DNA from: Natronomonas aquatica
GTDB lineage: Archaea; Halobacteriota; Halobacteria; Halobacteriales; Haloarculaceae
Reading direction: 5' to 3'
Assembly (NCBI RefSeq): GCF_024449025.1
Contig: NZ_JAHLKM010000015.1
Span: 1 to 63,661 of the forward strand
DNA length: 63,661 nt
Shown here: positions 1 to 63,661 of the stretch, in pieces
Position numbering within the stretch: position 1 is the stretch's first letter
How the letters are laid out: the number at the start of each line of letters is the position of its first letter
Position numbers and translations under genes: made by a program
Notes under the pieces: generated by a model
What the model was told of the DNA's origin: nothing
Database searches by the model: none
The model's input: only the letters and a program-made list of their open reading frames with translations

Positions 1-953
<953 letters not shown>

Positions 954-960
954 GATTGCA

Positions 961-1281
961 TTACTCGTCCATCAGATCGATGCCGATGGCGCGTTTGATC
1001 TGCTCGCGCAGGTTCCCCGAACCGGTGCCGCCACCCAGCGTGACGACGACCGGTTCGACGCTCGTTTCGACGCGCTGTCGAACTGTACGTGAGAGGTGCT
1101 CGACGTCCTCGTCGTGCATGACGACGATACCGACGCCGTCGTCGTCCAGTACCGACGTGACGGCTTCATCGAGCCGTTCGTCCTTCTCGGCGTCCGGGAC
1201 GTCCTCGAACCGGCGAACGCCTGCGAGACGGAACCCGGTCGTGAAATCCGGACTGCCGACGACGGCGATCTCCTGGCTCAT
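961..1281 (-). CDS. atpF: A-type ATP synthase subunit F
   Basis: Small central-stalk subunit of the A1 domain (106 aa, normal for the family). It has the Rossmann-like start [20 protein letters not shown] and the segment [10 protein letters not shown] typical of V/A-type F subunits. Its ATG overlaps the stop of atpC by 4 nt (1278-1281), and atpA starts 7 nt downstream, so translation is probably coupled. Its position between atpC and atpA is the usual archaeal order. Confidence 0.95.
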
Positions 1282-2336
1282 TGTACCAGCTCCGTTTCGA
1301 TCTCATCGACGGAGAGTCCGGCCTCCCGGCCGCGGGCGATCGCACGGATGTTCTCGATTTCCCGTTCCTTCGCGAGCACGTACGACAGGACCGGACAGAC
1401 CGACAGCGGGTACCGGTTCGACAGCTTCTGGGAGTACTCGAGGAGCGCGGAATCGAGCGCGTGTTCGAATCCGATGAGGCTGTCGGCGTCCTCTAGGTCT
1501 TCGAGCGCGTCGGCCAGATCGTCGCCGTAGGTGCTCTCGCGGATACGGGCGACCAGTTCCTCGGTGTTCGACGCGAGCTGTCTGATTTCCTCGGCCCGGA
1601 AGAGCCGACCGCCCTCCATGAAGTACGCCGCCGGATCGATGTCCGCGCCGCTTCTGGCGATCCGGAGCGCGTTCCGGACGTTCCGGAAGTCGATCTCGGC
1701 CTGCAGGAACTCCCGGTACAGCGCCGTCGGCGTGTCGGGCTCCGGCGTGCCGATGTCGTCCATCAGGTGCGCATAGAAGGCGCGATCGACCGCGTTCTCG
1801 AGGGGAACGAGCACGCCCTCGCTCTCGTAGTCCGAGAAGGCGTCCGCAAGCGGTTCGCCGAAGATCGTGTTCTCTAGCAACTCGACCAGTTCCTCGATGC
1901 TCGTCGCGTCGGCGAGCCGATCGAGGAAGTCATCGGAGAACTCGCCGGTCCGGATGAGGTCGTCCTGGATGTCCTCCCGGTCGGCGTCGGTGTAGACACC
2001 ACGGATGAGTGTCTTCACGTTCCAGGTGTCGAACTTCCGGAGATAGTTGGCGATGTACCCGTAGAGCGGCCCCTCGGACCACGTCAGCAGGTCGTCGAAG
2101 TGCTTTGCGAGGTTCTCGTTGAGCGCGTACTCGACGAGATCGATCCCCGAGTGTCGCGCCCCCAGGGCGTTCATTTCCGTCTCGTATTCGGTCTCCTCCA
2201 TGAACCGGGCGATCTCGCTTGGACCCATCCGGACCAGCTTCCGGTAGTCGTCCTCGTCGAACAGCTTCGCCCGCCGGGACCGGACCCGCGCCGTGACGTA
2301 TTCGTAGTTCGAACTTCCCTCGGTTCTGACGCTCAT
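1278..2336 (-). CDS. atpC: A-type ATP synthase subunit C
   Basis: Subunit C (352 aa, V-type subunit d homologue) couples the central stalk to the membrane c-ring. The sequence is mostly alpha-helical and acidic, beginning MSVRTEGSSNYEYVTARVRS, which matches haloarchaeal AtpC proteins; repeated helical modules such as YLRKFDTWNVKTLIRG are characteristic. Both ends overlap neighbours by 4 nt (atpE upstream, atpF downstream), indicating a single transcript and coupled translation. Confidence 0.95.
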   Translation of the reverse strand: MSVRTEGSSNYEYVTARVRSRRAKLFDEDDYRKLVRMGPSEIARFMEETEYETEMNALGARHSGIDLVEYALNENLAKHFDDLLTWSEGPLYGYIANYLRKFDTWNVKTLIRGVYTDADREDIQDDLIRTGEFSDDFLDRLADATSIEELVELLENTIFGEPLADAFSDYESEGVLVPLENAVDRAFYAHLMDDIGTPEPDTPTALYREFLQAEIDFRNVRNALRIARSGADIDPAAYFMEGGRLFRAEEIRQLASNTEELVARIRESTYGDDLADALEDLEDADSLIGFEHALDSALLEYSQKLSNRYPLSVCPVLSYVLAKEREIENIRAIARGREAGLSVDEIETELVQ

Positions 2337-2914
2337 TCTTCGAAGAGCCGTGCGCTGATCTCGCGCCGGTTATCGTCCCAGACGTCTTCGAGGACGGAAT
2401 CGAAGGTGTTGTCCACACGAACGCGGGACTCTTCGGACTCGACGGCGACGCCGCCGAGACACTCGATCGGTTCGCCGAGATCGAATCCGTCGTACTCTTC
2501 GAGAACCGTCGAGAGCAACTCCTCGTCGTCGTCCCGTCCGTGGACGGTAACGGTGTCTGCGCCCTCGAACTCTCCGGCTGCAGCGTCCAGGAGCGTCCGG
2601 GTCAACTCGGCTCGCTCGTCGCCGTCGATGGCGGCGACCTCGGCTTCGACGTCGTCTCGGACGTCCTCGATGATCCCGCGACGGGCATCGAGCCGTTCCT
2701 GTTTGGCCTCGAGTTTCGCACTCGAGAGTTTCTGCTCGCGCTCCTGTTGGATCGTCCGTTCGGCCTCTCGTTCGGCCTCCTCGCGGATGTCTTCGGCGTC
2801 GCGTTCGGCCTCGGAGACGATCTCTTCTGCGCGCTCTTCGCCCTCCGAGCGGATCTCCTCCGCACGCGCGCGGGCTTCGTCTCGGATGTCCTCTACGACC
2901 GTATCAAGACTCAT
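2333..2914 (-). CDS. atpE: A-type ATP synthase subunit E
   Basis: Peripheral stalk subunit E (193 aa). The N-terminal half is a long charged coiled coil (roughly residues 5-100, many Glu, Arg and Ala), followed by a compact C-terminal domain, the usual E-subunit plan. The frame stays open upstream to 3244, but homologues start at MSLDTVVEDI, giving the ATG at 2914; the upstream extension would run through atpK. The 3' end overlaps the atpC start by 4 nt. It pairs with AtpH to form the stator. Confidence 0.93.
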   Translation of the reverse strand: MSLDTVVEDIRDEARARAEEIRSEGEERAEEIVSEAERDAEDIREEAEREAERTIQQEREQKLSSAKLEAKQERLDARRGIIEDVRDDVEAEVAAIDGDERAELTRTLLDAAAGEFEGADTVTVHGRDDDEELLSTVLEEYDGFDLGEPIECLGGVAVESEESRVRVDNTFDSVLEDVWDDNRREISARLFEE

Positions 2915-2937
2915 TGTTTGGAAAATTGCGTGGCGGT

Positions 2938-3204
2938 TTAGACGACGAAGACGACGACCAGAGCCAGGATAACGAGCGTCTCCGGCAGGACGGTCATAAT
3001 AAGTCCCCGGCCGAAGAGGTCCTCGTTTTCGGCGATCGCACCCATCGCGGCAGCGCCGATACCGCGCTCGGCGATCCCCGCGCCGAGTGCGGCGAGGCCG
3101 ACCGCAAGCGCGGCCGCGCCGGGGGCTGTCAGGGCCGGGCCGGCGTTTTCTGCTGCTTGGAGTACCGGTGCAACACTGCTCAAGGCTGCGGCGAGTTCCA
3201 TCAT
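2938..3204 (-). CDS. atpK: A-type ATP synthase subunit K (c-ring proteolipid)
   Basis: Membrane rotor subunit, 88 aa, one hairpin of two membrane helices (about residues 28-48 and 65-87). The ion-carrying carboxylate is Glu75 in the second helix (TVLPETLVIL). An Ala/Gly-rich stretch of about 25 residues precedes the first helix. The start is the first of two adjacent ATG codons at 3204; the second would shorten it by one residue. It lies between atpI and atpE as usual. It is a single-hairpin c subunit, not a duplicated V-type form. Confidence 0.94.
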   Translation of the reverse strand: MMELAAALSSVAPVLQAAENAGPALTAPGAAALAVGLAALGAGIAERGIGAAAMGAIAENEDLFGRGLIMTVLPETLVILALVVVFVV

Positions 3205-3426
3205 ATGTATTAAGTTCCTGTTGGGTTGACTCGTTTCCGAACAAGCGGATATGATCCTACTATCTTCATAAAGCTTCCCAAATACCGTCGAAAACGGCGA
3301 CACGCAGCGTGAGAGGTGCAGTCATGGGTTCCGGAGGCGGACACAGTTCGAACCCGAACGATGCGAACAGGACGAAAGACGCGGTGGATCGAAGGTCGGA
3401 GCTACCGGGAGAACGCGGGGCCGGGG

Positions 3427-5613
3427 TCAGTCCTCGGTCGTGTAGGTCCGCTCGCGACCGAACGGTTCGTACTTTTCGCCGCCGCCCTCGTAGAACTTCC
3501 CGAAGAACTCCACGTACTCGAGACGCACGCCCTGCAGGCCGGCGCTCGTGATACCCAGCGCCAGCACGATCAGATGCCCGATGACGAGGACGAGAACGCC
3601 GCCGACGATGGCGGCGACGCTGCCGTGAACCAGTCCCGGGGACATGATCTCGACGACCTCGTAGCCGTGGAAGGTCGTCCCGGCGCTTTCGGGCATTCCC
3701 CCGAGGCCGAAGTGCCACGCATCGACCGTCTCGCCGCCGTGGGTTTCCTCGGTGACGTAGACGCCGAAGACGAGCAGGTTGACCACGAAGGCCATCCCCG
3801 CTTTCGCGAGCAACACCGCGGTGATCCGGGTGTACGAGAGGACGTTCACGAGCACGTTGAGGAACTCGACGCCCTCCATCGGCTCGCCGAGAACGAGCAA
3901 CACGAACCCGAGTGCGAACGCCGCAAGGCCCACGAGCCCGATGACGGGATCGAAGCCGGTGAACCCGAAGGCGAACGGATGCCCCGCGAAGACGCCGCTT
4001 TCGGCGCCGACGAGGAGACCCGGCGCCGCGCCGGTCGGCGGCGCGTCGGCGAAGATCCACGCCCACAGGCCGAACATCATCAGCAGCCACGAGCCGCTCT
4101 CGAGGACCGCATCGACGAGGCCATGCGAGAGGTTCTGATAGAAGTCGATGATCCACCCGATGGCGAGATGGACCACCCCAACGAGCAGGCTCACGACGAG
4201 CCACCCGAGCGCGTAGTCGGCGTGGGTCGGGGTCAGCCCCTTGTGGATCGGCGGGTTACCGCCCCAGACGATCTCGCCGAGCTGGTGGAGCCCGAAGAAC
4301 TCGCCGTACAGGACGCCGAAGACGGCCGTAAAGACGCCGGCCGCGACGCCGACGCCGCCGAGCGATCGGATCGCGTCGGATTCGAAGCGACGCATCAACA
4401 GGAACCCGAACGCGATATAGAGGAGCCCGTATCCGAGATCGCCGATCATGAACCCGAAGAAGGCCGGAAACGTCAGAAACAGGATAACCGTCGGGTCGAG
4501 CTCGTTGTAGTTCGGACGGTTGATCACGCCGACGAGGGTCTCGAACGGTTTGACCGGTCCGGGGTTGCTCTGGACCACTGGCGGCGAACCGCCGCTCATC
4601 TCCGTGCCGCCGTCGGTGGCGACTGTCTCGCCCTCACCGCTCTCGACGGGTTCGCGCTCGTGTGCGTGACCGTCTTCGTCGTAGGAAGCACGCTCGAGTT
4701 CCTCGAGTTCGACGTGGTCGCCGACAGCCGACTCGAGTGTGGCCTCCATCTCCGTGACCTGCTCGGTCGGGATCCATCCCTCGGCGACGAAGGCGTTCTC
4801 GGTGGTCGCAAACGTCAGCGGCGCCTCGAGTTTCTGGACCTCGATCGAGAGTTTCTCCTCGGCGGCCAGCAGGAAGCCGGCGACCTCGTGGCGGAGGTCC
4901 TCGAGTTCGTTCTCGACGGTCTCGAGTTCGGACTCGATCCGTCGACGCCGATGCTGGAGGTCCTCGATGTAGTCTTCGGGGCTCGTTGCCCCGCCCTCCT
5001 CGTCGAGGTCCGGCACCTCGTACTCGGTGAACGACACCCCGACGAGGGCGTCCTGAACGTCGACGTCCGGGTAGACGAACAGCGCGAGGAAGTCGCCCGC
5101 CTCGAAGAGTTCGTATTCCTCGACCGCCTCGGCGTCCGCGAGGGCGCCCCGGATCGCGTCGGCGTCGCCCTCCCCGACCGCCGCCGTCAGCGAGTCGTAC
5201 CCGGAGAACAGATCGAGATCGATCCCGAGTTCCGCGAACGGACGGGCAGTATCGACCTTGTCGTCGATCTCACGGAGTTCGTCCGCCAGATCCGAGCGCC
5301 GGTCGTCGAGTTCGTTGACGTGCTTTCGGGTCTCTTCGAGTTCGGCTTCGAGTTCCTCGTCGCCGATGATGCGCGCCCGGCCGGCGTCCTCCTCGGTGAC
5401 GTCGAGCGTACTCTGGAGTGCGCGGACGGTGACGAGTTTCTGTGCGGCTTCCTCGGCGCCCTCGACCGGGTCGCCGGGATCGAACCCCTCCCAGGTGTCG
5501 TCGTATTCAGTGACGTGTAGCTGGTTCAGATCGTGGATCGCCTCGATGGCGTCGTCCATCACGCGTTTGGATCCCGTCACCGAGACCCGGCTCATCCGCT
5601 CAGGTCTGAGCAT
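3427..5613 (-). CDS. atpI: A-type ATP synthase subunit I (membrane stator)
   Basis: Membrane stator and ion-channel subunit (728 aa, V-type subunit a homologue). The N-terminal half is an acidic coiled-coil cytoplasmic arm; from about residue 395 on there are seven or eight membrane segments, including the FLNVLVNVLSYTRI segment containing the conserved Arg thought to act in ion transfer. The frame is open upstream to 5694, but haloarchaeal homologues start MLRPERMSRV, giving the ATG at 5613. This start overlaps the last 14 nt of atpH. A start at 5595 (MSRVSV) is the alternative. Confidence 0.93.
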   Translation of the reverse strand: MLRPERMSRVSVTGSKRVMDDAIEAIHDLNQLHVTEYDDTWEGFDPGDPVEGAEEAAQKLVTVRALQSTLDVTEEDAGRARIIGDEELEAELEETRKHVNELDDRRSDLADELREIDDKVDTARPFAELGIDLDLFSGYDSLTAAVGEGDADAIRGALADAEAVEEYELFEAGDFLALFVYPDVDVQDALVGVSFTEYEVPDLDEEGGATSPEDYIEDLQHRRRRIESELETVENELEDLRHEVAGFLLAAEEKLSIEVQKLEAPLTFATTENAFVAEGWIPTEQVTEMEATLESAVGDHVELEELERASYDEDGHAHEREPVESGEGETVATDGGTEMSGGSPPVVQSNPGPVKPFETLVGVINRPNYNELDPTVILFLTFPAFFGFMIGDLGYGLLYIAFGFLLMRRFESDAIRSLGGVGVAAGVFTAVFGVLYGEFFGLHQLGEIVWGGNPPIHKGLTPTHADYALGWLVVSLLVGVVHLAIGWIIDFYQNLSHGLVDAVLESGSWLLMMFGLWAWIFADAPPTGAAPGLLVGAESGVFAGHPFAFGFTGFDPVIGLVGLAAFALGFVLLVLGEPMEGVEFLNVLVNVLSYTRITAVLLAKAGMAFVVNLLVFGVYVTEETHGGETVDAWHFGLGGMPESAGTTFHGYEVVEIMSPGLVHGSVAAIVGGVLVLVIGHLIVLALGITSAGLQGVRLEYVEFFGKFYEGGGEKYEPFGRERTYTTED

Positions 5614-5932
5614 GCACCGCCTCCGTGAACAGATCGACCGTGTATTCGACCACCTCGTCGCGTTTTTCGCCCGCGCGTTCTTCGAGCGCCTCACGTTCGG
5701 CCTTGCCCTCGGCGAGGATCTCTTCGCGCTCGGCCGCTGTCTCCTCGCGGGCCTCCTCGATGCGCTCTCGTTTCATCGCGTCGGCCTCCTCGCGGGCCTC
5801 CTCGCGGATGCGGTCGGCCTCCTCGCGGGCCTCGGCGATGCGCTCTTCTCGCGCCTCCTCGGCGTCGGCGACGATGTCGTCAGCCTCGCTTTCGGCCTCT
5901 TTTATTCGGTCGAGAACCTCTGGCCTGGCCAT
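5600..5932 (-). CDS. atpH: A-type ATP synthase subunit H (peripheral stalk coiled coil)
   Basis: 110-residue protein that is almost entirely a heptad-type coiled coil of Glu, Ala and Arg (for example REEADRIREEAREEA), matching AhaH/AtpH, the partner of subunit E in the peripheral stalk. It is the first gene of the operon. A weak TATA-like CCAAATAGCC lies about 35 bp upstream (5964-5973 on the minus strand). Its stop falls inside the start of atpI. Confidence 0.9.
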   Translation of the reverse strand: MARPEVLDRIKEAESEADDIVADAEEAREERIAEAREEADRIREEAREEADAMKRERIEEAREETAAEREEILAEGKAEREALEERAGEKRDEVVEYTVDLFTEAVHAQT

Positions 5933-6036
5933 AATTATATCATCCGTCGGTTCGGAAAGCGGCTATTTGGTAGTTGCGAAACGGATCCGCGGCTCCCGGT
6001 GAGAAAACGGTGGAAAAACGGCCGGACGTCGGATCG

Positions 6037-6702
6037 CTACTCGATGTAGCCGAGCGTGTCCTCGATGCGACCGAGTTCGGGGCCGGTCGTCTCCTGGCCG
6101 GCGACGTAGCCGTGCGAGTTCGCGATCAGCCCCGAGCCGACGAGCGCCCCGCCGTAATTGATCGTCCCGATATCGGCGTAGACGCCGAAGAGCTCCTCGA
6201 AGAAGTCGAGTTTCTCGTCGGTCGTCTTCGGATGACAGAGCACCCCCTGGTCGGTGACGGCGGCCGCGGTCCCGACCGTCCTGACGTCGGCGATCATCCC
6301 GCGCTCGACGGGAACCTCGAGGGCCTCCTCGACTGCGCCGATCGCCGTCCGCGAGAGGTCGGGGTGGACGAACGCCCCCCGGTCGTTGGCGAGGACGACG
6401 TTGCCCGCGGCGTTGATCCGGCCGGGGAGTTCGACCACGGGAAGGTCGGTCGCCTCCTCGATGCGGTCTCGCTCGCGGTCGGTAACGCGCTCGCTGAGGA
6501 GCAGGCCGTTCCCGTTGCCGACGGCGAGGGCGCCGACTGTCCCCGAGCCGGCGACGGTCGTCGGGACCGCCTCGACGCCGAGTTCCGCCTCGAAGTCCTC
6601 CAGTAGCGACTCCTCGATGTCGGGGCGGACGAGCAGACAGTCGTCGGTCGCACGCGCGAAGACGCCGACGTACGCGGACCCGGAGAGTGCCGCCCGGAGC
6701 AC
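6037..6702 (-). CDS. eif6: Translation initiation factor aIF6
   Basis: aIF6 binds the large ribosomal subunit (L14/L24e surface) and prevents premature joining with the small subunit. At 221 aa it has the family size and the pseudo-fivefold repeats, with signatures [30 protein letters not shown] and [14 protein letters not shown]. The start is a GTG at 6702, matching the conserved [17 protein letters not shown] beginning; it lies 1 nt after the L31e stop. Operon L39e-L31e-aIF6 is the standard archaeal arrangement. Confidence 0.96.
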
Positions 6703-6703
6703 G

Positions 6704-6976
6704 TTATGCGGTCTCGGCTTCGACGACGGCCTCGCCGGCCTCCTCGAAGCGCGCCGCGCGAACCCGGAGTTTCCGCGGCGGCTTCGAGCGCCCGCGCTCC
6801 CAGACCGCCTCGTTGATCGAGGGATCGAGCCGGACGGCGTCCTCGTCGACGTTGAAGTGCTGTGCCAGATGCGATCGGACGAGGCTCATCGCCTTGTCGG
6901 CACGGTCCGTTTCCGATCCCGCGAGGACGTCCCGCAGCGGGACGGTCATGACGCGTTCGTCGAATTCGGTGCTCAT
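6704..6976 (-). CDS. rpl31e: 50S ribosomal protein L31e
   Basis: Archaeal/eukaryotic L31e, 90 aa. Conserved segments are VPLRDVL near the N terminus, [19 protein letters not shown] in the middle and the basic [17 protein letters not shown]. It sits near the peptide exit tunnel of the large subunit. Its start codon overlaps the L39e stop by 4 nt and its stop is 1 nt from the aIF6 start, so the three genes form one tightly packed operon. Confidence 0.97.
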
Positions 6977-7125
6977 TCGTCCGTGTCACTCCGCCGCCAG
7001 TTGCGGCGCTTGTGGTTGCGCATCGTGTCCTGGTCGGTCTTCATGACGACCCACGCCGGGACGCGGCTGTTCTGTCGCTCCAGTTTCGAGAGCCGCTTTT
7101 TCTTGGCCTTCGACTTCTTGCCCAT
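6973..7125 (-). CDS. rpl39e: 50S ribosomal protein L39e
   Basis: A 50-residue very basic protein starting [19 protein letters not shown] and containing VPAWVVMKT and [10 protein letters not shown], diagnostic of L39e, which lines the peptide exit tunnel. The start ATG is at 7125, preceded at the leaderless distance by a clear TATA-like element, so longer forms reading from further upstream are unlikely. First gene of the L39e-L31e-aIF6 operon. Confidence 0.97.
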
Positions 7126-7149
7126 AGTGTCGCTCACTTCCCTCGCGGC

Positions 7150-7160
7150 GTTTAAATTCT
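7150..7160 (-). promoter_or_regulatory. TATA box for the L39e-L31e-aIF6 operon
   Basis: On the minus strand AGAATTTAAA is centred about 30 bp before the L39e ATG at 7125, the spacing expected for a leaderless or near-leaderless haloarchaeal transcript. Confidence 0.65.
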
Positions 7161-7297
7161 TGTTCCTTTTGTGGCGTATCCACCGCGGGCCGACTCGGGA
7201 CGGAGAACGGCGAAAAGCGGGGGATCCCGAAACGGCAGGAAACCACTTCCGCCCCGGCACGCGGGGGTTTTTGTTCGACGGCCGCGACAGTGGTCGT

Positions 7298-9136
7298 ATG
7301 TCCGATCTAGGCGATTTCGCGAACTACGATCCCGACGAGGGGGACGGCGAGCGGTCGGCGCCCGCGGCAAACGAGGGGGCGGAGACGCCAGCCGAAAAGG
7401 GGGGAACGACCGACGGCGACGACGACGATGGCTTCGATCCCGTTTCGGTCTCGCCGGTCGGCAAGGATCGCGGGATCGGCACGCTGTCGGCCTCGGAAGG
7501 GCTAATCATCAGCGAGCGGGACGACGACACTCGCCTGCGCGCGTATGTGACCGTCGAGAACCGGTCGTCGGTCCGCATCGGCAGCTACCTCGTCGCCGCC
7601 TATCCGGACGGCGAGCGGCTCTTCTGTCGGATCGTCGCCCTCGAGTACGCCCAGGAGTTCCGCTCGGACGACGCGACGGAGATCCACGCCCGCCGGGCGA
7701 TGCGGCGGGACGGTGTCGACGAGAACGACTACAAGTTCATGGCGACGCTGGAGCCCGTTGCCGTCCTCTATTCGGAGGACGGCGAACTCAAACGCCGGAT
7801 GACAGACCGGGTGCCGAAGCCCGAAACCGTCGTCAGACAGGCCGAGGACGACGCCGAGATCAAGACGGGGCTGAAGATCCCCGAGTCTGGCGTCTTCCTC
7901 GGACACCTCGCGGTCGGCGGCGAGAAGGTCCGGACCGCCGCCACCCCGCCGACGATCGACTACCGGCTGAAGGACGACTACGAGGCCGGCGATCCGCTCG
8001 TGTTCAGACACACGCTCGTCGCCGGGGGGACGGGATCGGGCAAGACCCACGCCGCCAAGAACGTCCTCAGACAGTACCTCGCCGAGGACAGACGCTACCC
8101 GACCGATGACGGCCGGACGGTCGCGCCCGCGTTGATCCAGTTCGACCCACAGGACGAGTACGCCCAGCTGCACGACGACAACCCCGAAATCGACGGAGAG
8201 TACGAGCGCCGCCTCGAACGGGAGGGGGTTGCCCACGGCGGGATCGAGGACACGAAGGCGTTCGTCCCGACGGTCGAGGACGCCAGCTACGCCGCCGCCC
8301 ACCACGGCGCCGAACAGATCGCCTTCACGATCCCCTTCTCGATGGTCCACGACAACCCCTGGCTCGTCGCCTCGAGCGGGCTCAACGACAACCAGTACGG
8401 GGCGCTCGTGAGCGTTCTCCTGCCGCAGTTTAAGAGCCAGTACGGCGAAGGGGGGACCTACGAGCAGTTCAAATCGTTCCTCGACGATCCGGCGCTGAAG
8501 GAGGAACTCGACGAGTCGGGGCGCGTCCACGAGGCCACCTTCGACGCGATCCGCCGGCGGGTCCGGGGGTTCGGCGGCGTCTTCGATGGCGATGCGCCGC
8601 CGATCACCGACCTCGTCTCCGAGTTCGTCCGCCCGGGCGGCGCGACGACGGTGCCGACCTACCACATCAACGACTCGCGGGCGACGACGACGGTCGTGCT
8701 CGCGGTCGCCTCGCTTTTGATCGACGAGAAACTCTCGAACGATCCCGACCACGCCCGGATCAAAGAGACACCGCTGGTGATCGGGATGGACGAGGCGCAC
8801 AACTTCCTCACCGACGCCGACAGCGTCCAGGCGCGGAAGGTGATCGGCAAGTTCGCCGAAGCCGCAAAGCAGGGCCGCAAGGAGCGGCTCGGCCTCTTTT
8901 TGATCACGCAGGATCCACAGGACATCGCCGACCCGATCTTCAAGCAGATCAACACGACGGTCGTTCTCAACCTCGGCGACGAGGACGCGATCAAGGCGGT
9001 CAACATCCCCTCGAACTTGGAGGGGAAGGTTCCCTACATGGAGAAAGGCCAGATGGTCGTCTACTCGCCCGACAACTCCGAACCCGTCGAGCTGATCGGT
9101 CTTCCGAGATGTCTGACGAGACACGGCCGGGACTGA
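7298..9136 (+). CDS. herA: HerA-like ATP-binding protein (DUF87 family)
   Basis: 612-residue FtsK/HerA-superfamily ATPase. An acidic low-complexity tail (residues 1-50) precedes a HAS-barrel-like beta domain, then the P-loop GGTGSGKT at 243-250 and Walker [13 protein letters not shown] near 492-503, followed by a sensor region with [17 protein letters not shown]. HerA proteins act as hexameric DNA pumps with the nuclease NurA in end resection. No nurA lies beside it here, so a dedicated HerA-NurA role is unproven and this may be one of several haloarchaeal paralogues. The frame is open far upstream, but ATG 7298 lies about 28 bp after a TATA-like GTTTTTGTTC. Confidence 0.85.
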
Positions 9137-9139
9137 GCG

Positions 9140-10075
9140 ATGCCGGTCGATCGAGATCCGGTCAGCGTGCTGGTCCCGACACCGGAGTGGACACCCGCCT
9201 GTGAGGACCTGGCCGGCCAGCTCCGGGCGGGCGACGAACTGCTCGTGATCTGCGATTCGGCGTCGGATCCGGTCGCCGGCCGTGGGACGCCGGCGGGCGT
9301 CGAAGTACTCGTCGCGGGCGAACCGGCCGGCTGTTCGGGCAAAGCGAACGCGATGGCATACGGGATGGAACGGGCGGAAAACGACCGGTTCGTCTGGACG
9401 GACGCCGACTTCCGGCGGGACGACGACTGGCTCGACGAGCTGGTTTCGGCGGGACGGGCTCACGGTCCCGCGACGGCGATCCCGTACTTCTACGGCGACG
9501 GCTGGTGGCGCCTCGTCGAGGCGTGGACGGTCGTCTTCTCGACGCTGCCGTTCTACCTCGGGGTCGGGAACTGGGGCGGCAACGCGTGGGGTGGCGGCGT
9601 CACGTTCACCCGCGAAGACCTCGAGGTCGGGGAGCTGATCGACGATCTCCGGACCGTGCTGAGCGACGACGGGCTGCTCTCACAGCATCTGGGCGGGACG
9701 CACCCGGTCCGTTCGATGGTGACGCCGGTCGAGGTGTCCGGCGCGCTCGGAGACGTTGCGAACCGGGCGATCAGGTTCAACCGCCTGACGCACGTCCACG
9801 AAGGCCACTACGCGACGGTCGCGGTCGGGGTCGTCCTCGTGGCCGCCGCCGTTCTCGCCACCCTCCCGACGGCGCTCGGATCGACCGCACTGCTCGCCGT
9901 GATCTATCGCCTGCTCGGGATCGAACGCCGGACCGTCCTCCTCGCGTTCCCCGGCATGTTCGCCGTCCCGTTCGGCGCGGCCTCGGGGATCGTATGCCGG
10001 GAGTTCGAGTGGGCGGGTCGACGCTACCGAGTCGACGGAGAACACGAGGTGGAGGTCGTCTCCGGGCGCGCCTGA
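9140..10075 (+). CDS. Family 2-like glycosyltransferase with C-terminal membrane segments
   Basis: 311-residue GT-A fold glycosyltransferase. The nucleotide-sugar site is suggested by LLVICDSASDP near residues 34-44 and the metal-binding-type DAD at 88-90 (WTDADF); GGNAWGGGVTF and a later DDGLLSQHL segment resemble the acceptor and Q/R-type regions of ceramide-glucosyltransferase-like GT2/GT21 enzymes. One or two hydrophobic helices lie at about 228-275. A lipid acceptor is plausible but inferred. It starts 3 nt after the HerA stop, so co-transcription is likely. Confidence 0.75.
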   Translation: MPVDRDPVSVLVPTPEWTPACEDLAGQLRAGDELLVICDSASDPVAGRGTPAGVEVLVAGEPAGCSGKANAMAYGMERAENDRFVWTDADFRRDDDWLDELVSAGRAHGPATAIPYFYGDGWWRLVEAWTVVFSTLPFYLGVGNWGGNAWGGGVTFTREDLEVGELIDDLRTVLSDDGLLSQHLGGTHPVRSMVTPVEVSGALGDVANRAIRFNRLTHVHEGHYATVAVGVVLVAAAVLATLPTALGSTALLAVIYRLLGIERRTVLLAFPGMFAVPFGAASGIVCREFEWAGRRYRVDGEHEVEVVSGRA

Positions 10076-10076
10076 A

Positions 10077-10095
10077 ACCGGGGGTTGACCCCGGT
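10077..10095 (+). terminator. Hairpin just after the glycosyltransferase gene
   Basis: A perfect 7-bp stem (ACCGGGG paired with CCCCGGT) with a 5-nt loop begins 2 nt after the stop codon at 10075. There is no following T-run, so it may be a 3'-end stability element rather than a true terminator. Confidence 0.35.
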
Positions 10096-10138
10096 CGCCG
10101 CGTTCACGGGTGGGACGACCCGACACGGCACGCGGTAA

Positions 10139-10148
10139 CGTTTTAGGC
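10139..10148 (+). promoter_or_regulatory. TATA box for the quinone-reductase-like gene
   Basis: CGTTTTAGGC is centred about 28 bp upstream of ATG 10171, consistent with a leaderless transcript. Confidence 0.6.
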
Positions 10149-10170
10149 GATCCCCGGGAAGAGAAGCGCG

Positions 10171-11142
10171 ATGTACGCAGTTCGCTATCACGAAGCCGGC
10201 GGTCCGGAGGTCCTACAGTACGAGTCGATCGACCGGCCCGAACCGGGCCACGGGGAGGTGCTAGTCGAGATCGAGGCCGCGGCCGTCAACCCGGTCGACG
10301 CCAAGCTCCGTGCGGGGAGCGATCCGGGGGCACCGAAGACGACCGGCTCCGATCTCGCCGGCGTCGTCGTCGAGGTGGGCGAGGAAGTCGCCGGGTTCGA
10401 ACCGGGCGATCGCGTCTTCGCGACGGGGCTACACACCGGCCGGTTCACCGGCGGGTCCTTCGCCGAGTTCGCAGCCGTCCCGACGGACCTGCTGGCGCTC
10501 CTTCCCGAGGCGGTCGGCTTCGAGGCGGGTGCCGGGGTCGCGCTCGTCGGCGTGACGGCCTGGCGGGCGCTGGTCGATCACGCCGGGGTCACGCCGGGCG
10601 AGTCCGCGTTCGTCCACGGCGGCAACGGCGGCGTGGGCCACGTCGCCGTCGGGCTCGCGGACGCGATGGGGGTATCGGCGGTCTGTACCGCCCGGCCGGA
10701 GTATCACGACGCCCTCGAGGGGCTGGGTGCCGAACGCGTCATCGACTACGGACGCGAGGATCTACTCGAGGCGGCCCGGGAGGCGACCGGGGGTGCCGAC
10801 GTCGTCCTCGATCACATGCCGGACGAGTACATCGAGGCCGACGTCGAGATCGCGGGAATCGGCGGCGATGTGGTGATCATCGCCGGCGAGGAGACGACGT
10901 TCCCGACGACGTTTCCGGCCCGGTCGAAGGAGCTCGATATCCATATGATGAGCATGTCGAACCTCTCGAGGCACCCGGGCATGCCGGACATCGCCCCGAT
11001 CCTCGAGGCGCTCGCGGAACTCGTGGCCGACGACCGCCTCGAGGTCGTGATCGACCGGACGTACCCGCTCGAGGACGGCGCCGAGGCCCACCGTGCCGTG
11101 ATGGAGGAAAGCGTCCTGGGGAAGGTTCTGGTCGTGCCGTAG
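10171..11142 (+). CDS. NADPH:quinone reductase-like MDR oxidoreductase
   Basis: 323-residue zinc-free medium-chain dehydrogenase/reductase of the quinone oxidoreductase group. The GroES-like N-terminal domain (AAVNPVDAKLRAGS, GSDLAGVVVEVG) is followed by a Rossmann domain with the NADPH-binding HGGNGGVGHVAV at 149-160. The catalytic and structural zinc-ligand cysteines of alcohol dehydrogenases are absent, as expected for this subgroup. The likely reaction is NADPH-dependent reduction of a quinone or enone; the substrate cannot be told from sequence. Confidence 0.85.
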   Translation: MYAVRYHEAGGPEVLQYESIDRPEPGHGEVLVEIEAAAVNPVDAKLRAGSDPGAPKTTGSDLAGVVVEVGEEVAGFEPGDRVFATGLHTGRFTGGSFAEFAAVPTDLLALLPEAVGFEAGAGVALVGVTAWRALVDHAGVTPGESAFVHGGNGGVGHVAVGLADAMGVSAVCTARPEYHDALEGLGAERVIDYGREDLLEAAREATGGADVVLDHMPDEYIEADVEIAGIGGDVVIIAGEETTFPTTFPARSKELDIHMMSMSNLSRHPGMPDIAPILEALAELVADDRLEVVIDRTYPLEDGAEAHRAVMEESVLGKVLVVP

Positions 11143-11231
11143 TGGGGTCGGAGGCTCCGGTCGTGTCCGAGCGCGTCTCGGGGGCCGTTTCCCCCCCATC
11201 ACTATTACCCACCGGTGTGCTACATGCCACT

Positions 11232-11608
11232 ATGGACCGAGACGCCTCGGGGACGAACTGATCAGCGTCTGTCGGACAGGGATCGGCGACGAGCTCCGGA
11301 GTACTACCTACTTCACCGACGAGGACGTCGAGCAGCTCTATCTCCGCTCGGACCTCGAGCGGACGGCCGATCTCACCGGGTTCGCCGAACTGGAGCGGGC
11401 GGGGTTTCATGCGGACGATCTGTACCGGAACTCACAGCTCGGAGAGTACCGGGCGACGGTACGGATGTTCGAACACGGCTATCTCACGCGCGTTATCGAG
11501 GGGCTGGGCGGCGTGTGGATCACGACCGACTCGATGTCGATGGAGCGGGTCGACGAACTCGCCAGTTCGGTCAAGCCGGTGCTCGCGGCGTACCCCGAGG
11601 AAAGCTGA
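11232..11608 (+). pseudogene. DUF7522-like small haloarchaeal protein, frameshifted after codon 7
   Basis: From ATG 11232 the first codons read MDRDASG and then hit a stop at 11259 (MDRDASGTN). The adjoining frame (codons from 11252) reads DELISVCRTGIGDELRS and continues through VEQLYLRSDLERTADLTG and MFEHGYLTRVIEG to a stop at 11608, resembling a conserved small haloarchaeal family that I associate with DUF7522. Adding one G to the GGGG run at 11249-11252 joins both into a protein of about 125 residues. A TATA-like CACTATTACC lies about 28 bp upstream of 11232, supporting that start. Either a real single-base deletion or a sequencing error; function unknown. Confidence 0.6.
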
Positions 11609-11657
11609 GACGCGACCGCCTCGGACGTGACAGATCACGGGAGTGTAACGGGCCTTC

Positions 11658-12635
11658 TCAGAAGATGTTCGCCTGCCGGTACACCGAGATCCCCTCGCCG
11701 GTGATCTCGTAGGGTTTCGTCTCCCGGGAGTGGTTGGCGTTGCGGATCTTCTGGATCTCGACGGCGAGTCGCGTCTCCTGGAACTCCGTGCGGACGTACT
11801 GGAGAACGAAGACCGCGTCGGTGAGGTACTCGATTATGCCGTGTTTCGAAGTGTAGGTGTTCGTGTCGCTGGCCTCGCTTGTCACCATCGTGGTGACGCC
11901 GGCCCGTTTGAGCGACTTCGTGAAATCGAAGACCTCGGTCCGGCGCTTTGCGGGGTCGTTGTACATCATCTCGAGCAGCGAGACCGAATCGAGCACGAGC
12001 CGGTCGGCGTCGAAGTCCTCGATGAGCCGGGGGAGATCACCCCGGATCGAGGTGAGGCTGTTGGCCATCTCGATCGGATCGAGGTCGACGATCGCCAGAC
12101 GGTCGTCGTCGATGTACTCGTCGAAGGGCCAGCCCTTCTCGACGGCCGCCTGCCGGACCGCATCCTGGCTCTCCTCTAAGGTGATATAAACCGCGTGCTC
12201 GTCCTCCCGGAGACCCCGATTGAGAAACTGTAGTCCGAAGGTGGTCTTGCCCGTCCCGGCCGAGCCCATGACGACCATCAGGGAGCGTTCGGGGACCCCA
12301 CCCTGGATCATCTCGTCGAGCCCCCGGATCCCGAGATCGAGCCGCGGGATGTCCGAATCGAAATCCTCGTCGAAGTCGGGACCCCCCTCGCCGCCGGCAT
12401 CGGCGTCGAGGGCCGCCTCGAAGTCCTCCATCGAGGGCTCGTCGCCGGATCCCGCATCGAAGGCCGCCTCGAAGTCCTCCGTCGAGGGCTCGCCGCCGGC
12501 GTCCGTATCGACCGGCTGCTCGTCGGGTTTCCCGTCGCCGCTTTCGAACCAGTCGTCGTCCCCGGCGTCCGCATCGTCCGGTCGCTTTTCGGGATCCCCG
12601 TCGTCGCCGCTCTCGAACCAGTCGTCGTCGCTCAT
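11658..12635 (-). CDS. KaiC-like RecA-fold ATPase with acidic repetitive N terminus
   Basis: 325-residue KaiC/RadA-type ATPase with one RecA domain. The P-loop GSAGTGKTT is at 124-132 and Walker B lies in RLVLDSVSLLEMM; LDLGIRGLDEMIQGGVPERS is the typical KaiC domain entry. Single-domain KaiC proteins are common in Halobacteria, often linked to signalling; a clock role is not implied. Residues 1-95 are acidic and contain two copies of DDDWFESGD (residues 3-11 and 26-34) and two of a DFEAAxDA module. The frame is open upstream to 12803, but MSDDDWFESG at 12635 is the chosen start because upstream residues are basic and a TATA-like box lies at 12683-12692. Confidence 0.82.
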   Translation of the reverse strand: MSDDDWFESGDDGDPEKRPDDADAGDDDWFESGDGKPDEQPVDTDAGGEPSTEDFEAAFDAGSGDEPSMEDFEAALDADAGGEGGPDFDEDFDSDIPRLDLGIRGLDEMIQGGVPERSLMVVMGSAGTGKTTFGLQFLNRGLREDEHAVYITLEESQDAVRQAAVEKGWPFDEYIDDDRLAIVDLDPIEMANSLTSIRGDLPRLIEDFDADRLVLDSVSLLEMMYNDPAKRRTEVFDFTKSLKRAGVTTMVTSEASDTNTYTSKHGIIEYLTDAVFVLQYVRTEFQETRLAVEIQKIRNANHSRETKPYEITGEGISVYRQANIF

Positions 12636-12769
12636 CGCGATCCCCCGATCGACTGGTGCATACCCGACGTTGGGTCCCGGGAACCTTAATATTGCGTCGA
12701 AGTTCGGGAACCGATCCCGTCGCCGGCGGTTCGGGGGGCTTTTGTCGCCGGCTGTCGAAGGCCGATCCG

Positions 12770-13588
12770 ATGCATCTCGGCGTCGTCGCAAAGCGAAATA
12801 CACCTCGGGCCGTCGAACTCGCCGGGCGGATCCGGGAGAACGTCGACGCGACGGTCTCGGTCGACGAACTGACCGGCGACCGTCTCGGAATCCCCGGCGA
12901 GCCCGTCGCCGAGCTGTCGGCGTGTGATATCGTCGTCTCTATCGGCGGGGACGGCACCTTCCTCTTTACCGCCCGGGAAGTGTCCCCGACGCCGATCATG
13001 GGCGTCAACCTCGGCGAAGTCGGGTTTCTGAACGCCGTCTCCCCGGAGGAGTGTCTCGAGGCCGTCCGGACGGCAGCCGAACGGATCGAGCGCGGCGACG
13101 CCGAGTTCCGGGAGCTGCCACAGATACGGGCGGAGGGCGGGGACGGGGAGTGGACGCTCCCGCCGGCCGTCAACGAGGTGTCGATACTCGGGCCACAGCG
13201 GGGCCGCGACAACGGTCTCGGGATCGAGATCCGCGTCGACGGAAAGCTGTACTCTGGAGGACACGCCGACGGGGTCCTCGTCGCGACGCCGACCGGATCG
13301 AGCGCGTACAACCTCAGCGAGGACGGCCCGCTCGTCCACCCCGACGTCGGGGCGTTCGTCGTCACCGAGATGTGTGCCGAGGGATCGATGCCGTCGCTGG
13401 CCGTCCCGATCGGGGGGACACTGACGGTCGCGCTTTCGGACGCGGACGGCGCCGTCGCCGTCGCCGACGGTCGGACCCGAAAGCGCCTCGAGCCGCCGAC
13501 GCGCGTCACGCTCGAACCGGCGGCCGACCCCGTCCGGGTCGCCGGACCGTCGCTGGATTTCTTCGCGGCGCTGGAGAAACTCGAGTAG
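12770..13588 (+). CDS. nadK: NAD kinase
   Basis: 272-residue ATP/polyphosphate-NAD kinase that makes NADP. It contains the diagnostic GGDGT at 59-63 in [11 protein letters not shown], the [15 protein letters not shown] segment, and the NAD-site [16 protein letters not shown]. Start ATG 12770 ([10 protein letters not shown]) lies about 28 bp downstream of a TATA-like GCTTTTGTC; the frame is open further upstream but without homologous sequence. Divergent from the KaiC-like gene. Confidence 0.95.
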
Positions 13589-13667
13589 GACGGGGCGAGA
13601 GGGCGGTGGCCGAAGCCGCCTGCCCCTTCCGAAAGCCATAACGGCGCTCCTCTCTTTTAAATGGTTA

Positions 13668-14600
13668 ATGAGCCAGCAGCTGCCGGACGTACAGGCATCG
13701 AGCCCGGACATCAGCGTCGGTCTCAACCGCGTCGGAGTGACCGGCGTCGAAAAGCTCGTCAAACTCCACCGCGGGGACGACCGACCGATCGTGTTGATGG
13801 CCGAGTTCGAGGTGTTCGTCGACCTGCCCGAATGGCGGAAAGGCGCGGATATGAGCCGGAACATGGAGGTCGTCGACGAGATGCTCGAGGAGGCGGTCTC
13901 CGAGCCCACGCTCCGCGTCGAGGACGTCTGTGGCGACGTCGCCGAGCGCCTCATCGAGAAACACGAATACACGACACGGGCGGAAGTCCGGATGGAAGCC
14001 GAGTACGTGATCCGCGAGAAGACACCGGCGACTGACCGACCGACACAGGCGACGGCTGATATCATCGCGTCGGCGACGGCCCACGACGACGGCACCACCG
14101 GAGAGGAGATCGGCTGTCACGTCGTCGGCATGACCGTCTGTCCCTGCTCGCAGGGCATGAGCGAATCGCGGGCCCGGGACGTCCTCGAGGGGCTCGACGT
14201 CGACCGGGAGACGATCGACGAGTTCCTCGCCGAAGTCCCCCAGCCCGGACACTCCCAGCGCGGTCACGCGACCCTGACCGTCGAGACGGACGGCCAGCCG
14301 CCGGTCGATCTCAACGAACTCATCGACATCGCGCGCGATTCGATGAGCGCACGGATCTACAACCTCGCGAAGCGACCCGACGAGGACCACATGACCTTCG
14401 AGAGCCACAGCGACGCGAAGTTCGTCGAGGACTGCGTCCGGTCGATGGCGGAGGGCGTCGTCGGAGCCTACCCCGACCTGCCCGAGGACGCGATCGTCCG
14501 GATGGAACAGTCCAACGACGAGTCGATCCACCAGCACAACGCCCACGCCGAACGCGTCGCCGAGTTCGGACGGCTGAAAGCGGAAGTCAACGGCGAGTGA
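13668..14600 (+). CDS. mptA: GTP cyclohydrolase MptA (type IB)
   Basis: 310-residue GCYH-IB enzyme converting GTP to a dihydroneopterin cyclic phosphate, the first step of archaeal pterin (tetrahydrofolate or methanopterin-type) synthesis. Family features are the N-terminal [31 protein letters not shown] and the metal/catalytic region [19 protein letters not shown] (149-165). Length is typical. Its stop is 1 nt from the stop of the convergent histidine kinase gene. Confidence 0.95.
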
Positions 14601-14601
14601 G

Positions 14602-15993
14602 TCACGTCGCCCGGGGGAGCCGAACCGAGACGACGTTTCCGGTGTCGTCGTCGGTGCGACCGAACCCGAGCGTTCCGTCGCAGATGTCGACGATCCAGTA
14701 GACGAGCCACAGCCCGAGCCCGGTCCCGTGGTAGACGGCGCTCGGGTCGGCATCGGAAAAAAGCGGCTCGATCTCGTTTCCCGGAATCCGTGGCCCGTTG
14801 TCCCCGATCAGCACCGAGACCGATTTCGGTCCGGCTTCGACGCGGAGTTCGACCTCGGGCGGACAGGGGGCGTGTTCGATCGCGTTCTCGAGGAGTTCGC
14901 GGACCGCGTCTTGAAGTTCCGGGACGGCGATCACCGAGACCGCCTCGGGGAGTTCGGCCTCGATCCTCGCGTCGGGATACCGACACCGGATCTCGGCGAG
15001 CGCGTCCTCGAGAATCCCCGAGAGATCGGTCGAAACGGGATCGCCAACGTCGACGAGGGTGTCGACGATCCGGCGTTCCTTCTCCACGGTGTCGAGCAGT
15101 TCCGTCCCGGTCTCGATCACGGTATCCATCCACGCCTCGATATCGTCGTCACCGTATTCGCGGGCGAGTCCGGCGTTACCGAGAACTACGTTCATCGTGT
15201 TCCGGAGGTTGTGTCTGAGCAGATCATCGAGCACCCGTAGCTGGCGCTGGCGGCGGCGGCGGTCGGTAATATCGCGCACGAAGCCGGCGACCTTGGTGAC
15301 TTCGCTGTCCTCGACGACCGGGTGTCCCCGAACCCAGACCCATCGTCGGAACGACAGATCCCTGTTGACGCGATACTCTATCTCGATCGATTCACCCGAG
15401 GAGATCCGCTCCATCGCCCGGCGTACGCGGGGTCTGTCGTCGGGGTGGATCCCGCCCAGAAACCGCGTCGGATCCTCCCGAAGGTCGGCCCGGGGGGTCC
15501 CCCAGAGCTCCTCGAAGGCCTCGTTGACGAAGAGTAACTCGTTCCAGTCGGCCGTGAACATCCACAGCACGTCGTCGGTGTTCGCCGCGAGCTGTCTGAG
15601 CCGGGTCTCTGTCTCCTCCCGCAGAGTCTCGGCTTCCTTGCGGGCGGTGACGTCTCTGGAGCTGACGACGTAGCCGTCGAGCGCCGAGTTCGATTGGTTC
15701 CACATCCGGCTCTCGAGCCAGACCCACGAGCCGTCGGCGGCCTGGTGGCGGTAGGTCACCGTTTCGGTTCGATCCGCCTCGGTCGCGACGAGCCGATCGA
15801 AAACACACCTGACGGCGTCCCGGTCCGCCTCGTGGATGTACTCGAAGGCGTCGGTCCCGATGAAAGCGTCGTGGTCGTAGCCGAGAATCCGCTCCATGGC
15901 GGCGTTGGCGTACCGGTAGGTCCCTTCAGCGTCCACGACGACGACCTTGTCCCGGGTGAGATCCAGAAGTGTTCGGAGGGCCTCGTCGTTCAT
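14602..15993 (-). CDS. PAS-domain sensor histidine kinase
   Basis: 463-residue soluble histidine kinase. Two PAS domains (about residues 1-118 and 130-245) precede the dimerization helix with the phospho-acceptor His261 in DDLLRHNLRNTMNVV, a variant H-box common in haloarchaea. The ATPase domain shows the N box ELLENAIEHAP, G1 IGDNGPRIP and G2 GTGLGLWLVYWIV. No transmembrane segment and no adjacent response regulator, so it is an orphan cytoplasmic sensor; the ligand is unknown. It converges on mptA with a 1-nt gap. Confidence 0.9.
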   Translation of the reverse strand: MNDEALRTLLDLTRDKVVVVDAEGTYRYANAAMERILGYDHDAFIGTDAFEYIHEADRDAVRCVFDRLVATEADRTETVTYRHQAADGSWVWLESRMWNQSNSALDGYVVSSRDVTARKEAETLREETETRLRQLAANTDDVLWMFTADWNELLFVNEAFEELWGTPRADLREDPTRFLGGIHPDDRPRVRRAMERISSGESIEIEYRVNRDLSFRRWVWVRGHPVVEDSEVTKVAGFVRDITDRRRRQRQLRVLDDLLRHNLRNTMNVVLGNAGLAREYGDDDIEAWMDTVIETGTELLDTVEKERRIVDTLVDVGDPVSTDLSGILEDALAEIRCRYPDARIEAELPEAVSVIAVPELQDAVRELLENAIEHAPCPPEVELRVEAGPKSVSVLIGDNGPRIPGNEIEPLFSDADPSAVYHGTGLGLWLVYWIVDICDGTLGFGRTDDDTGNVVSVRLPRAT

Positions 15994-16074
15994 CGCGATG
16001 GATCGGAATCACGACCACCAGAGATATTGTTCTTGTGGCGGATTCACCGACCGAAGCCGCCGCGGAGGAGCCGG

Positions 16075-17691
16075 CTAGCGTGTCGGACCGTCCCCTGCTC
16101 GCTCGAGCAGTTCCTCGGGCGTTTCCGCGGGCGCGGTCGGCTCGCCGGCCCGGACGGCGACGGCGTCCTCCCGGTCCTCCGGGACGACGACCTTCTCGTG
16201 GTCGGCGATCCGCAGCGCCGCCCGGTGGAGGTCGGTCCCCGAAGGCGGCGTCCGGACGACGAGGGGATCGTAGTGGGCCCGGGCACACGCCGCAGCGTAG
16301 CCGGCCGCTTCGACGCCCATCCGGTCGTAGGCGCCGGCGAAGGCCGAAAGCGCGTCGGTCGCGGCGTCCCCGTAGCGGGCCTCGCCGGTCAGCGCCGCGA
16401 GATCGAGCAGCGCGTGAGCCATCTCGGCGTTCGTCCCGATCGGGTACAGCGGCCGATCGAGCAGTCCAGCCCCCTCCGGCGATCCGTCACTGAACGATCC
16501 GTCCGCGGCAGCCAGCCGGTCGATGGCCTCCTCGGCAATCGATCGGGCGGGACCGAGCCAGCCGTCGGGACCGGTCACCTGCGCTGCCGCGGTCAGCCCA
16601 GCGAGAAGGCGTGCGTGATCGACGAGCAGACCGGTTTCGCTGTCCGCCCCCTCGAAGTGCCGCACCCGGCCGTCGTCGGCGAGCGTCTCGAGGACGTACT
16701 CGAGGGCCCGTTCGGCGTACCGGGCCGCCCCCTCGTGGTCGGTCACGGCGGCGAAACCGAAAAGCGCCGCGGCGGCCATCCCGTTGCGGTCCGCCAGGAC
16801 GGTCGGATCGACGTACGGAGGCTCGGCCTCCTCGCGTTCGGTCGGTTCGAGGGCGTAGTAATCGCCCGCGGCCTGGCTGGCGGCGAACGCCTCTCCCGTC
16901 CAGCCGGTCGTCGTCAGGTACTCGACGGTCCGTTCGGCCGTCCCCCGGTAGGACTCCTCGCCGGTGTAGAGATACCCCGTCGTGAACGCCCGAAGTAGCG
17001 CCGCGTTCTCGTCGATCAGCTTCTCGCGGTGGGGGTCGCCCCACCTGCGGGTCTCGGCGAAGCGGTAGAACCCGCCGTCGTAGGTGTCGAACAGGTGTGT
17101 CCGGACCGCCTCCAGGGTCCGTGTCCCGCGGTCGCGGTCGCGTTTGAGCGCGAACTCGATCGTCTCCGAAAGCGGGAACTTCGCGTCGGTCCCCCAGCCG
17201 CCGAACTCCCCATCGAAGGCGGCCGCGACCTGCTCGACCATGTGGGCCTCGATCCCGGCGGTCACCTCGCCGGCCGGCCGGTCGCCGCCCCGCAGCGACC
17301 GGGGGATTCGGCCCGCACTCGCTCCCTTCGCGTCCCAGGTGGCCCGGACGCTATCGAGGACCTGCCGGAGCCCGTCGGGGCCCAGATACGTCGCCCCCGA
17401 AAGTACCTCGCCGTCGGGCGTCAGAAAGACGGTCGTCGGAAAGCCGCCCATGTTGTACCGCTCGCGGATCCGGGGGTGTCTGTCGACGTCGACGCGGACG
17501 GGAACGAAGCTGTCGCCGACGTTGGCGGCGAGTTTCGGGTCCGAGTAGACTCGTTCGTCCATCCGGTCACACCACTCACACCACGGCGCCGTCAGCGAAC
17601 AGAGCACGGGCGTTCCGGTCCGATCGGCGGTCTCGAAGGCCGTCTCGCCCCACTCGTGCCAGTCGACAAGCGTCCCGTCACGAAACGTCAT
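16075..17691 (-). CDS. DUF255 thioredoxin-fold / six-hairpin protein
   Basis: 538-residue member of the YyaL/SPATA20 family. The N-terminal thioredoxin-like domain has a CEWC active-site motif at 38-41 (TAPWCEWCDRM) and GGFPTTVFL as the cis-Pro loop; the rest is an alpha/alpha barrel with segments such as GEFGGWGTDAKFP and LIDENAALLRAFTTGY. It is shorter than the roughly 650-700 aa of many bacterial members but has both regions. Probably a cytoplasmic redox or carbohydrate-related protein; the function of the family is not established. Confidence 0.85.
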   Translation of the reverse strand: MTFRDGTLVDWHEWGETAFETADRTGTPVLCSLTAPWCEWCDRMDERVYSDPKLAANVGDSFVPVRVDVDRHPRIRERYNMGGFPTTVFLTPDGEVLSGATYLGPDGLRQVLDSVRATWDAKGASAGRIPRSLRGGDRPAGEVTAGIEAHMVEQVAAAFDGEFGGWGTDAKFPLSETIEFALKRDRDRGTRTLEAVRTHLFDTYDGGFYRFAETRRWGDPHREKLIDENAALLRAFTTGYLYTGEESYRGTAERTVEYLTTTGWTGEAFAASQAAGDYYALEPTEREEAEPPYVDPTVLADRNGMAAAALFGFAAVTDHEGAARYAERALEYVLETLADDGRVRHFEGADSETGLLVDHARLLAGLTAAAQVTGPDGWLGPARSIAEEAIDRLAAADGSFSDGSPEGAGLLDRPLYPIGTNAEMAHALLDLAALTGEARYGDAATDALSAFAGAYDRMGVEAAGYAAACARAHYDPLVVRTPPSGTDLHRAALRIADHEKVVVPEDREDAVAVRAGEPTAPAETPEELLERAGDGPTR

Positions 17692-17751
17692 GCCACAGTG
17701 TTCGGGTGTAGCGCCGAAAGGGCTTCGAAGCGCGGCCCACCACCGAGCCGA

Positions 17752-19344
17752 TCACTCGTTACGCAACACGAGGATCCGGAGGATGTCCCCGTAGGCCGGC
17801 CGGGTGATGAGCACGCCGATGAGTACGCCGACGATGGTGATGATGGCAAAGCCCTGCAGTTCGCCGAGCGACAGCACCGCAAGCGGCGACATGGCGATTA
17901 TCGTCGTCGCCGCCGCGGCGCCGATCACCCAGAAGGCCTTCCGGAACCGCGATTCGAACACCCGGGAGGTGCTGACGTCCCCCTGCTGCATGATCTCGTC
18001 GGCGATTATCACGAGGTCGTCGACCCCGGTGCCGATGACCGCGATGAACCCGGCGATGTGGGACAGATCGAGCGCGAGGTTCACCGCCGCCGCGAAGCCC
18101 AAAAGGATGTACACCTCGGCGGCGGCCGTCAGTATCATCGGCGCGGCGATCTCCGGCCGGCGGTACCGGAGGAAGACCATGAACGACACCGCCAGCACCG
18201 CCGCGGCGCCGGTCACGATCGAAAGCGGCTTGAACCGCTCTGCGAGGCTCGGAAGCAAAAAGAACGTCGTGCCCCGTTCATCGATGTCGAGGGTGGTCCG
18301 GAGCGCGCCGGTCCGCATGTTGATCTCGAGTTCGCGGGCGTCCTCGAAGGAGGTCGTGGTCGTCCGGTAGGAGGGGTCCTCGTCGAACGCGCCGCTTTCG
18401 AACGAGGAGGCCAGGTTCGGGGCGACGCCGGCGGCGAAGACGACCTCGCCGTCCAGCACCGTCAACAGACACCGGCCGGGGTCGTCGTCCATGTTCTCCT
18501 CGAGGGACCGCTCGAGTTCGTAGCTACACCGCGTACCGCCCTGCTGATCGAAGCCGTTCTCGCGCATCGCATCACCGAAGCGCTGGCCGGCCTGTTCGTT
18601 GAGACGGATCGGCACGAACGTCTCGCCCTGCTCCTGCTGGGCGCCGCCGATCTCGGCGAGGTCGGACTGGCTGAGCAGCGACTGCGTCTCGTAGCCACCG
18701 TCGCCGGGGTACAGCGCCAGGATCTCGACCTGTCCGCGGTCGCCGATGAGGTCGATGACCTCCGAGCGGTTGGCACCGGGAACCTCGACGACCATGTACC
18801 GCTGGCCGGGGGCCGTCACCTGCGAAGCCGTGCCACCGCCGAGCCCGCGCTCCCTGAGCCGGTCGTTGAGGACGTCCTCGACGCCCTCGCGGGTGTCGGC
18901 CGTCACGCCCATCCGGACGTCCGATTCCTCGACCTCGTAGCCGGCCGCACTGAGCGCGTCGGCGAACTCGGCCCGCGTGGTGTTGCCGGCGACGCTGTCG
19001 TCGAACACCTCGACGGTTCCCGCCTCGGCGTCCGCCCGGACGTCGCCCGCGCCGAGTCCGAGTTCCGACTGGAGTGTGCCCTCGATTTCGGATTCGGCGT
19101 CGGGACCGAACTCGAGATCGGAGACGGACATCCCGACGAAGGGGGCCCGGACCTGCGTCCCACCGGAGAGTTCGAGACCGAACTGGAGGTTCGTATACTG
19201 AGAGCCGGCAGTGTTCGTCTCGTCCTCCGCGGGGCCGGTGATCCCGCCGTCGCCGCCCAGTGGCGCGAAGACGGCGACCGTACTCACGAGCACGAAGACG
19301 ACGAGCAACCATATCCGCCAGTGTTTTTTGAAGTGGAGTTTCAT
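17752..19344 (-). CDS. secD: Protein-export membrane protein SecD
   Basis: 530-residue subunit of the SecDF complex, which uses the ion gradient to help exported proteins leave SecYEG. One N-terminal membrane helix (about 11-28), a large external P1-type domain, then five membrane helices from about residue 345. Typical signatures are LQFGLELSGGTQVRAP, GFIAVIGTGVDDLVIIADE and AFWVIGAAAATTIIAMSPLA. Its ATG overlaps the secF stop by 4 nt (19341-19344), so the two are translated together. Confidence 0.95.
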   Translation of the reverse strand: MKLHFKKHWRIWLLVVFVLVSTVAVFAPLGGDGGITGPAEDETNTAGSQYTNLQFGLELSGGTQVRAPFVGMSVSDLEFGPDAESEIEGTLQSELGLGAGDVRADAEAGTVEVFDDSVAGNTTRAEFADALSAAGYEVEESDVRMGVTADTREGVEDVLNDRLRERGLGGGTASQVTAPGQRYMVVEVPGANRSEVIDLIGDRGQVEILALYPGDGGYETQSLLSQSDLAEIGGAQQEQGETFVPIRLNEQAGQRFGDAMRENGFDQQGGTRCSYELERSLEENMDDDPGRCLLTVLDGEVVFAAGVAPNLASSFESGAFDEDPSYRTTTTSFEDARELEINMRTGALRTTLDIDERGTTFFLLPSLAERFKPLSIVTGAAAVLAVSFMVFLRYRRPEIAAPMILTAAAEVYILLGFAAAVNLALDLSHIAGFIAVIGTGVDDLVIIADEIMQQGDVSTSRVFESRFRKAFWVIGAAAATTIIAMSPLAVLSLGELQGFAIITIVGVLIGVLITRPAYGDILRILVLRNE

Positions 19345-20198
19345 TTCGCGACCCCCTCGTATTTGTAATACCGGAGCAGGCTCACGTTGAGCAGGTACGT
19401 GTTCATCAGATCGGTCAACAGCCCGAAGACCAGGATGAGTCCGACGTCGGGCAAAAGCGGGATGCCGAGCAGCGAGGCGACGACCGTCATGACGATCATC
19501 GCCGCGATCGACGTAACCGTCATCGTCACCCCGGTCTGCATCGCCCGGAACGTGGACGTATAGAAGTCACCACGCCGTCGGAGGACGTGGTTGTTCAACA
19601 GCAGATCCGAGTCGACGGAGTACCCGATGAGCATCAAAAGCGCCGCGACCGTCCCGAGCGTCAGCTCGATCCCGAAGAGCCGCATCAGCGCCAGCGGGAT
19701 CACGAGATCGGAAAACGCCGACGCGATGACGGCGATCGAGGGCACGAACGTCCGGAACATCAACGCGACCAGGGCGGCCATGCCGCCGAACGCGATCAGG
19801 AGGGCGAAAAGCGCCTGTCGCTGTGAGTCGGCGGCGAAGCTCGCCGAGCGTTCGCCGATCGATTCGACCTCGTAGCCGGCCCCCTCCGCCTGTTGGAGGA
19901 TCGGGTCCGCGTCGTCGGCCTGAAACGTCAGCTGGTAGGCGTTCGACTGCCCGGCGATCGGCGTGATCGAGCTCACCTCGCCATCGAAGGTCGACTCGAT
20001 CTCCGCCTGGCTTTCGTCGGTGACGACCTGCATCTCCGTGCCACCGGTGAACTCGATCCCGAGCGCCACCGGCGTACCGCTTATAACGGTCGCGACGACG
20101 AGTATCGCCAGAGCGACCCCTAACAGCGTGAGCGGGACGGCCACCAGCTCCCTGTTGGTGTACTCCGTGTAGTCGACTTCCGGTACCGACACGTCCAT
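19341..20198 (-). CDS. secF: Protein-export membrane protein SecF
   Basis: 285-residue SecF with six predicted membrane segments and an external loop. Signatures are LGIEFTGGTEMQVVTDES after the first helix and LMLIGYSVDSDLLLNNHVL and FRAMQTGVTMTVTSIAAM in the C-terminal half. First gene of the secF-secD operon; a TATA-like element lies about 28 bp upstream. Confidence 0.95.
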   Translation of the reverse strand: MDVSVPEVDYTEYTNRELVAVPLTLLGVALAILVVATVISGTPVALGIEFTGGTEMQVVTDESQAEIESTFDGEVSSITPIAGQSNAYQLTFQADDADPILQQAEGAGYEVESIGERSASFAADSQRQALFALLIAFGGMAALVALMFRTFVPSIAVIASAFSDLVIPLALMRLFGIELTLGTVAALLMLIGYSVDSDLLLNNHVLRRRGDFYTSTFRAMQTGVTMTVTSIAAMIVMTVVASLLGIPLLPDVGLILVFGLLTDLMNTYLLNVSLLRYYKYEGVAK

Positions 20199-20220
20199 GC
20201 ATCCCGATGTGAATGCCCTG

Positions 20221-20230
20221 CGAATAAGGG
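20221..20230 (-). promoter_or_regulatory. TATA box for secFD
   Basis: Minus-strand CCCTTATTCG is centred about 28 bp before the secF ATG at 20198. Confidence 0.55.
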
Positions 20231-20299
20231 TTGTCGTTCGCGCGTCGACGGGCGCTGTGAGCCACCCGGCCGACGATCGTCCGGTCGCCGGATCGACAG

Positions 20300-20737
20300 T
20301 CAGTCGGTGACGACGATCGCGCCGACCATGCCGCCGGATTCATGCGGGATACAGAAATAGTTGTATCGGCCGGGTATCTCGAAAGTGTGTTCGTACGTCT
20401 CCCCGGGCGAGATGTTGCCGTCGCCGCGTTCGTACCAGGCATCGCGGGCCGTCCCGGGGTCGTCGTGACCGCCCGAAGCGAAGTACTCGGCGTCGGCCGG
20501 GATCGTCTCGTAGGCCGTGACTGTGTGGCCCCGGGAGCCGTTGTTGCCCCAGACGACCGTCTCGCCGGCCGAAACCTCGTACTCCTCGGGGAGGAAGGCG
20601 TTCGCCGACATGCCGATATCGAAGTCCTCGTCGCTGAGCCCGCCGATCCCGAGTCCGTCGACCACGCCGCCGAGACAGCCCGAAAGGGAAACGGCGCACC
20701 CGGCACCCGCGACCCGCAGGAACGCACGTCGGTCCAT
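20300..20737 (-). CDS. Halocyanin-like blue copper lipoprotein
   Basis: 145-residue exported plastocyanin/halocyanin-type protein that likely carries electrons at the outer membrane surface. The N terminus has a twin-arginine signal (MDRRAFLR) and a lipobox LSGC with lipidation at Cys21. The cupredoxin domain has the type 1 copper ligands His71 (SRGHT), Cys129, His132 and Met137 (FCIPHESGGM). The frame stays open upstream to 21604 but would destroy the signal peptide; ATG 20737 is preceded by a TATA-like ACATATG. The redox partner is not indicated by neighbours. Confidence 0.92.
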   Translation of the reverse strand: MDRRAFLRVAGAGCAVSLSGCLGGVVDGLGIGGLSDEDFDIGMSANAFLPEEYEVSAGETVVWGNNGSRGHTVTAYETIPADAEYFASGGHDDPGTARDAWYERGDGNISPGETYEHTFEIPGRYNYFCIPHESGGMVGAIVVTD

Positions 20738-20760
20738 ACCGGCGGTTGGAACCGAACCGA

Positions 20761-20769
20761 CATATGTAC
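20761..20769 (-). promoter_or_regulatory. TATA-like box for the halocyanin gene
   Basis: Minus-strand GTACATATG lies about 27 bp before ATG 20737, fitting a leaderless start. Confidence 0.5.
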
Positions 20770-20830
20770 CCCGATCCCGGACGGAAGCGAACCTACTAAG
20801 ACGGCCGTCGCCGATCGGCGAGACAACGCC

Positions 20831-21523
20831 ATGCAGCCGCGGTTGCTCGGACGCCTGGGGCTGGCCGACCTCGTGACGGTCGCGAACGCGGCGCTCGGGT
20901 TCGTCGCGGTCGCCGTCGCCGTCGTAGACCCCGGCTTGGCCGCCCGGCTCGTGTTGCTCGCCGCCATCGGCGACGGCCTCGACGGGATCATCGCCCGGAT
21001 CAGAGGCGGAACGGCCGTCGGCCCGCACCTGGACTCGCTGGCCGACGTCGCCTCGTTCGGCGTCGCGCCGGCCGTCCTCGTGTACGTGGTCGCGAGCGGG
21101 GGCACCCCGATCCCGACCCCGACGTTCGCCTCGCCGCTTTCCGTCGCCGCCGTCGCCGTTCCCGCTGTCTACGTCGCGGTCGCCGTCGTCAGGCTCGGCT
21201 TTTATACCCTCCACGACAGCGACGGCCCGAAGACCGAGGGCGTCCAGACGACGCTCGCCGCGACGATCCTCGCGGCGGCGTATCTCGCCGGGATCACCGA
21301 CCCGGTCGTGCTGGTCGGCACGACCGCGCTGTTCGGCTACCTGATGGTCGCGCCGGTCACGTACCCCGATCTGTACGCGCGTGACGCCACGATCCTCGGC
21401 GGCCTGCAGTTCCTCGCGGTGCTTTTCCCGACCGTCGCGAGTCGAACGCTCCCGCGGGCGCTTTTGCTCTTTGCGGTCGCGTACCTCGTTCTCGCACCGT
21501 TCGTCTACTGGCGGGAGGCCTGA
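20831..21523 (+). CDS. pssA: CDP-alcohol phosphatidyltransferase, archaetidylserine synthase type
   Basis: 230-residue integral membrane enzyme with the CDP-alcohol phosphotransferase signature at 48-72: Asp48, Asp51, Gly52, Arg56, Gly64, Asp68 and Asp72 within IGDGLDGIIARIRGG and HLDSLADVASFG. Most likely joins CDP-archaeol to serine to give archaetidylserine; in haloarchaea this lipid route supports archaeosortase-linked surface protein anchoring. About six membrane helices. Start ATG 20831 chosen because the N-terminal LADLVTVANAALG is the conserved entry; upstream open frame is antisense to the halocyanin gene. Confidence 0.85.
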   Translation: MQPRLLGRLGLADLVTVANAALGFVAVAVAVVDPGLAARLVLLAAIGDGLDGIIARIRGGTAVGPHLDSLADVASFGVAPAVLVYVVASGGTPIPTPTFASPLSVAAVAVPAVYVAVAVVRLGFYTLHDSDGPKTEGVQTTLAATILAAAYLAGITDPVVLVGTTALFGYLMVAPVTYPDLYARDATILGGLQFLAVLFPTVASRTLPRALLLFAVAYLVLAPFVYWREA

Positions 21524-21612
21524 ACCTGATCGACTGGTAGGACGCCCGATCGGATCGGGAACGTCTCCACCGAAGGGAAACGCTCTTTGATAGTTCCGAC
21601 GCACACTACGGC

Positions 21613-22983
21613 ATGAGCAACGGGGACGACGAGGCGGCGGCCGATCCCGAGACGGAGGCCGAGGACGAAACCGTACCGAGCCCCGACGACGGGAGCGAAA
21701 CCGACGAGCAACAGGAGGACGCTGTCGAGGACGGAGACGAAGACGAGACCACCGAACCGGACTCCGAGATCGAGGCGTTCGAATCCCGCCTCGATGACCT
21801 CGAGGCGGCCCTCGAGGCGGCCGAGACCGAGGCCGATCTGGACGGCCTCGAGGCCGACGCCGACGCCTTCGAGGCGGACCTCGGAGACGCGGAGTTTCCG
21901 GTGCCCGAGCCGGAGGACGACGAGGAGGAGCCCGAGAACCCGAAGGAACCGCTCGAGGACCGGCTCTCGGACCTCAGAGACGGGATCGAGGACCAGCGCG
22001 GCCCCTACGGCGAGGACGTCGAAAGCGACGCGGCCGACGCCGCCGCACGGATACGTGATACGCGCTGGACGCGGGACGGGAAACCGGACGTTCGGGCGGC
22101 CGTCGAGACGTTCCTCGAGACGTCGGGCGATGAACTCGGGGAGGGGTTCGACCCCGACGGCGAGGACGACGGGGCGATGGCCGAAACCGTCGAGGCGGTC
22201 GGGGAAACGGCCGCCGACGGCCGGCTCGATGCCGACGAGGACGCCGCGACGATCGCCGCCCTCCTGGAGGCGGTCGAGGAACTCGGGACGGCGCTCGACG
22301 ATGCCGAGGAGTGGGACGACCTCGAGATCGCCGAACAGCTCCGCCGGGAGGGGTTCTACGATCGGCTGACGCCCGAGACGCGGAAGGACTTCCCGCCGGA
22401 GCTGGGCGTCGTCCGGATCGCCGAGGCCGAAAGCGACCCCGAGCCGATCCTCATGGCGCTCGAGTCGCTCGATTCGGAGTTCATGCAGGAAAACTGCATC
22501 GACGCCCTCCGACGGCTCGGCCCCGAGGAAGCGCTCGAACCGATGCAGGAACTCGCCCAGCGGCGAGATCAGGGCGCCATCGAGGTCCTCGGGAAGATCG
22601 GCGACGAGCGCGCCGTCGAGACGCTCGTCGAGTTCGTCGACAGCGGGAACCCGCCGCTGCAGAAGGTCACGATCCGGGCGCTCGGCGAGATCGGCAGCGA
22701 GGAGGCCAGCCAGGCGATCGCGAACGCGATGGCCGACGAAAACCCCGACGTCCGATCGATCGCCGCCCGCGCGCTTGGGCTCGTCGGCGATACCCGCGCG
22801 ATCGAACCGCTGTCGGCGCGGCTGGCCGACGAAGGGGAGGCCGACGAGGTCCGCGCCTCGGCGGCGTGGGCGCTCGTCCGGATCGGCACCGAGCGCGCCC
22901 TGCGGGCGGCCGCCGAGTACGCCGACGACCGCGTCTACACTGTCCAACACGAGGCCGAGCTCGCACGCGAGGCGACCGCCTGA
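21613..22983 (+). CDS. HEAT-repeat protein with long acidic N terminus
   Basis: 456 residues. Residues 1-120 are an extremely acidic low-complexity region; residues about 270-450 form HEAT/PBS-lyase type repeats, each with a pattern like A-V-E-x-L-V-E-F and V-R-S-I-A-A-R-A-L-G (for example ENPDVRSIAARALGLVGD). Such repeats make protein-binding solenoids; the partner is unknown. No catalytic motif. A TATA-like CTTTGATAG lies about 25 bp upstream of ATG 21613. Confidence 0.8.
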   Translation: MSNGDDEAAADPETEAEDETVPSPDDGSETDEQQEDAVEDGDEDETTEPDSEIEAFESRLDDLEAALEAAETEADLDGLEADADAFEADLGDAEFPVPEPEDDEEEPENPKEPLEDRLSDLRDGIEDQRGPYGEDVESDAADAAARIRDTRWTRDGKPDVRAAVETFLETSGDELGEGFDPDGEDDGAMAETVEAVGETAADGRLDADEDAATIAALLEAVEELGTALDDAEEWDDLEIAEQLRREGFYDRLTPETRKDFPPELGVVRIAEAESDPEPILMALESLDSEFMQENCIDALRRLGPEEALEPMQELAQRRDQGAIEVLGKIGDERAVETLVEFVDSGNPPLQKVTIRALGEIGSEEASQAIANAMADENPDVRSIAARALGLVGDTRAIEPLSARLADEGEADEVRASAAWALVRIGTERALRAAAEYADDRVYTVQHEAELAREATA

Positions 22984-23113
22984 AGGAAGCGGGACAAAAT
23001 AAAGGATAACCGGCAGTCGACGCGCTTTCACCGGATCCGGAGGATTTGCCAACTGATGAGTATCCGAGAGAGAACCCCGGTTTTCAACCATGACATACGT
23101 TGTCGATGGACGT

Positions 23114-23122
23114 GATTTATGT
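23114..23122 (+). promoter_or_regulatory. TATA box for ppc
   Basis: GATTTATGT is centred about 28 bp before ATG 23146. The alternative in-frame ATG at 23119 lies inside this element, which argues for the downstream start. Confidence 0.55.
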
Positions 23123-23145
23123 GTTTCTCGTCGGAACACGTTCGC

Positions 23146-25839
23146 ATGCGACTCCACCGGCGCGACATACAGCGCGACATTCGGGAGCTGGGTTCGATGC
23201 TCGGCGAGACGATCGAAGCCCAGGAATCCCGGGACGCGTTCGAGACCGTCGAGTCTCTCCGACAGCAATCGATCGACCGGCGAAACGGCGAGGGCGACAT
23301 CGGTTCGGTCCGGGCCGAACTGGAGGGACTCGATACGGACCGGGAACTCGTCACCGCACGGGCATTCACCGCCTACTTCGAGCTGATCAACCTCGCCGAG
23401 GAGCGCGAACGAGTCAGAGCCCTCCGCGAGCAATCGCAGGCCGGAATCCCCGACGACGGCCTCGAGGCGGCGGTCGACGCGCTCGCCGGCGAGGGACCCG
23501 AGACGATCGAATCGGTACTCGAGGACGTCCACATCGAGCCGACGTTCACCGCACACCCGACCGAAGCCCGCCGGAAGAGTATAAAAGCGAAGCTCCGGTC
23601 GGTCGCGGCGTCGATCGAGACGCTCGACGAACGGCTCATGACCGACAAGGAGGCCGAACAGGTAGATCGGGACCTCCGCGCGGAGGTGACGGGTCTCTGG
23701 CAGACGCCACAGATCCGAAAGCGACAGCCGGAGCCGACCGACGAGGCGCTGAACGTCCAGTGGTACCTCGAAAACACGCTTTTCGACGTCGTCGGCGAGA
23801 TCTACGAGGAACTCGGGGACGCCCTCGCCGCTCGCTCCGCTTTCGGGTCCGACCGCCACGTGCCGAAGCTCTTCGAGTTCCGATCGTGGGCCGGGAGCGA
23901 CCGGGACGGCAACCCCTTCGTGACGCCGGCGGTGACGGCCGAGACGCTGTCGCGACAGCGACGCGTCGTCCTCGAGAAGTACCGCGAGGAACTGACGCGG
24001 CTCTCGGGGATGTTGAGCCAGGACACCGACCACGTCGAGGTCGGGATGGCGGTCGACGAGCGGCTCTCGCATCACGAGAACGTGCTCCCGTCGATCGCCG
24101 CCACGGCCGAGCAGGACTACCCGGACGAACCGTACCGACAGCTTCTGCGGTTGATGCGCGAACGGCTCGATCGTGTCGGCACTGTCCGGCCCGGGGAGTA
24201 CGACGGGGCCGACGAACTCCAGGCCGACCTCGAGGCGATCGCAGAGGATCTGCGGGCGAACCGGGCCGGGGACGTCGCCGCCGCCCACGTCGACCCGATC
24301 CGCAGGCAGGTCGAGACGTTCGGGTTCACGCTCGCGGGGCTCGATCTCAGAGACCACCGGGAGAACCACACCGTAGCGCTCGAGGAGGCGCTCGCCCGGG
24401 AGGGGATCGACTACGCCGGGATGGACGAGAGCGAACGGGTCGAGTTCCTGACCGACGCGATCGAGGAGGACGAAACGATCCTTCCGTTCGAGGACCTCGA
24501 GGAACTCGACGAGACCGCCGGACGCGTCCTCACCCGGTTCGACCGCCTCGCCGAGTGGCAACGCGAGTACGGGACCGACGCGGTCGACGCGTACTGCATC
24601 TCGATGTGTGAGGAGCCGAGCCACGTCCTCGAGGTGCTGTTTTTGGCCGATCAGGTCGACGTCGTCGATCTCCCCGGCCACTCCGGGATCGACGTCGTGC
24701 CCCTTCTGGAGACCGAGTACGCCCTCTCGGGGGCCAGACGGATCATCGGGACGCTCTTCGAAAACGACGCCTACGCGGCGGCGCTTTCGGCCAGAGACGG
24801 GACACAGGAGGTCATGCTCGGGTACTCGGATTCGTGCAAGGAGAACGGCTTCTTCGCCGCCCAGTGGTCGCTCCAGCGAAACCAAAAGCGGCTCGCGGAG
24901 ATCTGTGCGGATTACGGTGTCGAGTTGCGGCTCTTTCACGGCCGCGGCGGCTCGATCTCCCGTGGCGGCGGGCCGATGAACGACGCGTTGCTCTCGCTTC
25001 CGAACGAGACGGTGACCGGCGAGGTAAAGTTCACCGAACAGGGCGAAGTGATCGCCGAGAAGTACGCCAACCCGCGGATCGCCGAACGCGAGCTCGAACA
25101 GATGCTCAACGCACAGCTCCGGGCCCGAAAGAGAGCGATCGAACAGCCGACCGAGCCAGTCGAAGACGAGTGGATCGAAGCGATGGAGACCGGCGCAACG
25201 GCCGCCAGAGAGGCCTATCGGGCACTGCTTGAGACGGATGGGTTCGTTCCCTTCTTCGAGCAGGCGACACCGATCACGGTCATCGAGGACCTCAATCTCG
25301 GTTCGCGGCCCGCCTCCAGAAGCGACGAGCGATCGGTCGAGGATCTGCGGGCGATCCCGTGGGTCTTCGCGTGGACGCAGGCGAGATGCATCATGCCCGG
25401 CTGGTACTCGCTTGCGACCGGGCTGGACGCGTATCTCGACGACGGGGGAGACATCGAAACGCTCGCGGAGATGTACGACTCGTGGCCGTTCTTCCGGACG
25501 ATGCTCGATAACGCCGCCATGGCGCTCGCGAAGACCGACATGACGATCGCCACGGAGTACGCGGCGCTGGCCGAGGACGATCTCGCGGACCGGATCTTCC
25601 CGAGGATTCGAAGGGAATACGAGCGGACGATCGAGCTGATCGGGGCGATCACCGGGGGCGATCCGCTCCCGCTTTCGGGGTGGTTCGAGGAGAGCCTCCG
25701 GCGGCGGAACCCCTACGTCGACCCGCTGAACCTGCTGCAGTTGCGGCTGTTGGCGGAGCCGGACCGGTCGGCGGCCCAAGAGCGGGCGCTCAGAATGACA
25801 GTCAAAGGGATCGCCGCCGGCATGAAAAACACCGGCTGA
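23146..25839 (+). CDS. ppc: Phosphoenolpyruvate carboxylase
   Basis: 897-residue bacterial-type PEP carboxylase: PEP + bicarbonate gives oxaloacetate, replenishing the TCA cycle. Active-site motifs are FTAHPTEARRKSI with catalytic His137, GSDRDGNPFVTP in the first third and GRGGSISRGGGP near 599-610. The C terminus AAGMKNTG matches the family end (NTG). Start at 23146 (MRLHRRDIQRDI) agrees with homologues and with the TATA position. Length is normal and no frameshift is seen. Confidence 0.96.
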   Translation: MRLHRRDIQRDIRELGSMLGETIEAQESRDAFETVESLRQQSIDRRNGEGDIGSVRAELEGLDTDRELVTARAFTAYFELINLAEERERVRALREQSQAGIPDDGLEAAVDALAGEGPETIESVLEDVHIEPTFTAHPTEARRKSIKAKLRSVAASIETLDERLMTDKEAEQVDRDLRAEVTGLWQTPQIRKRQPEPTDEALNVQWYLENTLFDVVGEIYEELGDALAARSAFGSDRHVPKLFEFRSWAGSDRDGNPFVTPAVTAETLSRQRRVVLEKYREELTRLSGMLSQDTDHVEVGMAVDERLSHHENVLPSIAATAEQDYPDEPYRQLLRLMRERLDRVGTVRPGEYDGADELQADLEAIAEDLRANRAGDVAAAHVDPIRRQVETFGFTLAGLDLRDHRENHTVALEEALAREGIDYAGMDESERVEFLTDAIEEDETILPFEDLEELDETAGRVLTRFDRLAEWQREYGTDAVDAYCISMCEEPSHVLEVLFLADQVDVVDLPGHSGIDVVPLLETEYALSGARRIIGTLFENDAYAAALSARDGTQEVMLGYSDSCKENGFFAAQWSLQRNQKRLAEICADYGVELRLFHGRGGSISRGGGPMNDALLSLPNETVTGEVKFTEQGEVIAEKYANPRIAERELEQMLNAQLRARKRAIEQPTEPVEDEWIEAMETGATAAREAYRALLETDGFVPFFEQATPITVIEDLNLGSRPASRSDERSVEDLRAIPWVFAWTQARCIMPGWYSLATGLDAYLDDGGDIETLAEMYDSWPFFRTMLDNAAMALAKTDMTIATEYAALAEDDLADRIFPRIRREYERTIELIGAITGGDPLPLSGWFEESLRRRNPYVDPLNLLQLRLLAEPDRSAAQERALRMTVKGIAAGMKNTG

Positions 25840-25890
25840 CGGCCGGGTGTTCGGGGAAGGTTTTTGTAGGAAGCCGGGACCACACCGCCC

Positions 25891-27537
25891 GTGCTCGGAC
25901 GAATCGTCGCGGCGATCGTGATCGCGCTCGCGTTACCGAGCGGCGTGTTCGTCGCCGGCGTCACCGCGGCCGAACCCGCCGTCGAGTCGACGGACGCGAC
26001 GCTCGTATCCGCCTACCCGAACCCCGTCGCCGACGGCGATTCGGGGGAGTTCGTCGCCGTCCGGTTCGAGGGGCCGACGAACACCACCGGGTGGACGCTC
26101 ACCGACGGGAAGACGACCGCCCGGCTCCCGAACCGGACGGTCGAGGGGACAATCGCCGTCGCCGTGGAGCCGGGGGCGGCGAAAGATCACACCGAATACC
26201 CGATCGTCCCGCTCGCCGGCCGGCTCCGGTTGGCCAACGACGGGGAGCGGCTCGAACTCCGGGCGGACGGCGAGGTCGTCTCGAGCGCGCGGTACCGGAA
26301 CGCGCCGGAAGCCGAACGGCGGGATTTCGAGACCGGAACGTGGGAGCCGATCGGGGCGACCGATTACGATCCGATCCGAACCGACGGCGGTTCCGCGAGG
26401 GCGTTCGTCCTTCCGGACGCACCCGACGCGGCCGTCGGGGAGCTCGAGACAGCCGACGAACGGATCCTCGTCGGTGGCTACACGTTCACCGACGAACGGA
26501 TCGCGGAGGCGCTACTCGAGGCTGCCGCCGAGGGCCTCGTGGTCAGCGTCCTCCTCGACGGCGCGCCGGTCGGCGGGATGAGCGACCGGCAGGCCCGAAC
26601 GCTCGACCGACTGGTCGAGGGCGGCGTCGACGTGCGAGTGCTGTCGGGGCCCTACACCCGTTATCGATACCACCACCCGAAGTACGCAGTCGTCGACGAC
26701 CGGGCGATCGTCGCGACCGAGAACTTCAAACCCGCCGGGCTCGGCGGCAAATCGAGCCGCGGGTGGGGAGTCGTCCTCGAGGACGACCGGGCGGCGGCGA
26801 CCCTCGCGTCGATCCACGAGGCCGACCGAACGTGGCGGGCGGCGACAGCCTGGGACGCCTACCGGGAGGGGCGGACGTTCACCGACGTCGACCCCGCGGT
26901 CGGCGGATACGGCGCCGAACACACTCCGAAGCGGATCGAAGTCGAGAACACGACCGTGCTCGTCGCGCCCGACAACGCCGCCGACGCGCTCCGCGAACGG
27001 ATCGAGGCGGCCGACGACCGGATCCTTCTCCAGCAGGTCCGGATCGGCAGTCGGGAGAACCGCCTCCTCGAAGCGGTCCTCGCGGCCGCCGCCCGCGGGG
27101 TTCGCGTCCGGATCCATCTCGGCGGAAGCTGGTACGTCGAGGACGACAACGCCGCACTGATCGAGTGGCTGAACCGCCGTTCGGCGGCCGAAGGCTGGGA
27201 TCTCGAGGCGCGTGTCGACGACGCCGAGGGCGAGAGATACGAAAAGATCCACACGAAAGGCGTCGTCATCGACGACACGGCCGTCCTCGGCAGCCTCAAC
27301 TGGGACCGATCGGCACAGTCGAACAACCGGGAGGTCCTCGTCGCACTCGAGGGATCGGCGGCGGCAGCCTACTACGCGGGCGTCTTCGAGGACGATTGGG
27401 AAAGCGACGGGGGCGATCGCGCGCTGCCGGCGGGCCTGTTGGCTGCGGTCGCCGCCGTCGGGGCCGGAACGCTGCTTTTCGCCCGCCGGCTGGAGTTCGT
27501 CGGCGAACGGGAGACGGTCACCGACTGGCAGTGGTGA
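25891..27537 (+). CDS. Secreted/anchored phospholipase D-fold protein
   Basis: 548 residues from a GTG start at 25891, about 28 bp after TATA-like GGTTTTTGTAGG. N-terminal signal peptide (LGRIVAAIVIALALPSGVF...), then a lamin-tail-like beta domain (about residues 30-110, with GWTLTDGKTT), then two PLD half-sites: HHPKYAVVDD near residue 260 and HTKGVVIDD near 453, each with the HxKxxxxD pattern, plus the trailing asparagine-containing NWDRSAQSNNREV. One C-terminal membrane helix (about 510-528). Probably an external phosphodiesterase or nuclease; substrate unknown. Converges on the DHH gene. Confidence 0.82.
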   Translation: MLGRIVAAIVIALALPSGVFVAGVTAAEPAVESTDATLVSAYPNPVADGDSGEFVAVRFEGPTNTTGWTLTDGKTTARLPNRTVEGTIAVAVEPGAAKDHTEYPIVPLAGRLRLANDGERLELRADGEVVSSARYRNAPEAERRDFETGTWEPIGATDYDPIRTDGGSARAFVLPDAPDAAVGELETADERILVGGYTFTDERIAEALLEAAAEGLVVSVLLDGAPVGGMSDRQARTLDRLVEGGVDVRVLSGPYTRYRYHHPKYAVVDDRAIVATENFKPAGLGGKSSRGWGVVLEDDRAAATLASIHEADRTWRAATAWDAYREGRTFTDVDPAVGGYGAEHTPKRIEVENTTVLVAPDNAADALRERIEAADDRILLQQVRIGSRENRLLEAVLAAAARGVRVRIHLGGSWYVEDDNAALIEWLNRRSAAEGWDLEARVDDAEGERYEKIHTKGVVIDDTAVLGSLNWDRSAQSNNREVLVALEGSAAAAYYAGVFEDDWESDGGDRALPAGLLAAVAAVGAGTLLFARRLEFVGERETVTDWQW

Positions 27538-27543
27538 CGGGGG

Positions 27544-29451
27544 TCAGTCGTCCCTGAGGAGCGTACTCCGGAGCTCCTCGTCGAGTTCGGCCGCCTCCAT
27601 CTTCTCGACGAGGGCCTCGAGGACGGACTCGCGCATCCCGGGGACGAACTTGATCGAGCCGACGACGAGATGACCGCCCCCGGAGACGCCCGCGCCCTCG
27701 ATTTCCGTCTGCAGTTCCGAGACCATGTTCGGGATGTCCAGACGGACGCCGTCGGACCGGAGCACGGCGAAGTCCGGACCGTAGCCGATCGTGATGACGG
27801 GATCGCCGGTCTCGGTCACTTTCCGGTCGTGGAGTTCGCCGGTCGTTTTCCCGGGCGCCGGGTAGGTGAACCGCCGGGCGTGGTTCTCGACGTCGAGCCG
27901 ATAGAGGTGTGTGCCGTTGTCGAGCTGTTCGTGCTCAACGTGGGGTTCGGCGTCCGCGAGTTGTTCCTCGACGTCCCGCCGGGCTCGCGAGGAGAGAAAG
28001 TCGACGAGTTCGCGGTGGCGGGCCTCGTCGTCACAGTCCAGATTGAGCGCGTCGTTGATCAGGTTCGGGCCGGACTGGTATCGGAGCCAGTGGGCGGCGT
28101 AATCGAGCGCTTCGACGATGTCGTCCAGATCGTCCTTCTCGTATCCCGCCTCGGCCGCGAGGTCCAGATACTCGTCCATCGCGTCGGCCTTCGATCGGTC
28201 CGCAAGGCCGGCGACCGCCGGAACGTGTTCGAGGTCGTCGGTGATCGAGGGATCGATCATCCGCGCCAGCTCGACACACATCATCCCGGTCGTGATCCGG
28301 TAGTCCTCGCCGTGGAGGTAGGGGTTGGCGTGGGCCTCGAGGAACGGGGCGACCGCGTCGGGGTCGGGATGGTGGTGGTCGGCGACGAGGATCGGGACGT
28401 CGTACTGGTCGAGCGCCCGGTAGGCGGGGACGTCCTCCTCGGTCGATCCGTTGTCGACCATAAAGAGCAGCGGGAGCCGCTGGCCGTGACGCTCCTCGTC
28501 CTCCAGGGCGAAGTTGAGATCGCGGGTGACGTCCTCCATCTCGTAGAAGGGCGCCTTCGAGGGCGAGCGCTTGAACAGGTGTCGCGGGGCGTCGGGGTCG
28601 GCATGGACCTCGGCGATGAAGTTCTCGACGGCGAGTTGGACCGGCAACGCCGCACACATCCCGTCGCCGTCGGCGTGGTGTCGGACCCGGATCGGCCGGG
28701 AGTCCAACACGGCGGTCCGGAGCCGCCGGGCGATGTCCTCGAGGTCCTCCCGGAGCGTCTCGAAGGCCGGCCACTCGATGAGCGGCTCGGTCTCGGCCGG
28801 CTCGGCGCGCGCCCGGAGTTCGGCGTCGACGGACGCCCGCACCTCGCGTTCGGCCGCGCCGTCGAATCGGGTGAGCTGATCGACCTCGAGCTGTGGGGCG
28901 CCCTCGTGAGCCTCGACGGTCCCGGTCACGCGGACGACGTCGTCGAGATCGACCTCGGGATAGGCACGGACGCCGGCAGCTTCGAAGGCGGCGGCGGGGA
29001 CGATCCCCGTACCGTCGCGGATCGAGAGGATCGTCGGCCCCGCGGTCTGTTTGATCTGGACGACGTCGCCTTCGACGGAGACCGTCTCGCCGATCCGGCC
29101 GGAGAGCCCCCCGATGTCGACGTCGTCGTCGGGGATGACGGCGGTTCGATCGGTTGAATCCGGATCGAGATCGACGTCCTCGAATCCGATATCGCCGTTT
29201 TCGCGGATCTCGACGAGTTCGACTATCAGTTCGTCGCCGACGGCGTACTCGCCGTCGAGGTTCGATTCGTGGACGAGTCCGGAGACGTGCTTGGAGAGAT
29301 CGACGAAGACGCCGTACTCGACGACCCCGTTGACGGTCGCCAGATACAGAGCCCCCTCCTCGGCATCGTCGAGGGTACAGCCGGGAGCGAGATCGTAGAC
29401 GACCCGATCTGTGGGGTCGGTGCCGGCCTCGCCGGCGGTGGATGAAGTCAT
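27544..29451 (-). CDS. DHH-family phosphoesterase with S1/OB domains (RecJ-like)
   Basis: 635-residue archaeal RecJ-like protein. An S1-type OB domain (about 25-90, GVVEYGVFVDLSKHVSGLVH) and a second OB domain (about 110-200, VSVEGDVVQIKQTAGPTIL) precede the DHH domain with HHADGDGM and ADHHHPDPDA and a DHHA1-type end with GAGVSGGGHLVVGSIKF. The metal-binding aspartates and histidines are present, so it is probably active as a phosphodiesterase or 5'-3' exonuclease. Related archaeal proteins associate with replication, but no replisome gene lies nearby. Confidence 0.88.
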   Translation of the reverse strand: MTSSTAGEAGTDPTDRVVYDLAPGCTLDDAEEGALYLATVNGVVEYGVFVDLSKHVSGLVHESNLDGEYAVGDELIVELVEIRENGDIGFEDVDLDPDSTDRTAVIPDDDVDIGGLSGRIGETVSVEGDVVQIKQTAGPTILSIRDGTGIVPAAAFEAAGVRAYPEVDLDDVVRVTGTVEAHEGAPQLEVDQLTRFDGAAEREVRASVDAELRARAEPAETEPLIEWPAFETLREDLEDIARRLRTAVLDSRPIRVRHHADGDGMCAALPVQLAVENFIAEVHADPDAPRHLFKRSPSKAPFYEMEDVTRDLNFALEDEERHGQRLPLLFMVDNGSTEEDVPAYRALDQYDVPILVADHHHPDPDAVAPFLEAHANPYLHGEDYRITTGMMCVELARMIDPSITDDLEHVPAVAGLADRSKADAMDEYLDLAAEAGYEKDDLDDIVEALDYAAHWLRYQSGPNLINDALNLDCDDEARHRELVDFLSSRARRDVEEQLADAEPHVEHEQLDNGTHLYRLDVENHARRFTYPAPGKTTGELHDRKVTETGDPVITIGYGPDFAVLRSDGVRLDIPNMVSELQTEIEGAGVSGGGHLVVGSIKFVPGMRESVLEALVEKMEAAELDEELRSTLLRDD

Positions 29452-29473
29452 TTGACGGATTTGGGCGCTGACA

Positions 29474-29484
29474 CGTTTTAAGGG
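29474..29484 (-). promoter_or_regulatory. TATA box for the DHH phosphoesterase gene
   Basis: Minus-strand CCCTTAAAACG is centred about 28 bp before ATG 29451. The 175-bp gap to the divergent aIF2-gamma gene also holds GTTTATCAGG (about 29587-29596), about 36 bp before ATG 29627. Confidence 0.6.
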
Positions 29485-29626
29485 TGTTGTATCTCCCCCG
29501 AAAAGCGCAACGAGCGGGACGGAGGCCGCCGTGGCGCGGGCGATCCGGGCTCCGAGCGGACAGTCCGGCGAAGCGCGGAACAGTAGGTTTATCAGGCCCA
29601 GGAATGGATATTCACGTCATTACTAA

Positions 29627-30856
29627 ATGACGCAGAAACACCGACAACCGGAGGTGAACATCGGGCTGGTCGGCCACGTCGACCACGGGAAGACGACCCT
29701 CGTGGAGGCGCTTTCCGGGGCGTGGACCGACCAACACTCCGAGGAGATGAAACGTGGCATCTCAATCCGCCTCGGCTACGCTGACGCGACGTTCCGGGAG
29801 TGTCCGGACCTCGAGGAACCCGAGCGGTACACTGTCGAGGAGAGCTGTCCGGACGGCTCCGAGAGCGAGCACCTCCGAACGGTGTCGTTCGTCGACGCGC
29901 CGGGACACGAGACGCTCATGGCGACGATGCTTTCGGGGGCCGCGATCATGGACGGCGCCGTGTTAGTCATCGCCGCCAACGAGCCCGTACCGCGCGCACA
30001 GACCGAAGAACACCTGATGGCGCTCGACATCATCGGGATCGAGAACATCGTCATCGCCCAGAACAAGATCGATCTGGTCGACCGCGAGCAGGCGGTCCGG
30101 AACTACGAGCAGATCGAGGCGTTCGTCGAGGGGACGGTCGCCGAGGACGCGCCGATCGTCCCGGTCTCCGCCCAGCAGGGCGCGAACACCGATCTGCTGA
30201 TCGGGACGATCGAGGAGGAGATTCCGACGCCCGAACGCGACCCGGACGCCGACGCGCAGTTGCAGATCGCCCGGTCGTTCGATATCAACCGACCGGGGAC
30301 GACCTGGGAGGACCTCACGGGCGGCGTCGTCGGCGGCTCGCTCACGCAGGGCCGTCTCGCCGTCGACGACGATATCGAGATCAAACCGGGCCGGGAGATC
30401 GAGGAGGGCGGCAGCTCCGAGTATCACCCCGTCGAGACGGCGGTCCGGTCGCTGCAGGCCGGCGGCGAGTTCGTCGAGGAGACCACGCCGGGGGGACTCC
30501 TCGGCGTCGGCACGGGGCTCGATCCCTCGCTGACGAAAGGCGACGCGCTGGCCGGACAGGTCGCCGGGCCGCCGGGATCGCTGCCGCCGACCCACGAGCG
30601 CTTTACGATGGACGTCGAGTTGCTCGATCGGGTCGTCGGGGAGGAGACCGACGAGATCGAGCCGATCAGCACGGGCGAGCCGCTGATGCTCACCGTCGGG
30701 ACGGCGACGACGGTCGGATCGGTCACGAGCGCGCGGGACGACGAGTGTGAAGTGCAGCTGAAACGCCCCGTCTGTGCAGCGTCGGGCGCAAAGATCGCGG
30801 TCAACCGACGCGTCGGCGCGCGCTGGCGGCTCATCGGCGTCGGAACGTTGCGGTGA
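29627..30856 (+). CDS. eif2g: Translation initiation factor aIF2 subunit gamma
   Basis: 409-residue GTPase subunit of aIF2, which brings initiator tRNA to the ribosome. G1 is GHVDHGKT at 16-23, G3 is DAPGH near 90, and G4 is NKID near 146; the switch segment [11 protein letters not shown] is typical. Family members usually have a zinc knuckle of two CxxC pairs just after this; here only the first Cys of each remains (RECPDL and ESCPDG). First gene of a co-oriented information-processing island; its stop overlaps the PIN gene start by 1 nt. Confidence 0.97.
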
Positions 30857-31236
30857 TGCGCGTGGTGCTCGATACGAACGCACTGATGGCGCCGGTCGAG
30901 GTCGGGGTCCGGACGTTCGAGGAACTCGATCGACTCCTCGGCGAGTACGACGCCGTCGTTCCCGAGGCCGTCCTTTCGGAACTCGACCGGCTCGCCGGGG
31001 GCGCGGGCGAGGCGGCGACAGCCGCAAGCGTCGGGAGCGACCTCGCACGCCGGGAGTGTGAGACGGTCGAGCACGGGGCGACGTACGCGGACGATGCGGT
31101 CGTCGAGATCGGCCGCCGGGCCGAAACCGAGTACGCGGTCACGAGCGATATGCCGCTCAGAGAGCGGCTGCTTGAAGCGAACGTTCCCGTAATCTGTTTA
31201 CGCGGGCGAACCAAATTCGAGATTACTGAGCCATAA
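30856..31236 (+). CDS. PIN-domain protein (probable ribonuclease)
   Basis: 126-residue PIN domain with the acidic active-site pattern: Asp in RVVLDTNALM at the N terminus, Glu in VPEAVLSELDRL, Asp in YADDAVVEIG and Asp in TSDMPLRERL. It resembles the Fcf1/Nob1-like PIN proteins conserved beside aIF2-gamma and rpo7 in archaea, so a role in rRNA or RNA processing is more likely than a toxin; no antitoxin gene is adjacent. Start ATG 30856 overlaps the aIF2-gamma stop (TGATG); a GTG at 30853 is an alternative. Confidence 0.88.
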   Translation: MRVVLDTNALMAPVEVGVRTFEELDRLLGEYDAVVPEAVLSELDRLAGGAGEAATAASVGSDLARRECETVEHGATYADDAVVEIGRRAETEYAVTSDMPLRERLLEANVPVICLRGRTKFEITEP

Positions 31237-31237
31237 C

Positions 31238-31807
31238 ATGTACAAACGGGTCCGACTCAAAGATACGGTCGAGGTACCGCCCAGACACCTCGCGGACGTA
31301 TCGCCCCAGCTCGTCAAACGGCTGTTGCAGGACAAACTCGAGGGACAGATGGACGAGGACGTCGGCAGCGTCGTCTCGGTCACGAAGGTCCACGACATCG
31401 GCGACGGCGCCGTGTTGCCGAACCGGCCCGGCGTCTACTACCGGGCGGAGTTCGACGCGGTCACCTTCGACCCCCAGATGCAGGAGGTCGTCGACGGCGA
31501 GGTCGTCGAGGTCGTCAACTTCGGCGCCTTCGTCGGGATCGGCCCCGTCGACGGCCTGCTGCACGTCTCGCAGATCTCCGACGAGTATCTGGCCTACGAC
31601 GAGGAGAACCAACAGCTCGCCTCCCGCGATTCCAACCGGGTGTTGAGCGTCGGCGACTCCGTCCGGGCACGGATCGTCACCAAGAGCATCGACGAGCGGA
31701 ACCCGCGGGACTCGAAGATCGGCCTGACGGCGAAACAGCCGGGACTCGGGAAACACGGGTGGCTCGAAGAGGAACGAAAGCGCCGCGAGGCGCAGGCGGG
31801 GGACTAG
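31238..31807 (+). CDS. rpo7: RNA polymerase subunit Rpo7 (E')
   Basis: 189-residue stalk subunit of archaeal RNA polymerase. N-terminal RNP-like tip domain beginning MYKRVRLKDTVEVPP, then an S1 domain (about 80-160) with VVNFGAFVGIGPVDGLLHVSQIS. It pairs with Rpo4 and guides nascent RNA. Immediately followed by spt4 with no gap, the conserved archaeal order. Confidence 0.97.
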   Translation: MYKRVRLKDTVEVPPRHLADVSPQLVKRLLQDKLEGQMDEDVGSVVSVTKVHDIGDGAVLPNRPGVYYRAEFDAVTFDPQMQEVVDGEVVEVVNFGAFVGIGPVDGLLHVSQISDEYLAYDEENQQLASRDSNRVLSVGDSVRARIVTKSIDERNPRDSKIGLTAKQPGLGKHGWLEEERKRREAQAGD

Positions 31808-32005
31808 ATGGCCTCCCGATTGGTGTGTCGGGACTGTCACCGCGTCCTCGACGTCGAGGGCGACGAGCAGTGTCCCGCCTGTGGGTCGAACTCGCTGACC
31901 GAGGACTGGGCCGGCTACGTCGTCATCGCCCACCCCGAGGAGAGCCGGATCGCCGAGGAGATGGGGATCACCGAGGCCGGACGGTACGCCCTGAAGGTCC
32001 GCTGA
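31808..32005 (+). CDS. spt4: Transcription elongation factor Spt4 (RpoE'')
   Basis: 65-residue zinc-ribbon protein with the pairs CRDC and CPAC in MASRLVCRDCHRVL and EQCPACGSNSLT, followed by DWAGYVVIAHPEESRIAEE. It binds Spt5 to form the processivity clamp on RNA polymerase. It starts directly after the rpo7 stop and ends 1 nt before the next gene. Confidence 0.97.
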   Translation: MASRLVCRDCHRVLDVEGDEQCPACGSNSLTEDWAGYVVIAHPEESRIAEEMGITEAGRYALKVR

Positions 32006-32006
32006 G

Positions 32007-32546
32007 ATGGCGACAATCCTCGCGAAACTGCCGGCCGGGATGCGCGACGACCTCAAGGAGCCGCTGGGGGAGGTCTACACCGATCCCGGGGCGCTTCTCG
32101 CCGCGGCGGACGAACCGATCGTCGCCGTCGGCGACATCGTCACGTACCACCTGCTCGAGGCGGGGCACCGGCCGACGGTGGCGATCGTCGACGGGAAGAC
32201 GAAACGCGAACGCGTCGAACGCGACGTACTCGACGCGATCGAGGAGTTCGACGGCCGGATCGACGTCGCCAACCCCCAGTCGACGATCACCGACGACCTG
32301 CTCGAGGCGATCGCGACCGCGCTGGCCGACCCCGAACCGACGGTGGTCGTCGTCGACGGCGAGGAGGACCTCGCCTCGTTGCCGGCCGTCCTGGCTGTCC
32401 CCGACGGCGGATCGGTCGTCTACGGCCAGCCCGAGGAGGGGATGGTGCTGGTGCCGGTCGATCCCGGGGTTCGAGAACGCTGCCGGACGCTCATCGGGCG
32501 GATGCAGAGTGACCTCGATCGGATCGAATCGGTCCTGTCGCCGTAG
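32007..32546 (+). CDS. GTP-dependent dephospho-CoA kinase (DUF359)
   Basis: 179-residue archaeal dephospho-CoA kinase, which phosphorylates the 3'-OH in the last step of CoA synthesis using GTP. Signatures are VAVGDIVTYHLLEAG, VAIVDGKTKRE, NPQSTITDDLLEAI and VVVVDGEEDLASLPAV with DGSVVYGQPEEGMVLV. It is placed in the rpo7-spt4 operon, a known archaeal linkage. Confidence 0.92.
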   Translation: MATILAKLPAGMRDDLKEPLGEVYTDPGALLAAADEPIVAVGDIVTYHLLEAGHRPTVAIVDGKTKRERVERDVLDAIEEFDGRIDVANPQSTITDDLLEAIATALADPEPTVVVVDGEEDLASLPAVLAVPDGGSVVYGQPEEGMVLVPVDPGVRERCRTLIGRMQSDLDRIESVLSP

Positions 32547-32605
32547 GGCGTTCAGCGTGAGACGTTCAACGCAGGGCTTTTTTTGGCCGGCCGCGAGTTC
32601 AGTTC

Positions 32606-32794
32606 ATGGCGATCGACCGAGCGTCGCTCCGGGAGCACTGGCCGTTCGTAGTCGGCGCGGCGATCATCGTAGTCGGGAACGTCGCGTACGTACTCGGAGA
32701 CGACTGGCGGCTCGGCGGGCCGCCGCTTTTTTTCGCCGTCGTCGTCGTGTTGCTCCTCGAGGTCGGCCGAACGCTGTATCGCCGGCAGGAATGA
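32606..32794 (+). CDS. Small membrane protein, unknown
   Basis: 62 residues with two hydrophobic helices (about 13-30 and 39-55) separated by a short polar loop and ending in a basic tail, so a small integral membrane protein with its basic end inside. No recognised family. A T-rich TATA-like element (GGCTTTTTTTGG, about 32576-32587) lies about 25-30 bp upstream, supporting expression. It sits between the dephospho-CoA kinase and rps24e genes, with no clear functional link. Confidence 0.65.
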   Translation: MAIDRASLREHWPFVVGAAIIVVGNVAYVLGDDWRLGGPPLFFAVVVVLLLEVGRTLYRRQE

Positions 32795-32824
32795 GTCTGA
32801 CGACGCCGTTCGCGGCTTCGAAAT

Positions 32825-32834
32825 CCTTTTAGGT
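32825..32834 (+). promoter_or_regulatory. TATA box for the rps24e-rps27ae-kae1 operon
   Basis: CCTTTTAGGT is centred about 35 bp before ATG 32865, implying a leader of only about 8-10 nt. Confidence 0.55.
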
Positions 32835-32864
32835 GTTTCGGGGGAATCTCACGGTAACGTAACC

Positions 32865-33188
32865 ATGGAAGTCGAAATCATAGAGGAGGACGAAAACCCG
32901 ATGTTACACCGGACTGACGTCCGGTTTCAGCTGACCCACGAGGAGGCGACGCCCTCGCGGCTCTCCGTTCGCGACTCGCTCGCGGCGAAGCTCAACAAGG
33001 ACGCGGGCGAGGTCGTCGTCCGCAAGCTCGACACGAAATACGGGATGCGAAAGACCGTCGGCTACGCGAAGATCTACGACGACGCCGACCACGCGAAGTC
33101 GGTCGAACAGGGCCACGCCCTAAAGCGGAACAAGATCGCCGCCGAGGAGAGCGGCGACGACGCCGAGCCCGAGGCGGAGGAGGCCTGA
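32865..33188 (+). CDS. rps24e: 30S ribosomal protein S24e
   Basis: 107-residue S24e with the conserved start MEVEIIEEDENPMLHRTDVR, the GKxxPSR-like region TPSRLSVRDSLAAKL and VVRKLDTKYGMRKTVGYAKIY. The C-terminal tail is acidic, a haloarchaeal adaptation. Followed 6 nt later by rps27ae. Confidence 0.97.
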   Translation: MEVEIIEEDENPMLHRTDVRFQLTHEEATPSRLSVRDSLAAKLNKDAGEVVVRKLDTKYGMRKTVGYAKIYDDADHAKSVEQGHALKRNKIAAEESGDDAEPEAEEA

Positions 33189-33194
33189 ATTCGG

Positions 33195-33329
33195 ATGGCG
33201 CGCTACGAACTCTACGGCGAGGACGGAACGGCCGACAGAGAGCAGTGTCCCCGCTGTGGCGATACGTTCCTCGGGGAGTATGGCGACCGCAGACACTGCG
33301 GGAAGTGCAGTTACACCGAGTACCTGTAG
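33195..33329 (+). CDS. rps27ae: 30S ribosomal protein S27ae
   Basis: 44-residue zinc-ribbon ribosomal protein; cysteines pair as CPRC and CGKC in [20 protein letters not shown] and CGKCSYTEY. Eukaryotic S27a is fused to ubiquitin; here it stands alone as in other archaea. It lies 3 nt upstream of the kae1-bud32 GTG, a conserved archaeal linkage. Confidence 0.96.
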
Positions 33330-33332
33330 GCC

Positions 33333-34934
33333 GTGACCCGCGTCCTCGGCATCGAGGGGACCGCCTGGTGTGCCAGCGCGGCCGTCTTCGACGACGCGAC
33401 CGACGACATCTCGATCCGTTCTGACGCCTACCAGCCCGACAGCGGCGGGATCCACCCGCGAGAGGCCGCAGAACACATGCGGGAGGCGGTCCCGACCGTG
33501 GTCGAGTCGATCCTCGGGGAGGTCGAATCGACCTACGGGGACCCCTCCGAGACCCTCGACGCCGTCGCCTTCTCGCGTGGCCCCGGACTCGGGCCGTGTC
33601 TCCGGATCGTCGGCACCGCCGCGCGAGCGCTTGCGGGCGCGCTTTCCGTGCCGCTTGTCGGCGTCAACCACATGGTCGCCCACCTGGAGATCGGCCGCCA
33701 CCGCTCGGGATTCGACACGCCCGTCTGTCTGAACGCCTCCGGGGCGAACGCCCACGTGCTCGGCTACCACGACGGCCGGTATCGGGTGCTGGGCGAGACG
33801 ATGGACACCGGCGTCGGCAACGCCCTCGACAAGTTCACCCGCCACGTCGGCTGGACGCACCCGGGCGGACCGAAAGTCGAAGCCCACGCCCGGGAGGGCG
33901 AGTACGTCGAGTTGCCCTACGTCGTCAAGGGGATGGATTTCTCGTTTTCGGGGATCACGTCGGCGGCGAAAGCGGCTTACGACGAGGGGACGCCGGTCGA
34001 GGACGTCTGTCGCGGACTCGAGGAGACGGTCTTTGGGATGCTCACCGAGGTGAGCGAGCGAGCGCTCTCTCTGACCGGGGCCGAGGAACTCGTGTTGGGC
34101 GGTGGGGTCGGGCAGAACGGCCGCCTCGAAGGGATGCTCGAGACGATGTGTGAGGGGCGGGGCGCCGCCTTCTACGCGCCGGAACCGGAGTTCCTCCGGG
34201 ACAACGCCGGCATGGTCGCGGTGCTGGGGGCGAAAATGTACGACGCCGGGGACACGATCCAGATCGATGACTCGCGCGTGTTGCCGGACTTCCGGCCCGA
34301 CGAGGTCCCGGTGACGTGGCGCTCGGGGACGCCCGCCGAGCGGTCACGCGCGGACGGCGACCGCGAACAGGGCGCGGAGGCGGTCGTCGACCTCGCTACC
34401 GACGACGGCCGGGCATACAAGCGCCGGCTCTCGAAGGCGTACCGCCACCCCGAACTCGACCGGCGGCTCCGGCGACGGCGGACGCGCACCGAGGCGCGGC
34501 TCACGAGCGAGGCCAGACGGCTCGGCGTCCCGACGCCGGTCGTCTTCGACGTCGATCCCCCGGAGGGCCGGCTGGCGTTCGAGTTCGTCGGCACGGCCGA
34601 TCTCGGCGAGAAGATCACGGAATCGCGGGTCGAGGCCGTCGGCCGACACCTGGCGCGCTGTCACGAGGCCGGGTTCGTCCACGGCGATCCGACGCCGCGG
34701 AACGTCCGCGTCTCGGCAGATCGGACCTGGCTCATCGACTTCGGGCTCGGGTACTACACCGACGACGTCGAGGACTATGCGATGGACTTACACGTCTTCG
34801 AGGGCGCCCTCGGCGGGACGGCCGCCGATCCGGCGGCGCTGATCGAGGCCTTCGAGGACGCCTACCGCGAGGCGGGCGAAGAGCGTGTCCTCCGCCAGTT
34901 ACGGAGCATCGAACGTCGTGGCCGGTATCAGTGA
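33333..34934 (+). CDS. Kae1-Bud32 fusion (tRNA t6A synthesis, KEOPS)
   Basis: 533-residue fusion. Residues 1 to about 325 are Kae1/TsaD, which transfers threonylcarbamoyl to A37 of ANN-decoding tRNAs; it shows GIEGTAWCASAAVF, the metal-binding HMVAHLEIG and FSFSGITSA. Residues about 340-533 are the small kinase Bud32 with VHGDPTPRNVR near 449-459 and IDFGLGYYTDD near 467-477. Start is a GTG at 33333, 3 nt after rps27ae; the residues TRVLGIEGTAWC after it match the family. Fusion is found in several archaeal lineages. Confidence 0.95.
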   Translation: MTRVLGIEGTAWCASAAVFDDATDDISIRSDAYQPDSGGIHPREAAEHMREAVPTVVESILGEVESTYGDPSETLDAVAFSRGPGLGPCLRIVGTAARALAGALSVPLVGVNHMVAHLEIGRHRSGFDTPVCLNASGANAHVLGYHDGRYRVLGETMDTGVGNALDKFTRHVGWTHPGGPKVEAHAREGEYVELPYVVKGMDFSFSGITSAAKAAYDEGTPVEDVCRGLEETVFGMLTEVSERALSLTGAEELVLGGGVGQNGRLEGMLETMCEGRGAAFYAPEPEFLRDNAGMVAVLGAKMYDAGDTIQIDDSRVLPDFRPDEVPVTWRSGTPAERSRADGDREQGAEAVVDLATDDGRAYKRRLSKAYRHPELDRRLRRRRTRTEARLTSEARRLGVPTPVVFDVDPPEGRLAFEFVGTADLGEKITESRVEAVGRHLARCHEAGFVHGDPTPRNVRVSADRTWLIDFGLGYYTDDVEDYAMDLHVFEGALGGTAADPAALIEAFEDAYREAGEERVLRQLRSIERRGRYQ

Positions 34935-34976
34935 CCGGAACCGGGAATCCGATACCATCGGTGGCGGCAAGGGAGT

Positions 34977-34985
34977 GCATATAAG
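34977..34985 (+). promoter_or_regulatory. TATA box for the DUF5808-like gene
   Basis: GCATATAAG is centred about 29 bp before ATG 35010, a close match to the haloarchaeal TATA consensus. Confidence 0.65.
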
Positions 34986-35009
34986 TTCCGCGCGGCCGTA
35001 GTCCCGAGC

Positions 35010-35285
35010 ATGCCCGAAAAACCGCAGTCAGGCAAGCTGTTCGGTATCCCGTATAATTTCGAACGCCCCTCCATCGGCCGGATGATGTCGTCCTACTGGC
35101 AACCCGGCAAAGGTATGCTCGTCGAGAAACCGTTCGGTGTCGGCTACACGCTGAATTTGGCGAACTGGCGGTCGTGGCTCGTGTTGGGTGTCGCCGCGGC
35201 GCTGTTCTACCAGCAGCAGGGCTCCGCCGAATCGATCGACGAAGACGAGGCGGACGAACCGGTCGAGGTCGTCGTCGACGAGTAG
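35010..35285 (+). CDS. DUF5808-like haloarchaeal protein with one membrane helix
   Basis: 91 residues. The N-terminal half holds LFGIPYNFERPSIGRMMSSY and a Trp-Gln-Pro-Gly (WQPG) turn, resembling what I recall as DUF5808; then a hydrophobic stretch (about 52-68, WRSWLVLGVAAALFY) that likely spans the membrane, and an acidic tail. Function unknown. It has its own promoter and neighbours (Kae1-Bud32, HisS) give no functional clue. Confidence 0.7.
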   Translation: MPEKPQSGKLFGIPYNFERPSIGRMMSSYWQPGKGMLVEKPFGVGYTLNLANWRSWLVLGVAAALFYQQQGSAESIDEDEADEPVEVVVDE

Positions 35286-35386
35286 TTAGATCCGTAGAGA
35301 TTCTTTCGACCCCCGGACGGAGCGACTCGGGCTGGCTGTCGTTTCCGAGCGCGACGTTCGAGCGTCCGCCGCCGACGGGGATCGCA

Positions 35387-35396
35387 CCTTTTAGGG
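35387..35396 (+). promoter_or_regulatory. TATA box for hisS
   Basis: CCTTTTAGGG is centred about 28 bp before ATG 35419, consistent with a leaderless mRNA. Confidence 0.6.
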
Positions 35397-35418
35397 GATC
35401 GCCCCCGAACGGTTCGGC

Positions 35419-36717
35419 ATGTACGACGGCCTGAAGGGGTTCCGGGAGTTCTACCCCGAGGAGATGTCCGCCCGGCGGGCGGTCACGGACACGATCGAAG
35501 ACCGGGTTCGGCGCTACGGGTTCCGGGAGATCGGGACGCCGGCGCTGGAGCGGACGCAACTGTACACCGACAAGTCCGGCGAGGAGATAGTCGAGGAGCT
35601 GTACGCCTTCGAGGACAAGGGCGGCCGGGAGGTCGCGCTGACCCCGGAGCTGACGCCGACGGTCGCACGGATGGTTGTCGCGAAGGGCGGCGAACTCCGA
35701 AAGCCGATCAAGTGGTTCTCGACGCGGCCCTTCTGGCGCTACGAGCAGGTCCAGCAGGGGCGGTTCCGGGAGTTCTACCAGACGAACGTCGATATATTCG
35801 GCTCCGATCACCCCGAAGCGGACGCCGAGATCCTCGCGGCGGCCGCCGACGTCATGACCGATCTGGGGCTGACCGGCGGAGACTTCGAGTTCCGGGTCTC
35901 CCACCGGGACATCCTCGGCGGACTGCTCGAATCGATCGACAGCGACGTCGAGACGACCGAGGCGATCCGGGCGGTCGACAAAAAGGAGAAGATAGACACC
36001 GAGGCGTACTACGAGTTGCTCGTCGAGGCGGGGCTGACCCGATCGGAGGCCGAATCGTTCGATTCGGTGCTGGAAACCGACGACCTCGGGGAGCTGATCG
36101 CGTTCGCCGGTACCGACCGCGTCGAGGCGGCCGTCGGGAACCTGCGAGCCGTCCTCGAGGCGGCCGAATCGTTCGACGTCCGGGAGTTCTGTACGGTCTC
36201 TCTGGAGACCGCCCGCGGGCTGGACTACTACACCGGCGTCGTCTTCGAGTGTTTCGACACTGCCGGGGACGTCTCCCGATCGGTCTTCGGTGGCGGGCGC
36301 TACGACGACCTCATCGAGGGGTACGGCGGCGAGCCGACACCGGCCGTCGGCGTCGGGATCGGCCACGAGACGCTGTCGCTGCTCTGTCAGCGCGCCGGCG
36401 TCTGGCCCGAGGACGCGGCCGGAACGGACTATTACGTGCTGACGGTCGGCGACACCCGACGGAAAGCCCTCGAGATCGCCCGGGAGCTCCGGGAGCTCGG
36501 CCATGTCGTCGAGTCGGACCTCTCGGGACGGGGGTTCGGCGATCAGCTCTCGTACGCCGACGGGATCGGCGCCGGGACGGTCGTGATCGTCGGCGAGCAG
36601 GACCTCGAAGACGACGCGGTGACGATCAAGGACATGGAATCCGGCGAGCAGACCCAGGCGCCGCTGTCTTCGTTCCCGCCGGCGGAGGGGCGGCCGACCT
36701 ACGAGGACTTCGCCTGA
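35419..36717 (+). CDS. hisS: Histidyl-tRNA synthetase
   Basis: 432-residue class II synthetase. Motif 2-like FSTRPFWRYEQVQQGRFREFYQ, the histidine-specific RGLDYYTGVVFE, and motif 3 GGGRYDDL with PAVGVGIGHETL; a C-terminal anticodon-binding domain (about 335-420) follows. Size is normal. Starts MYDGLKGFREFYPEEM at 35419. Confidence 0.96.
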   Translation: MYDGLKGFREFYPEEMSARRAVTDTIEDRVRRYGFREIGTPALERTQLYTDKSGEEIVEELYAFEDKGGREVALTPELTPTVARMVVAKGGELRKPIKWFSTRPFWRYEQVQQGRFREFYQTNVDIFGSDHPEADAEILAAAADVMTDLGLTGGDFEFRVSHRDILGGLLESIDSDVETTEAIRAVDKKEKIDTEAYYELLVEAGLTRSEAESFDSVLETDDLGELIAFAGTDRVEAAVGNLRAVLEAAESFDVREFCTVSLETARGLDYYTGVVFECFDTAGDVSRSVFGGGRYDDLIEGYGGEPTPAVGVGIGHETLSLLCQRAGVWPEDAAGTDYYVLTVGDTRRKALEIARELRELGHVVESDLSGRGFGDQLSYADGIGAGTVVIVGEQDLEDDAVTIKDMESGEQTQAPLSSFPPAEGRPTYEDFA

Positions 36718-36798
36718 GCGGCGCCCGATCGTGGCGGGGCGCGCCGATCGAAGATGTTCGGCGGAATCCCCAGGGGCGGGTGTGCCCTACAGTACGGT

Positions 36799-37209
36799 AT
36801 GAGCAGCGATGGGACGATAACCGAACGGTCGGGGGGCGAGTCGGCCGCCGAGACGACGGTCGAGGTCCGGTGTACCGGGCACGTCCGAACCGAGATCGGA
36901 GAACACAGCTTCGAGTACTCGTTTGCGGGCTCGACGCTCCGTGCGTTCCTCGAGGCGTTCTTCGAGGAGTACGACGTCGCCGACATGCTCATCGCCGAGA
37001 CCGAAGACGAAGCGCGGACGAACGGCTGGGCGCCGACGGACGACGATCCCCCCGGAGCGTGGGAGAAGAACCCCGAGGGCGAACAGACCCGCGCGTTCGC
37101 CCGCGTGGCGATCAACGGGCAGTTCAACGAACACCTCGAGGGACTCGACACCGAACTCGAGGACGGCGACCGCGTCGCGCTGATGTATCCGTTTATGTTC
37201 TGCTGTTGA
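36799..37209 (+). CDS. MoaD/ThiS-like beta-grasp protein ending in Cys-Cys
   Basis: 136-residue protein with a MoaD/SAMP-like fold suggested by STLRAFLEAFFEEYD early and the C-terminal VAINGQFNEHLEGLDTELED followed by GDRVALMYPFMF. Active MoaD, ThiS and SAMP proteins end in Gly-Gly for adenylation by an E1 enzyme; this one ends in FCC. It therefore either uses different chemistry, needs no activation, or is not a sulfur carrier. The middle insert with DEARTNGWAPTDDDPPG is long for MoaD. Start 36799 is preferred over 36754 (MFGGIPRGG), which adds a non-family extension. Confidence 0.7.
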   Translation: MSSDGTITERSGGESAAETTVEVRCTGHVRTEIGEHSFEYSFAGSTLRAFLEAFFEEYDVADMLIAETEDEARTNGWAPTDDDPPGAWEKNPEGEQTRAFARVAINGQFNEHLEGLDTELEDGDRVALMYPFMFCC

Positions 37210-37296
37210 GCGATCGGACGCCGATACCGCCGCGGGCGTTTCTCCGAACGGAAGCCGGCCGACGTACCGAACCTGTATGAAGACCGCGCTACGGTT

Positions 37297-37746
37297 TCAG
37301 TCCCCGACCGCTATCTCCGCGGAGTCGGTCGCTTCGGCGCGGATCGCCCCCCGGTCCGGATCGATACCGAGTCGGTGGCGGGAAAGATACGGGGCGAGCA
37401 TCTCCACGGAGGCCACCCCGCGGTAGTCGGTGCCCTCGACGACGGGGAGCTGTCCCATTCCGTGTTCTCGCATCGTGTCGGCGACCTCGATGAGTGTCGA
37501 CTCGGGCGAGACCGTCGGGACGGGCGTCGACATGACCGCCCTCACGTCCAGTGGGGAGTCCGTCTCGGCGACCATGGCGACGATATCCGATTCGGTGACG
37601 ATCCCCTCGACCGTGTCGTCTTCGAGGACGACAACCGCGGGAACGTCGGCTCGGCGGAGCAATCGTGCGGCTTCAGTCGTCGACGTGCCGGGGGAAACCG
37701 TCGGCGCCGACGCGGGAATGATGTCTCTGATTAGTGACGAGATCAT
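37297..37746 (-). CDS. CBS-domain pair protein
   Basis: 149 residues, two CBS repeats (about 8-62 and 68-128): each ends in the usual D-V-P-A-V-V-V / G-Q-L-P-V-V strand followed by GIVTESDIV or GVASVEMLA. Such pairs bind adenine nucleotides or SAM and act as energy sensors, but no partner domain is present. The AT-rich sequence AAAGTTTAGTAATAG upstream may contain the promoter (about 25-30 bp before ATG 37746). Confidence 0.88.
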   Translation of the reverse strand: MISSLIRDIIPASAPTVSPGTSTTEAARLLRRADVPAVVVLEDDTVEGIVTESDIVAMVAETDSPLDVRAVMSTPVPTVSPESTLIEVADTMREHGMGQLPVVEGTDYRGVASVEMLAPYLSRHRLGIDPDRGAIRAEATDSAEIAVGD

Positions 37747-37751
37747 GTTGT

Positions 37752-37876
37752 GAGCAAAGCTATTACTAAACTTTATTACGATAGGTCCTTGTCAGCCCGC
37801 CACTCGGCAGAGTCAGTCACATCACGCACGACATCCACACCACTTATTGATGAGAATATCTTGGGAGCAAAGCTAT
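37752..37876. repeat. 12-bp direct repeat around the end of the orphan gene
   Basis: GAGCAAAGCTAT occurs at 37752-37763 and again at 37865-37876, followed in both by similar AT-rich sequence (CTAA...TTACGA). The first copy is between the CBS and orphan genes, the second inside the 3' part of the orphan gene. It may be a relic of an integration or duplication event, or chance. Confidence 0.4.
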
Positions 37877-38285
37877 CGCTAACTCTTACGACGATTTGTT
37901 CATCTTTGAGTTTGACTGTCCCACTCTTCGGGCCCTTATCTGAGTTTGTCGGGGTACTAGGAGGAATGTGTAGATTGTCTTCGACAGTCATAACAGCAAC
38001 GGGTATCCCAGGAACTTCACGACGAGTTACTTCCTTTCTGTTCCACCAGGCAACGCTGCCAGTACTATGATCTGGCTTAACTGGATCACTCCATCCTTCA
38101 AAAACGTATAACGTTCCTTCTGGGTCTTGAACAGCGACAAGTTTCCGCCAGTCAGCGATATGCAATTTATATGGGTCTCTTCCACCCTTATGGAGAACAT
38201 AGTACGATGAACCCCCGTTTCTAAAAGCATGAGCGTGTTGGATCCGATTCTTTTTATTATCGAAATCATCTCCTGTCTCAAACAT
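37776..38285 (-). CDS. Orphan hypothetical protein in an AT-rich islet
   Basis: 169 residues, no family recognised. Unlike its neighbours it is rich in Lys, Asn and Ser and not strongly acidic, and its DNA is clearly AT-richer with codons such as AAA, AAT and TTT. No signal peptide or membrane segment; SVAWWNRKEVTRREVPGIP and RDPYKLHIADWRKLVAVQDP suggest a compact beta-rich domain. A TATA-like TTATAATTATC lies about 27-30 bp upstream of ATG 38285, so it is likely expressed. Composition points to recent transfer, perhaps from a virus or plasmid. Confidence 0.65.
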   Translation of the reverse strand: MFETGDDFDNKKNRIQHAHAFRNGGSSYYVLHKGGRDPYKLHIADWRKLVAVQDPEGTLYVFEGWSDPVKPDHSTGSVAWWNRKEVTRREVPGIPVAVMTVEDNLHIPPSTPTNSDKGPKSGTVKLKDEQIVVRVSDSFAPKIFSSISGVDVVRDVTDSAEWRADKDLS

Positions 38286-38515
38286 TTTATTAGCTACCTG
38301 ATAATTATAATCTGAGGTCTTTATGCTTATGATGGAACAGCCGGGGTTCTCTGTGGCGGCTGACGGAGCATATGAACTGTTCTATGAAACTCTCTGTAAT
38401 GGTTTTTCCCCAGCCGACGCGAGAGAGCCCGTTCTCAGACGGTCAAACGTACAGAGCGACACCGAAAACGCGGCTCCGGAACGCACAAACCGACCCGGCG
38501 TCTGTTCGAACGTAG
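38286..38515. other. AT-rich intergenic region upstream of truA
   Basis: 230 bp with mixed composition: the first 60 bp hold the promoter of the orphan gene, the rest grades back to host-like GC. A plus-strand reading frame starting at 38323 runs into truA, but its codons look non-coding. No promoter for truA is obvious; nothing else recognised. Confidence 0.5.
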
Positions 38516-39322
38516 ATGCGCGCGTTCCGGCTCGCCTACGACGGGACCGAATACCGCGGATTCCAGCGACAGCCACACGGCGAGACCGTCGAAGACGCCC
38601 TCTTCGACGCTCTGTTGGACCTCGAGGTCGAGTTTGAGGACGGCTCGCCGGTCGGCTACGCGGCGGCGGGACGGACGGACGCCGGCGTCTCCGCGCGCGC
38701 CCAGACGGTCGCCTTCGGGGCGCCGGCCTGGCTCTCGCCGCGCGCGCTCAACGGCGAACTCCCGGCGTCGGTCCGTGCGTGGGCCGCCGCGGACGTTCCG
38801 GAGCCCTTCCATGCGACCCACGACGCCGCCGCACGCGCCTATCGATACTTTCTGTACGCACCCGAAGCCGACGACGGTCTGGCCGAGAAAGCGGCCACAG
38901 AACTGTCCGGCGAACACGATTTTCACAATTTCACGCCGGACGACGAGGGGACCGAACGGGCGCTTTCGGTGTCCGTTCGTCGGGACGGCGCGTTCCTCGT
39001 CGTCGATTGCCGGGCGGGCGGCTTCGCCAGACGGCTCGTTCGCCGGCTCGTTTCGGTACTCGATGCCGTCGCCGCCGGAAAACGACCGCCGGAATTCATC
39101 GATCGGGCGCTTGCCCCGGCGCCGCTTTCGGGACCCCGGGGGATCGGTTCGGCCGCCCCCGAGCCGCTCGTTCTCGTCGACGTCCGCTACCCTGGCGTCG
39201 AGTTCGGCGTCGACGATCGGGCGCTGGATGCCGTCCGCGAGGTCTTCGAACGGCGGCGACGACGGCGGCTCGCCGGCGCCCGCGTGGCCGGAGAGCTTTT
39301 GGCGGTCGAACCGTCCGAGTGA
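38516..39322 (+). CDS. truA: tRNA pseudouridine synthase A
   Basis: 268-residue TruA, which makes pseudouridine in the tRNA anticodon stem-loop. The catalytic Asp is at residue 55 in AAGRTDAGVSARAQ; other family features are AYDGTEYRGFQRQP at the start and HDFHNFTPDD. Begins MRAFRLAYDG at ATG 38516, directly after the AT-rich islet, so its promoter may be affected by that insertion. Confidence 0.94.
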   Translation: MRAFRLAYDGTEYRGFQRQPHGETVEDALFDALLDLEVEFEDGSPVGYAAAGRTDAGVSARAQTVAFGAPAWLSPRALNGELPASVRAWAAADVPEPFHATHDAAARAYRYFLYAPEADDGLAEKAATELSGEHDFHNFTPDDEGTERALSVSVRRDGAFLVVDCRAGGFARRLVRRLVSVLDAVAAGKRPPEFIDRALAPAPLSGPRGIGSAAPEPLVLVDVRYPGVEFGVDDRALDAVREVFERRRRRRLAGARVAGELLAVEPSE

Positions 39323-39392
39323 GCCCGCGTTTCGAATCCGAGCCGCGCCGTCGGACGACGGGTTTAGGGTATCGCTACCCGTATCATACCAC

Positions 39393-41183
39393 ATGAGTTC
39401 CGTGCCCGAGCGAAGCGAGATCGACGACGCCTACACCTGGGATCTGACCGATCTGTTTGCCGATGACGGGGCGTGGGAAGAGACCTACGCCGAAACGGAG
39501 GAACGGATCGAGGAACTGTCGGCCTACGAGGGTCGTGTCACCGAGAGCGCCGCGACGCTGGAGGCGGTCCTGGGGCTTCGGGAATCGATCATGCGCGATG
39601 TCTCGAACCTCTCGGCGTACGCCCGGATGCGGAAGGACGAAGACACGACGGATCAGACCTACCAGGCACTCGCCGCGCGGGGCCGCTCGCTCGCGGCCGA
39701 CGCCTCGAGCGCCGCGAGCTACATCGAACCCGAGCTACAGGAACTCGATCGGGAAACCGTCGCGGGGCTGATCGAGGAGAACCCCGCCCTCGAGACCTAC
39801 GAACACTACTTCGACGACACGCTGCGGATGAAGCCCCACACCCGGTCGGCGGAGATCGAGGCGATTTTGGCCGATCTGAGCGAGGTGACCGGCGCGGCCG
39901 GGGACGTCTACAACATGCTGACGAACGCAGACATGGAGTTTCCGGCCGTCGAGGGTCCCGACGGCGACGCCCGGCGGATCACGCTCTCGAACTTCACGAA
40001 GCTCCAGAAACACCCCGATCGGGCGTTCCGACGGCGGGTCTACGAGGCCTTCTACGACGAGTGGGAGGAGTACCGCAACAGCGTCGGAACCGCCTACAAG
40101 AACAGCGTCAAAGCCGACGAGAAACTCGCCGCGGCGAGACACTACGACGCCGCCCGGGAGGCCGCCCTCGATGGGCCCAACGTCCCCGTCTCGGTCTACA
40201 ACACGCTGGTCGAGACTGTCGAGGCGAACCTCGATGTTCTGCATCGACACGCCGAACTCAAACGCGAGGCGCTCGGACTCGAGGAACTCTGGATGTGGGA
40301 TCTATACGCCCCGATGGCCGACGGCGAGAGCCCGGATCTCGAATACGATCGGGCCAGAGAGTACGTGATCGAGGCCGTCGCACCCCTCGGGGACGCGTAT
40401 CGAGACCGGATGGCTGAAGGGCTCGACTCGCGGTGGGTCGACGTCTACGAGACGAAGAACAAACAGTCGGGCGCCTACAGCGGCGGCACCTACGACAGCC
40501 AGCCGTACATCCTGATGAACTACCAGGACGACATCGCCTCGATGTACACGCTGGCCCACGAACTCGGCCACTCGATGCACTCCGAGCTGACGAGCGAATC
40601 CCAGCCGTACGTCTACTCGGGCTATGAGATCTTCGTCGCCGAGGTCGCCTCGACGGTCAACGAGGCGCTTTTGACGCAGCACCTGCTGGAGACGGTCGAC
40701 GACGACCGGTTCCGCCGGCACGTCATCGACGAGTACCTCGAGCGGTTCCGTTCGACGCTGTTCAGACAGACGATGTTCGCGGACTTCGAGCACCGCGCTC
40801 ACGAACTCGAGCAGGCGGGGGAGGCCCTGACGCCGGATCGGCTCGACGACCTCTACCGCGGGCTGAAAGCGGAGTACTACGAGCCCGCCGCCGTCGACGA
40901 CCGTATCGCCCGTGAGTGGATGCGGATCCCCCACTTCTATCGGGCCTACTACGTGTATCAGTACGCGACCGGGATCAGCGCGGCCAACGCGATCGTCGAC
41001 CGGATCACGAGCGACGGCGAGTCCGCGGCGGCCGACTACCGGGAGTTCCTCCGGTCGGGGTCGAAGGCGTATCCGCTGGAGTTGCTCGAAACCGCCGGCA
41101 TCGACATGTCGACGTCCGATCCCGTCGAGGCAGCCATCGAACGGTACGACGAGACCCTCGGGGAGTTCGAGTCACTGAGGTAG
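39393..41183 (+). CDS. pepF: Oligoendopeptidase F
   Basis: 596-residue M3 metallopeptidase that cleaves oligopeptides in the cytoplasm. Zinc site HELGH at 389-393 (catalytic Glu390) within TLAHELGHSMHSE, with the third ligand in the downstream VAEVASTVNEALL. Family signatures are SGAYSGGTYDSQPYILMNY and FYRAYYVYQYATGISAAN. Start ATG 39393 (MSSVPERSEIDDAYTWDL) chosen over the long open frame upstream, which lies across truA; a TATA-like GGTTTAGGG lies about 28 bp before it. Confidence 0.95.
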   Translation: MSSVPERSEIDDAYTWDLTDLFADDGAWEETYAETEERIEELSAYEGRVTESAATLEAVLGLRESIMRDVSNLSAYARMRKDEDTTDQTYQALAARGRSLAADASSAASYIEPELQELDRETVAGLIEENPALETYEHYFDDTLRMKPHTRSAEIEAILADLSEVTGAAGDVYNMLTNADMEFPAVEGPDGDARRITLSNFTKLQKHPDRAFRRRVYEAFYDEWEEYRNSVGTAYKNSVKADEKLAAARHYDAAREAALDGPNVPVSVYNTLVETVEANLDVLHRHAELKREALGLEELWMWDLYAPMADGESPDLEYDRAREYVIEAVAPLGDAYRDRMAEGLDSRWVDVYETKNKQSGAYSGGTYDSQPYILMNYQDDIASMYTLAHELGHSMHSELTSESQPYVYSGYEIFVAEVASTVNEALLTQHLLETVDDDRFRRHVIDEYLERFRSTLFRQTMFADFEHRAHELEQAGEALTPDRLDDLYRGLKAEYYEPAAVDDRIAREWMRIPHFYRAYYVYQYATGISAANAIVDRITSDGESAAADYREFLRSGSKAYPLELLETAGIDMSTSDPVEAAIERYDETLGEFESLR

Positions 41184-41260
41184 ACCGGGACCAGGCGACC
41201 GAACGATCGATCGAGGACGGCATGATACCGGGTGTCGCAAGCGTCTCCCCCACCCAAAGG

Positions 41261-41270
41261 CCCTTTTAAC
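41261..41270 (+). promoter_or_regulatory. TATA box for pan
   Basis: CCCTTTTAAC is centred about 28 bp before ATG 41293, fitting a leaderless transcript. Confidence 0.65.
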
Positions 41271-41292
41271 CTCCGACCCGTAGCCGTCACTA

Positions 41293-42510
41293 ATGTCGCA
41301 TAGCCCCTCGCTCCCGGACCGGCCGACGCTCAACCTCGATCCCGACATGCCGGTCGAGGAGCGGCTGGCCGCGCTTCGGAATCACTTTCTCGACGTTTCA
41401 CGGGTCCACGACGAGCTGACGGCCCAGCTCGAAACCGCACGGGACCGCCAATCGGAACTCCGCGAGGAGGTAACGGACCTCCAGGCGGAAAACGAGGCGC
41501 TGAAGACCTCCTCTCTGTATCTGGCGACAGTCGAGGAACTGACCGACGATCAGGTACTGCTCAAACAACACGGCAACAACCAGGAAGTGCTGACCGACGT
41601 CTCGCCGCGGCTCTACGAACGGCTGGAGGCCGGCGACCGGGTCGCGATCAACGATTCCTTTGCCATCCAGACCGTCCTCGACGCCGAGACCGACGCGCGC
41701 GCACAGGCGATGGAGATATCCGAGAAACCGGACGTCGTCTACGAGGATATCGGCGGGCTCGAGACCCAGATACAGGAGGTACGGGAGGCCGTCGAGGACC
41801 CCCTGACCAACCCGGAGAAGTTCAGCGAAGTCGGCATCGATCCGCCGACCGGCGTCCTGTTGTACGGCCCGCCGGGAACCGGCAAGACGATGCTCGCGAA
41901 AGCCGTCGCCAACCGGACCGACGCCACCTTCATCAAGATGGCCGGCTCCGAACTCGTCCAGAAGTTCATCGGCGAGGGGGCGCGGCTGGTCCGGGATCTC
42001 TTCGAGATGGCCGAAGAGCGGGAGCCGGCGATCATCTTCATCGACGAGATCGACGCGATCGCCTCGAAGCGGACCGAATCGAAGACCTCCGGCGACGCCG
42101 AGGTCCAGCGGACGATGATGCAGCTGCTCTCGGAGATGGACGGCTTCGATCAGCGCGGCGACATCTCGATCATCGCGGCGACGAACCGCTTCGACATGCT
42201 CGATCGCGCCATCCTCCGGCCCGGCCGCTTCGATCGACTCATCGAAGTGCCCGAACCCGACGCCGAAGGGCGCGAACAGATCCTGAAGATTCACACCCGC
42301 GGGATGATGCTCGCATCCGAGATCGATCTCGCCTCGATCGCGGCCGACACCGAGGGGTTCTCCGGGGCCGAACTCGAGAGCCTCGCGACCGAGGCCGGGA
42401 TGTTCGCCATCCGTGACGGCCGGACGGAGGTCACACGGGCGGACTTCGGATCTGCCCTCGAAAAGATCGAAAACGACGAGTCGCCGGGAACCCCGATCGC
42501 CTTCTACTGA
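41293..42510 (+). CDS. pan: Proteasome-activating nucleotidase (PAN)
   Basis: 405-residue AAA ATPase that unfolds substrates for the 20S proteasome. N-terminal coiled coil (about 20-75), OB domain, then the AAA module with Walker A GPPGTGKT at 192-199, Walker [12 protein letters not shown] and the second region of homology [20 protein letters not shown]. The C terminus is PIAFY, with Tyr as the final residue, whereas the docking HbYX motif has Tyr second to last. Followed within 10 nt by a tandem repeat region. Confidence 0.95.
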
Positions 42511-42520
42511 CCGGCCGCTC

Positions 42521-42567
42521 CGTTCCGTTTCGTTCCGTTTCGTTCCGTTTCTTTCCGTTCCGTTCGG
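42521..42567. repeat. Decamer tandem repeat CGTTCCGTTT
   Basis: Three perfect copies of CGTTCCGTTT (42521-42550) followed by degenerate copies (CTTTCCGTTC, CGTTCGG). It starts 10 nt after the pan stop and lies in the region where the fasciclin frame reads through in the opposite direction. Possibly slipped-strand expansion. Confidence 0.85.
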
Positions 42568-42590
42568 TACCGTGTCGATCGCACCCGCAG

Positions 42591-43002
42591 GTTCGGGGGA
42601 GCAACACGCCGTCGATGGCGTGGATAACGCCGTTCGACGACTCGGTGTCGGTCACAGCGATCTCGGCCTGATCGCCGTTCAGCGCCGTACCGTCGACTGC
42701 GATCGGGTCCCCGTTCAGGTCGGCAGTTGAGACGCGTCGAGGACCGATTCGGCGTACCGCCGTCCCGGTGTGACGTGATAGGTAAGGACGTCCGAAAGAA
42801 ACTCGTCGTCGAGGTCGCCGACGTTGTCTTCGGTGATCCCGACAGCGTTGAACGCCTCGTCGGTCGGCGCGAACACCGTCAGCTGTCTGTCGTCGCTCGC
42901 TCCGTCCCGTCCGGCGGCGCTCGCGGCACCGACGCCGCCGGCCAACAGGAGACCTGTGCTTCCGAGCGTCTTCAGAACGCTCCGTCGTTTGGGTTCTCTC
43001 AT
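42591..43002 (-). pseudogene. Fasciclin-domain (FAS1) secreted protein, frameshifted
   Basis: From ATG 43002 an export signal (MREPKRRSVLKTLGSTGLLL, twin-Arg type) leads into a FAS1 domain (LTVFAPTDEAFNAVGI, FLSDVLTYHVTPGRRY) that stops at 42715 just after QLPT. The rest of the domain (LNGDPIAVDGTALNGDQAEI, NGVIHAIDGVLLP) is in the neighbouring frame; one extra C in the ACC|TGAAC junction would restore it. The restored frame has no stop after VLLP and runs through the decamer repeat to 42431 inside the end of pan, so the 3' end is also damaged. FAS1 proteins mediate surface adhesion. Confidence 0.75.
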
Positions 43003-43139
43003 GGGTTTGTACCCACCGGAACGTCGGTCTGGGCGGTATACGGTCGATTGCCAACTAGTCTGGAGGATTCCGGTCTGATCGGGACGTCAAACGTGCTACC
43101 AGTTAACACAGAGGTCTCAGTATATCTCTGATTGCCAAC

Positions 43140-43293
43140 TATTGACATCCACCCCGCCCTGAAGCGAGAGGATTCCTGACCGCCGTTGGGATATTGTGGT
43201 TTACGAGACGACCTGTTTTTGTGGGGCTATTTGCCCCGTTGATTTGTCGAACAGGCGTACCGATGGCTGTGCCAAACAGCCGTTACTCCTATT
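43140..43293 (-). mobile_element. 3'-end remnant of an IS200/IS605-type TnpB element
   Basis: On the minus strand 43293-43201 encodes NRSNGCLAQPSVRLFDKSTG followed by QIAPQKQVVS and a stop at 43201-43203, which I recognise as the usual C-terminal tail of haloarchaeal TnpB proteins. Downstream (43200-43140) comes the right-end sequence with an inverted-repeat core (CCTCTCGCTTCAGGGCGGGG). Upstream the frame is closed by a stop within a few codons, so only the last 30 or so codons and the end survive. No TnpA or TnpB body is present. Confidence 0.65.
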
Positions 43294-43335
43294 GAATATC
43301 TAACTGTGGATACAAGCACGACTTGGTTCCAATTT

Positions 43336-43375
43336 GTCGGATTCATCCCCGCGCTAAAACACGGGCTTTCTCCTT
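43336..43375 (+). mobile_element. Second transposon right-end-like remnant
   Basis: GGATTCATCCCCGCGCTAAA continuing ACACGGGCTTTCTCCTTG resembles the hairpin right end found after many haloarchaeal TnpB genes on the plus strand. Preceding bases 43302-43322 read in one frame as NCGYKHD, similar to a TnpB zinc-ribbon fragment. Too short to assign to a specific IS. Confidence 0.45.
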
Positions 43376-43514
43376 GAAATTCAGTAAGGTATCGGGCGTA
43401 TCGACGGGCTTGGGCGGTCGGCGAGCCGCCGTTCGGGCGATCACCCTCCGGAACCGAACGCGACGAAACGAACCGTCGAAGCGGCGTCCGGATCCCCGTT
43501 TGAGTCGGATCCAG

Positions 43515-44444
43515 TCAGACCGGCAGGAACCAGCCGTCGTATCCGCCGAGCTGTCCCTCGACGAGATCGAAGAACTGCTGTTGGAGTTCCTCGGTGATCG
43601 GGCCACGGGATCCGTTGCCGATTTCGGTGTCGTCGACGCTCCGGATGGGCGTGACCTCGGCGGCGGTCCCGGTGAAAAACAGCTCGTCGGCGGTGTAGAG
43701 CTCGCCACGGCCGATGGAAGCCTCGTCGTGGACGGTGTAGCCGAGATCGCGGGCGAGTTCGATGACCGTATCACGGGTGATCCCATCGAGGATCGACTCG
43801 GAGAGGCCGGTCGTGAATATCTCGCCGTCGTTCACCATGAAGACGTTCTCGCCGGGACCTTCGGCGACTTTTCCCTCCTTGTTGAGAACGATCGCCTCGA
43901 CGTAGCCGTTCCGGCGGGCCTCCTCGCCGGCCAGCATCGAGTTGAGATAGGGACCCGTCGCCTTCACGTTGGTCGGGATCATGCTCGAGGCGTGTTTCCG
44001 CCACGAGGAGACCATCACGTCGACGCCGTTCTCGATCGCGTCCTCGCCGAGGTACGCGCCCCACGGCCAGCAGGCGACCATCGTCCGTGAGGGACACTCC
44101 TCCGGTGAGACGCCCAGGTTGTTGTACCCGTAGTACACCAGCGGGCGGATATAACAGGACGCGAGGTCCTGCTCGCGGATGAGAGTCAGCGTCGCCTCGG
44201 TGATCTCCTCGCGGGTATGGTCGATGTCGTGGTCGAGCACCTTCGCGGAGTCGAAGAGCCGATCGAGGTGTTCGTCCCAGCGAAACAGCGCCGGGCCGTC
44301 CGCGGTATCGTAACACCGGGCGCCCTCGAAGACGCCGGTGCCGTAGTGTAGCGAGTGGGTCAAGATGTGGGCCTGTGCGTCGTCCCAATCGACGAACTCG
44401 CCGTCCATCCAGATGGTGTCGACGTCCATCTCCTCGAAAGACAT
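43515..44444 (-). CDS. ilvE: Branched-chain amino acid aminotransferase
   Basis: 309-residue class IV PLP aminotransferase, last step of Leu/Ile/Val synthesis and first step of breakdown. The PLP-binding Lys is at 161 in PTNVKATGPYLNSM; family features are THSLHYGTGVFEGARCY, YIRPLVYYGYNNLGVSPE and FFTGTAAEVTPIRSVD. Length is typical. Start ATG 44444. Confidence 0.95.
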   Translation of the reverse strand: MSFEEMDVDTIWMDGEFVDWDDAQAHILTHSLHYGTGVFEGARCYDTADGPALFRWDEHLDRLFDSAKVLDHDIDHTREEITEATLTLIREQDLASCYIRPLVYYGYNNLGVSPEECPSRTMVACWPWGAYLGEDAIENGVDVMVSSWRKHASSMIPTNVKATGPYLNSMLAGEEARRNGYVEAIVLNKEGKVAEGPGENVFMVNDGEIFTTGLSESILDGITRDTVIELARDLGYTVHDEASIGRGELYTADELFFTGTAAEVTPIRSVDDTEIGNGSRGPITEELQQQFFDLVEGQLGGYDGWFLPV

Positions 44445-44569
44445 ATTTCGTCTGTGGGCGGGCCCCGTAATGAGTGTTCACGATTTCCGGGCCGTTTCGG
44501 CCAAGCATGAGCCACGTTCCGGGCGGAAAATCCGGGGAGTTATGCCCCGAAGGACCCAACTGAACACCG

Positions 44570-45235
44570 ATGGGAGTTCTCGAAGACAAGGCCCGCGCCC
44601 GCCTTTTTTATAAGTACCTCTCGCGGGTCTACGATAGGGTCAACCCCTTCATCTGGAACGAGGAGATGCGCGATGAAGCTCTCGAGTGGTTCGGCATCGA
44701 GTCCGGGGACCGCGTCCTCGACGTCGGCTGTGGCACCGGTTTCGCGACCGAAGGGTTACTGGAGTACACCGACGACGTCTGGGGACTCGATCAGTCGGCC
44801 CACCAGCTCGAACGGGCGTTCTCGAAGTTCGGCAAGCGCGGCCCCGTACAGTTCTACCGCGGCGACGCCGAACGGCTCCCCTTCGCCGACGATACCTTCG
44901 ATGCCTACTGGTCGTCGGGATCGATCGAGTACTGGCCCGACCCCGTCGCGGCCCTCCGGGAGGCCCGCCGCGTGACGAAACCCGGCGGTCCCGTCCTGGT
45001 CGTCGGGCCGGATTACCCGAAGACGACGCTCTTCGGGGCGCTGGCCGACGCGATCATGCTGTTTTACGACGAGAACGAGGCCGACCGGATGTTCGCCGAG
45101 GCGGGGTTCGAGGCGTTCGAACACCGCATCCAACAGCGTGCGCCCGGGACGCCGCGGGCGATCACCACGATCGCGCGCGTGCCGGAGGCGGGACCGGCGG
45201 AGGGAGACGGATCGGCGCTCGGGGAGTCGAGCTAG
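44570..45235 (+). CDS. SAM-dependent methyltransferase (MPBQ/menaquinone type)
   Basis: 221-residue class I methyltransferase with motif I VLDVGCGTGFAT near 49-60, an acidic residue after GLDQ for SAM ribose binding, and the motif IEYWPDPVAALREARRVTKPGG. The N terminus (RLFYKYLSRVYDRVNPFIW) resembles enzymes methylating phytyl/prenyl benzoquinols and haloarchaeal quinone-related methyltransferases; a menaquinone role is inferred. Its TAG stop shares CTAG with the stop of the convergent pilin-like gene. TATA-like AGTTATGCCC about 30 bp upstream. Confidence 0.82.
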   Translation: MGVLEDKARARLFYKYLSRVYDRVNPFIWNEEMRDEALEWFGIESGDRVLDVGCGTGFATEGLLEYTDDVWGLDQSAHQLERAFSKFGKRGPVQFYRGDAERLPFADDTFDAYWSSGSIEYWPDPVAALREARRVTKPGGPVLVVGPDYPKTTLFGALADAIMLFYDENEADRMFAEAGFEAFEHRIQQRAPGTPRAITTIARVPEAGPAEGDGSALGESS

Positions 45236-45687
45236 GCGGTCGTCTCCAGTTCCGCGACGCTGTATCCGTCGACTGTAAGGCGGATTACGACGGTGTCGCC
45301 CGCCTCGATCGTCGGCTCGTTCGTCTCGGCGATACGGAGCGAGGCGGTCTCACCCGTCCGCCACGGCTCCGTCCTCGCGCTGTTGAACGCTCCTTTCGGG
45401 GCGCTCTCGAACCCCCCTGCCGAGAAGAACGGCACCGGCGGCTGCCGTTCGAGCGGATCGCCGTCGATCCGGATCTCGAGATCGATCGCCCCGGGATCGA
45501 TCGGATCCCCGCCCCGGTGGGTCATCCGGAGTTCGCCGGTCGGTTCGACGGACGCGTCGAAGGCTGCGACGGTCGGCTCGGAGGCGACGTCGGTCGGAAC
45601 CGCCAGTCCGACGACCGCCGCCAGTCCGACTGTAAGACCGACCAGACAGACGACACCGATGACGGGAGAGAGCCCACGGGAACGCAT
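45232..45687 (-). CDS. Type IV pilin-like secreted protein
   Basis: 151 residues. The N terminus MRSRGLSPVIGVVCLVGL is a class III (prepilin) signal: cleavage by PibD would follow Arg-Gly, leaving LSPVIGV, the haloarchaeal pilin N-terminal domain (DUF1628-like), and a hydrophobic scaffold helix to about residue 30. The remainder is a beta-rich external domain. Probably a minor pilin or pilus-anchored protein; no pilus assembly genes (pilB, pilC) are adjacent. Confidence 0.85.
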   Translation of the reverse strand: MRSRGLSPVIGVVCLVGLTVGLAAVVGLAVPTDVASEPTVAAFDASVEPTGELRMTHRGGDPIDPGAIDLEIRIDGDPLERQPPVPFFSAGGFESAPKGAFNSARTEPWRTGETASLRIAETNEPTIEAGDTVVIRLTVDGYSVAELETTA

Positions 45688-45709
45688 GGGCCCCTTGGTC
45701 GCCCGGTCG

Positions 45710-45719
45710 TATATAAACC
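45710..45719 (-). promoter_or_regulatory. TATA box for the pilin-like gene
   Basis: Minus-strand GGTTTATATA is centred about 27 bp before ATG 45687, one of the clearest TATA boxes in the window. Confidence 0.7.
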
Positions 45720-45732
45720 GTCGGCCGTCGCT

Positions 45733-46974
45733 TTACTCGAGATCCACGTCGAGCGAGATCGTCTCACCTTCGTAGGTCGCGTTTATCGTCGTCTGGCCGT
45801 GCGGCGCGACCGTCCAGAGTTGGTCGCCCCCGGTCGAGCCGATCGGATCGCCGTTCAACGCGACGTCGCCGTCGACCGGGCGCCCGGTCGTCGTATCACG
45901 GACGGCGATACCGATGGGGCCTCCGGCCCGGGTCGTGGTGGCGATGACCCGGAGGTCGCCGTCGGTTCGTCCGACGTTCGAGGAGGGAGCCTCGCGGACG
46001 TTGATCCACTGTCGTTCATAGAGGACGTCCGCCGACCCGCCGTCGAGATACGTCTCGAGGTTGCCGTGTGAGTGGGTCGCCCCGAAGCGATAGAGGCGGG
46101 CCTGCTCCGGGCCGAGCATGCTGATCGAGCTGAAACTGTCGATCGACCACGGGTACAGTTCCCCGAACCGTTCCAGGGCCGGCGATGGGTTTTCCCCGAA
46201 CTGGTCGTCGACGCCCTCGGTTTTCGCGGTCGGATCGTAGGCTTCCCGGAGGTACGTGTCGGTCGCCGGGTCGACAGTGGCGATAACGATGCCGTCCGCC
46301 GCCGTCTCGACGTGGATCCGGCCCGGACTGCCGCCGGCAAGAGCGGTGACGAGCCGCGTTCTAACCGGGCCGTCGGTCGGGACGAGCCGGACCCGCTCGG
46401 CGGCGGCGCGTTCGGCCACACGCTCGGCGCCGATCTCGTCGGCGGTCGTCTCCAGCCACTCGAGGGTGGCGTCTGTCTCGCTCGCCGACTGGCTGACGAC
46501 ACTGAGCGTCCACAGCAGTTCCCGCGTATCGATCTCACCGTCGCTGTAGCGCCGTACCGCGGTCCGTTCGGTCTGCCGCAACTCGTCGACCCGCTCGGCG
46601 AGGCGGTCGATCCCGTTCTCGACGATCTCGCGCCGTTCGGCGTCCGAGTCGGCGTCCCGGTATCTGCGTTCGAGCGTCGACCTCCGGTAGGCGCTCTCGA
46701 GTCCACGGGCGTCGGTCTCGACCGCAGCGGCGACGTCGAGACCGGTTCGTCGACCGTCGTTCCGGTCGGTCTCTCCCGGCGGCGGCGCGAGGTACTCGGA
46801 GGTGTTTTCGGGGGTCACGACCGTCATCAGCCGATCCGACTCCGCCGTCTGCTGGGGGAGGGGGTGAGATTGGGACACTGCGGTGTCCTCGCCGGACGTG
46901 TCGGCGACGACGACGCCGCCGATCGGGGCGATCGAGAGGAGGAGGGCGACCACGAGCACGCGAGCACCGACCAT
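45733..46974 (-). CDS. Secreted haloarchaeal protein (DUF7096-like), unknown
   Basis: 413 residues. A signal peptide (MVGARVLVVALLLSIAPIGG, cleavage near 24-26) starts an otherwise soluble protein. Residues about 75-205 are helical and Arg/Glu-rich (coiled-coil-like), residues 205-330 are mixed and the C-terminal 80 residues form an Ig-like beta domain (GPIGIAVRDTTTGRPVDGDV, ending TYEGETISLDVDLE). I associate this with DUF7096/DUF7094 proteins, tentatively. Divergent from the membrane regulator at 47127 (152-bp gap). TATA-like GTTTTTGTTC about 30 bp upstream. Confidence 0.7.
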   Translation of the reverse strand: MVGARVLVVALLLSIAPIGGVVVADTSGEDTAVSQSHPLPQQTAESDRLMTVVTPENTSEYLAPPPGETDRNDGRRTGLDVAAAVETDARGLESAYRRSTLERRYRDADSDAERREIVENGIDRLAERVDELRQTERTAVRRYSDGEIDTRELLWTLSVVSQSASETDATLEWLETTADEIGAERVAERAAAERVRLVPTDGPVRTRLVTALAGGSPGRIHVETAADGIVIATVDPATDTYLREAYDPTAKTEGVDDQFGENPSPALERFGELYPWSIDSFSSISMLGPEQARLYRFGATHSHGNLETYLDGGSADVLYERQWINVREAPSSNVGRTDGDLRVIATTTRAGGPIGIAVRDTTTGRPVDGDVALNGDPIGSTGGDQLWTVAPHGQTTINATYEGETISLDVDLE

Positions 46975-47126
46975 ATTCGGGTCTCGTTGCCGAAGAACAA
47001 AAACCCGGCCGTCTCGATCGGCGCGGAATCCAGCCGTCGAGAGGCCTCGAAACCGTTTATCCGGCCCGGAGACGTTTTATCCCGGTATGGAAAGTGTTTT
47101 GCCGCCCGGGTGTCCACGATCCAGGC

Positions 47127-48281
47127 ATGCGGTGTCGGGTCCCCACCCTGCTGTGTGCCCTCCTCGTCTGTTCTGTCGTGTTCGGGGCGGTCCCGGCAGC
47201 CGGACAGCAACAGACCGACGGGACCCACCTCGAGGTCCAACTCGAGGCCGACGGCGACGCGGCGTGGAACGTTACGACCCGGATCCCGATCGCCGACGGG
47301 CACGAACGCGAGACGTTCGAGACGTTCGCGAGTGATTTCGAGGCGGGCGAGAGCGGCTTCGATCTCGGAACGGACACCTTCGAGCAGGCGGCGACCGAGG
47401 CGAGCGAAGCCAGCGGCCGCGAGATGTCGATCGCGTCGGTCCGGCGTGAGAGCCGGATCGTAAACGACACCGGAGCGGACGGGGAGACGGAGCGATACGG
47501 CGTTCTCCGGCTATCGTTCACCTGGGAGTCGTTCGCGAGGGTCGGAGAGGAGAGGGCGATCTACGTCGACGACGCCTTTAACACCACCGACGGCACCTGG
47601 CTCCCCGGACTCGGGGCGAGCCAGTCGCTGACGATCCGGGCGCCGCCGGGGTACGGTGGCCCGACGACCTCGCCCGTGGGGGCCGAGGACGGCGACCTCC
47701 ACTGGGAGGGACCCGCGACGTTCGAGCCGGGGTACTTTTCGATCGTGTATCACCCGGTTTCGACGGGGCCGACCGAGGAGGAGGGGGAGGGGTCCGAACT
47801 CCCGACCGCCCTCGTCGGCGGGGCGATACTGCTGAGCCTCGCGGCGCTGTCGCTCGGTGTCTACCTGCTAGTGGCGCGCCGCCGGGGTGAGACGGCCACG
47901 GAGGACGACGAACAGCCCGTGGCGGCCGGCCCGGATGCGTCCGAGCCGTCGGCCCCCGGGACTCCGCCACCGGGGGAGAAAGCCGGGGGCGACGCCGACG
48001 GTTCGGCCGCGTCCGCAGTCGAGAAGGCGGACGACGAACCGGACTTCGAACTCCTCTCGGACGAAGAGCAGGTCGAGTACCTCCTCGAGCAGAGCGGCGG
48101 CCGGATGAAGCAGGCGACGATCGTCAAAGAGACCGGGTGGTCGAACGCGAAGGTCTCCCAGCTTTTGTCCTCGATGGCCGACGAAGACCGGGTCGACAAA
48201 CTCCGGATCGGCAGGGAGAACCTCATCAGTCTCCCCGGCGAGGGCGTCGGCGACATCGAAAGCGACACCGACGACTCCTGA
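47127..48281 (+). CDS. Membrane-anchored winged-helix regulator with external domain
   Basis: 384 residues. A signal peptide (MRCRVPTLLCALLVCSVVFG) is followed by an extracellular beta domain (about 30-215), a membrane helix (about 235-257, LVGGAILLSLAALSLGVYLL), an acidic linker and a cytoplasmic MarR/ArsR-type winged helix (about 310-375) containing QVEYLLEQSGGRMKQATIVK and GWSNAKVSQLLSSM. This topology would let an external signal control DNA binding directly. Similar membrane HTH proteins (DUF7345-type) are common in Halobacteria but poorly studied. Divergent from the secreted protein gene. Start 47127 retains the signal peptide; 47094 would add a non-hydrophobic extension. Confidence 0.8.
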   Translation: MRCRVPTLLCALLVCSVVFGAVPAAGQQQTDGTHLEVQLEADGDAAWNVTTRIPIADGHERETFETFASDFEAGESGFDLGTDTFEQAATEASEASGREMSIASVRRESRIVNDTGADGETERYGVLRLSFTWESFARVGEERAIYVDDAFNTTDGTWLPGLGASQSLTIRAPPGYGGPTTSPVGAEDGDLHWEGPATFEPGYFSIVYHPVSTGPTEEEGEGSELPTALVGGAILLSLAALSLGVYLLVARRRGETATEDDEQPVAAGPDASEPSAPGTPPPGEKAGGDADGSAASAVEKADDEPDFELLSDEEQVEYLLEQSGGRMKQATIVKETGWSNAKVSQLLSSMADEDRVDKLRIGRENLISLPGEGVGDIESDTDDS

Positions 48282-48386
48282 GACACGCGGCTGAACATTG
48301 TTCGAAATCCGGCGGGGGACGGCAAACGACGGACGTTTCGGAAACGTTTAATCGCGAACGTCCGTCAGTATAGCGTACCAGCCGTT

Positions 48387-49181
48387 ATGAAAATACTCGT
48401 CACAGTCAAAGAGGTAGCCGAAGTCGACGACGAGTTCGATATCTCCGGACTCGACATCGCCGAAAGCTCCCTCGAATACGATCTCAACGAGTGGGACGAC
48501 TACGCCGTCGAGGAGGCGGTCCAGACGAGCGAATCACACGACGACGTCGAGGTCGTCACCGTCACGGTCGGCCCCGAACGCGCCGAAGAGACGATCCGGA
48601 TGGCGCTGGCGAAGGGGGCCGACCGGGCGATCCGCGTGTGGGACGACACCCTCGAGGACGCCCAGTTCCTCGATGTCGAGACGAAAGCCGAACTCATTAC
48701 CGCCGTCGCCGAGGAGGAGGCCCCGGACCTCGTGCTCTCGGGCGTACAGGCCGGCGACGACGCCAACGGGGCGACGGGCGTCGCCGTGGCCGAGGAACTC
48801 GGCTTCGAGTGGGCCGCCGTCGTCAACCACCTCGAACTCGATGCCGACGCCGAAATCGCGTCCGTCCGCCGCGAACTCGAGGGCGGGATCGAAGAGCTCA
48901 CCGACGTCGAGCTGCCCGCAGTGTTGACGATCCAGACGGGGATCAACGAGCCGCGGTATGCGAGCCTCCGGGGGATCCGGCAGGCCCAGCGGAAGCCACT
49001 CGAGGTCAACTCCCTCGAGGATCTGGGACTCGACGCCGGCGTCGTCGACTCGCCCGTCGAGCGGACGTCGATGTACGAGCCGGAATCCGAAAGCGACGCG
49101 ACCGTCTGGGAGGGCAGCCCCGAGGAGACCGCGGGCGAGCTGGCGGCGTTCCTCCGTGATAAGGGGGTGGTCGACGGATGA
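48387..49181 (+). CDS. etfB: Electron transfer flavoprotein subunit beta
   Basis: 264-residue EtfB/FixA, AMP-binding partner of EtfA; carries electrons from acyl-CoA or similar dehydrogenases toward the quinone pool. Typical segments are MKILVTVKEVAEVDDEF, NEWDDYAVEEAVQT and VLSGVQAGDDANGATGVAVAE. A TATA-like CGTTTAATCG lies about 40 bp upstream (short leader). Its stop overlaps etfA by 4 nt. Confidence 0.94.
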   Translation: MKILVTVKEVAEVDDEFDISGLDIAESSLEYDLNEWDDYAVEEAVQTSESHDDVEVVTVTVGPERAEETIRMALAKGADRAIRVWDDTLEDAQFLDVETKAELITAVAEEEAPDLVLSGVQAGDDANGATGVAVAEELGFEWAAVVNHLELDADAEIASVRRELEGGIEELTDVELPAVLTIQTGINEPRYASLRGIRQAQRKPLEVNSLEDLGLDAGVVDSPVERTSMYEPESESDATVWEGSPEETAGELAAFLRDKGVVDG

Positions 49182-50146
49182 CGGTGCTGGCCGTCGCCGA
49201 ACACCGCCGGGGGGACCTCCGGGACGTCTCCTTCGAACTCGTGACCGCCGGCCGCGAGTTGGCCGACGAACTCGGATCCGACCTCGCCGTGGCCGTCATC
49301 GGCGGCGACGTCGAGGGATTCGTCGAGGAACTGAACCGCGAGGGCGTCGACACGATCTACACCGTTGCGGAGGGCGAGGAGTTCAACCACGGGATCTACG
49401 CACAGACAATCGAACAGCTTCACGCCGAACTCGACCCGGCGGCGCTTCTGTTGCCGAACTCGGTCAACGGGCTCGATTACGCGCCCGCGGTGGCCGAACA
49501 GCTCGATCTCCCGCTCGTGACCGACGTGATCGCCCTCGAGGGCAGCGATCCGGTCGAGGTCACCCGCGAGCAGTACGGCGGGAAAGTCGAGATAACCTAC
49601 GACATCGGCGCCGAGCAGTACGTCCTGACGGTCCGGCCGGCAGAGTGGCCGACGGCGACAGCGGGGGGCGAAGCGACCGTCGAGACTTTCGAGACCGACA
49701 TCGACGAGGGGGCGCTCGGGACGACCGTCAAGGGCTTCGAGGAGGTCGGCGCGGGCGATGTCGACATCACCGAGGCCGAGGTGCTGGTCTCGATCGGCCG
49801 CGGGATCGAAGAGGAGGAGAACATCCCGCTGATCGAAGCGCTCGCGGACGCCCTGGACGCGACGCTTTCGTCCTCGCGGCCGATCGTCGACAACGGCTGG
49901 CTCCCCCAGAACCGCCAGGTCGGCCAGTCCGGGAAGGTCGTCACGCCCGACGTCTACATCGCGATCGGGATCTCCGGGGCCGTCCAGCACGTCGCCGGCA
50001 TGAAAGGTTCCGATACGATCGTCGCGATCAACACCGACCCGAACGCGCCGATCTACGACATCGCGGATTACGGCATCGTCGACGATCTCTTCGAGGTCAT
50101 CCCCGCGCTCATCGAGGAGTTCGGCGGCGACGTCCCGGATATATAA
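49178..50146 (+). CDS. etfA: Electron transfer flavoprotein subunit alpha
   Basis: 322-residue EtfA/FixB with the C-terminal FAD site: [40 protein letters not shown] and [19 protein letters not shown]. The N-terminal domain is a standard partner of EtfB. Starts inside the etfB stop (GATGA). No ETF:quinone oxidoreductase gene follows; the next genes are trpCBA. Confidence 0.95.
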
Positions 50147-50234
50147 CGCTGGGGCCCGTCGGTTTCGGCGTTTCTGTTGACGACGCGGACAGCCGCGGCT
50201 GTCTGTCGGCACGGCCCGTGGGACAGAGACGCAA

Positions 50235-50266
50235 TCCTTATGTGCAAATGAGTGCGTTAATGTACA
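50235..50266 (+). promoter_or_regulatory. trpC promoter region with TGTACA element
   Basis: TATA-like TCCTTATGTG at 50235-50244 is about 30 bp before ATG 50270. A TGTACA palindrome sits at 50261-50266, between TATA and start. TGTACA-type sites bind the Trp repressor TrpY in Methanothermobacter; whether a haloarchaeal regulator uses it is unproven. Confidence 0.45.
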
Positions 50267-50269
50267 GTA

Positions 50270-51043
50270 ATGAACACCAGAGATGGGCTCGCTCCGGCCG
50301 TCCGGTCGATCCTGGATGCGGCCGATGGGCGGGCGGGCCGCTCCGAACCGGTGTCGGTGCGGCCGCGGTCGCTCCCCGACGCGATCGCGGCCGCCGAGGC
50401 CGACGGTCGGGTGCCGATCATCGCCGAGTTGAAACCGACCAGCCCGACGACCGAGGGCGAACGGACCGACGACCCCGTCGAACTCGCCGAGGCGATGGTC
50501 GAAGGGGGCGCGGCGGCGCTTTCCGTGCTGACCGAGCCGACGCACTTCGGTGGCTCCCCGGAGACGCTCCGGCGGGTCCGGACGGCGGTCGGCGTTCCGG
50601 TGCTCCGGAAGGACTTTCTGCTCCGTGAGGAGCACCTCGATGTCGTCGAAGCCGACGTCGTCCTGTTGATTGCCCGCTTTCTGGACGACCTCGGAACGAT
50701 GCTGGAGGCGGCCAGAAGTCGGGGGTTTCAGGCTCTGGTCGAGGTCCACACCGAGGCCGAACTCGAAGCGGCGCTTTCGGCCGGCGCGGACATCGTCGGC
50801 GTGAACAACCGCGATCTGGCGAAACTCGAGGTCGATCTCGGCACCTTCGATCGGGTCGCCGGCACGATTCCGGCAGGGAAGCGGGAAAGCGTCACGCTGA
50901 TTGCCGAAAGCGGCGTATCGACGCGGGAGGACGTCTCGCGGATGCGGAACGCGGGCGCCGACGCCCTGCTCGTCGGCTCCGCGATCATGGACGGCGACGT
51001 ACGAGCGAACACGGCGCGGCTGACCGGCGGTTCGAGAAAATAA
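50270..51043 (+). CDS. trpC: Indole-3-glycerol phosphate synthase
   Basis: 257-residue (beta/alpha)8 enzyme converting carboxyphenylaminodeoxyribulose phosphate to indole-3-glycerol phosphate. Catalytic region [16 protein letters not shown] (usual KxxSPS), [28 protein letters not shown] and [13 protein letters not shown] match TrpC. First gene of trpC-trpB-trpA; trpB starts 4 nt after its stop. Confidence 0.95.
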
Positions 51044-51047
51044 CACC

Positions 51048-52301
51048 ATGTCCCAACCAGACACGAAGTTCGGCGAGTACGGCGGGCAGTACGTCCCCGA
51101 GGCGTTGATGCCCGCGATCGAGGAGTTGACCGACGCCTACGAACGATACGTCCTCGGAAACGAGGACGGATTCGTCGACGAGTTCGAGGCGCGGATCGAG
51201 GACTTCGGCGGTCGGCCGACGCCACTGCAACGGGCCGATCAGCTCTCCGCCCGGTACGGGGTCGAGATATATCTCAAGCGGGAGGACCTGCTGCACGGCG
51301 GCGCCCACAAGCTCAACAACGCCCTCGGGCAGGTCCTTCTGGCGAAGTACATGGGCAAAGAGCGGATCATCGCAGAAACCGGGGCCGGCCAACACGGGAC
51401 CGCGACGGCGATGGCCGCCGCCCACCTGGATATGCCCTGTGAGATCTACATGGGTCGCCGGGACATCAACCGCCAGCGGCCCAACGTCTTCCGGATGCGG
51501 CTCAACGGCGCCGAGGTGACGCCGGTCGACGTCGGGCGCGGCACGCTGAAGGAGGCGATCAGCGAGACGATGCGCGATTGGGCGAGCACCGTCGAGACGA
51601 CACACTACGTCATCGGGTCGATCGTCGGCCCGGCACCGTTCCCCGCGATGGTCCGGGACTTCCACTCGGTCATCTCCGAGGAGATCCGCGAACAATCGAT
51701 CGAGAAGTTTGGCGAACTGCCGGGGGCGGTCGTCGCCTGCGCCGGCGGCGGCTCGAACACGATGGGCGCCTTCGCGGACCTGCTCGAAGAGGACGTCTCG
51801 CTGTACGCCGTCGAGGCCGGCGGCTCCTCGCTTTCGGTCGACGAGGAGGCCGGCGTCGCCCCGCACTCGGCGTCGCTGTCGACCGGCGAGGAGGGCGTTC
51901 TCCACGGCGCGCGGACGAAACTGCTGCAGGACAGCCACGGCCAGATCATGGAGTCCCACAGCGTCTCCTCGGGGCTGGACTACTCGGGCGTCGGCCCGGA
52001 GCTGGCACATCTCGTCGACGAGGGGCGGGTCACGCCGGCCGCCGTCGACGACGACGCGGCGCTCGAGGCGTTCCACCGGCTCTCACAGGAGGAGGGGATC
52101 ATCCCCGCCCTGGAGACGGCCCACGCCTTCGGCTTCCTCGAGACGGTCGCCGGCCCCGACGGGGACGGCTCGGTCGAGTTGCCCGAGACGGTCGTCGTCA
52201 ACGTCTCCGGGCGGGGCGACAAGGATCTGGAAGCCGTGATCGAGGAGACCGACAAACGCGAACTGGAGAACGCACCGAGAATGGAGGTGTTCGACCCGTG
52301 A
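51048..52301 (+). CDS. trpB: Tryptophan synthase subunit beta
   Basis: 417-residue PLP enzyme joining indole and serine. The PLP lysine is Lys88 in [12 protein letters not shown]; other signatures are [28 protein letters not shown], the phosphate-binding [12 protein letters not shown] and GRGDKD at the C terminus. It is the standard TrpB1 type, which forms a complex with TrpA. Stop overlaps the trpA GTG by 3 nt. Confidence 0.97.
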
Positions 52302-53137
52302 CCGTGACCCTCGCGGACGCCTTCGACGAGCCGGCGTTCGTCCCCTATCTCGCCGCCGGCGACCCCGATTTCGAGTCCTCGCTTTCGTACGTCGAGGCGC
52401 TCGCGGCCGGCGGCGCCGACGTCATCGAACTCGGGCTTCCCTTCTCGGAGCCGATCGCCGAGGGACCGACGATCCAGCAGGCGATCGTCCGCTCGCTCGA
52501 ATCCGGGATGACGCCCGAACGCTACTTCGAGTTCGTCGAGGCGCTCGAGGTCGACGTTCCCCTGGTCTGTATGACCTACTACAACCTGATCTACCAGTTC
52601 GGCCCCGAGGACACCGATCCGGTTCGGCCCTTCGTCGAGCGCGCCGCCGAGGTCGGAATCGAAGGCGTCGTCGTCCCCGATCTCCCGGCGGAGGAGGCCG
52701 ACCGGCTCGGGGGATACTGCGACGAGTACGGCCTCGATCTGATCTTCATCGTCGCCCCGACGACAGCCGGCGATCGGCTCGATCGGATGATGGAGCGGGT
52801 TTCCGGCTACGTCTACGTGCAGGCCCGTCTGGGCGTGACCGGGGCGCGGTCCGATCTCTCGGATCAGACCGAGGAGACGCTCGCCCGACTGGAGGGCCAC
52901 GACGTCCCGAAGGCCGTCGGGTTCGGTATCTCGACGGGCGAACACGCCGAGGCGGTCGTCGCGGCGGGCGCCGACGGCGTGATCGTCGGCTCAGCGCTGG
53001 TCGATATCGTCGCCGAAGGACACGAAACCGGCGAGGAAACCGAGCGGACCGCCGGGAAACTCCGATCACTCGCGGCGGAGCTGAAAGCGGGGGCGCTGGC
53101 CGGCAAGGAGCGTCGTCCGCGACCGGAAGGAACATGA
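52298..53137 (+). CDS. trpA: Tryptophan synthase subunit alpha
   Basis: 279-residue TIM barrel that releases indole from indole-3-glycerol phosphate. Catalytic Glu lies in [18 protein letters not shown] and Asp in [24 protein letters not shown] and [13 protein letters not shown] form the phosphate region. Start is a GTG at 52298 overlapping the trpB stop (GTGA); the open frame further upstream belongs to shadow reading of trpB. Confidence 0.95.
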
Positions 53138-53952
53138 GGGAACCTCTCACACTCACAGATACCATGACACCAGGGATCGACGCACGCCTGCGACGCATCG
53201 GAACCGACGGCCGCTACGTCATGGTTCCGATGGATCACGGACTCACACTCGGTGCGGTAACGGGGCTCAAAGACATCGAATCGACGATCGACGCCGTCAC
53301 CCGCGGCGGGGCGGACTCGGTTTTGACCCAGAAAGGGATCGCCCACCGGGTCCACGGCAACAAAAACGGGGCGGGATACATCGTCCACCTCAACGGCTCG
53401 ACGGTCATCGGCCCGGATTCGAACGACAAGCGGGCGACCGGCTCGGTCGAGGCCGCGCTGCGTGCGGGCGCCGACGCCGTCTCCTTTCACATAAACGTCG
53501 GCTCGACGTACGAGCGCGAACAGATCGAGAAACTCGGTCAGCTGACCGACGAGGCCGCCGAATACGGGATACCGGTACTCGCGATGACGTACGCCCGCGG
53601 TCCCGACACCGAGGAGGACGACCCGGAGGCGCTCGGCCACGCCGTCCGGCTCGGCGAGGAACTCGGCGCGGACCTCATCAAGACCGGTTACAGCGGCGAC
53701 GCCGAGAGCTTCGAGAGCGTGTGTGAGTCGACGGCCCGACCGGTGCTCATCGCCGGCGGCTCGCCGGACGGCGACCGCGAGTCGCTTCGTGCGGTCCGGG
53801 GCGCGATGGACGCCGGCGCCGCCGGCGTCTCGATGGGCCGGACGATCTTCCAGCACGACGATCCCGAACGGATGGCCCGGGCGGTCTCGCTCGTCGTTCA
53901 CGAGGGTCACGGCGCCGACGAGGCCCTCGAACGAGCCGAACTCGCGGACTGA
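53134..53952 (+). CDS. aroA': 2-amino-3,7-dideoxy-D-threo-hept-6-ulosonate (ADH) synthase
   Basis: 272-residue class I aldolase-like enzyme for the first step of the archaeal shikimate pathway that replaces DAHP synthase. Family regions are [45 protein letters not shown] and the Schiff-base Lys in [12 protein letters not shown], with [11 protein letters not shown] following. ATG 53134 overlaps the trpA stop (ATGA) and has a GGAAGGA sequence before it; an alternative start is 53164 ([13 protein letters not shown]), which is closer to homologues. Pairs with DHQ synthase II at 56135. Confidence 0.9.
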
Positions 53953-54020
53953 CCGGCCCGCCTTGGCCCTCGAAGCGTCGTTCGTCGGCCGACACTCGTG
54001 GTACCGCGACCCGCACAAGG

Positions 54021-54028
54021 GTTATACG
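54021..54028 (+). promoter_or_regulatory. TATA box for cspA
   Basis: GTTATACG is centred about 30 bp before ATG 54054, consistent with a leaderless transcript. Confidence 0.6.
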
Positions 54029-54053
54029 CGTGTCGACTGTACGTTTATTTGCA

Positions 54054-54248
54054 ATGTCAAACGGTAAGGTTGATTTCTTCAACGACACTGGCGGTTACGG
54101 TTTCATTTCGACTGAGGATTCCGACGAGGACGTGTTCTTTCACATGGAGGACGTTGGCGGAGAGGATCTGACGGAAGGAACGGAACTCGAGTTCGAGATC
54201 GAGGACGCCCCCAAGGGCCCCCGCGCGACGAACGTCGTCCGCAACTAA
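54054..54248 (+). CDS. cspA: Cold-shock domain protein CspA
   Basis: 64-residue OB-fold nucleic-acid-binding protein. RNP motifs are present as GGYGFIST and DVFFHMEDV; the beginning MSNGKVDFFNDTG matches haloarchaeal CspA, supporting ATG 54054 over the in-frame ATG at 54030, which lies in the promoter region. Likely an RNA chaperone. Independent promoter; placed between the ADH synthase gene and the AMP-ligase gene. Confidence 0.95.
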   Translation: MSNGKVDFFNDTGGYGFISTEDSDEDVFFHMEDVGGEDLTEGTELEFEIEDAPKGPRATNVVRN

Positions 54249-54388
54249 CGCTCGAACCCGCGATCGGTTCGTAAGCACACACCGGCCTCGCTAGCGCGAT
54301 TCCGTGTATTACTCGTTTTTCCGAAGACAGCGCCCGACAGCGCCCGGTTCGGGTTTCTATCGTTTGTCGTCAAAAACGCCGGCGACTG

Positions 54389-56029
54389 CTACTCCGTTTC
54401 ACGTTCGCGCAGTTCCGTCCGGCGGATCTTGCCGGTCGTGGTCGTCGGCAGCGACTCGACGAACTCGATCTCGCGGGGGTACTCGTGTTTCGCGAGATTC
54501 TCTCTGACCAGCGATCGGATCGACTCCCGGAGGTCGTCGCCGGCCGCCGCCCCCTCGACCGGCTGACAGAACGCCTTGATGACCTCGCCGCGGATCTCGT
54601 CGGGGACGCCGACGACACCGACCTGCTCGATGTCGGGGTGTTCGAGGATCGCGTCCTCGACCTCCCCGGGGCCGACCCGGTAGCCGCTGGTGATGATGAG
54701 GTCGTCGTCGCGCGCTTTGAACCAGAGATACCCATCGGCGTCGAACTCGCCGAGGTCGCCGGTCCGGTGGTATTCGCCGACGCGGACGGCGTCGGTCTGT
54801 TCGGGCTCGTTCCAGTACTCCTCGAAGATGACCGGATCGTCACCGTGTTTGACGGCGATCTCGCCGACTTCGCCGGGATCCAGTTCCGTCCCCGTCTCGC
54901 CGTCGATGACGGCGACGTCGTGGCCGGGGACCGGCTTGCCCATACTGCCCGCCTCGGCGGGAAACCACTCCCGGCAGTTGCAGACGAGCAGGTTGGCCTC
55001 GGTCTGGCCGTAGAGTTCGTTGACCGCGACGCCCCCGAGTTCGTCGTCGGCCCACTCGAGGATCTCGGAGGTCAGCGGCTCGCCGCCCGAACAGATCGCC
55101 GAAAGCGAGAGGTCGTACGCCGAGACGTCGGTTCCCATCAACATCCGGATCGCCGTCGGCGGGAGGAACGTCGAGGTCACGTCGAACTCGGCCATGATCG
55201 AAAGCGCCGTGTCGGCGTCGAAGCCCTCCATCGGATAGTCGACGACCGGCCGGCCGTAGTGCCAGGCCGGGAAGAGCAGATCGCCCATCGCGCCGATCCA
55301 CGCCCAGTCGGCGGGCGTCCAGAAGATCCCCTCGGAGACGTCGAGTTCGAAGTACATCCGGAAGGCCGGACAGTGCCCGACCCAGACCGACTGGGTGTGT
55401 AACGCGCCCTTGGGTGGCCCCGTCGAACCGCTCGTGTACATGATGATACCCGGCGTGTCGGGGCCGGTCTCGACGGGCCGGAAGCCGGGATCGGCCGCCT
55501 CGATCGCCGCCCCGAACGCCGTCGCCCCGTCGTGGCCCCCCGCGTTTCGCCAATCGACCTCGAGGACAGTCTCGAGGGCCGGACAGTCGCCCCGAACCGA
55601 AGCGACCGTCCCGTAGTTGTCGCTGTCGGTGACGACGGCGGCCGCGCCGCTGTCCTCGAGGCGATACCCCAGCCCGTCCGGGCCGAAAAGCACCGAGAGG
55701 GGCATCGAGACCGCACCGAGTTTCCAGCAGGCCAGATGCGTCACCGGGTTCGCGGGCACCTGCGGCAACACGACCCCGACCCGATCGCCCTTCCCGATCC
55801 CCCGATCGGCCAGCGCCGCGGCGAGCCGATCCGACCGACGATCGAGGTCGGCGAAGGTGTAGCGCTCCCGGCGGCCGTCCGGGCAGGCCTGATACAGGGC
55901 GACCCGGTCGGGTTCGTCGTGTTTCCCGACCAGATCGTGGGCCGCGTTGTAATCGGCGGGAACGTCCCAGCTGAAGTCCTCGCGGGCACGTTCGTAGCTC
56001 TCCGTCGGCATCGTGACATGCCACGCCAT
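54389..56029 (-). CDS. AMP-forming acyl-CoA synthetase (ANL superfamily)
   Basis: 546-residue adenylate-forming ligase resembling medium-chain/acetyl-CoA-type synthetases (AcsM-like). The P-loop-like motif A3 is MYTSGSTGPPKGALHT; A5 is NELYGQTEANLL, the hinge region YHRTGDLGEFD with RDDDLIITSGYRVGP, and the catalytic Lys in TTTGKIRRTEL near the C terminus. Substrate is probably a short- to medium-chain or branched acid, not defined by sequence. Start 56029 (MAWHVTMPTESYERA) lies about 27 bp after a TATA-like box; 56011 is the alternative. Confidence 0.85.
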   Translation of the reverse strand: MAWHVTMPTESYERAREDFSWDVPADYNAAHDLVGKHDEPDRVALYQACPDGRRERYTFADLDRRSDRLAAALADRGIGKGDRVGVVLPQVPANPVTHLACWKLGAVSMPLSVLFGPDGLGYRLEDSGAAAVVTDSDNYGTVASVRGDCPALETVLEVDWRNAGGHDGATAFGAAIEAADPGFRPVETGPDTPGIIMYTSGSTGPPKGALHTQSVWVGHCPAFRMYFELDVSEGIFWTPADWAWIGAMGDLLFPAWHYGRPVVDYPMEGFDADTALSIMAEFDVTSTFLPPTAIRMLMGTDVSAYDLSLSAICSGGEPLTSEILEWADDELGGVAVNELYGQTEANLLVCNCREWFPAEAGSMGKPVPGHDVAVIDGETGTELDPGEVGEIAVKHGDDPVIFEEYWNEPEQTDAVRVGEYHRTGDLGEFDADGYLWFKARDDDLIITSGYRVGPGEVEDAILEHPDIEQVGVVGVPDEIRGEVIKAFCQPVEGAAAGDDLRESIRSLVRENLAKHEYPREIEFVESLPTTTTGKIRRTELRERETE

Positions 56030-56050
56030 ACCGGTGTCTCGCGTGGGGCA

Positions 56051-56060
56051 AAAATAAAAT
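56051..56060 (-). promoter_or_regulatory. TATA box for the acyl-CoA synthetase gene
   Basis: Minus-strand ATTTTATTTT is centred about 27 bp before ATG 56029, supporting that start. Confidence 0.6.
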
Positions 56061-56134
56061 GGGGTGGCCGGGGACCCGTTTCGGGTCGGGCGAGTCCCGC
56101 CACGTTCAATAGCCGCCCCCGCCACCGGAGACGT

Positions 56135-57301
56135 ATGACACGCTCCGTATGGCTGAAAGCCGACGACGAGGTCGGCGACTGGGAGGCGCGAAGGCGGCGT
56201 ATCACTGCCGGCCTCGAGGCCGGCGTCGACTGGGTACTGGTCGACAGACGCGACGTCGACCGCGTTCGGGAACTCGGCCGCGTCGACGTCGCCGCCTTCG
56301 CCGGCGACGACGTCCACGTCATGGACGCCGAGAACGACGAGGGGAACGAACCGGACGCGGTCGTCGTCGGGAAGAACGGCGAGGGCGACGGGACCGTCGA
56401 TCTCCCCTCGGATCTCTCGGGATCGGCAGACCTGACGACGCTTCGCCGACACGACGGCCCCGGTGGCGCGTACGTCCGGATCCTCGGCCCGGAGTACGAG
56501 TCCTTCGCCGAGACCGCCGCCGGGGACGCCGAATACACGCTCGTCGTCGGCGAGGACTGGCAGATCATTCCGCTGGAGAACCTCATCGCCCGCATCGGCG
56601 AGGAGACCGACCTCGTCGCCGGCGTCCGGTCCGCCGAGGAGGCACAGACGGCCTTCGAGACGCTGGAGATCGGCGCCGATGCGGTCCTTCTGGACACCGA
56701 CGACCCTGACGAGATCCGGGCGACCGTCGAGGCGAGGGACGCCACCGAGCGCGAACGGCTCGATCTCGTGTCGGCGACCGTGACCGAGATCGAGGAGGCC
56801 GGCTCGGCCGACCGGGTCTGTGTCGACACCGCCTCGATGCTCGAACACGACGAGGGGATGCTCGTCGGCTCGATGAGCCGCGGGCTCTTTTTCGTCCACG
56901 CCGAGACCGCCGACTCGCCGTACGTTGCGTCTAGACCGTTCCGCGTCAACGCCGGGGCCGTCCACGCCTACGTCCGGACCCCCGACGGCGGGACGAAGTA
57001 CCTCTCGGAGCTGAAATCCGGCGACGAGGTACAGATCGTCGACACCGAGGGGGAGACCCGCGAGGCCATCGTCGGCCGCGTGAAGATCGAAAAGCGCCCG
57101 ATGTTCCGGATCGAGGCCGAACTCGAGAACGGCGACCGGATCGAAACGCTGTTGCAGAACGCCGAGACGATCAAGGTCGCGACCGGATCGGGGCGGAAAG
57201 CCGTCACCGAACTGGAGGCCGGCGACGGGATGCTCGTCCGTTACGAGGACGTCGCCAGACACTTCGGCGAGGTCGTCGAGGAGTCGATCATCGAGAAGTA
57301 G
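56135..57301 (+). CDS. aroB': 3-dehydroquinate synthase II
   Basis: 388-residue archaeal DHQ synthase, which acts on the ADH synthase product to give 3-dehydroquinate by an NAD-dependent oxidative deamination and cyclization. Family regions: start MTRSVWLKADDEVGDWEARR, EDWQIIPLENLIARI, GMLVGSMSRGLFFVHAET, and RPFRVNAGAVHAYV. The frame is open upstream but antisense to the ligase gene. TATA-like TTCAATAGCC about 28 bp before ATG 56135. Its last 14 nt overlap the aroD end tail to tail. Confidence 0.95.
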   Translation: MTRSVWLKADDEVGDWEARRRRITAGLEAGVDWVLVDRRDVDRVRELGRVDVAAFAGDDVHVMDAENDEGNEPDAVVVGKNGEGDGTVDLPSDLSGSADLTTLRRHDGPGGAYVRILGPEYESFAETAAGDAEYTLVVGEDWQIIPLENLIARIGEETDLVAGVRSAEEAQTAFETLEIGADAVLLDTDDPDEIRATVEARDATERERLDLVSATVTEIEEAGSADRVCVDTASMLEHDEGMLVGSMSRGLFFVHAETADSPYVASRPFRVNAGAVHAYVRTPDGGTKYLSELKSGDEVQIVDTEGETREAIVGRVKIEKRPMFRIEAELENGDRIETLLQNAETIKVATGSGRKAVTELEAGDGMLVRYEDVARHFGEVVEESIIEK

Positions 57302-57992
57302 AACCGAGCAGGACCTCGACGAGCCGCCGGAGCGTCGCGAGGTCGTACTGGCCGGGGGCGGTCGCGTCCGCCGGATCGGCCGGCGCGTATCCGATCTTCG
57401 AGCCGTAGACGGGCGCGACCGCGCGGGTGTGGCTGCCGGCCTCGCCCATCGCCATCGTCGCGACCGCCCGCCCGTTCTCGGTCAGTTCGTGGGTCACGGA
57501 CAGCACCGACAGCGCGTCCCCCCTGTCGGCGGCGGTGACGGCGAGTTTCCCGACGTCGCCGCGTTCACACGCCCGCCTGAGGAGCCGCTTTAGCTCCGGT
57601 TTCGGGGGTGTCCGTTCGAAGTCGTGCGCCGAGACGACGACGGCGACGCCGGCCTCGTTCGCCTGTTCTGTGAGCGCTCGCGCCGCCGCACGGTCCCCGC
57701 GGTCGCCCTCAAGCGCCGCGAGTTCGATATCGATCGCCGCGACGGCATCGTTTTCGACCGCCCGTTCGAGTGTCCCGATCCGGCCGTCGGCGGCCGCCCC
57801 GCCGCCTTCCCAGTCGGCGCGGTTCGTCGCGAGGATCGGCAACTCGCCGTCATATGACGAAAGCGCCGCCAGCGGGTCGGCGGCCAGGTCCATCCGGAAC
57901 TCCAGGCAGTCCGCGGCCTCGCGGGCGGACGGCTCCGAATCCAGCGTCGCCGTCGGGGCCGCGAGCGTGAAGGCGTCGAAACCGAGGGTCAT
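57288..57992 (-). CDS. aroD: 3-dehydroquinate dehydratase, type I
   Basis: 234-residue class I dehydroquinase giving 3-dehydroshikimate through a Schiff base. Glu-Phe-Arg in CLEFRMDLA, catalytic His in VVVSAHDFERTP, Schiff-base Lys in GDVGKLAVTAAD, and the C-terminal AVAPVYGSKIGYAPAD are all present. TATA-like sequence at 58012-58022 (minus) lies about 25-30 bp upstream. Convergent with and overlapping the DHQ synthase II gene by 14 nt. Confidence 0.93.
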   Translation of the reverse strand: MTLGFDAFTLAAPTATLDSEPSAREAADCLEFRMDLAADPLAALSSYDGELPILATNRADWEGGGAAADGRIGTLERAVENDAVAAIDIELAALEGDRGDRAAARALTEQANEAGVAVVVSAHDFERTPPKPELKRLLRRACERGDVGKLAVTAADRGDALSVLSVTHELTENGRAVATMAMGEAGSHTRAVAPVYGSKIGYAPADPADATAPGQYDLATLRRLVEVLLGSTSR

Positions 57993-58030
57993 ACCGATAC
58001 ACGGAGAGGAACAAACAAAAGGGCGCGGGA

Positions 58031-58414
58031 TCAGACCCGGTCGAGGAACCGCGCCTGGGCCGTCGTCCCCTTGGTGCCGTAGTCGGTGACCTGCACCCGG
58101 ATCGTCTCGCCGGGTTCGAGGGCGCCCGATCCGTCGGGGTCCGGAACGTCCCGGACGAACGTCTGGAGGCCGTTTATCGTTCCGCGGATCTCCGGCGGGA
58201 CGCGGTCGTACTGGGTCTCCTTGACGACGAGTTCGTACGTCTCGCCCTTCTGTGCGGCCGCCTCCGGCGGGCGTTTCTGTGCGTCCCTGTGGGCGCGATC
58301 ACGCTCACGCTGTCCGGCGGTGTCGGGGCGGCCACCCCCACGGCGGCGAAGCAGCCAGACGAAAGCGAGGAGACCGAGCACGACCGCCGCGCCGGGGACC
58401 AGCAGTTCTGTCAT
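58031..58414 (-). CDS. Membrane-anchored TRAM-domain protein
   Basis: 127 residues. One membrane helix directly after the start (MTELLVPGAAVVLGLLAFVW), an Arg-rich linker, then a TRAM-type beta-barrel (about 55-127) with KGETYELVVKETQYDR, GETIRVQVTDYGTKGTTAQA and the end RFLDRV. TRAM domains bind RNA; small soluble archaeal TRAM proteins act as RNA chaperones, so membrane anchoring is unusual. Start 58414 puts the helix at the N terminus; a start at 58441 (MSDRHERPAM) is possible. Confidence 0.8.
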   Translation of the reverse strand: MTELLVPGAAVVLGLLAFVWLLRRRGGGRPDTAGQRERDRAHRDAQKRPPEAAAQKGETYELVVKETQYDRVPPEIRGTINGLQTFVRDVPDPDGSGALEPGETIRVQVTDYGTKGTTAQARFLDRV

Positions 58415-58560
58415 TGCGGGGCGTTCGTGACGATCCGACAAATCCGTTGTGCCCTCGTGGAACCGAACACGGGATATTATGTTTCGGTACCCATAATGCG
58501 CGTGTAACCGTCTATGATCGCCCGCGTATCGAGTGCCAAACCGAGCTGTCCGGAGGGGCT

Positions 58561-60192
58561 ATGACCGTTGCCAGCCAGCCGGGCGGCGCGCTGTATCTCG
58601 GGTATCTGGTACTCTTCGGCCTCGGAGCCCTGCTCTGTTTCGTCAGTCTCCCCGGAGCGAGACGCGTCGAGGATCGCGATACCCGGATCGGGCTGGCGGC
58701 GCTGCTCGTTATCAGCGGGGCGTGGGCGACGAGTCACTTCGGGTATCTCGCGGCACCGACGGCGCGTCTCCAGCACGGCTTTTATCTCTTCGGTCTCGTG
58801 GTCGGGTTGGGCGCCGTCGGGCCGTGGCTGTACTTCTGTTCGGCCTACACGGGGCGGACGCTCCATCGGGATCGACGGATCCGCTGGGCGGCGGCGCTCA
58901 CGTACCTCTCGATCGTCTCGATCAAGCTCACGAACCCGCTCCATCAGCTCTACTACGTCACCGAACCCGCGAGCACGCCGTTCCCACACCTCCAGATCAC
59001 CCACCAGCCGATCCACTGGATCGTGATGGGGCTCGCCTACTCGCTGGCGACGATCGGCTTTTTCATGCTGTTCGAGCTGTTCTACAAGACTGACTACGAC
59101 GTGACGCCGCTTGCGGGGCTGGTCGCGCTCACCGCGCTTCCGATCGGACTGGACGTCGCGGGCTCCGTGAGCCCGTTCGTCCTGGAGCTCACCTACTCGC
59201 CGCTCGGCGTCGCCGCCTTCGCGGCCGGCGTCATGTTCGTTTACGCCGACCAGTTCCGGACGCTCCAGATCGCGGGCGGGGGTAATGACCCGGTCGTGAT
59301 CCTCGACGACGACGATACCGTTCGGGAGGCGAACCGGGAGTCCCGGGAGCTGTTCTCACAGCTCGAAGGCGAGAACGCGATCGGCCAGCCGCTGCACACG
59401 GTGCTCCCGAAAATCGCCGAGGTCGCCGTCGAAGATCGGCCCGTGATAGAGCGGCGAACCGGGGGCGCGACACGGTACTACCAGGTCTCCTCGAACCCCT
59501 TCGCTGCCGGGCAGGCCGAGATCGGTCGGGTGCTGACGTTCGCCGACGTGACCGAACGCGAACGGTACCGTCGGGAACTGGAGCGGCAGAACGAACGCCT
59601 CGATACCTTCGCGAGTATGATCTCCCACGACCTCCGGAACCCGCTGAGCGTCGCGAAGGGGAACCTCGATCTCGTCCGTGCAGAGACCGACCACGAAGAT
59701 CTCGAGACCGTCGCCGGGGCGCTCGACCGGATGAACGACCTCATCGAGGACGTCCTCCGGCTGGCTCGGCAGGGCCAGCCGATCGACGAGACCGAGCCGG
59801 TCGGTCTGGAAGCGATCGCGGAACGGAGCTGGGAGATGGTCGAATCGGTCGACACCGAGTTGGTCGTCGGGGACACGGCGGAGATCGAGGCCGATCCCGA
59901 CCGACTCCAGCAACTGCTCGAAAACCTGTTCCGGAACAGCGTGGAGCACGGCGGGGACGACGTCACCGTCAGTGTCGGCACGCTCGATCGCGGCGGCTTC
60001 TACGTCGAGGACGACGGCCCCGGAATTCCCGAGGACATCCGCGGGGAGGTGTTCGGATCCGGATTCACGACGGACGAGGAAGGAACCGGGTTCGGACTGG
60101 CGATCGTCGAGGAGATCGTCGAGGCCCACGGCTGGGCGATCCGGGCGACGGAGGGCCGGGAGGGGGGTGCCCGATTCGAGATCAACATATAA
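58561..60192 (+). CDS. 7TM-type membrane histidine kinase with PAS domain
   Basis: 543 residues. Seven hydrophobic segments fill residues 10-235 (HisKA_7TM-type sensor), a PAS domain follows (about 250-335), then the phospho-acceptor His in FASMISHDLRNPLSVAKGNL near residue 353, N box LLENLFRNSVEHG, and EDDGPGIPEDI and EEGTGFGLAIVEEIV in the ATPase domain. No response regulator is adjacent. GGAGGGG immediately upstream of ATG 58561 is a good Shine-Dalgarno match, unusual among the leaderless genes here. Ligand unknown. Confidence 0.9.
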   Translation: MTVASQPGGALYLGYLVLFGLGALLCFVSLPGARRVEDRDTRIGLAALLVISGAWATSHFGYLAAPTARLQHGFYLFGLVVGLGAVGPWLYFCSAYTGRTLHRDRRIRWAAALTYLSIVSIKLTNPLHQLYYVTEPASTPFPHLQITHQPIHWIVMGLAYSLATIGFFMLFELFYKTDYDVTPLAGLVALTALPIGLDVAGSVSPFVLELTYSPLGVAAFAAGVMFVYADQFRTLQIAGGGNDPVVILDDDDTVREANRESRELFSQLEGENAIGQPLHTVLPKIAEVAVEDRPVIERRTGGATRYYQVSSNPFAAGQAEIGRVLTFADVTERERYRRELERQNERLDTFASMISHDLRNPLSVAKGNLDLVRAETDHEDLETVAGALDRMNDLIEDVLRLARQGQPIDETEPVGLEAIAERSWEMVESVDTELVVGDTAEIEADPDRLQQLLENLFRNSVEHGGDDVTVSVGTLDRGGFYVEDDGPGIPEDIRGEVFGSGFTTDEEGTGFGLAIVEEIVEAHGWAIRATEGREGGARFEINI

Positions 60193-60273
60193 GCGTTCGA
60201 CCGAACCGGCCGGCGGGGCGACGGCGGCAACGGCCGTGTCACGTCCCGTCCTATCGTCGACGAAAACACCAAA

Positions 60274-60285
60274 GTATTTAAATAC
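60274..60285 (+). promoter_or_regulatory. Strong TATA box for tfb
   Basis: GTATTTAAATAC is a perfect palindrome matching the archaeal TATA consensus with an A-rich BRE-like CACCAAA before it. It lies about 86 bp upstream of ATG 60366, predicting a leader of about 60 nt. A second AT-rich element (TTTATTTACG, about 60299-60308) could give a shorter leader. Confidence 0.75.
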
Positions 60286-60365
60286 CTTTCGCCCGTTCTT
60301 TATTTACGATAACTGACCGGGTCTTTCTGGGGTAATCCCCTGCCTGGCAGCCCCCGCCACGTAGC

Positions 60366-61337
60366 ATGAGCGAACACACACATACTCGAACGCGATCGAC
60401 CGAGACCGAAGCAAAGACCGAAAGCGAAAGCGAAGAGACGACCGGCTGTCCGGAGTGTGGCGGCAAACTCGCCGCCGACACCGAACACGGCGAAACCGTG
60501 TGTCGGGACTGCGGTCTCGTCGTCGAGGAGGACGAGATCGACCGCGGGCCGGAGTGGCGCGCCTTCGACAGCGCCGAGAAGGACGAAAAGAGCCGCGTCG
60601 GCGCGCCGACGACCAATATGATGCACGACAAGGGCCTCTCGACGAACATCGACTGGCGCGACCAGGACGCCTACGGGAACTCGCTGGATTCCCGGCAGCG
60701 TCAGAAGATGCAACGGCTCCGCAAGTGGAACGAGCGGTTCCGGACCCGCGATTCGAAAGAGCGCAACCTCAAACAGGCCCTCGGCGAGATCGATCGGATG
60801 TCCTCGGCGCTCGGGCTGCCCGAAAACGTCCGCGAAACTGCAAGCGTCATCTACCGCCGCGCGCTCGACGAGAACCTCCTGCCCGGCCGCTCCATCGAGG
60901 GCGTCTCGACGGCGTCGGTCTATGCGGCGGCCAGACAGGCGGGCGTCCCCCGCAGCCTCGATGAAGTCGCCGGTGTCTCCCGCGTCGAGAAAAGCGAGAT
61001 CGCCCGCACGTACCGCTACGTGGTCCGGGAACTCGGACTCGAGGTCGCACCCGCCGACCCCGAGAGCTACGTCCCCCGCTTTGCGAGCGAACTCGGCCTC
61101 TCGGAGGAAGCCGAGAACCGCGCCCGACAGCTCCTGGGCAACGCCAAAGAGCAGGGCGTCCACTCCGGGAAGTCGCCGGTCGGGCTCGCCGCCGCCGCCG
61201 TCTATGCCGCCTCCCTTCTCACCAACGAGAAGACGACACAGGCGGCCGTCTCGGAGGTCGCCGACATCTCCGAGGTCACCATCCGGAACCGGTATCACGA
61301 ACTTCTGGAAGCCGAGCAGGATCTCGCGTTCGCCTGA
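60366..61337 (+). CDS. tfb: Transcription initiation factor TFB
   Basis: 323-residue TFIIB homologue that recruits RNA polymerase to TBP-bound promoters. Zinc ribbon cysteines 28, 31, 46 and 49 (CPECGG ... CRDCGL), the B-reader/linker with EWRAFDSAEKDEKSRVG, then two cyclin folds (about 125-210 and 225-310). Halobacteria usually have several TFBs; the acidic Ser/Thr/Glu-rich tail (1-27) distinguishes this one. It has a longer than usual leader (see the TATA entry). Confidence 0.95.
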   Translation: MSEHTHTRTRSTETEAKTESESEETTGCPECGGKLAADTEHGETVCRDCGLVVEEDEIDRGPEWRAFDSAEKDEKSRVGAPTTNMMHDKGLSTNIDWRDQDAYGNSLDSRQRQKMQRLRKWNERFRTRDSKERNLKQALGEIDRMSSALGLPENVRETASVIYRRALDENLLPGRSIEGVSTASVYAAARQAGVPRSLDEVAGVSRVEKSEIARTYRYVVRELGLEVAPADPESYVPRFASELGLSEEAENRARQLLGNAKEQGVHSGKSPVGLAAAAVYAASLLTNEKTTQAAVSEVADISEVTIRNRYHELLEAEQDLAFA

Positions 61338-61411
61338 GCCGGAGCCCGGTTTTTAAATTCAGATCCGCGCCGGCCGCGCGGTTTTTGTCCGTCCGAACCC
61401 TCGAGAGAGAC

Positions 61412-62380
61412 GTGCGGGAGTTCGCCTTCGAACTCGCGGTGTGTGCCGCCCTAGAGGCCGAAAGCGACGGCCTCATCGCCCGCCAGCTCGGCACGCACGC
61501 CCGGATCGTCGACGTCGTCGAAGTCGTTCCGGGGCCGGACTTCGAGACGCGAACCGAGATCACCTCCGGGACGATTCCGGGACCGGCGATCGAAAGCGCG
61601 GTCGGCGTCGGGCGGGCGCGCCGGGCGAGCGAGGCGATCGACGCCGCGCCCGAACGCGCCGAGACGATCGCGGACCGGGCGATCGAGGTCGGGTTCTTCG
61701 AGGCCGAACGGCGGAACGGCCGGCGGTACGTCCGGCAGACGACCCGGTATCCCGACTGGATCGGCGGGCTCAGGGCGTTCGAGAACAAGCCGGACCTCGG
61801 TCGGCCGGGCGAACTCGAACGCCAGCTTCGGACGGACGTCTCGCTCGGGCTCTTCGATGAGGTCGTCCTCGTGACGGCCTCCTACGTCACCGGCGCCCAC
61901 CTCAACCGGATCCCCGAAGCCGTCGGCGTCCGCCGGTTCGACACCGAGACCGGGACCGTCGAGACGGTCCGGGAGCCGGATCGGCTGGCGACCGACGAGG
62001 GCGGGGTCGCCATCACCGAAGAACAGCCCGCGCGCGTCGACATCGAACCGGTCACCGCCGAGGAGAAAGCCCGGCTCCGCCGGCGGATCGCGGAACGTGC
62101 CTACGGCAAAGGGTGGCGGCCGGAGACACTGCCCGCGTGCGAACAGGCGAGGGCCCGTGGGCCACCCTTCGCGCCCGAGGACGCTCTCCCGTACTGCGCC
62201 TGGAAGGGGCGGTTCGTCGACCCGGCCAGGGAGTGTGGTCCCGACTGCGGAGGACACTCGCCCGCCGAACCGCCCGAAGCGGATCCGGAGACGATCAGGG
62301 ACCGGCGGACGCCTTGGATCGCGGATCCCGACGGCGTCGTCAGACGGCAGGCCGGACTCGACCGGTTCGGCCGGGAGTGA
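61412..62380 (+). CDS. DUF5787-like haloarchaeal protein with Cys cluster
   Basis: 322 residues; resembles the haloarchaeal DUF5787 family as I recall it: REFAFELAVCAALEAESDGL, GFFEAERRNGRRYVRQTTRY, FENKPDLGRPGELERQLRTD (a nuclease-like segment, cf. restriction-endonuclease-fold proteins) and ERAYGKGWRPETLP followed by CAWKGRFVDPARECGPDCGG, a likely metal-binding cluster. The FENKPD with a preceding acidic residue and a later YVTGAHLN could be a PD-(D/E)xK-type core, but that is inference. Start GTG 61412 matches homologues; a TTG at 61385 would extend it by 9. Confidence 0.75.
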   Translation: MREFAFELAVCAALEAESDGLIARQLGTHARIVDVVEVVPGPDFETRTEITSGTIPGPAIESAVGVGRARRASEAIDAAPERAETIADRAIEVGFFEAERRNGRRYVRQTTRYPDWIGGLRAFENKPDLGRPGELERQLRTDVSLGLFDEVVLVTASYVTGAHLNRIPEAVGVRRFDTETGTVETVREPDRLATDEGGVAITEEQPARVDIEPVTAEEKARLRRRIAERAYGKGWRPETLPACEQARARGPPFAPEDALPYCAWKGRFVDPARECGPDCGGHSPAEPPEADPETIRDRRTPWIADPDGVVRRQAGLDRFGRE

Positions 62381-62390
62381 CCGCCGTCGC

Positions 62391-63215
62391 TTACAACGAG
62401 AACCGCTCGCCGTCGACGGCCATATCGTCCGCGAACGCCTCGCCGGCCGGGATGTAGTGTGAGAGGTGGACGATCCGGTAATCGTCGGCAGCGAGGTCGT
62501 CGGCGAGTACCCGCGCACCCTCGATCGTCATGTGTTTGGTCCCGAACGTCCGGTAGGTGCCCTCGGCGTCGGGGTGATCGCCGCCGATGGGGTGGTGTTC
62601 GGCGTGGATCGACGGGACGATCCCGTCGACGAAAAGCAGGTCCGGATCCCGGAGTCGGTCCCGGGAGTCCGCGCCTATCCCGTAGTTGCTGTCGCCCGAC
62701 AGCGACAGCTTTGTACCGGTCTCGGGGTCCTCAATCGCGAGCCCATAACAGACGAGGGGCGGATGCTCGACGGGAACGAGCGTCACCTCGAGCCCGCAGG
62801 CCTCGAAGGGTTCGAAGGGAGAGCGGGGCTCGACGGTGATCGCATCGAGGTAGTGATACTTCTCGGCGACCGTTTCGGCGACGCTTTGGCCGGTCTCGGG
62901 GTCGGTCTCGTCGGCGGCGAAGACGGGGACGTCCTCTAAGAGTCGGTAGGCGTTGCCCAGCCCGTCGAGGTGATCGAAGTGGATGTGGCTGATGAGGATC
63001 GCATCGGGCAGCGGCACTTCGTGGGTCAGAAGCTGCGATCGGAGGTCGGGACTGGCGTCGACGAGCAGCGACTCGCCGGTGCGTTCGTTGTGGACGTGGA
63101 CCGAAAACCGCGAGCGCTCGACGCCGCGTTCGCGAGCGCGCCGGCACGTGTCACAATCACAGTCCGGCGTTGGCGTCCCCGTCGTGTCGCCGGTTCCAAG
63201 CAGCGTGACGTCCAT
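62391..63215 (-). CDS. MBL-fold phosphodiesterase-like hydrolase (PhnP type)
   Basis: 274-residue metallo-beta-lactamase-fold hydrolase. Zinc motif HIHFDHLDG (His77, His79, Asp81, His82), further ligands in VPVEHPPLVCYG, LSGDSNYG and HLSHYIPAG. The N-terminal PTPDCDCDTCRRARERG is the structural zinc cluster of PhnP-like cyclic phosphodiesterases. Substrate unknown. Its ATG overlaps the stop of the upstream AAA gene by 1 nt, so they are co-transcribed. Confidence 0.88.
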   Translation of the reverse strand: MDVTLLGTGDTTGTPTPDCDCDTCRRARERGVERSRFSVHVHNERTGESLLVDASPDLRSQLLTHEVPLPDAILISHIHFDHLDGLGNAYRLLEDVPVFAADETDPETGQSVAETVAEKYHYLDAITVEPRSPFEPFEACGLEVTLVPVEHPPLVCYGLAIEDPETGTKLSLSGDSNYGIGADSRDRLRDPDLLFVDGIVPSIHAEHHPIGGDHPDAEGTYRTFGTKHMTIEGARVLADDLAADDYRIVHLSHYIPAGEAFADDMAVDGERFSL

Positions 63216-63661
63216 CAGTGATCGTGTGCGTGCCCGTCCGATCCGCCGGCGACCAACGCGTCACCGTCGCCGTCGATCATGTCCATGTTCTTCAGGTTGT
63301 CCCGCTCTTCGAAGCCTTCGATCGCCTCCAGGAGGTCCTCCTGTGTCAGGGTCGTCCGTTCCTCGGTCAGCGCATCGAGGACAGCCTCCCGGAGGACGAG
63401 CCGGAGATCGCTGCCGGTGAGCCCTTCGGTCGCCTCCGCGAGCGCGTCGGGGTCGAAGTCGTCGATATCCATCCGCCGGGTGACGATCCGGAGGATGTCG
63501 GCCCGCATCCCCGAGTCGGGTTTCGGGAAGTTGACGATCTCGTCGAAGCGCCGCCAGGCGGCCGCATCGAGCTGGTCCGGGTGGTTCGTCGCGCCGATGA
63601 GCAACACGTCGTCCTGTATCAGCGAGATCTCGTCGATGCTCTTCAACAGCGTGTTGACCGC
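63215..63661 (-). CDS. AAA family ATPase, C-terminal part
   Basis: The last 148 residues of an AAA ATPase entering from the right edge. The second region of homology is visible as LLIGATNHPDQLDAAAWRRFD followed by FPKPDSGMRADILRIVT, and a small alpha-helical lid with EATEGLTGSDLRLVLREAVLDAL. The tail GGSDGHAHDH is His-rich. Resembles CDC48/p97- or Bcs1-related haloarchaeal AAA proteins; the N-terminal domain that would define it is outside the window. Co-transcribed with the MBL hydrolase. Confidence 0.85.
   Translation of the reverse strand, partial: AVNTLLKSIDEISLIQDDVLLIGATNHPDQLDAAAWRRFDEIVNFPKPDSGMRADILRIVTRRMDIDDFDPDALAEATEGLTGSDLRLVLREAVLDALTEERTTLTQEDLLEAIEGFEERDNLKNMDMIDGDGDALVAGGSDGHAHDH

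Follow-up and report, generated by a model that had tools for sequence, protein, structure and literature searches.

The closest described systems are the bacterial co-component transmembrane regulators ToxR/ToxS and VtrA/VtrC (PMC9214523), in which a single-pass DNA-binding membrane protein is encoded beside the gene of an extracytoplasmic partner and the outer parts evolve fast. The same features are present in a locus of Natronomonas aquatica, located in the stretch of 63,661 nucleotides analyzed here (the window). However, its domains appear unrelated to those of ToxR/ToxS and VtrA/VtrC. The outer domain is N-terminal, behind a signal peptide, and the winged helix is C-terminal, while the candidate partner is secreted, lacks a transmembrane (TM) helix and is built of a helical hairpin, DUF7094 and Fn3. 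In addition, the locus is haloarchaeal and class-wide, and is not a virulence cassette. In our reading, a regulator and its extracytoplasmic partner form an archaeal system here, which may work like ToxR/ToxS with a reversed topology. ArnR and ArnR1 of Sulfolobus (PMC6396743) are also archaeal membrane-bound HTH regulators tied to type IV pilus-like surface structures, but the HTH of ArnR is N-terminal, HAMP-like and sensory regions lie by its TM anchors, and it lacks a secreted partner of its own. We found no relationship at the sequence-family level between ArnR and the regulator. CsmR (HVO_1209), a small Lrp/AsnC-type protein, is unrelated.

Two gene pairs of Haloferax volcanii, HVO_0306/HVO_0307 and HVO_1944/HVO_1945, have the same composition, a "transmembrane glycoprotein/HTH" beside a secreted glycoprotein. 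All four were detected as glycosylated and were published as glycoproteins only (PMC8241124). HVO_0306 is an O-glycoprotein candidate, reported as exported by Sec, and the secreted HVO_0307 has three AglB N-glycosites (PMC8241124). By gene order in Haloferax loci, these two correspond to the regulator and the DUF7096 protein of the window, and glycoproteomics counts them in the glycosylated surface proteome of Haloferax. Our literature search returned no paper naming the DUF7345, DUF7343, DUF7096, DUF7094 or Fn3_arc families, or giving them a function or pairing.

The features of the locus, in window coordinates, are:

44570-45235, plus strand: SAM methyltransferase, Methyltransf_11/UbiE-like, equivalent of HVO_0309 (menG)
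45232-45687, minus strand: type IV pilin-like protein, which follows the DUF7096 gene as a conserved neighbour
45733-46974, minus strand: candidate secreted partner, with signal peptide, helical hairpin/coiled-coil (aa 79-212), DUF7094 alpha/beta domain (220-328) and Fn3_arc (337-413)
46975-47126: gap of 152 bp between the divergent ORFs
46999-47003, minus strand: TATA-like TTTTT, 25-29 nt upstream of the DUF7096 ATG
47086-47100, plus strand: regulator-promoter element TATGGAAAGTGTTTT (class consensus GATRGAAAGYRTTTT), 26 nt before the ATG of the regulator
47127-48281, plus strand: predicted transmembrane regulator, with signal peptide, DUF7345 outer domain (aa 36-176), TM helix (228-253), disordered linker and DUF7343 winged helix (309-370)
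48387-49181, plus strand: etfB (ETF domain)
49178-50146, plus strand: etfA

Domain organization of the encoded proteins

A sequence-only reading had proposed the regulator, secreted and pilin-like ORFs, with the gap between the first two; all coordinates were exact on recheck, and the domain layout it gave is borne out by Pfam, TIGR02537 and AlphaFold2. By curated score, the proteins are members of the DUF7345/DUF7343 and DUF7096/DUF7094/Fn3_arc families. The regulator contains DUF7345 (E 1.9e-42) and DUF7343 (E 3.9e-29). Its AlphaFold2 model (pLDDT 77 overall) has a confident beta-rich outer domain at about residues 31-215 (pLDDT about 95), the single TM helix at 228-253, the disordered linker and a winged helix at about 307-370. 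Its topology, drawn from the signal peptide, the predicted TM helix and the glycoprotein data on Haloferax, is that of a single-pass protein with DUF7345 outside and the winged helix inside. Compared with the one-component transmembrane transcription regulators defined in PMC10269533, it has the DNA-binding domain and the TM region joining outside and inside, and its transcriptional role is a predicted one. The winged helix resembles MarR/ArsR/Zalpha-type structures (Z about 10 over about 60 residues) and gave weak IclR/MarR-like sequence matches; its recognition-helix residues are invariant in 57 orthologues. Likeness of the whole model to FMO or M1 peptidases was set aside as of little meaning (TM-scores near 0.15), while the winged helix alone matches well. 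No match to the regulator was found in a PDB sequence search, and Foldseek gave weak, mixed matches for the outer domain. DUF7345 is found also outside Halobacteria, so the regulator family may also function without a DUF7096 partner.

The secreted protein contains DUF7096 (E 1.1e-34), DUF7094 (E 4.9e-23) and, at the C-terminus, an archaeal Fn3/Ig-like domain (E 6.6e-14), and was modelled with pLDDT 88.8 and pTM 0.84. Its whole-protein structure search yielded no convincing match; hits to the STAT coiled-coil and to Fn3/MG domains were generic and were set aside. A first impression that DUF7094 might be PepSY-like, as in the YpeB/YycH type of proteins that regulate sensors, gained no support in a Pfam check of 60 orthologues at E<=0.5, where the 25 most frequent families listed did not include PepSY. 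The third protein has the N-terminus of an archaeal type IV pilin, with a class III signal peptide, an RG/SPVIG-type site and a hydrophobic helix. Two models matched it above cut-off: Pilin_N (PF07790) at E 2.7e-10, and TIGR02537, which describes the N-terminus of archaellins and type IV pilins, at E 1.8e-6.

Conservation of the pair and its neighbourhood

The DUF7096-DUF7094-Fn3 protein is present as a single copy in 143 of 145 haloarchaeal genomes. Because its alignment is poor in conserved stretches, relatives of the locus were sought through the methyltransferase. As expected of a ToxR/ToxS-like co-component, the partner gene lies beside the regulator: the two are head-to-head in 95 of 98 testable fetched loci and, in an overlapping set drawn from named genomes, in 71 of 77. 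The proposed co-occurrence of both families thus held up, and their pairing is near-universal in the class. Within the class sample, the arrangement is kept in 10 families, with 58 genera, which is far beyond chance. The median gap between the two genes is 209 bp across loci. The genes are separated, with both retained, in three Halarchaeum species, G029 and G068, so adjacency of the pair is not obligatory.

There is also a paralogous second module, in which a related regulator adjoins a DUF7096 homologue in 45 of the 60 genomes that have both (homology E 1e-5 to 1e-18). Its genes usually share an orientation, with 29 regulator-first and 10 partner-first arrangements on one strand. Our guess is that HVO_1944/HVO_1945 is this second module in Haloferax volcanii.

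The conserved order is idsA-etfAB-regulator-DUF7096-pilin-menG (synteny and PMC8305020), and the menG, etfBA and polyprenyl synthase genes of this neighbourhood were overlooked in the sequence-only reading. HVO_0309 is annotated as menG, for menaquinone biosynthesis (PMC8305020). Among 101 loci, pilin and menG are each present in 95, and the window etfB and etfA used as queries matched in 65 and 67. Other neighbours are weakly fixed (ilvE in 5/101 loci, trpC in 3/101), and the AAA ATPase showed no conservation across the loci compared. The DUF7096-pilin gap is 45 bp in the window (class median 56 bp). The pilin was independently lost or moved in genus g3, G136, G066 and G124, and in the last two the pair is intact where both pilin and menG depart.

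The outer domain co-varies more with DUF7096 than with the pilin: its partial distance correlation is 0.63 with DUF7096, still 0.55 with DUF7096 trimmed to pilin length, 0.34 with the pilin and 0.42 with its own winged helix, values which can also reflect shared lineage-specific rates. The non-redundant regulator/DUF7096 pairs (about 130) are too few for residue-level coupling. The earlier inclusion of the pilin in the module is thus weakly supported, since it is a conserved neighbour but is separable and co-varies least. It is rather a linked surface gene than a required part.

The element in the intergenic gap

A 15-bp element (GATGGAAAGCGTTTT) is present with <=3 mismatches in 166 of 166 orthologous gaps, against 1/166 for shuffles, and occupies the core-promoter (BRE/TATA) position of the regulator. 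It was retained by the regulator after separation from DUF7096 (L238, L239, Halarchaeum) and is absent where the DUF7096 gene has been relocated (L289, L290). It is also absent around the two paralogous regulators that were looked at in the same genome, whose recognition helices differ. A multi-gene regulon motif was rejected, as there is about one site per genome. The DUF7096 upstream regions have a conserved peak at -29 and, in the regions compared, no operator-like conservation beyond this TATA peak. Therefore, the shared regulatory region first proposed for the gap is not supported: the sole strongly conserved element lies within the regulator's own core promoter and moves with the regulator. 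The secreted protein had been taken as either ligand or target; regulator ownership of the element favours DUF7096 as partner or input, and the target alternative fares worse.

Working model and alternative explanations

The regulator and the secreted surface protein probably function together as a simple cell-surface sensor. We give about even chances to a two-protein envelope-sensing system in which DUF7096 would bind the outer domain or be monitored by it, in the way of ToxS with ToxR. The amount or conformation of DUF7096 at the cell surface would then decide DNA binding by the winged helix, whose first site would be the promoter element of the regulator itself. Since GATRGAAAGYRTTTT overlaps the BRE/TATA position, autoregulation is the simplest output. 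This last step competes with the reading of the element as a mere core promoter (BRE and weak TATA) of a leaderless transcript, with no operator, which is compatible with the pairing and seems to us quite possible, if short of even. The element is found 25-29 nt ahead of the start codon, and in the same loci the etfB promoter has the canonical CGAAAACGTTTA at equal distance, also strongly conserved (18.8 bits, vs 21.0 for the regulator element). Part of the conservation is therefore ordinary promoter function. However, further bases are fixed in the element (GAT ahead of the BRE, G behind AAA), which reaches about 24 bits when aligned, and TTTT stands non-canonically in place of TTTA. Searched in the same way, the DUF7096 and menG upstream regions gave only about 12 bits.

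Regulators are commonly divergent from their targets and the gap is short, both here and in the class median, which would suit DUF7096, and with it the pilin, as target genes repressed or activated through the shared gap, with the DUF7096 protein not sensed. We consider this unlikely, given the lack of operator-like conservation on the DUF7096 side, the element that follows the regulator, and a second module whose mostly co-directional genes make a divergent promoter unnecessary. The linkage of menG and of the pilin, almost as tight as that of the pair, together with the unrelated-looking metabolic genes nearby, could instead mean that regulator, DUF7096, pilin, menG, etfBA and idsA are unshuffled core genes that share no function. 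This is improbable, as ilvE, trpC and the AAA ATPase are unconserved in the same surroundings, the pair persists without pilin and menG, paralogues repeat the pairing in new orders, and the pair shows excess co-variation. Some of the same genes might form a menaquinone/electron-transfer module, in which the regulator and surface protein would detect the state of respiration or of the membrane and regulate menG, etfBA or idsA; the conserved gene order (PMC8305020) and the joint relocation of idsA and the regulator in G068 agree with it. Nevertheless, it is very doubtful: the paralogous regulator is beside menF-menD in this genome but apart from menD in others, for which reason this link was dropped, and the etfB promoter resembles an ordinary core promoter, with no shared operator found.

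Significance of the locus

It is conceivable, if somewhat unlikely, that the two-protein system represents class-wide core haloarchaeal signalling, duplicated to give each genome at least two modules. Winged-helix regulators anchored in the membrane would then read the state of the glycosylated surface through dedicated secreted partners. To our knowledge, archaeal sensing of the state of the S-layer or outer surface is largely unknown, and few of the membrane-bound transcription regulators of archaea have been investigated. This core haloarchaeal locus offers clear candidates for the sensor and candidates for its extracytoplasmic partner and DNA site, the latter predicted, and Haloferax volcanii has equivalents open to genetics, which makes the question of surface sensing directly testable.

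Structure and pairing of the regulator and the secreted protein

The three ORFs described in the sequence-only reading, their strands and the 152-bp gap (46975-47126) were confirmed in the sequence.

45232-45687 (-): pilin-like protein, Pilin_N
45733-46974 (-): secreted protein, DUF7096+DUF7094+Fn3_arc
47127-48281 (+): membrane regulator, DUF7345+DUF7343 (Pfam domains)

In the AlphaFold2 model of the regulator (57 orthologues as input, mean pLDDT 77) the outer domain is beta-rich and confidently predicted; a single TM helix follows, then a long disordered linker leading to a winged helix, which resembles MarR/ArsR/Zalpha types in structure comparison. The model of the DUF7096 protein (60 orthologues, pLDDT 88.8, pTM 0.84) is also confident and combines helical hairpins with an alpha/beta and an Fn3-like domain. 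Structure and sequence searches of solved structures gave no convincing whole-chain relative for either protein, and our literature search found no paper naming these DUF families.

DUF7094 is single-copy in 143/145 genomes of the class. Family profiles were built from 100 loci in 98 of these 145 genomes, a set in which all apparent exceptions in the hit tables were deliberately included. Regulator and DUF7096 genes are head-to-head (gap <700 bp) in 95 of 98 judgeable genomes (own genome counted; G130, at a contig end, left out), the exceptions being G029, G068 and, with a gap of 1.6 kb, G020. A second set, 80 loci from named genomes retrieved via the adjoining methyltransferase, has this layout in 71/77 untruncated loci. 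The proposed co-occurrence across haloarchaeal neighbourhoods thus holds in both sets, which overlap in species. The two genes are naturally apart at L188, L203, L208 (Halarchaeum), L238 (G029) and L239 (G068), and such separations are useful controls for claims of interaction or regulation. In genome G117 (L053, L052) the DUF7096 flanked by regulator and pilin is shortened to about 257 aa, and a full-length DUF7096 is encoded at another site: a case of natural swap or decay.

Among 86 non-redundant genomes, with menG, etfB and etfA distances partialled out, the outer domain correlates in residual distance with DUF7096 (0.63; 0.55 even with DUF7096 trimmed to pilin length), the pilin (0.34) and its own winged helix (0.42). 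This sequence co-variation is consistent with contact; rate effects may also contribute.

Promoter element

The element GATRGAAAGYRTTTT was found at <=3 mismatches in 166/166 orthologous gaps (99 exact; shuffled gaps 1/166), mostly ending 25-29 nt ahead of the regulator ATG (26 in the window), and congeners have roughly one copy of it per genome. It precedes the relocated regulator in G029 and G068, and in Halarchaeum, where DUF7096 lies elsewhere, it is kept at the regulator and absent at DUF7096. It was not found in 12-kb regions of two paralogous regulators of the own genome, and matches poorly upstream of the regulators of a second, paralogous pair (below). Because it follows the regulator and is absent at moved DUF7096 genes and in the paralogue regions, it is a regulator-promoter element and not a shared operator, and the suggested shared regulatory gap is not borne out. 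It stands where the BRE/TATA of a leaderless mRNA would be expected, and the core promoter of etfB, a conserved canonical CGAAAACGTTTA, lies at the same distance from its start; we therefore regard GATRGAAAGYRTTTT as an unusually constrained core promoter only, which may overlap an operator. The regulator may control its own gene through it, a reading that the invariant recognition helix helps. In the window the etfB core promoter is TTCGGAAACGTTTA (48337-48350), which shows strong conservation throughout the class and lies 24-26 nt away from the start codon.

Neighbourhood and second module

Near the locus, methyltransferase and pilin are each retained in 95 of 101 loci and etfB in 65; AAA ATPase (5), ilvE (5) and trpC (3) are poorly kept. 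This lower retention of nearby genes sets apart a four-gene core of methyltransferase, pilin, DUF7096 and regulator, which can separate into two sub-blocks. Pilin and methyltransferase have relocated together in G124, where regulator and DUF7096 stay; both are absent beside the pair in G066, and only the pilin is absent in genus g3 and G136.

The order menG-pilin-DUF7096-regulator-etfB-etfA-idsA is widely conserved (window 44570-50146; L036-L215), linking surface genes with quinone/isoprenoid genes. Five DUF7345-containing proteins are present in the own genome; a third DUF7345-DUF7343 regulator is located immediately after menF-menD (L236:2409-6923, contig G000:C31), an arrangement not found in other genomes. 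One further ORF was observed:

42715-43002: short fasciclin-domain ORF (95 aa), twin-arginine-like start, matching part of the domain only; possibly truncated

Passive synteny does not explain the regulator-DUF7096 association well, since the association persists under different gene orders in a second, independent instance of the pairing. In the own genome this module lies on another contig, G000:C19 (L235:3911-6714):

short secreted coiled-coil protein, matched by the DUF7096 orthologue profile (E 1e-11)
DUF7345 protein with a PGF-CTERM end, without HTH
DUF7345-TM-DUF7343 regulator, convergent

Paralogous regulator and DUF7096-like protein are both present in 60/79 genomes and adjoin in 45 of these 60. 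In 41 loci (40 chosen for close-lying hits, plus the own genome), the regulator precedes its partner on one strand in 29, follows it in 10 and lies on the opposite strand in 2; scored against the module-1 DUF7096 profile, the partners give E-values of 1e-5 to 1e-18.

Haloferax equivalents

Haloferax loci have the order menG-pilin-DUF7096-regulator-etfB-etfA-idsA. HVO_0309 is annotated as menG and HVO_0303 is idsA2 (PMC8305020). As this order fits HVO_0309 to HVO_0303, HVO_0306 and HVO_0307 fit regulator and partner, an assignment by gene order and annotation rather than direct comparison with H. volcanii sequence. HVO_0306 is reported as a 'probable transmembrane glycoprotein/HTH domain protein' and O-glycosylation candidate; for HVO_0307, reported as secreted, 201 spectra and 3 N-glycosites that depend on AglB are given (PMC8241124). 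By annotation and adjacency, HVO_1944, a TM glycoprotein/HTH protein, and HVO_1945, a secreted protein with 4 N-glycosites (PMC8241124), look like the second pair. The region upstream of HVO_1944 is bound by CdrS (PMC8406309).

Proposed mechanism

The best-supported reading is that the regulator and its secreted DUF7096 partner would form a co-component-like envelope sensor. The secreted protein had been proposed as ligand or target of the regulator; input or partner is more likely, and target is disfavoured by an element that stays with the regulator and is not a shared operator. Beyond the architecture, conservation, repeated pairing and promoter element observed here, such a sensor would involve contact, a signal, DNA binding and targets. 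The logic is comparable to that of ToxR/ToxS and VtrA/VtrC (PMC9214523), although the domains are unrelated and the outer and DNA-binding parts are here in reversed order. DUF7345 was found in 20 of 60 genomes sampled across the phylum, 7 of those 20 haloarchaeal; its presence in other lineages makes the regulator family broader than Halobacteria.
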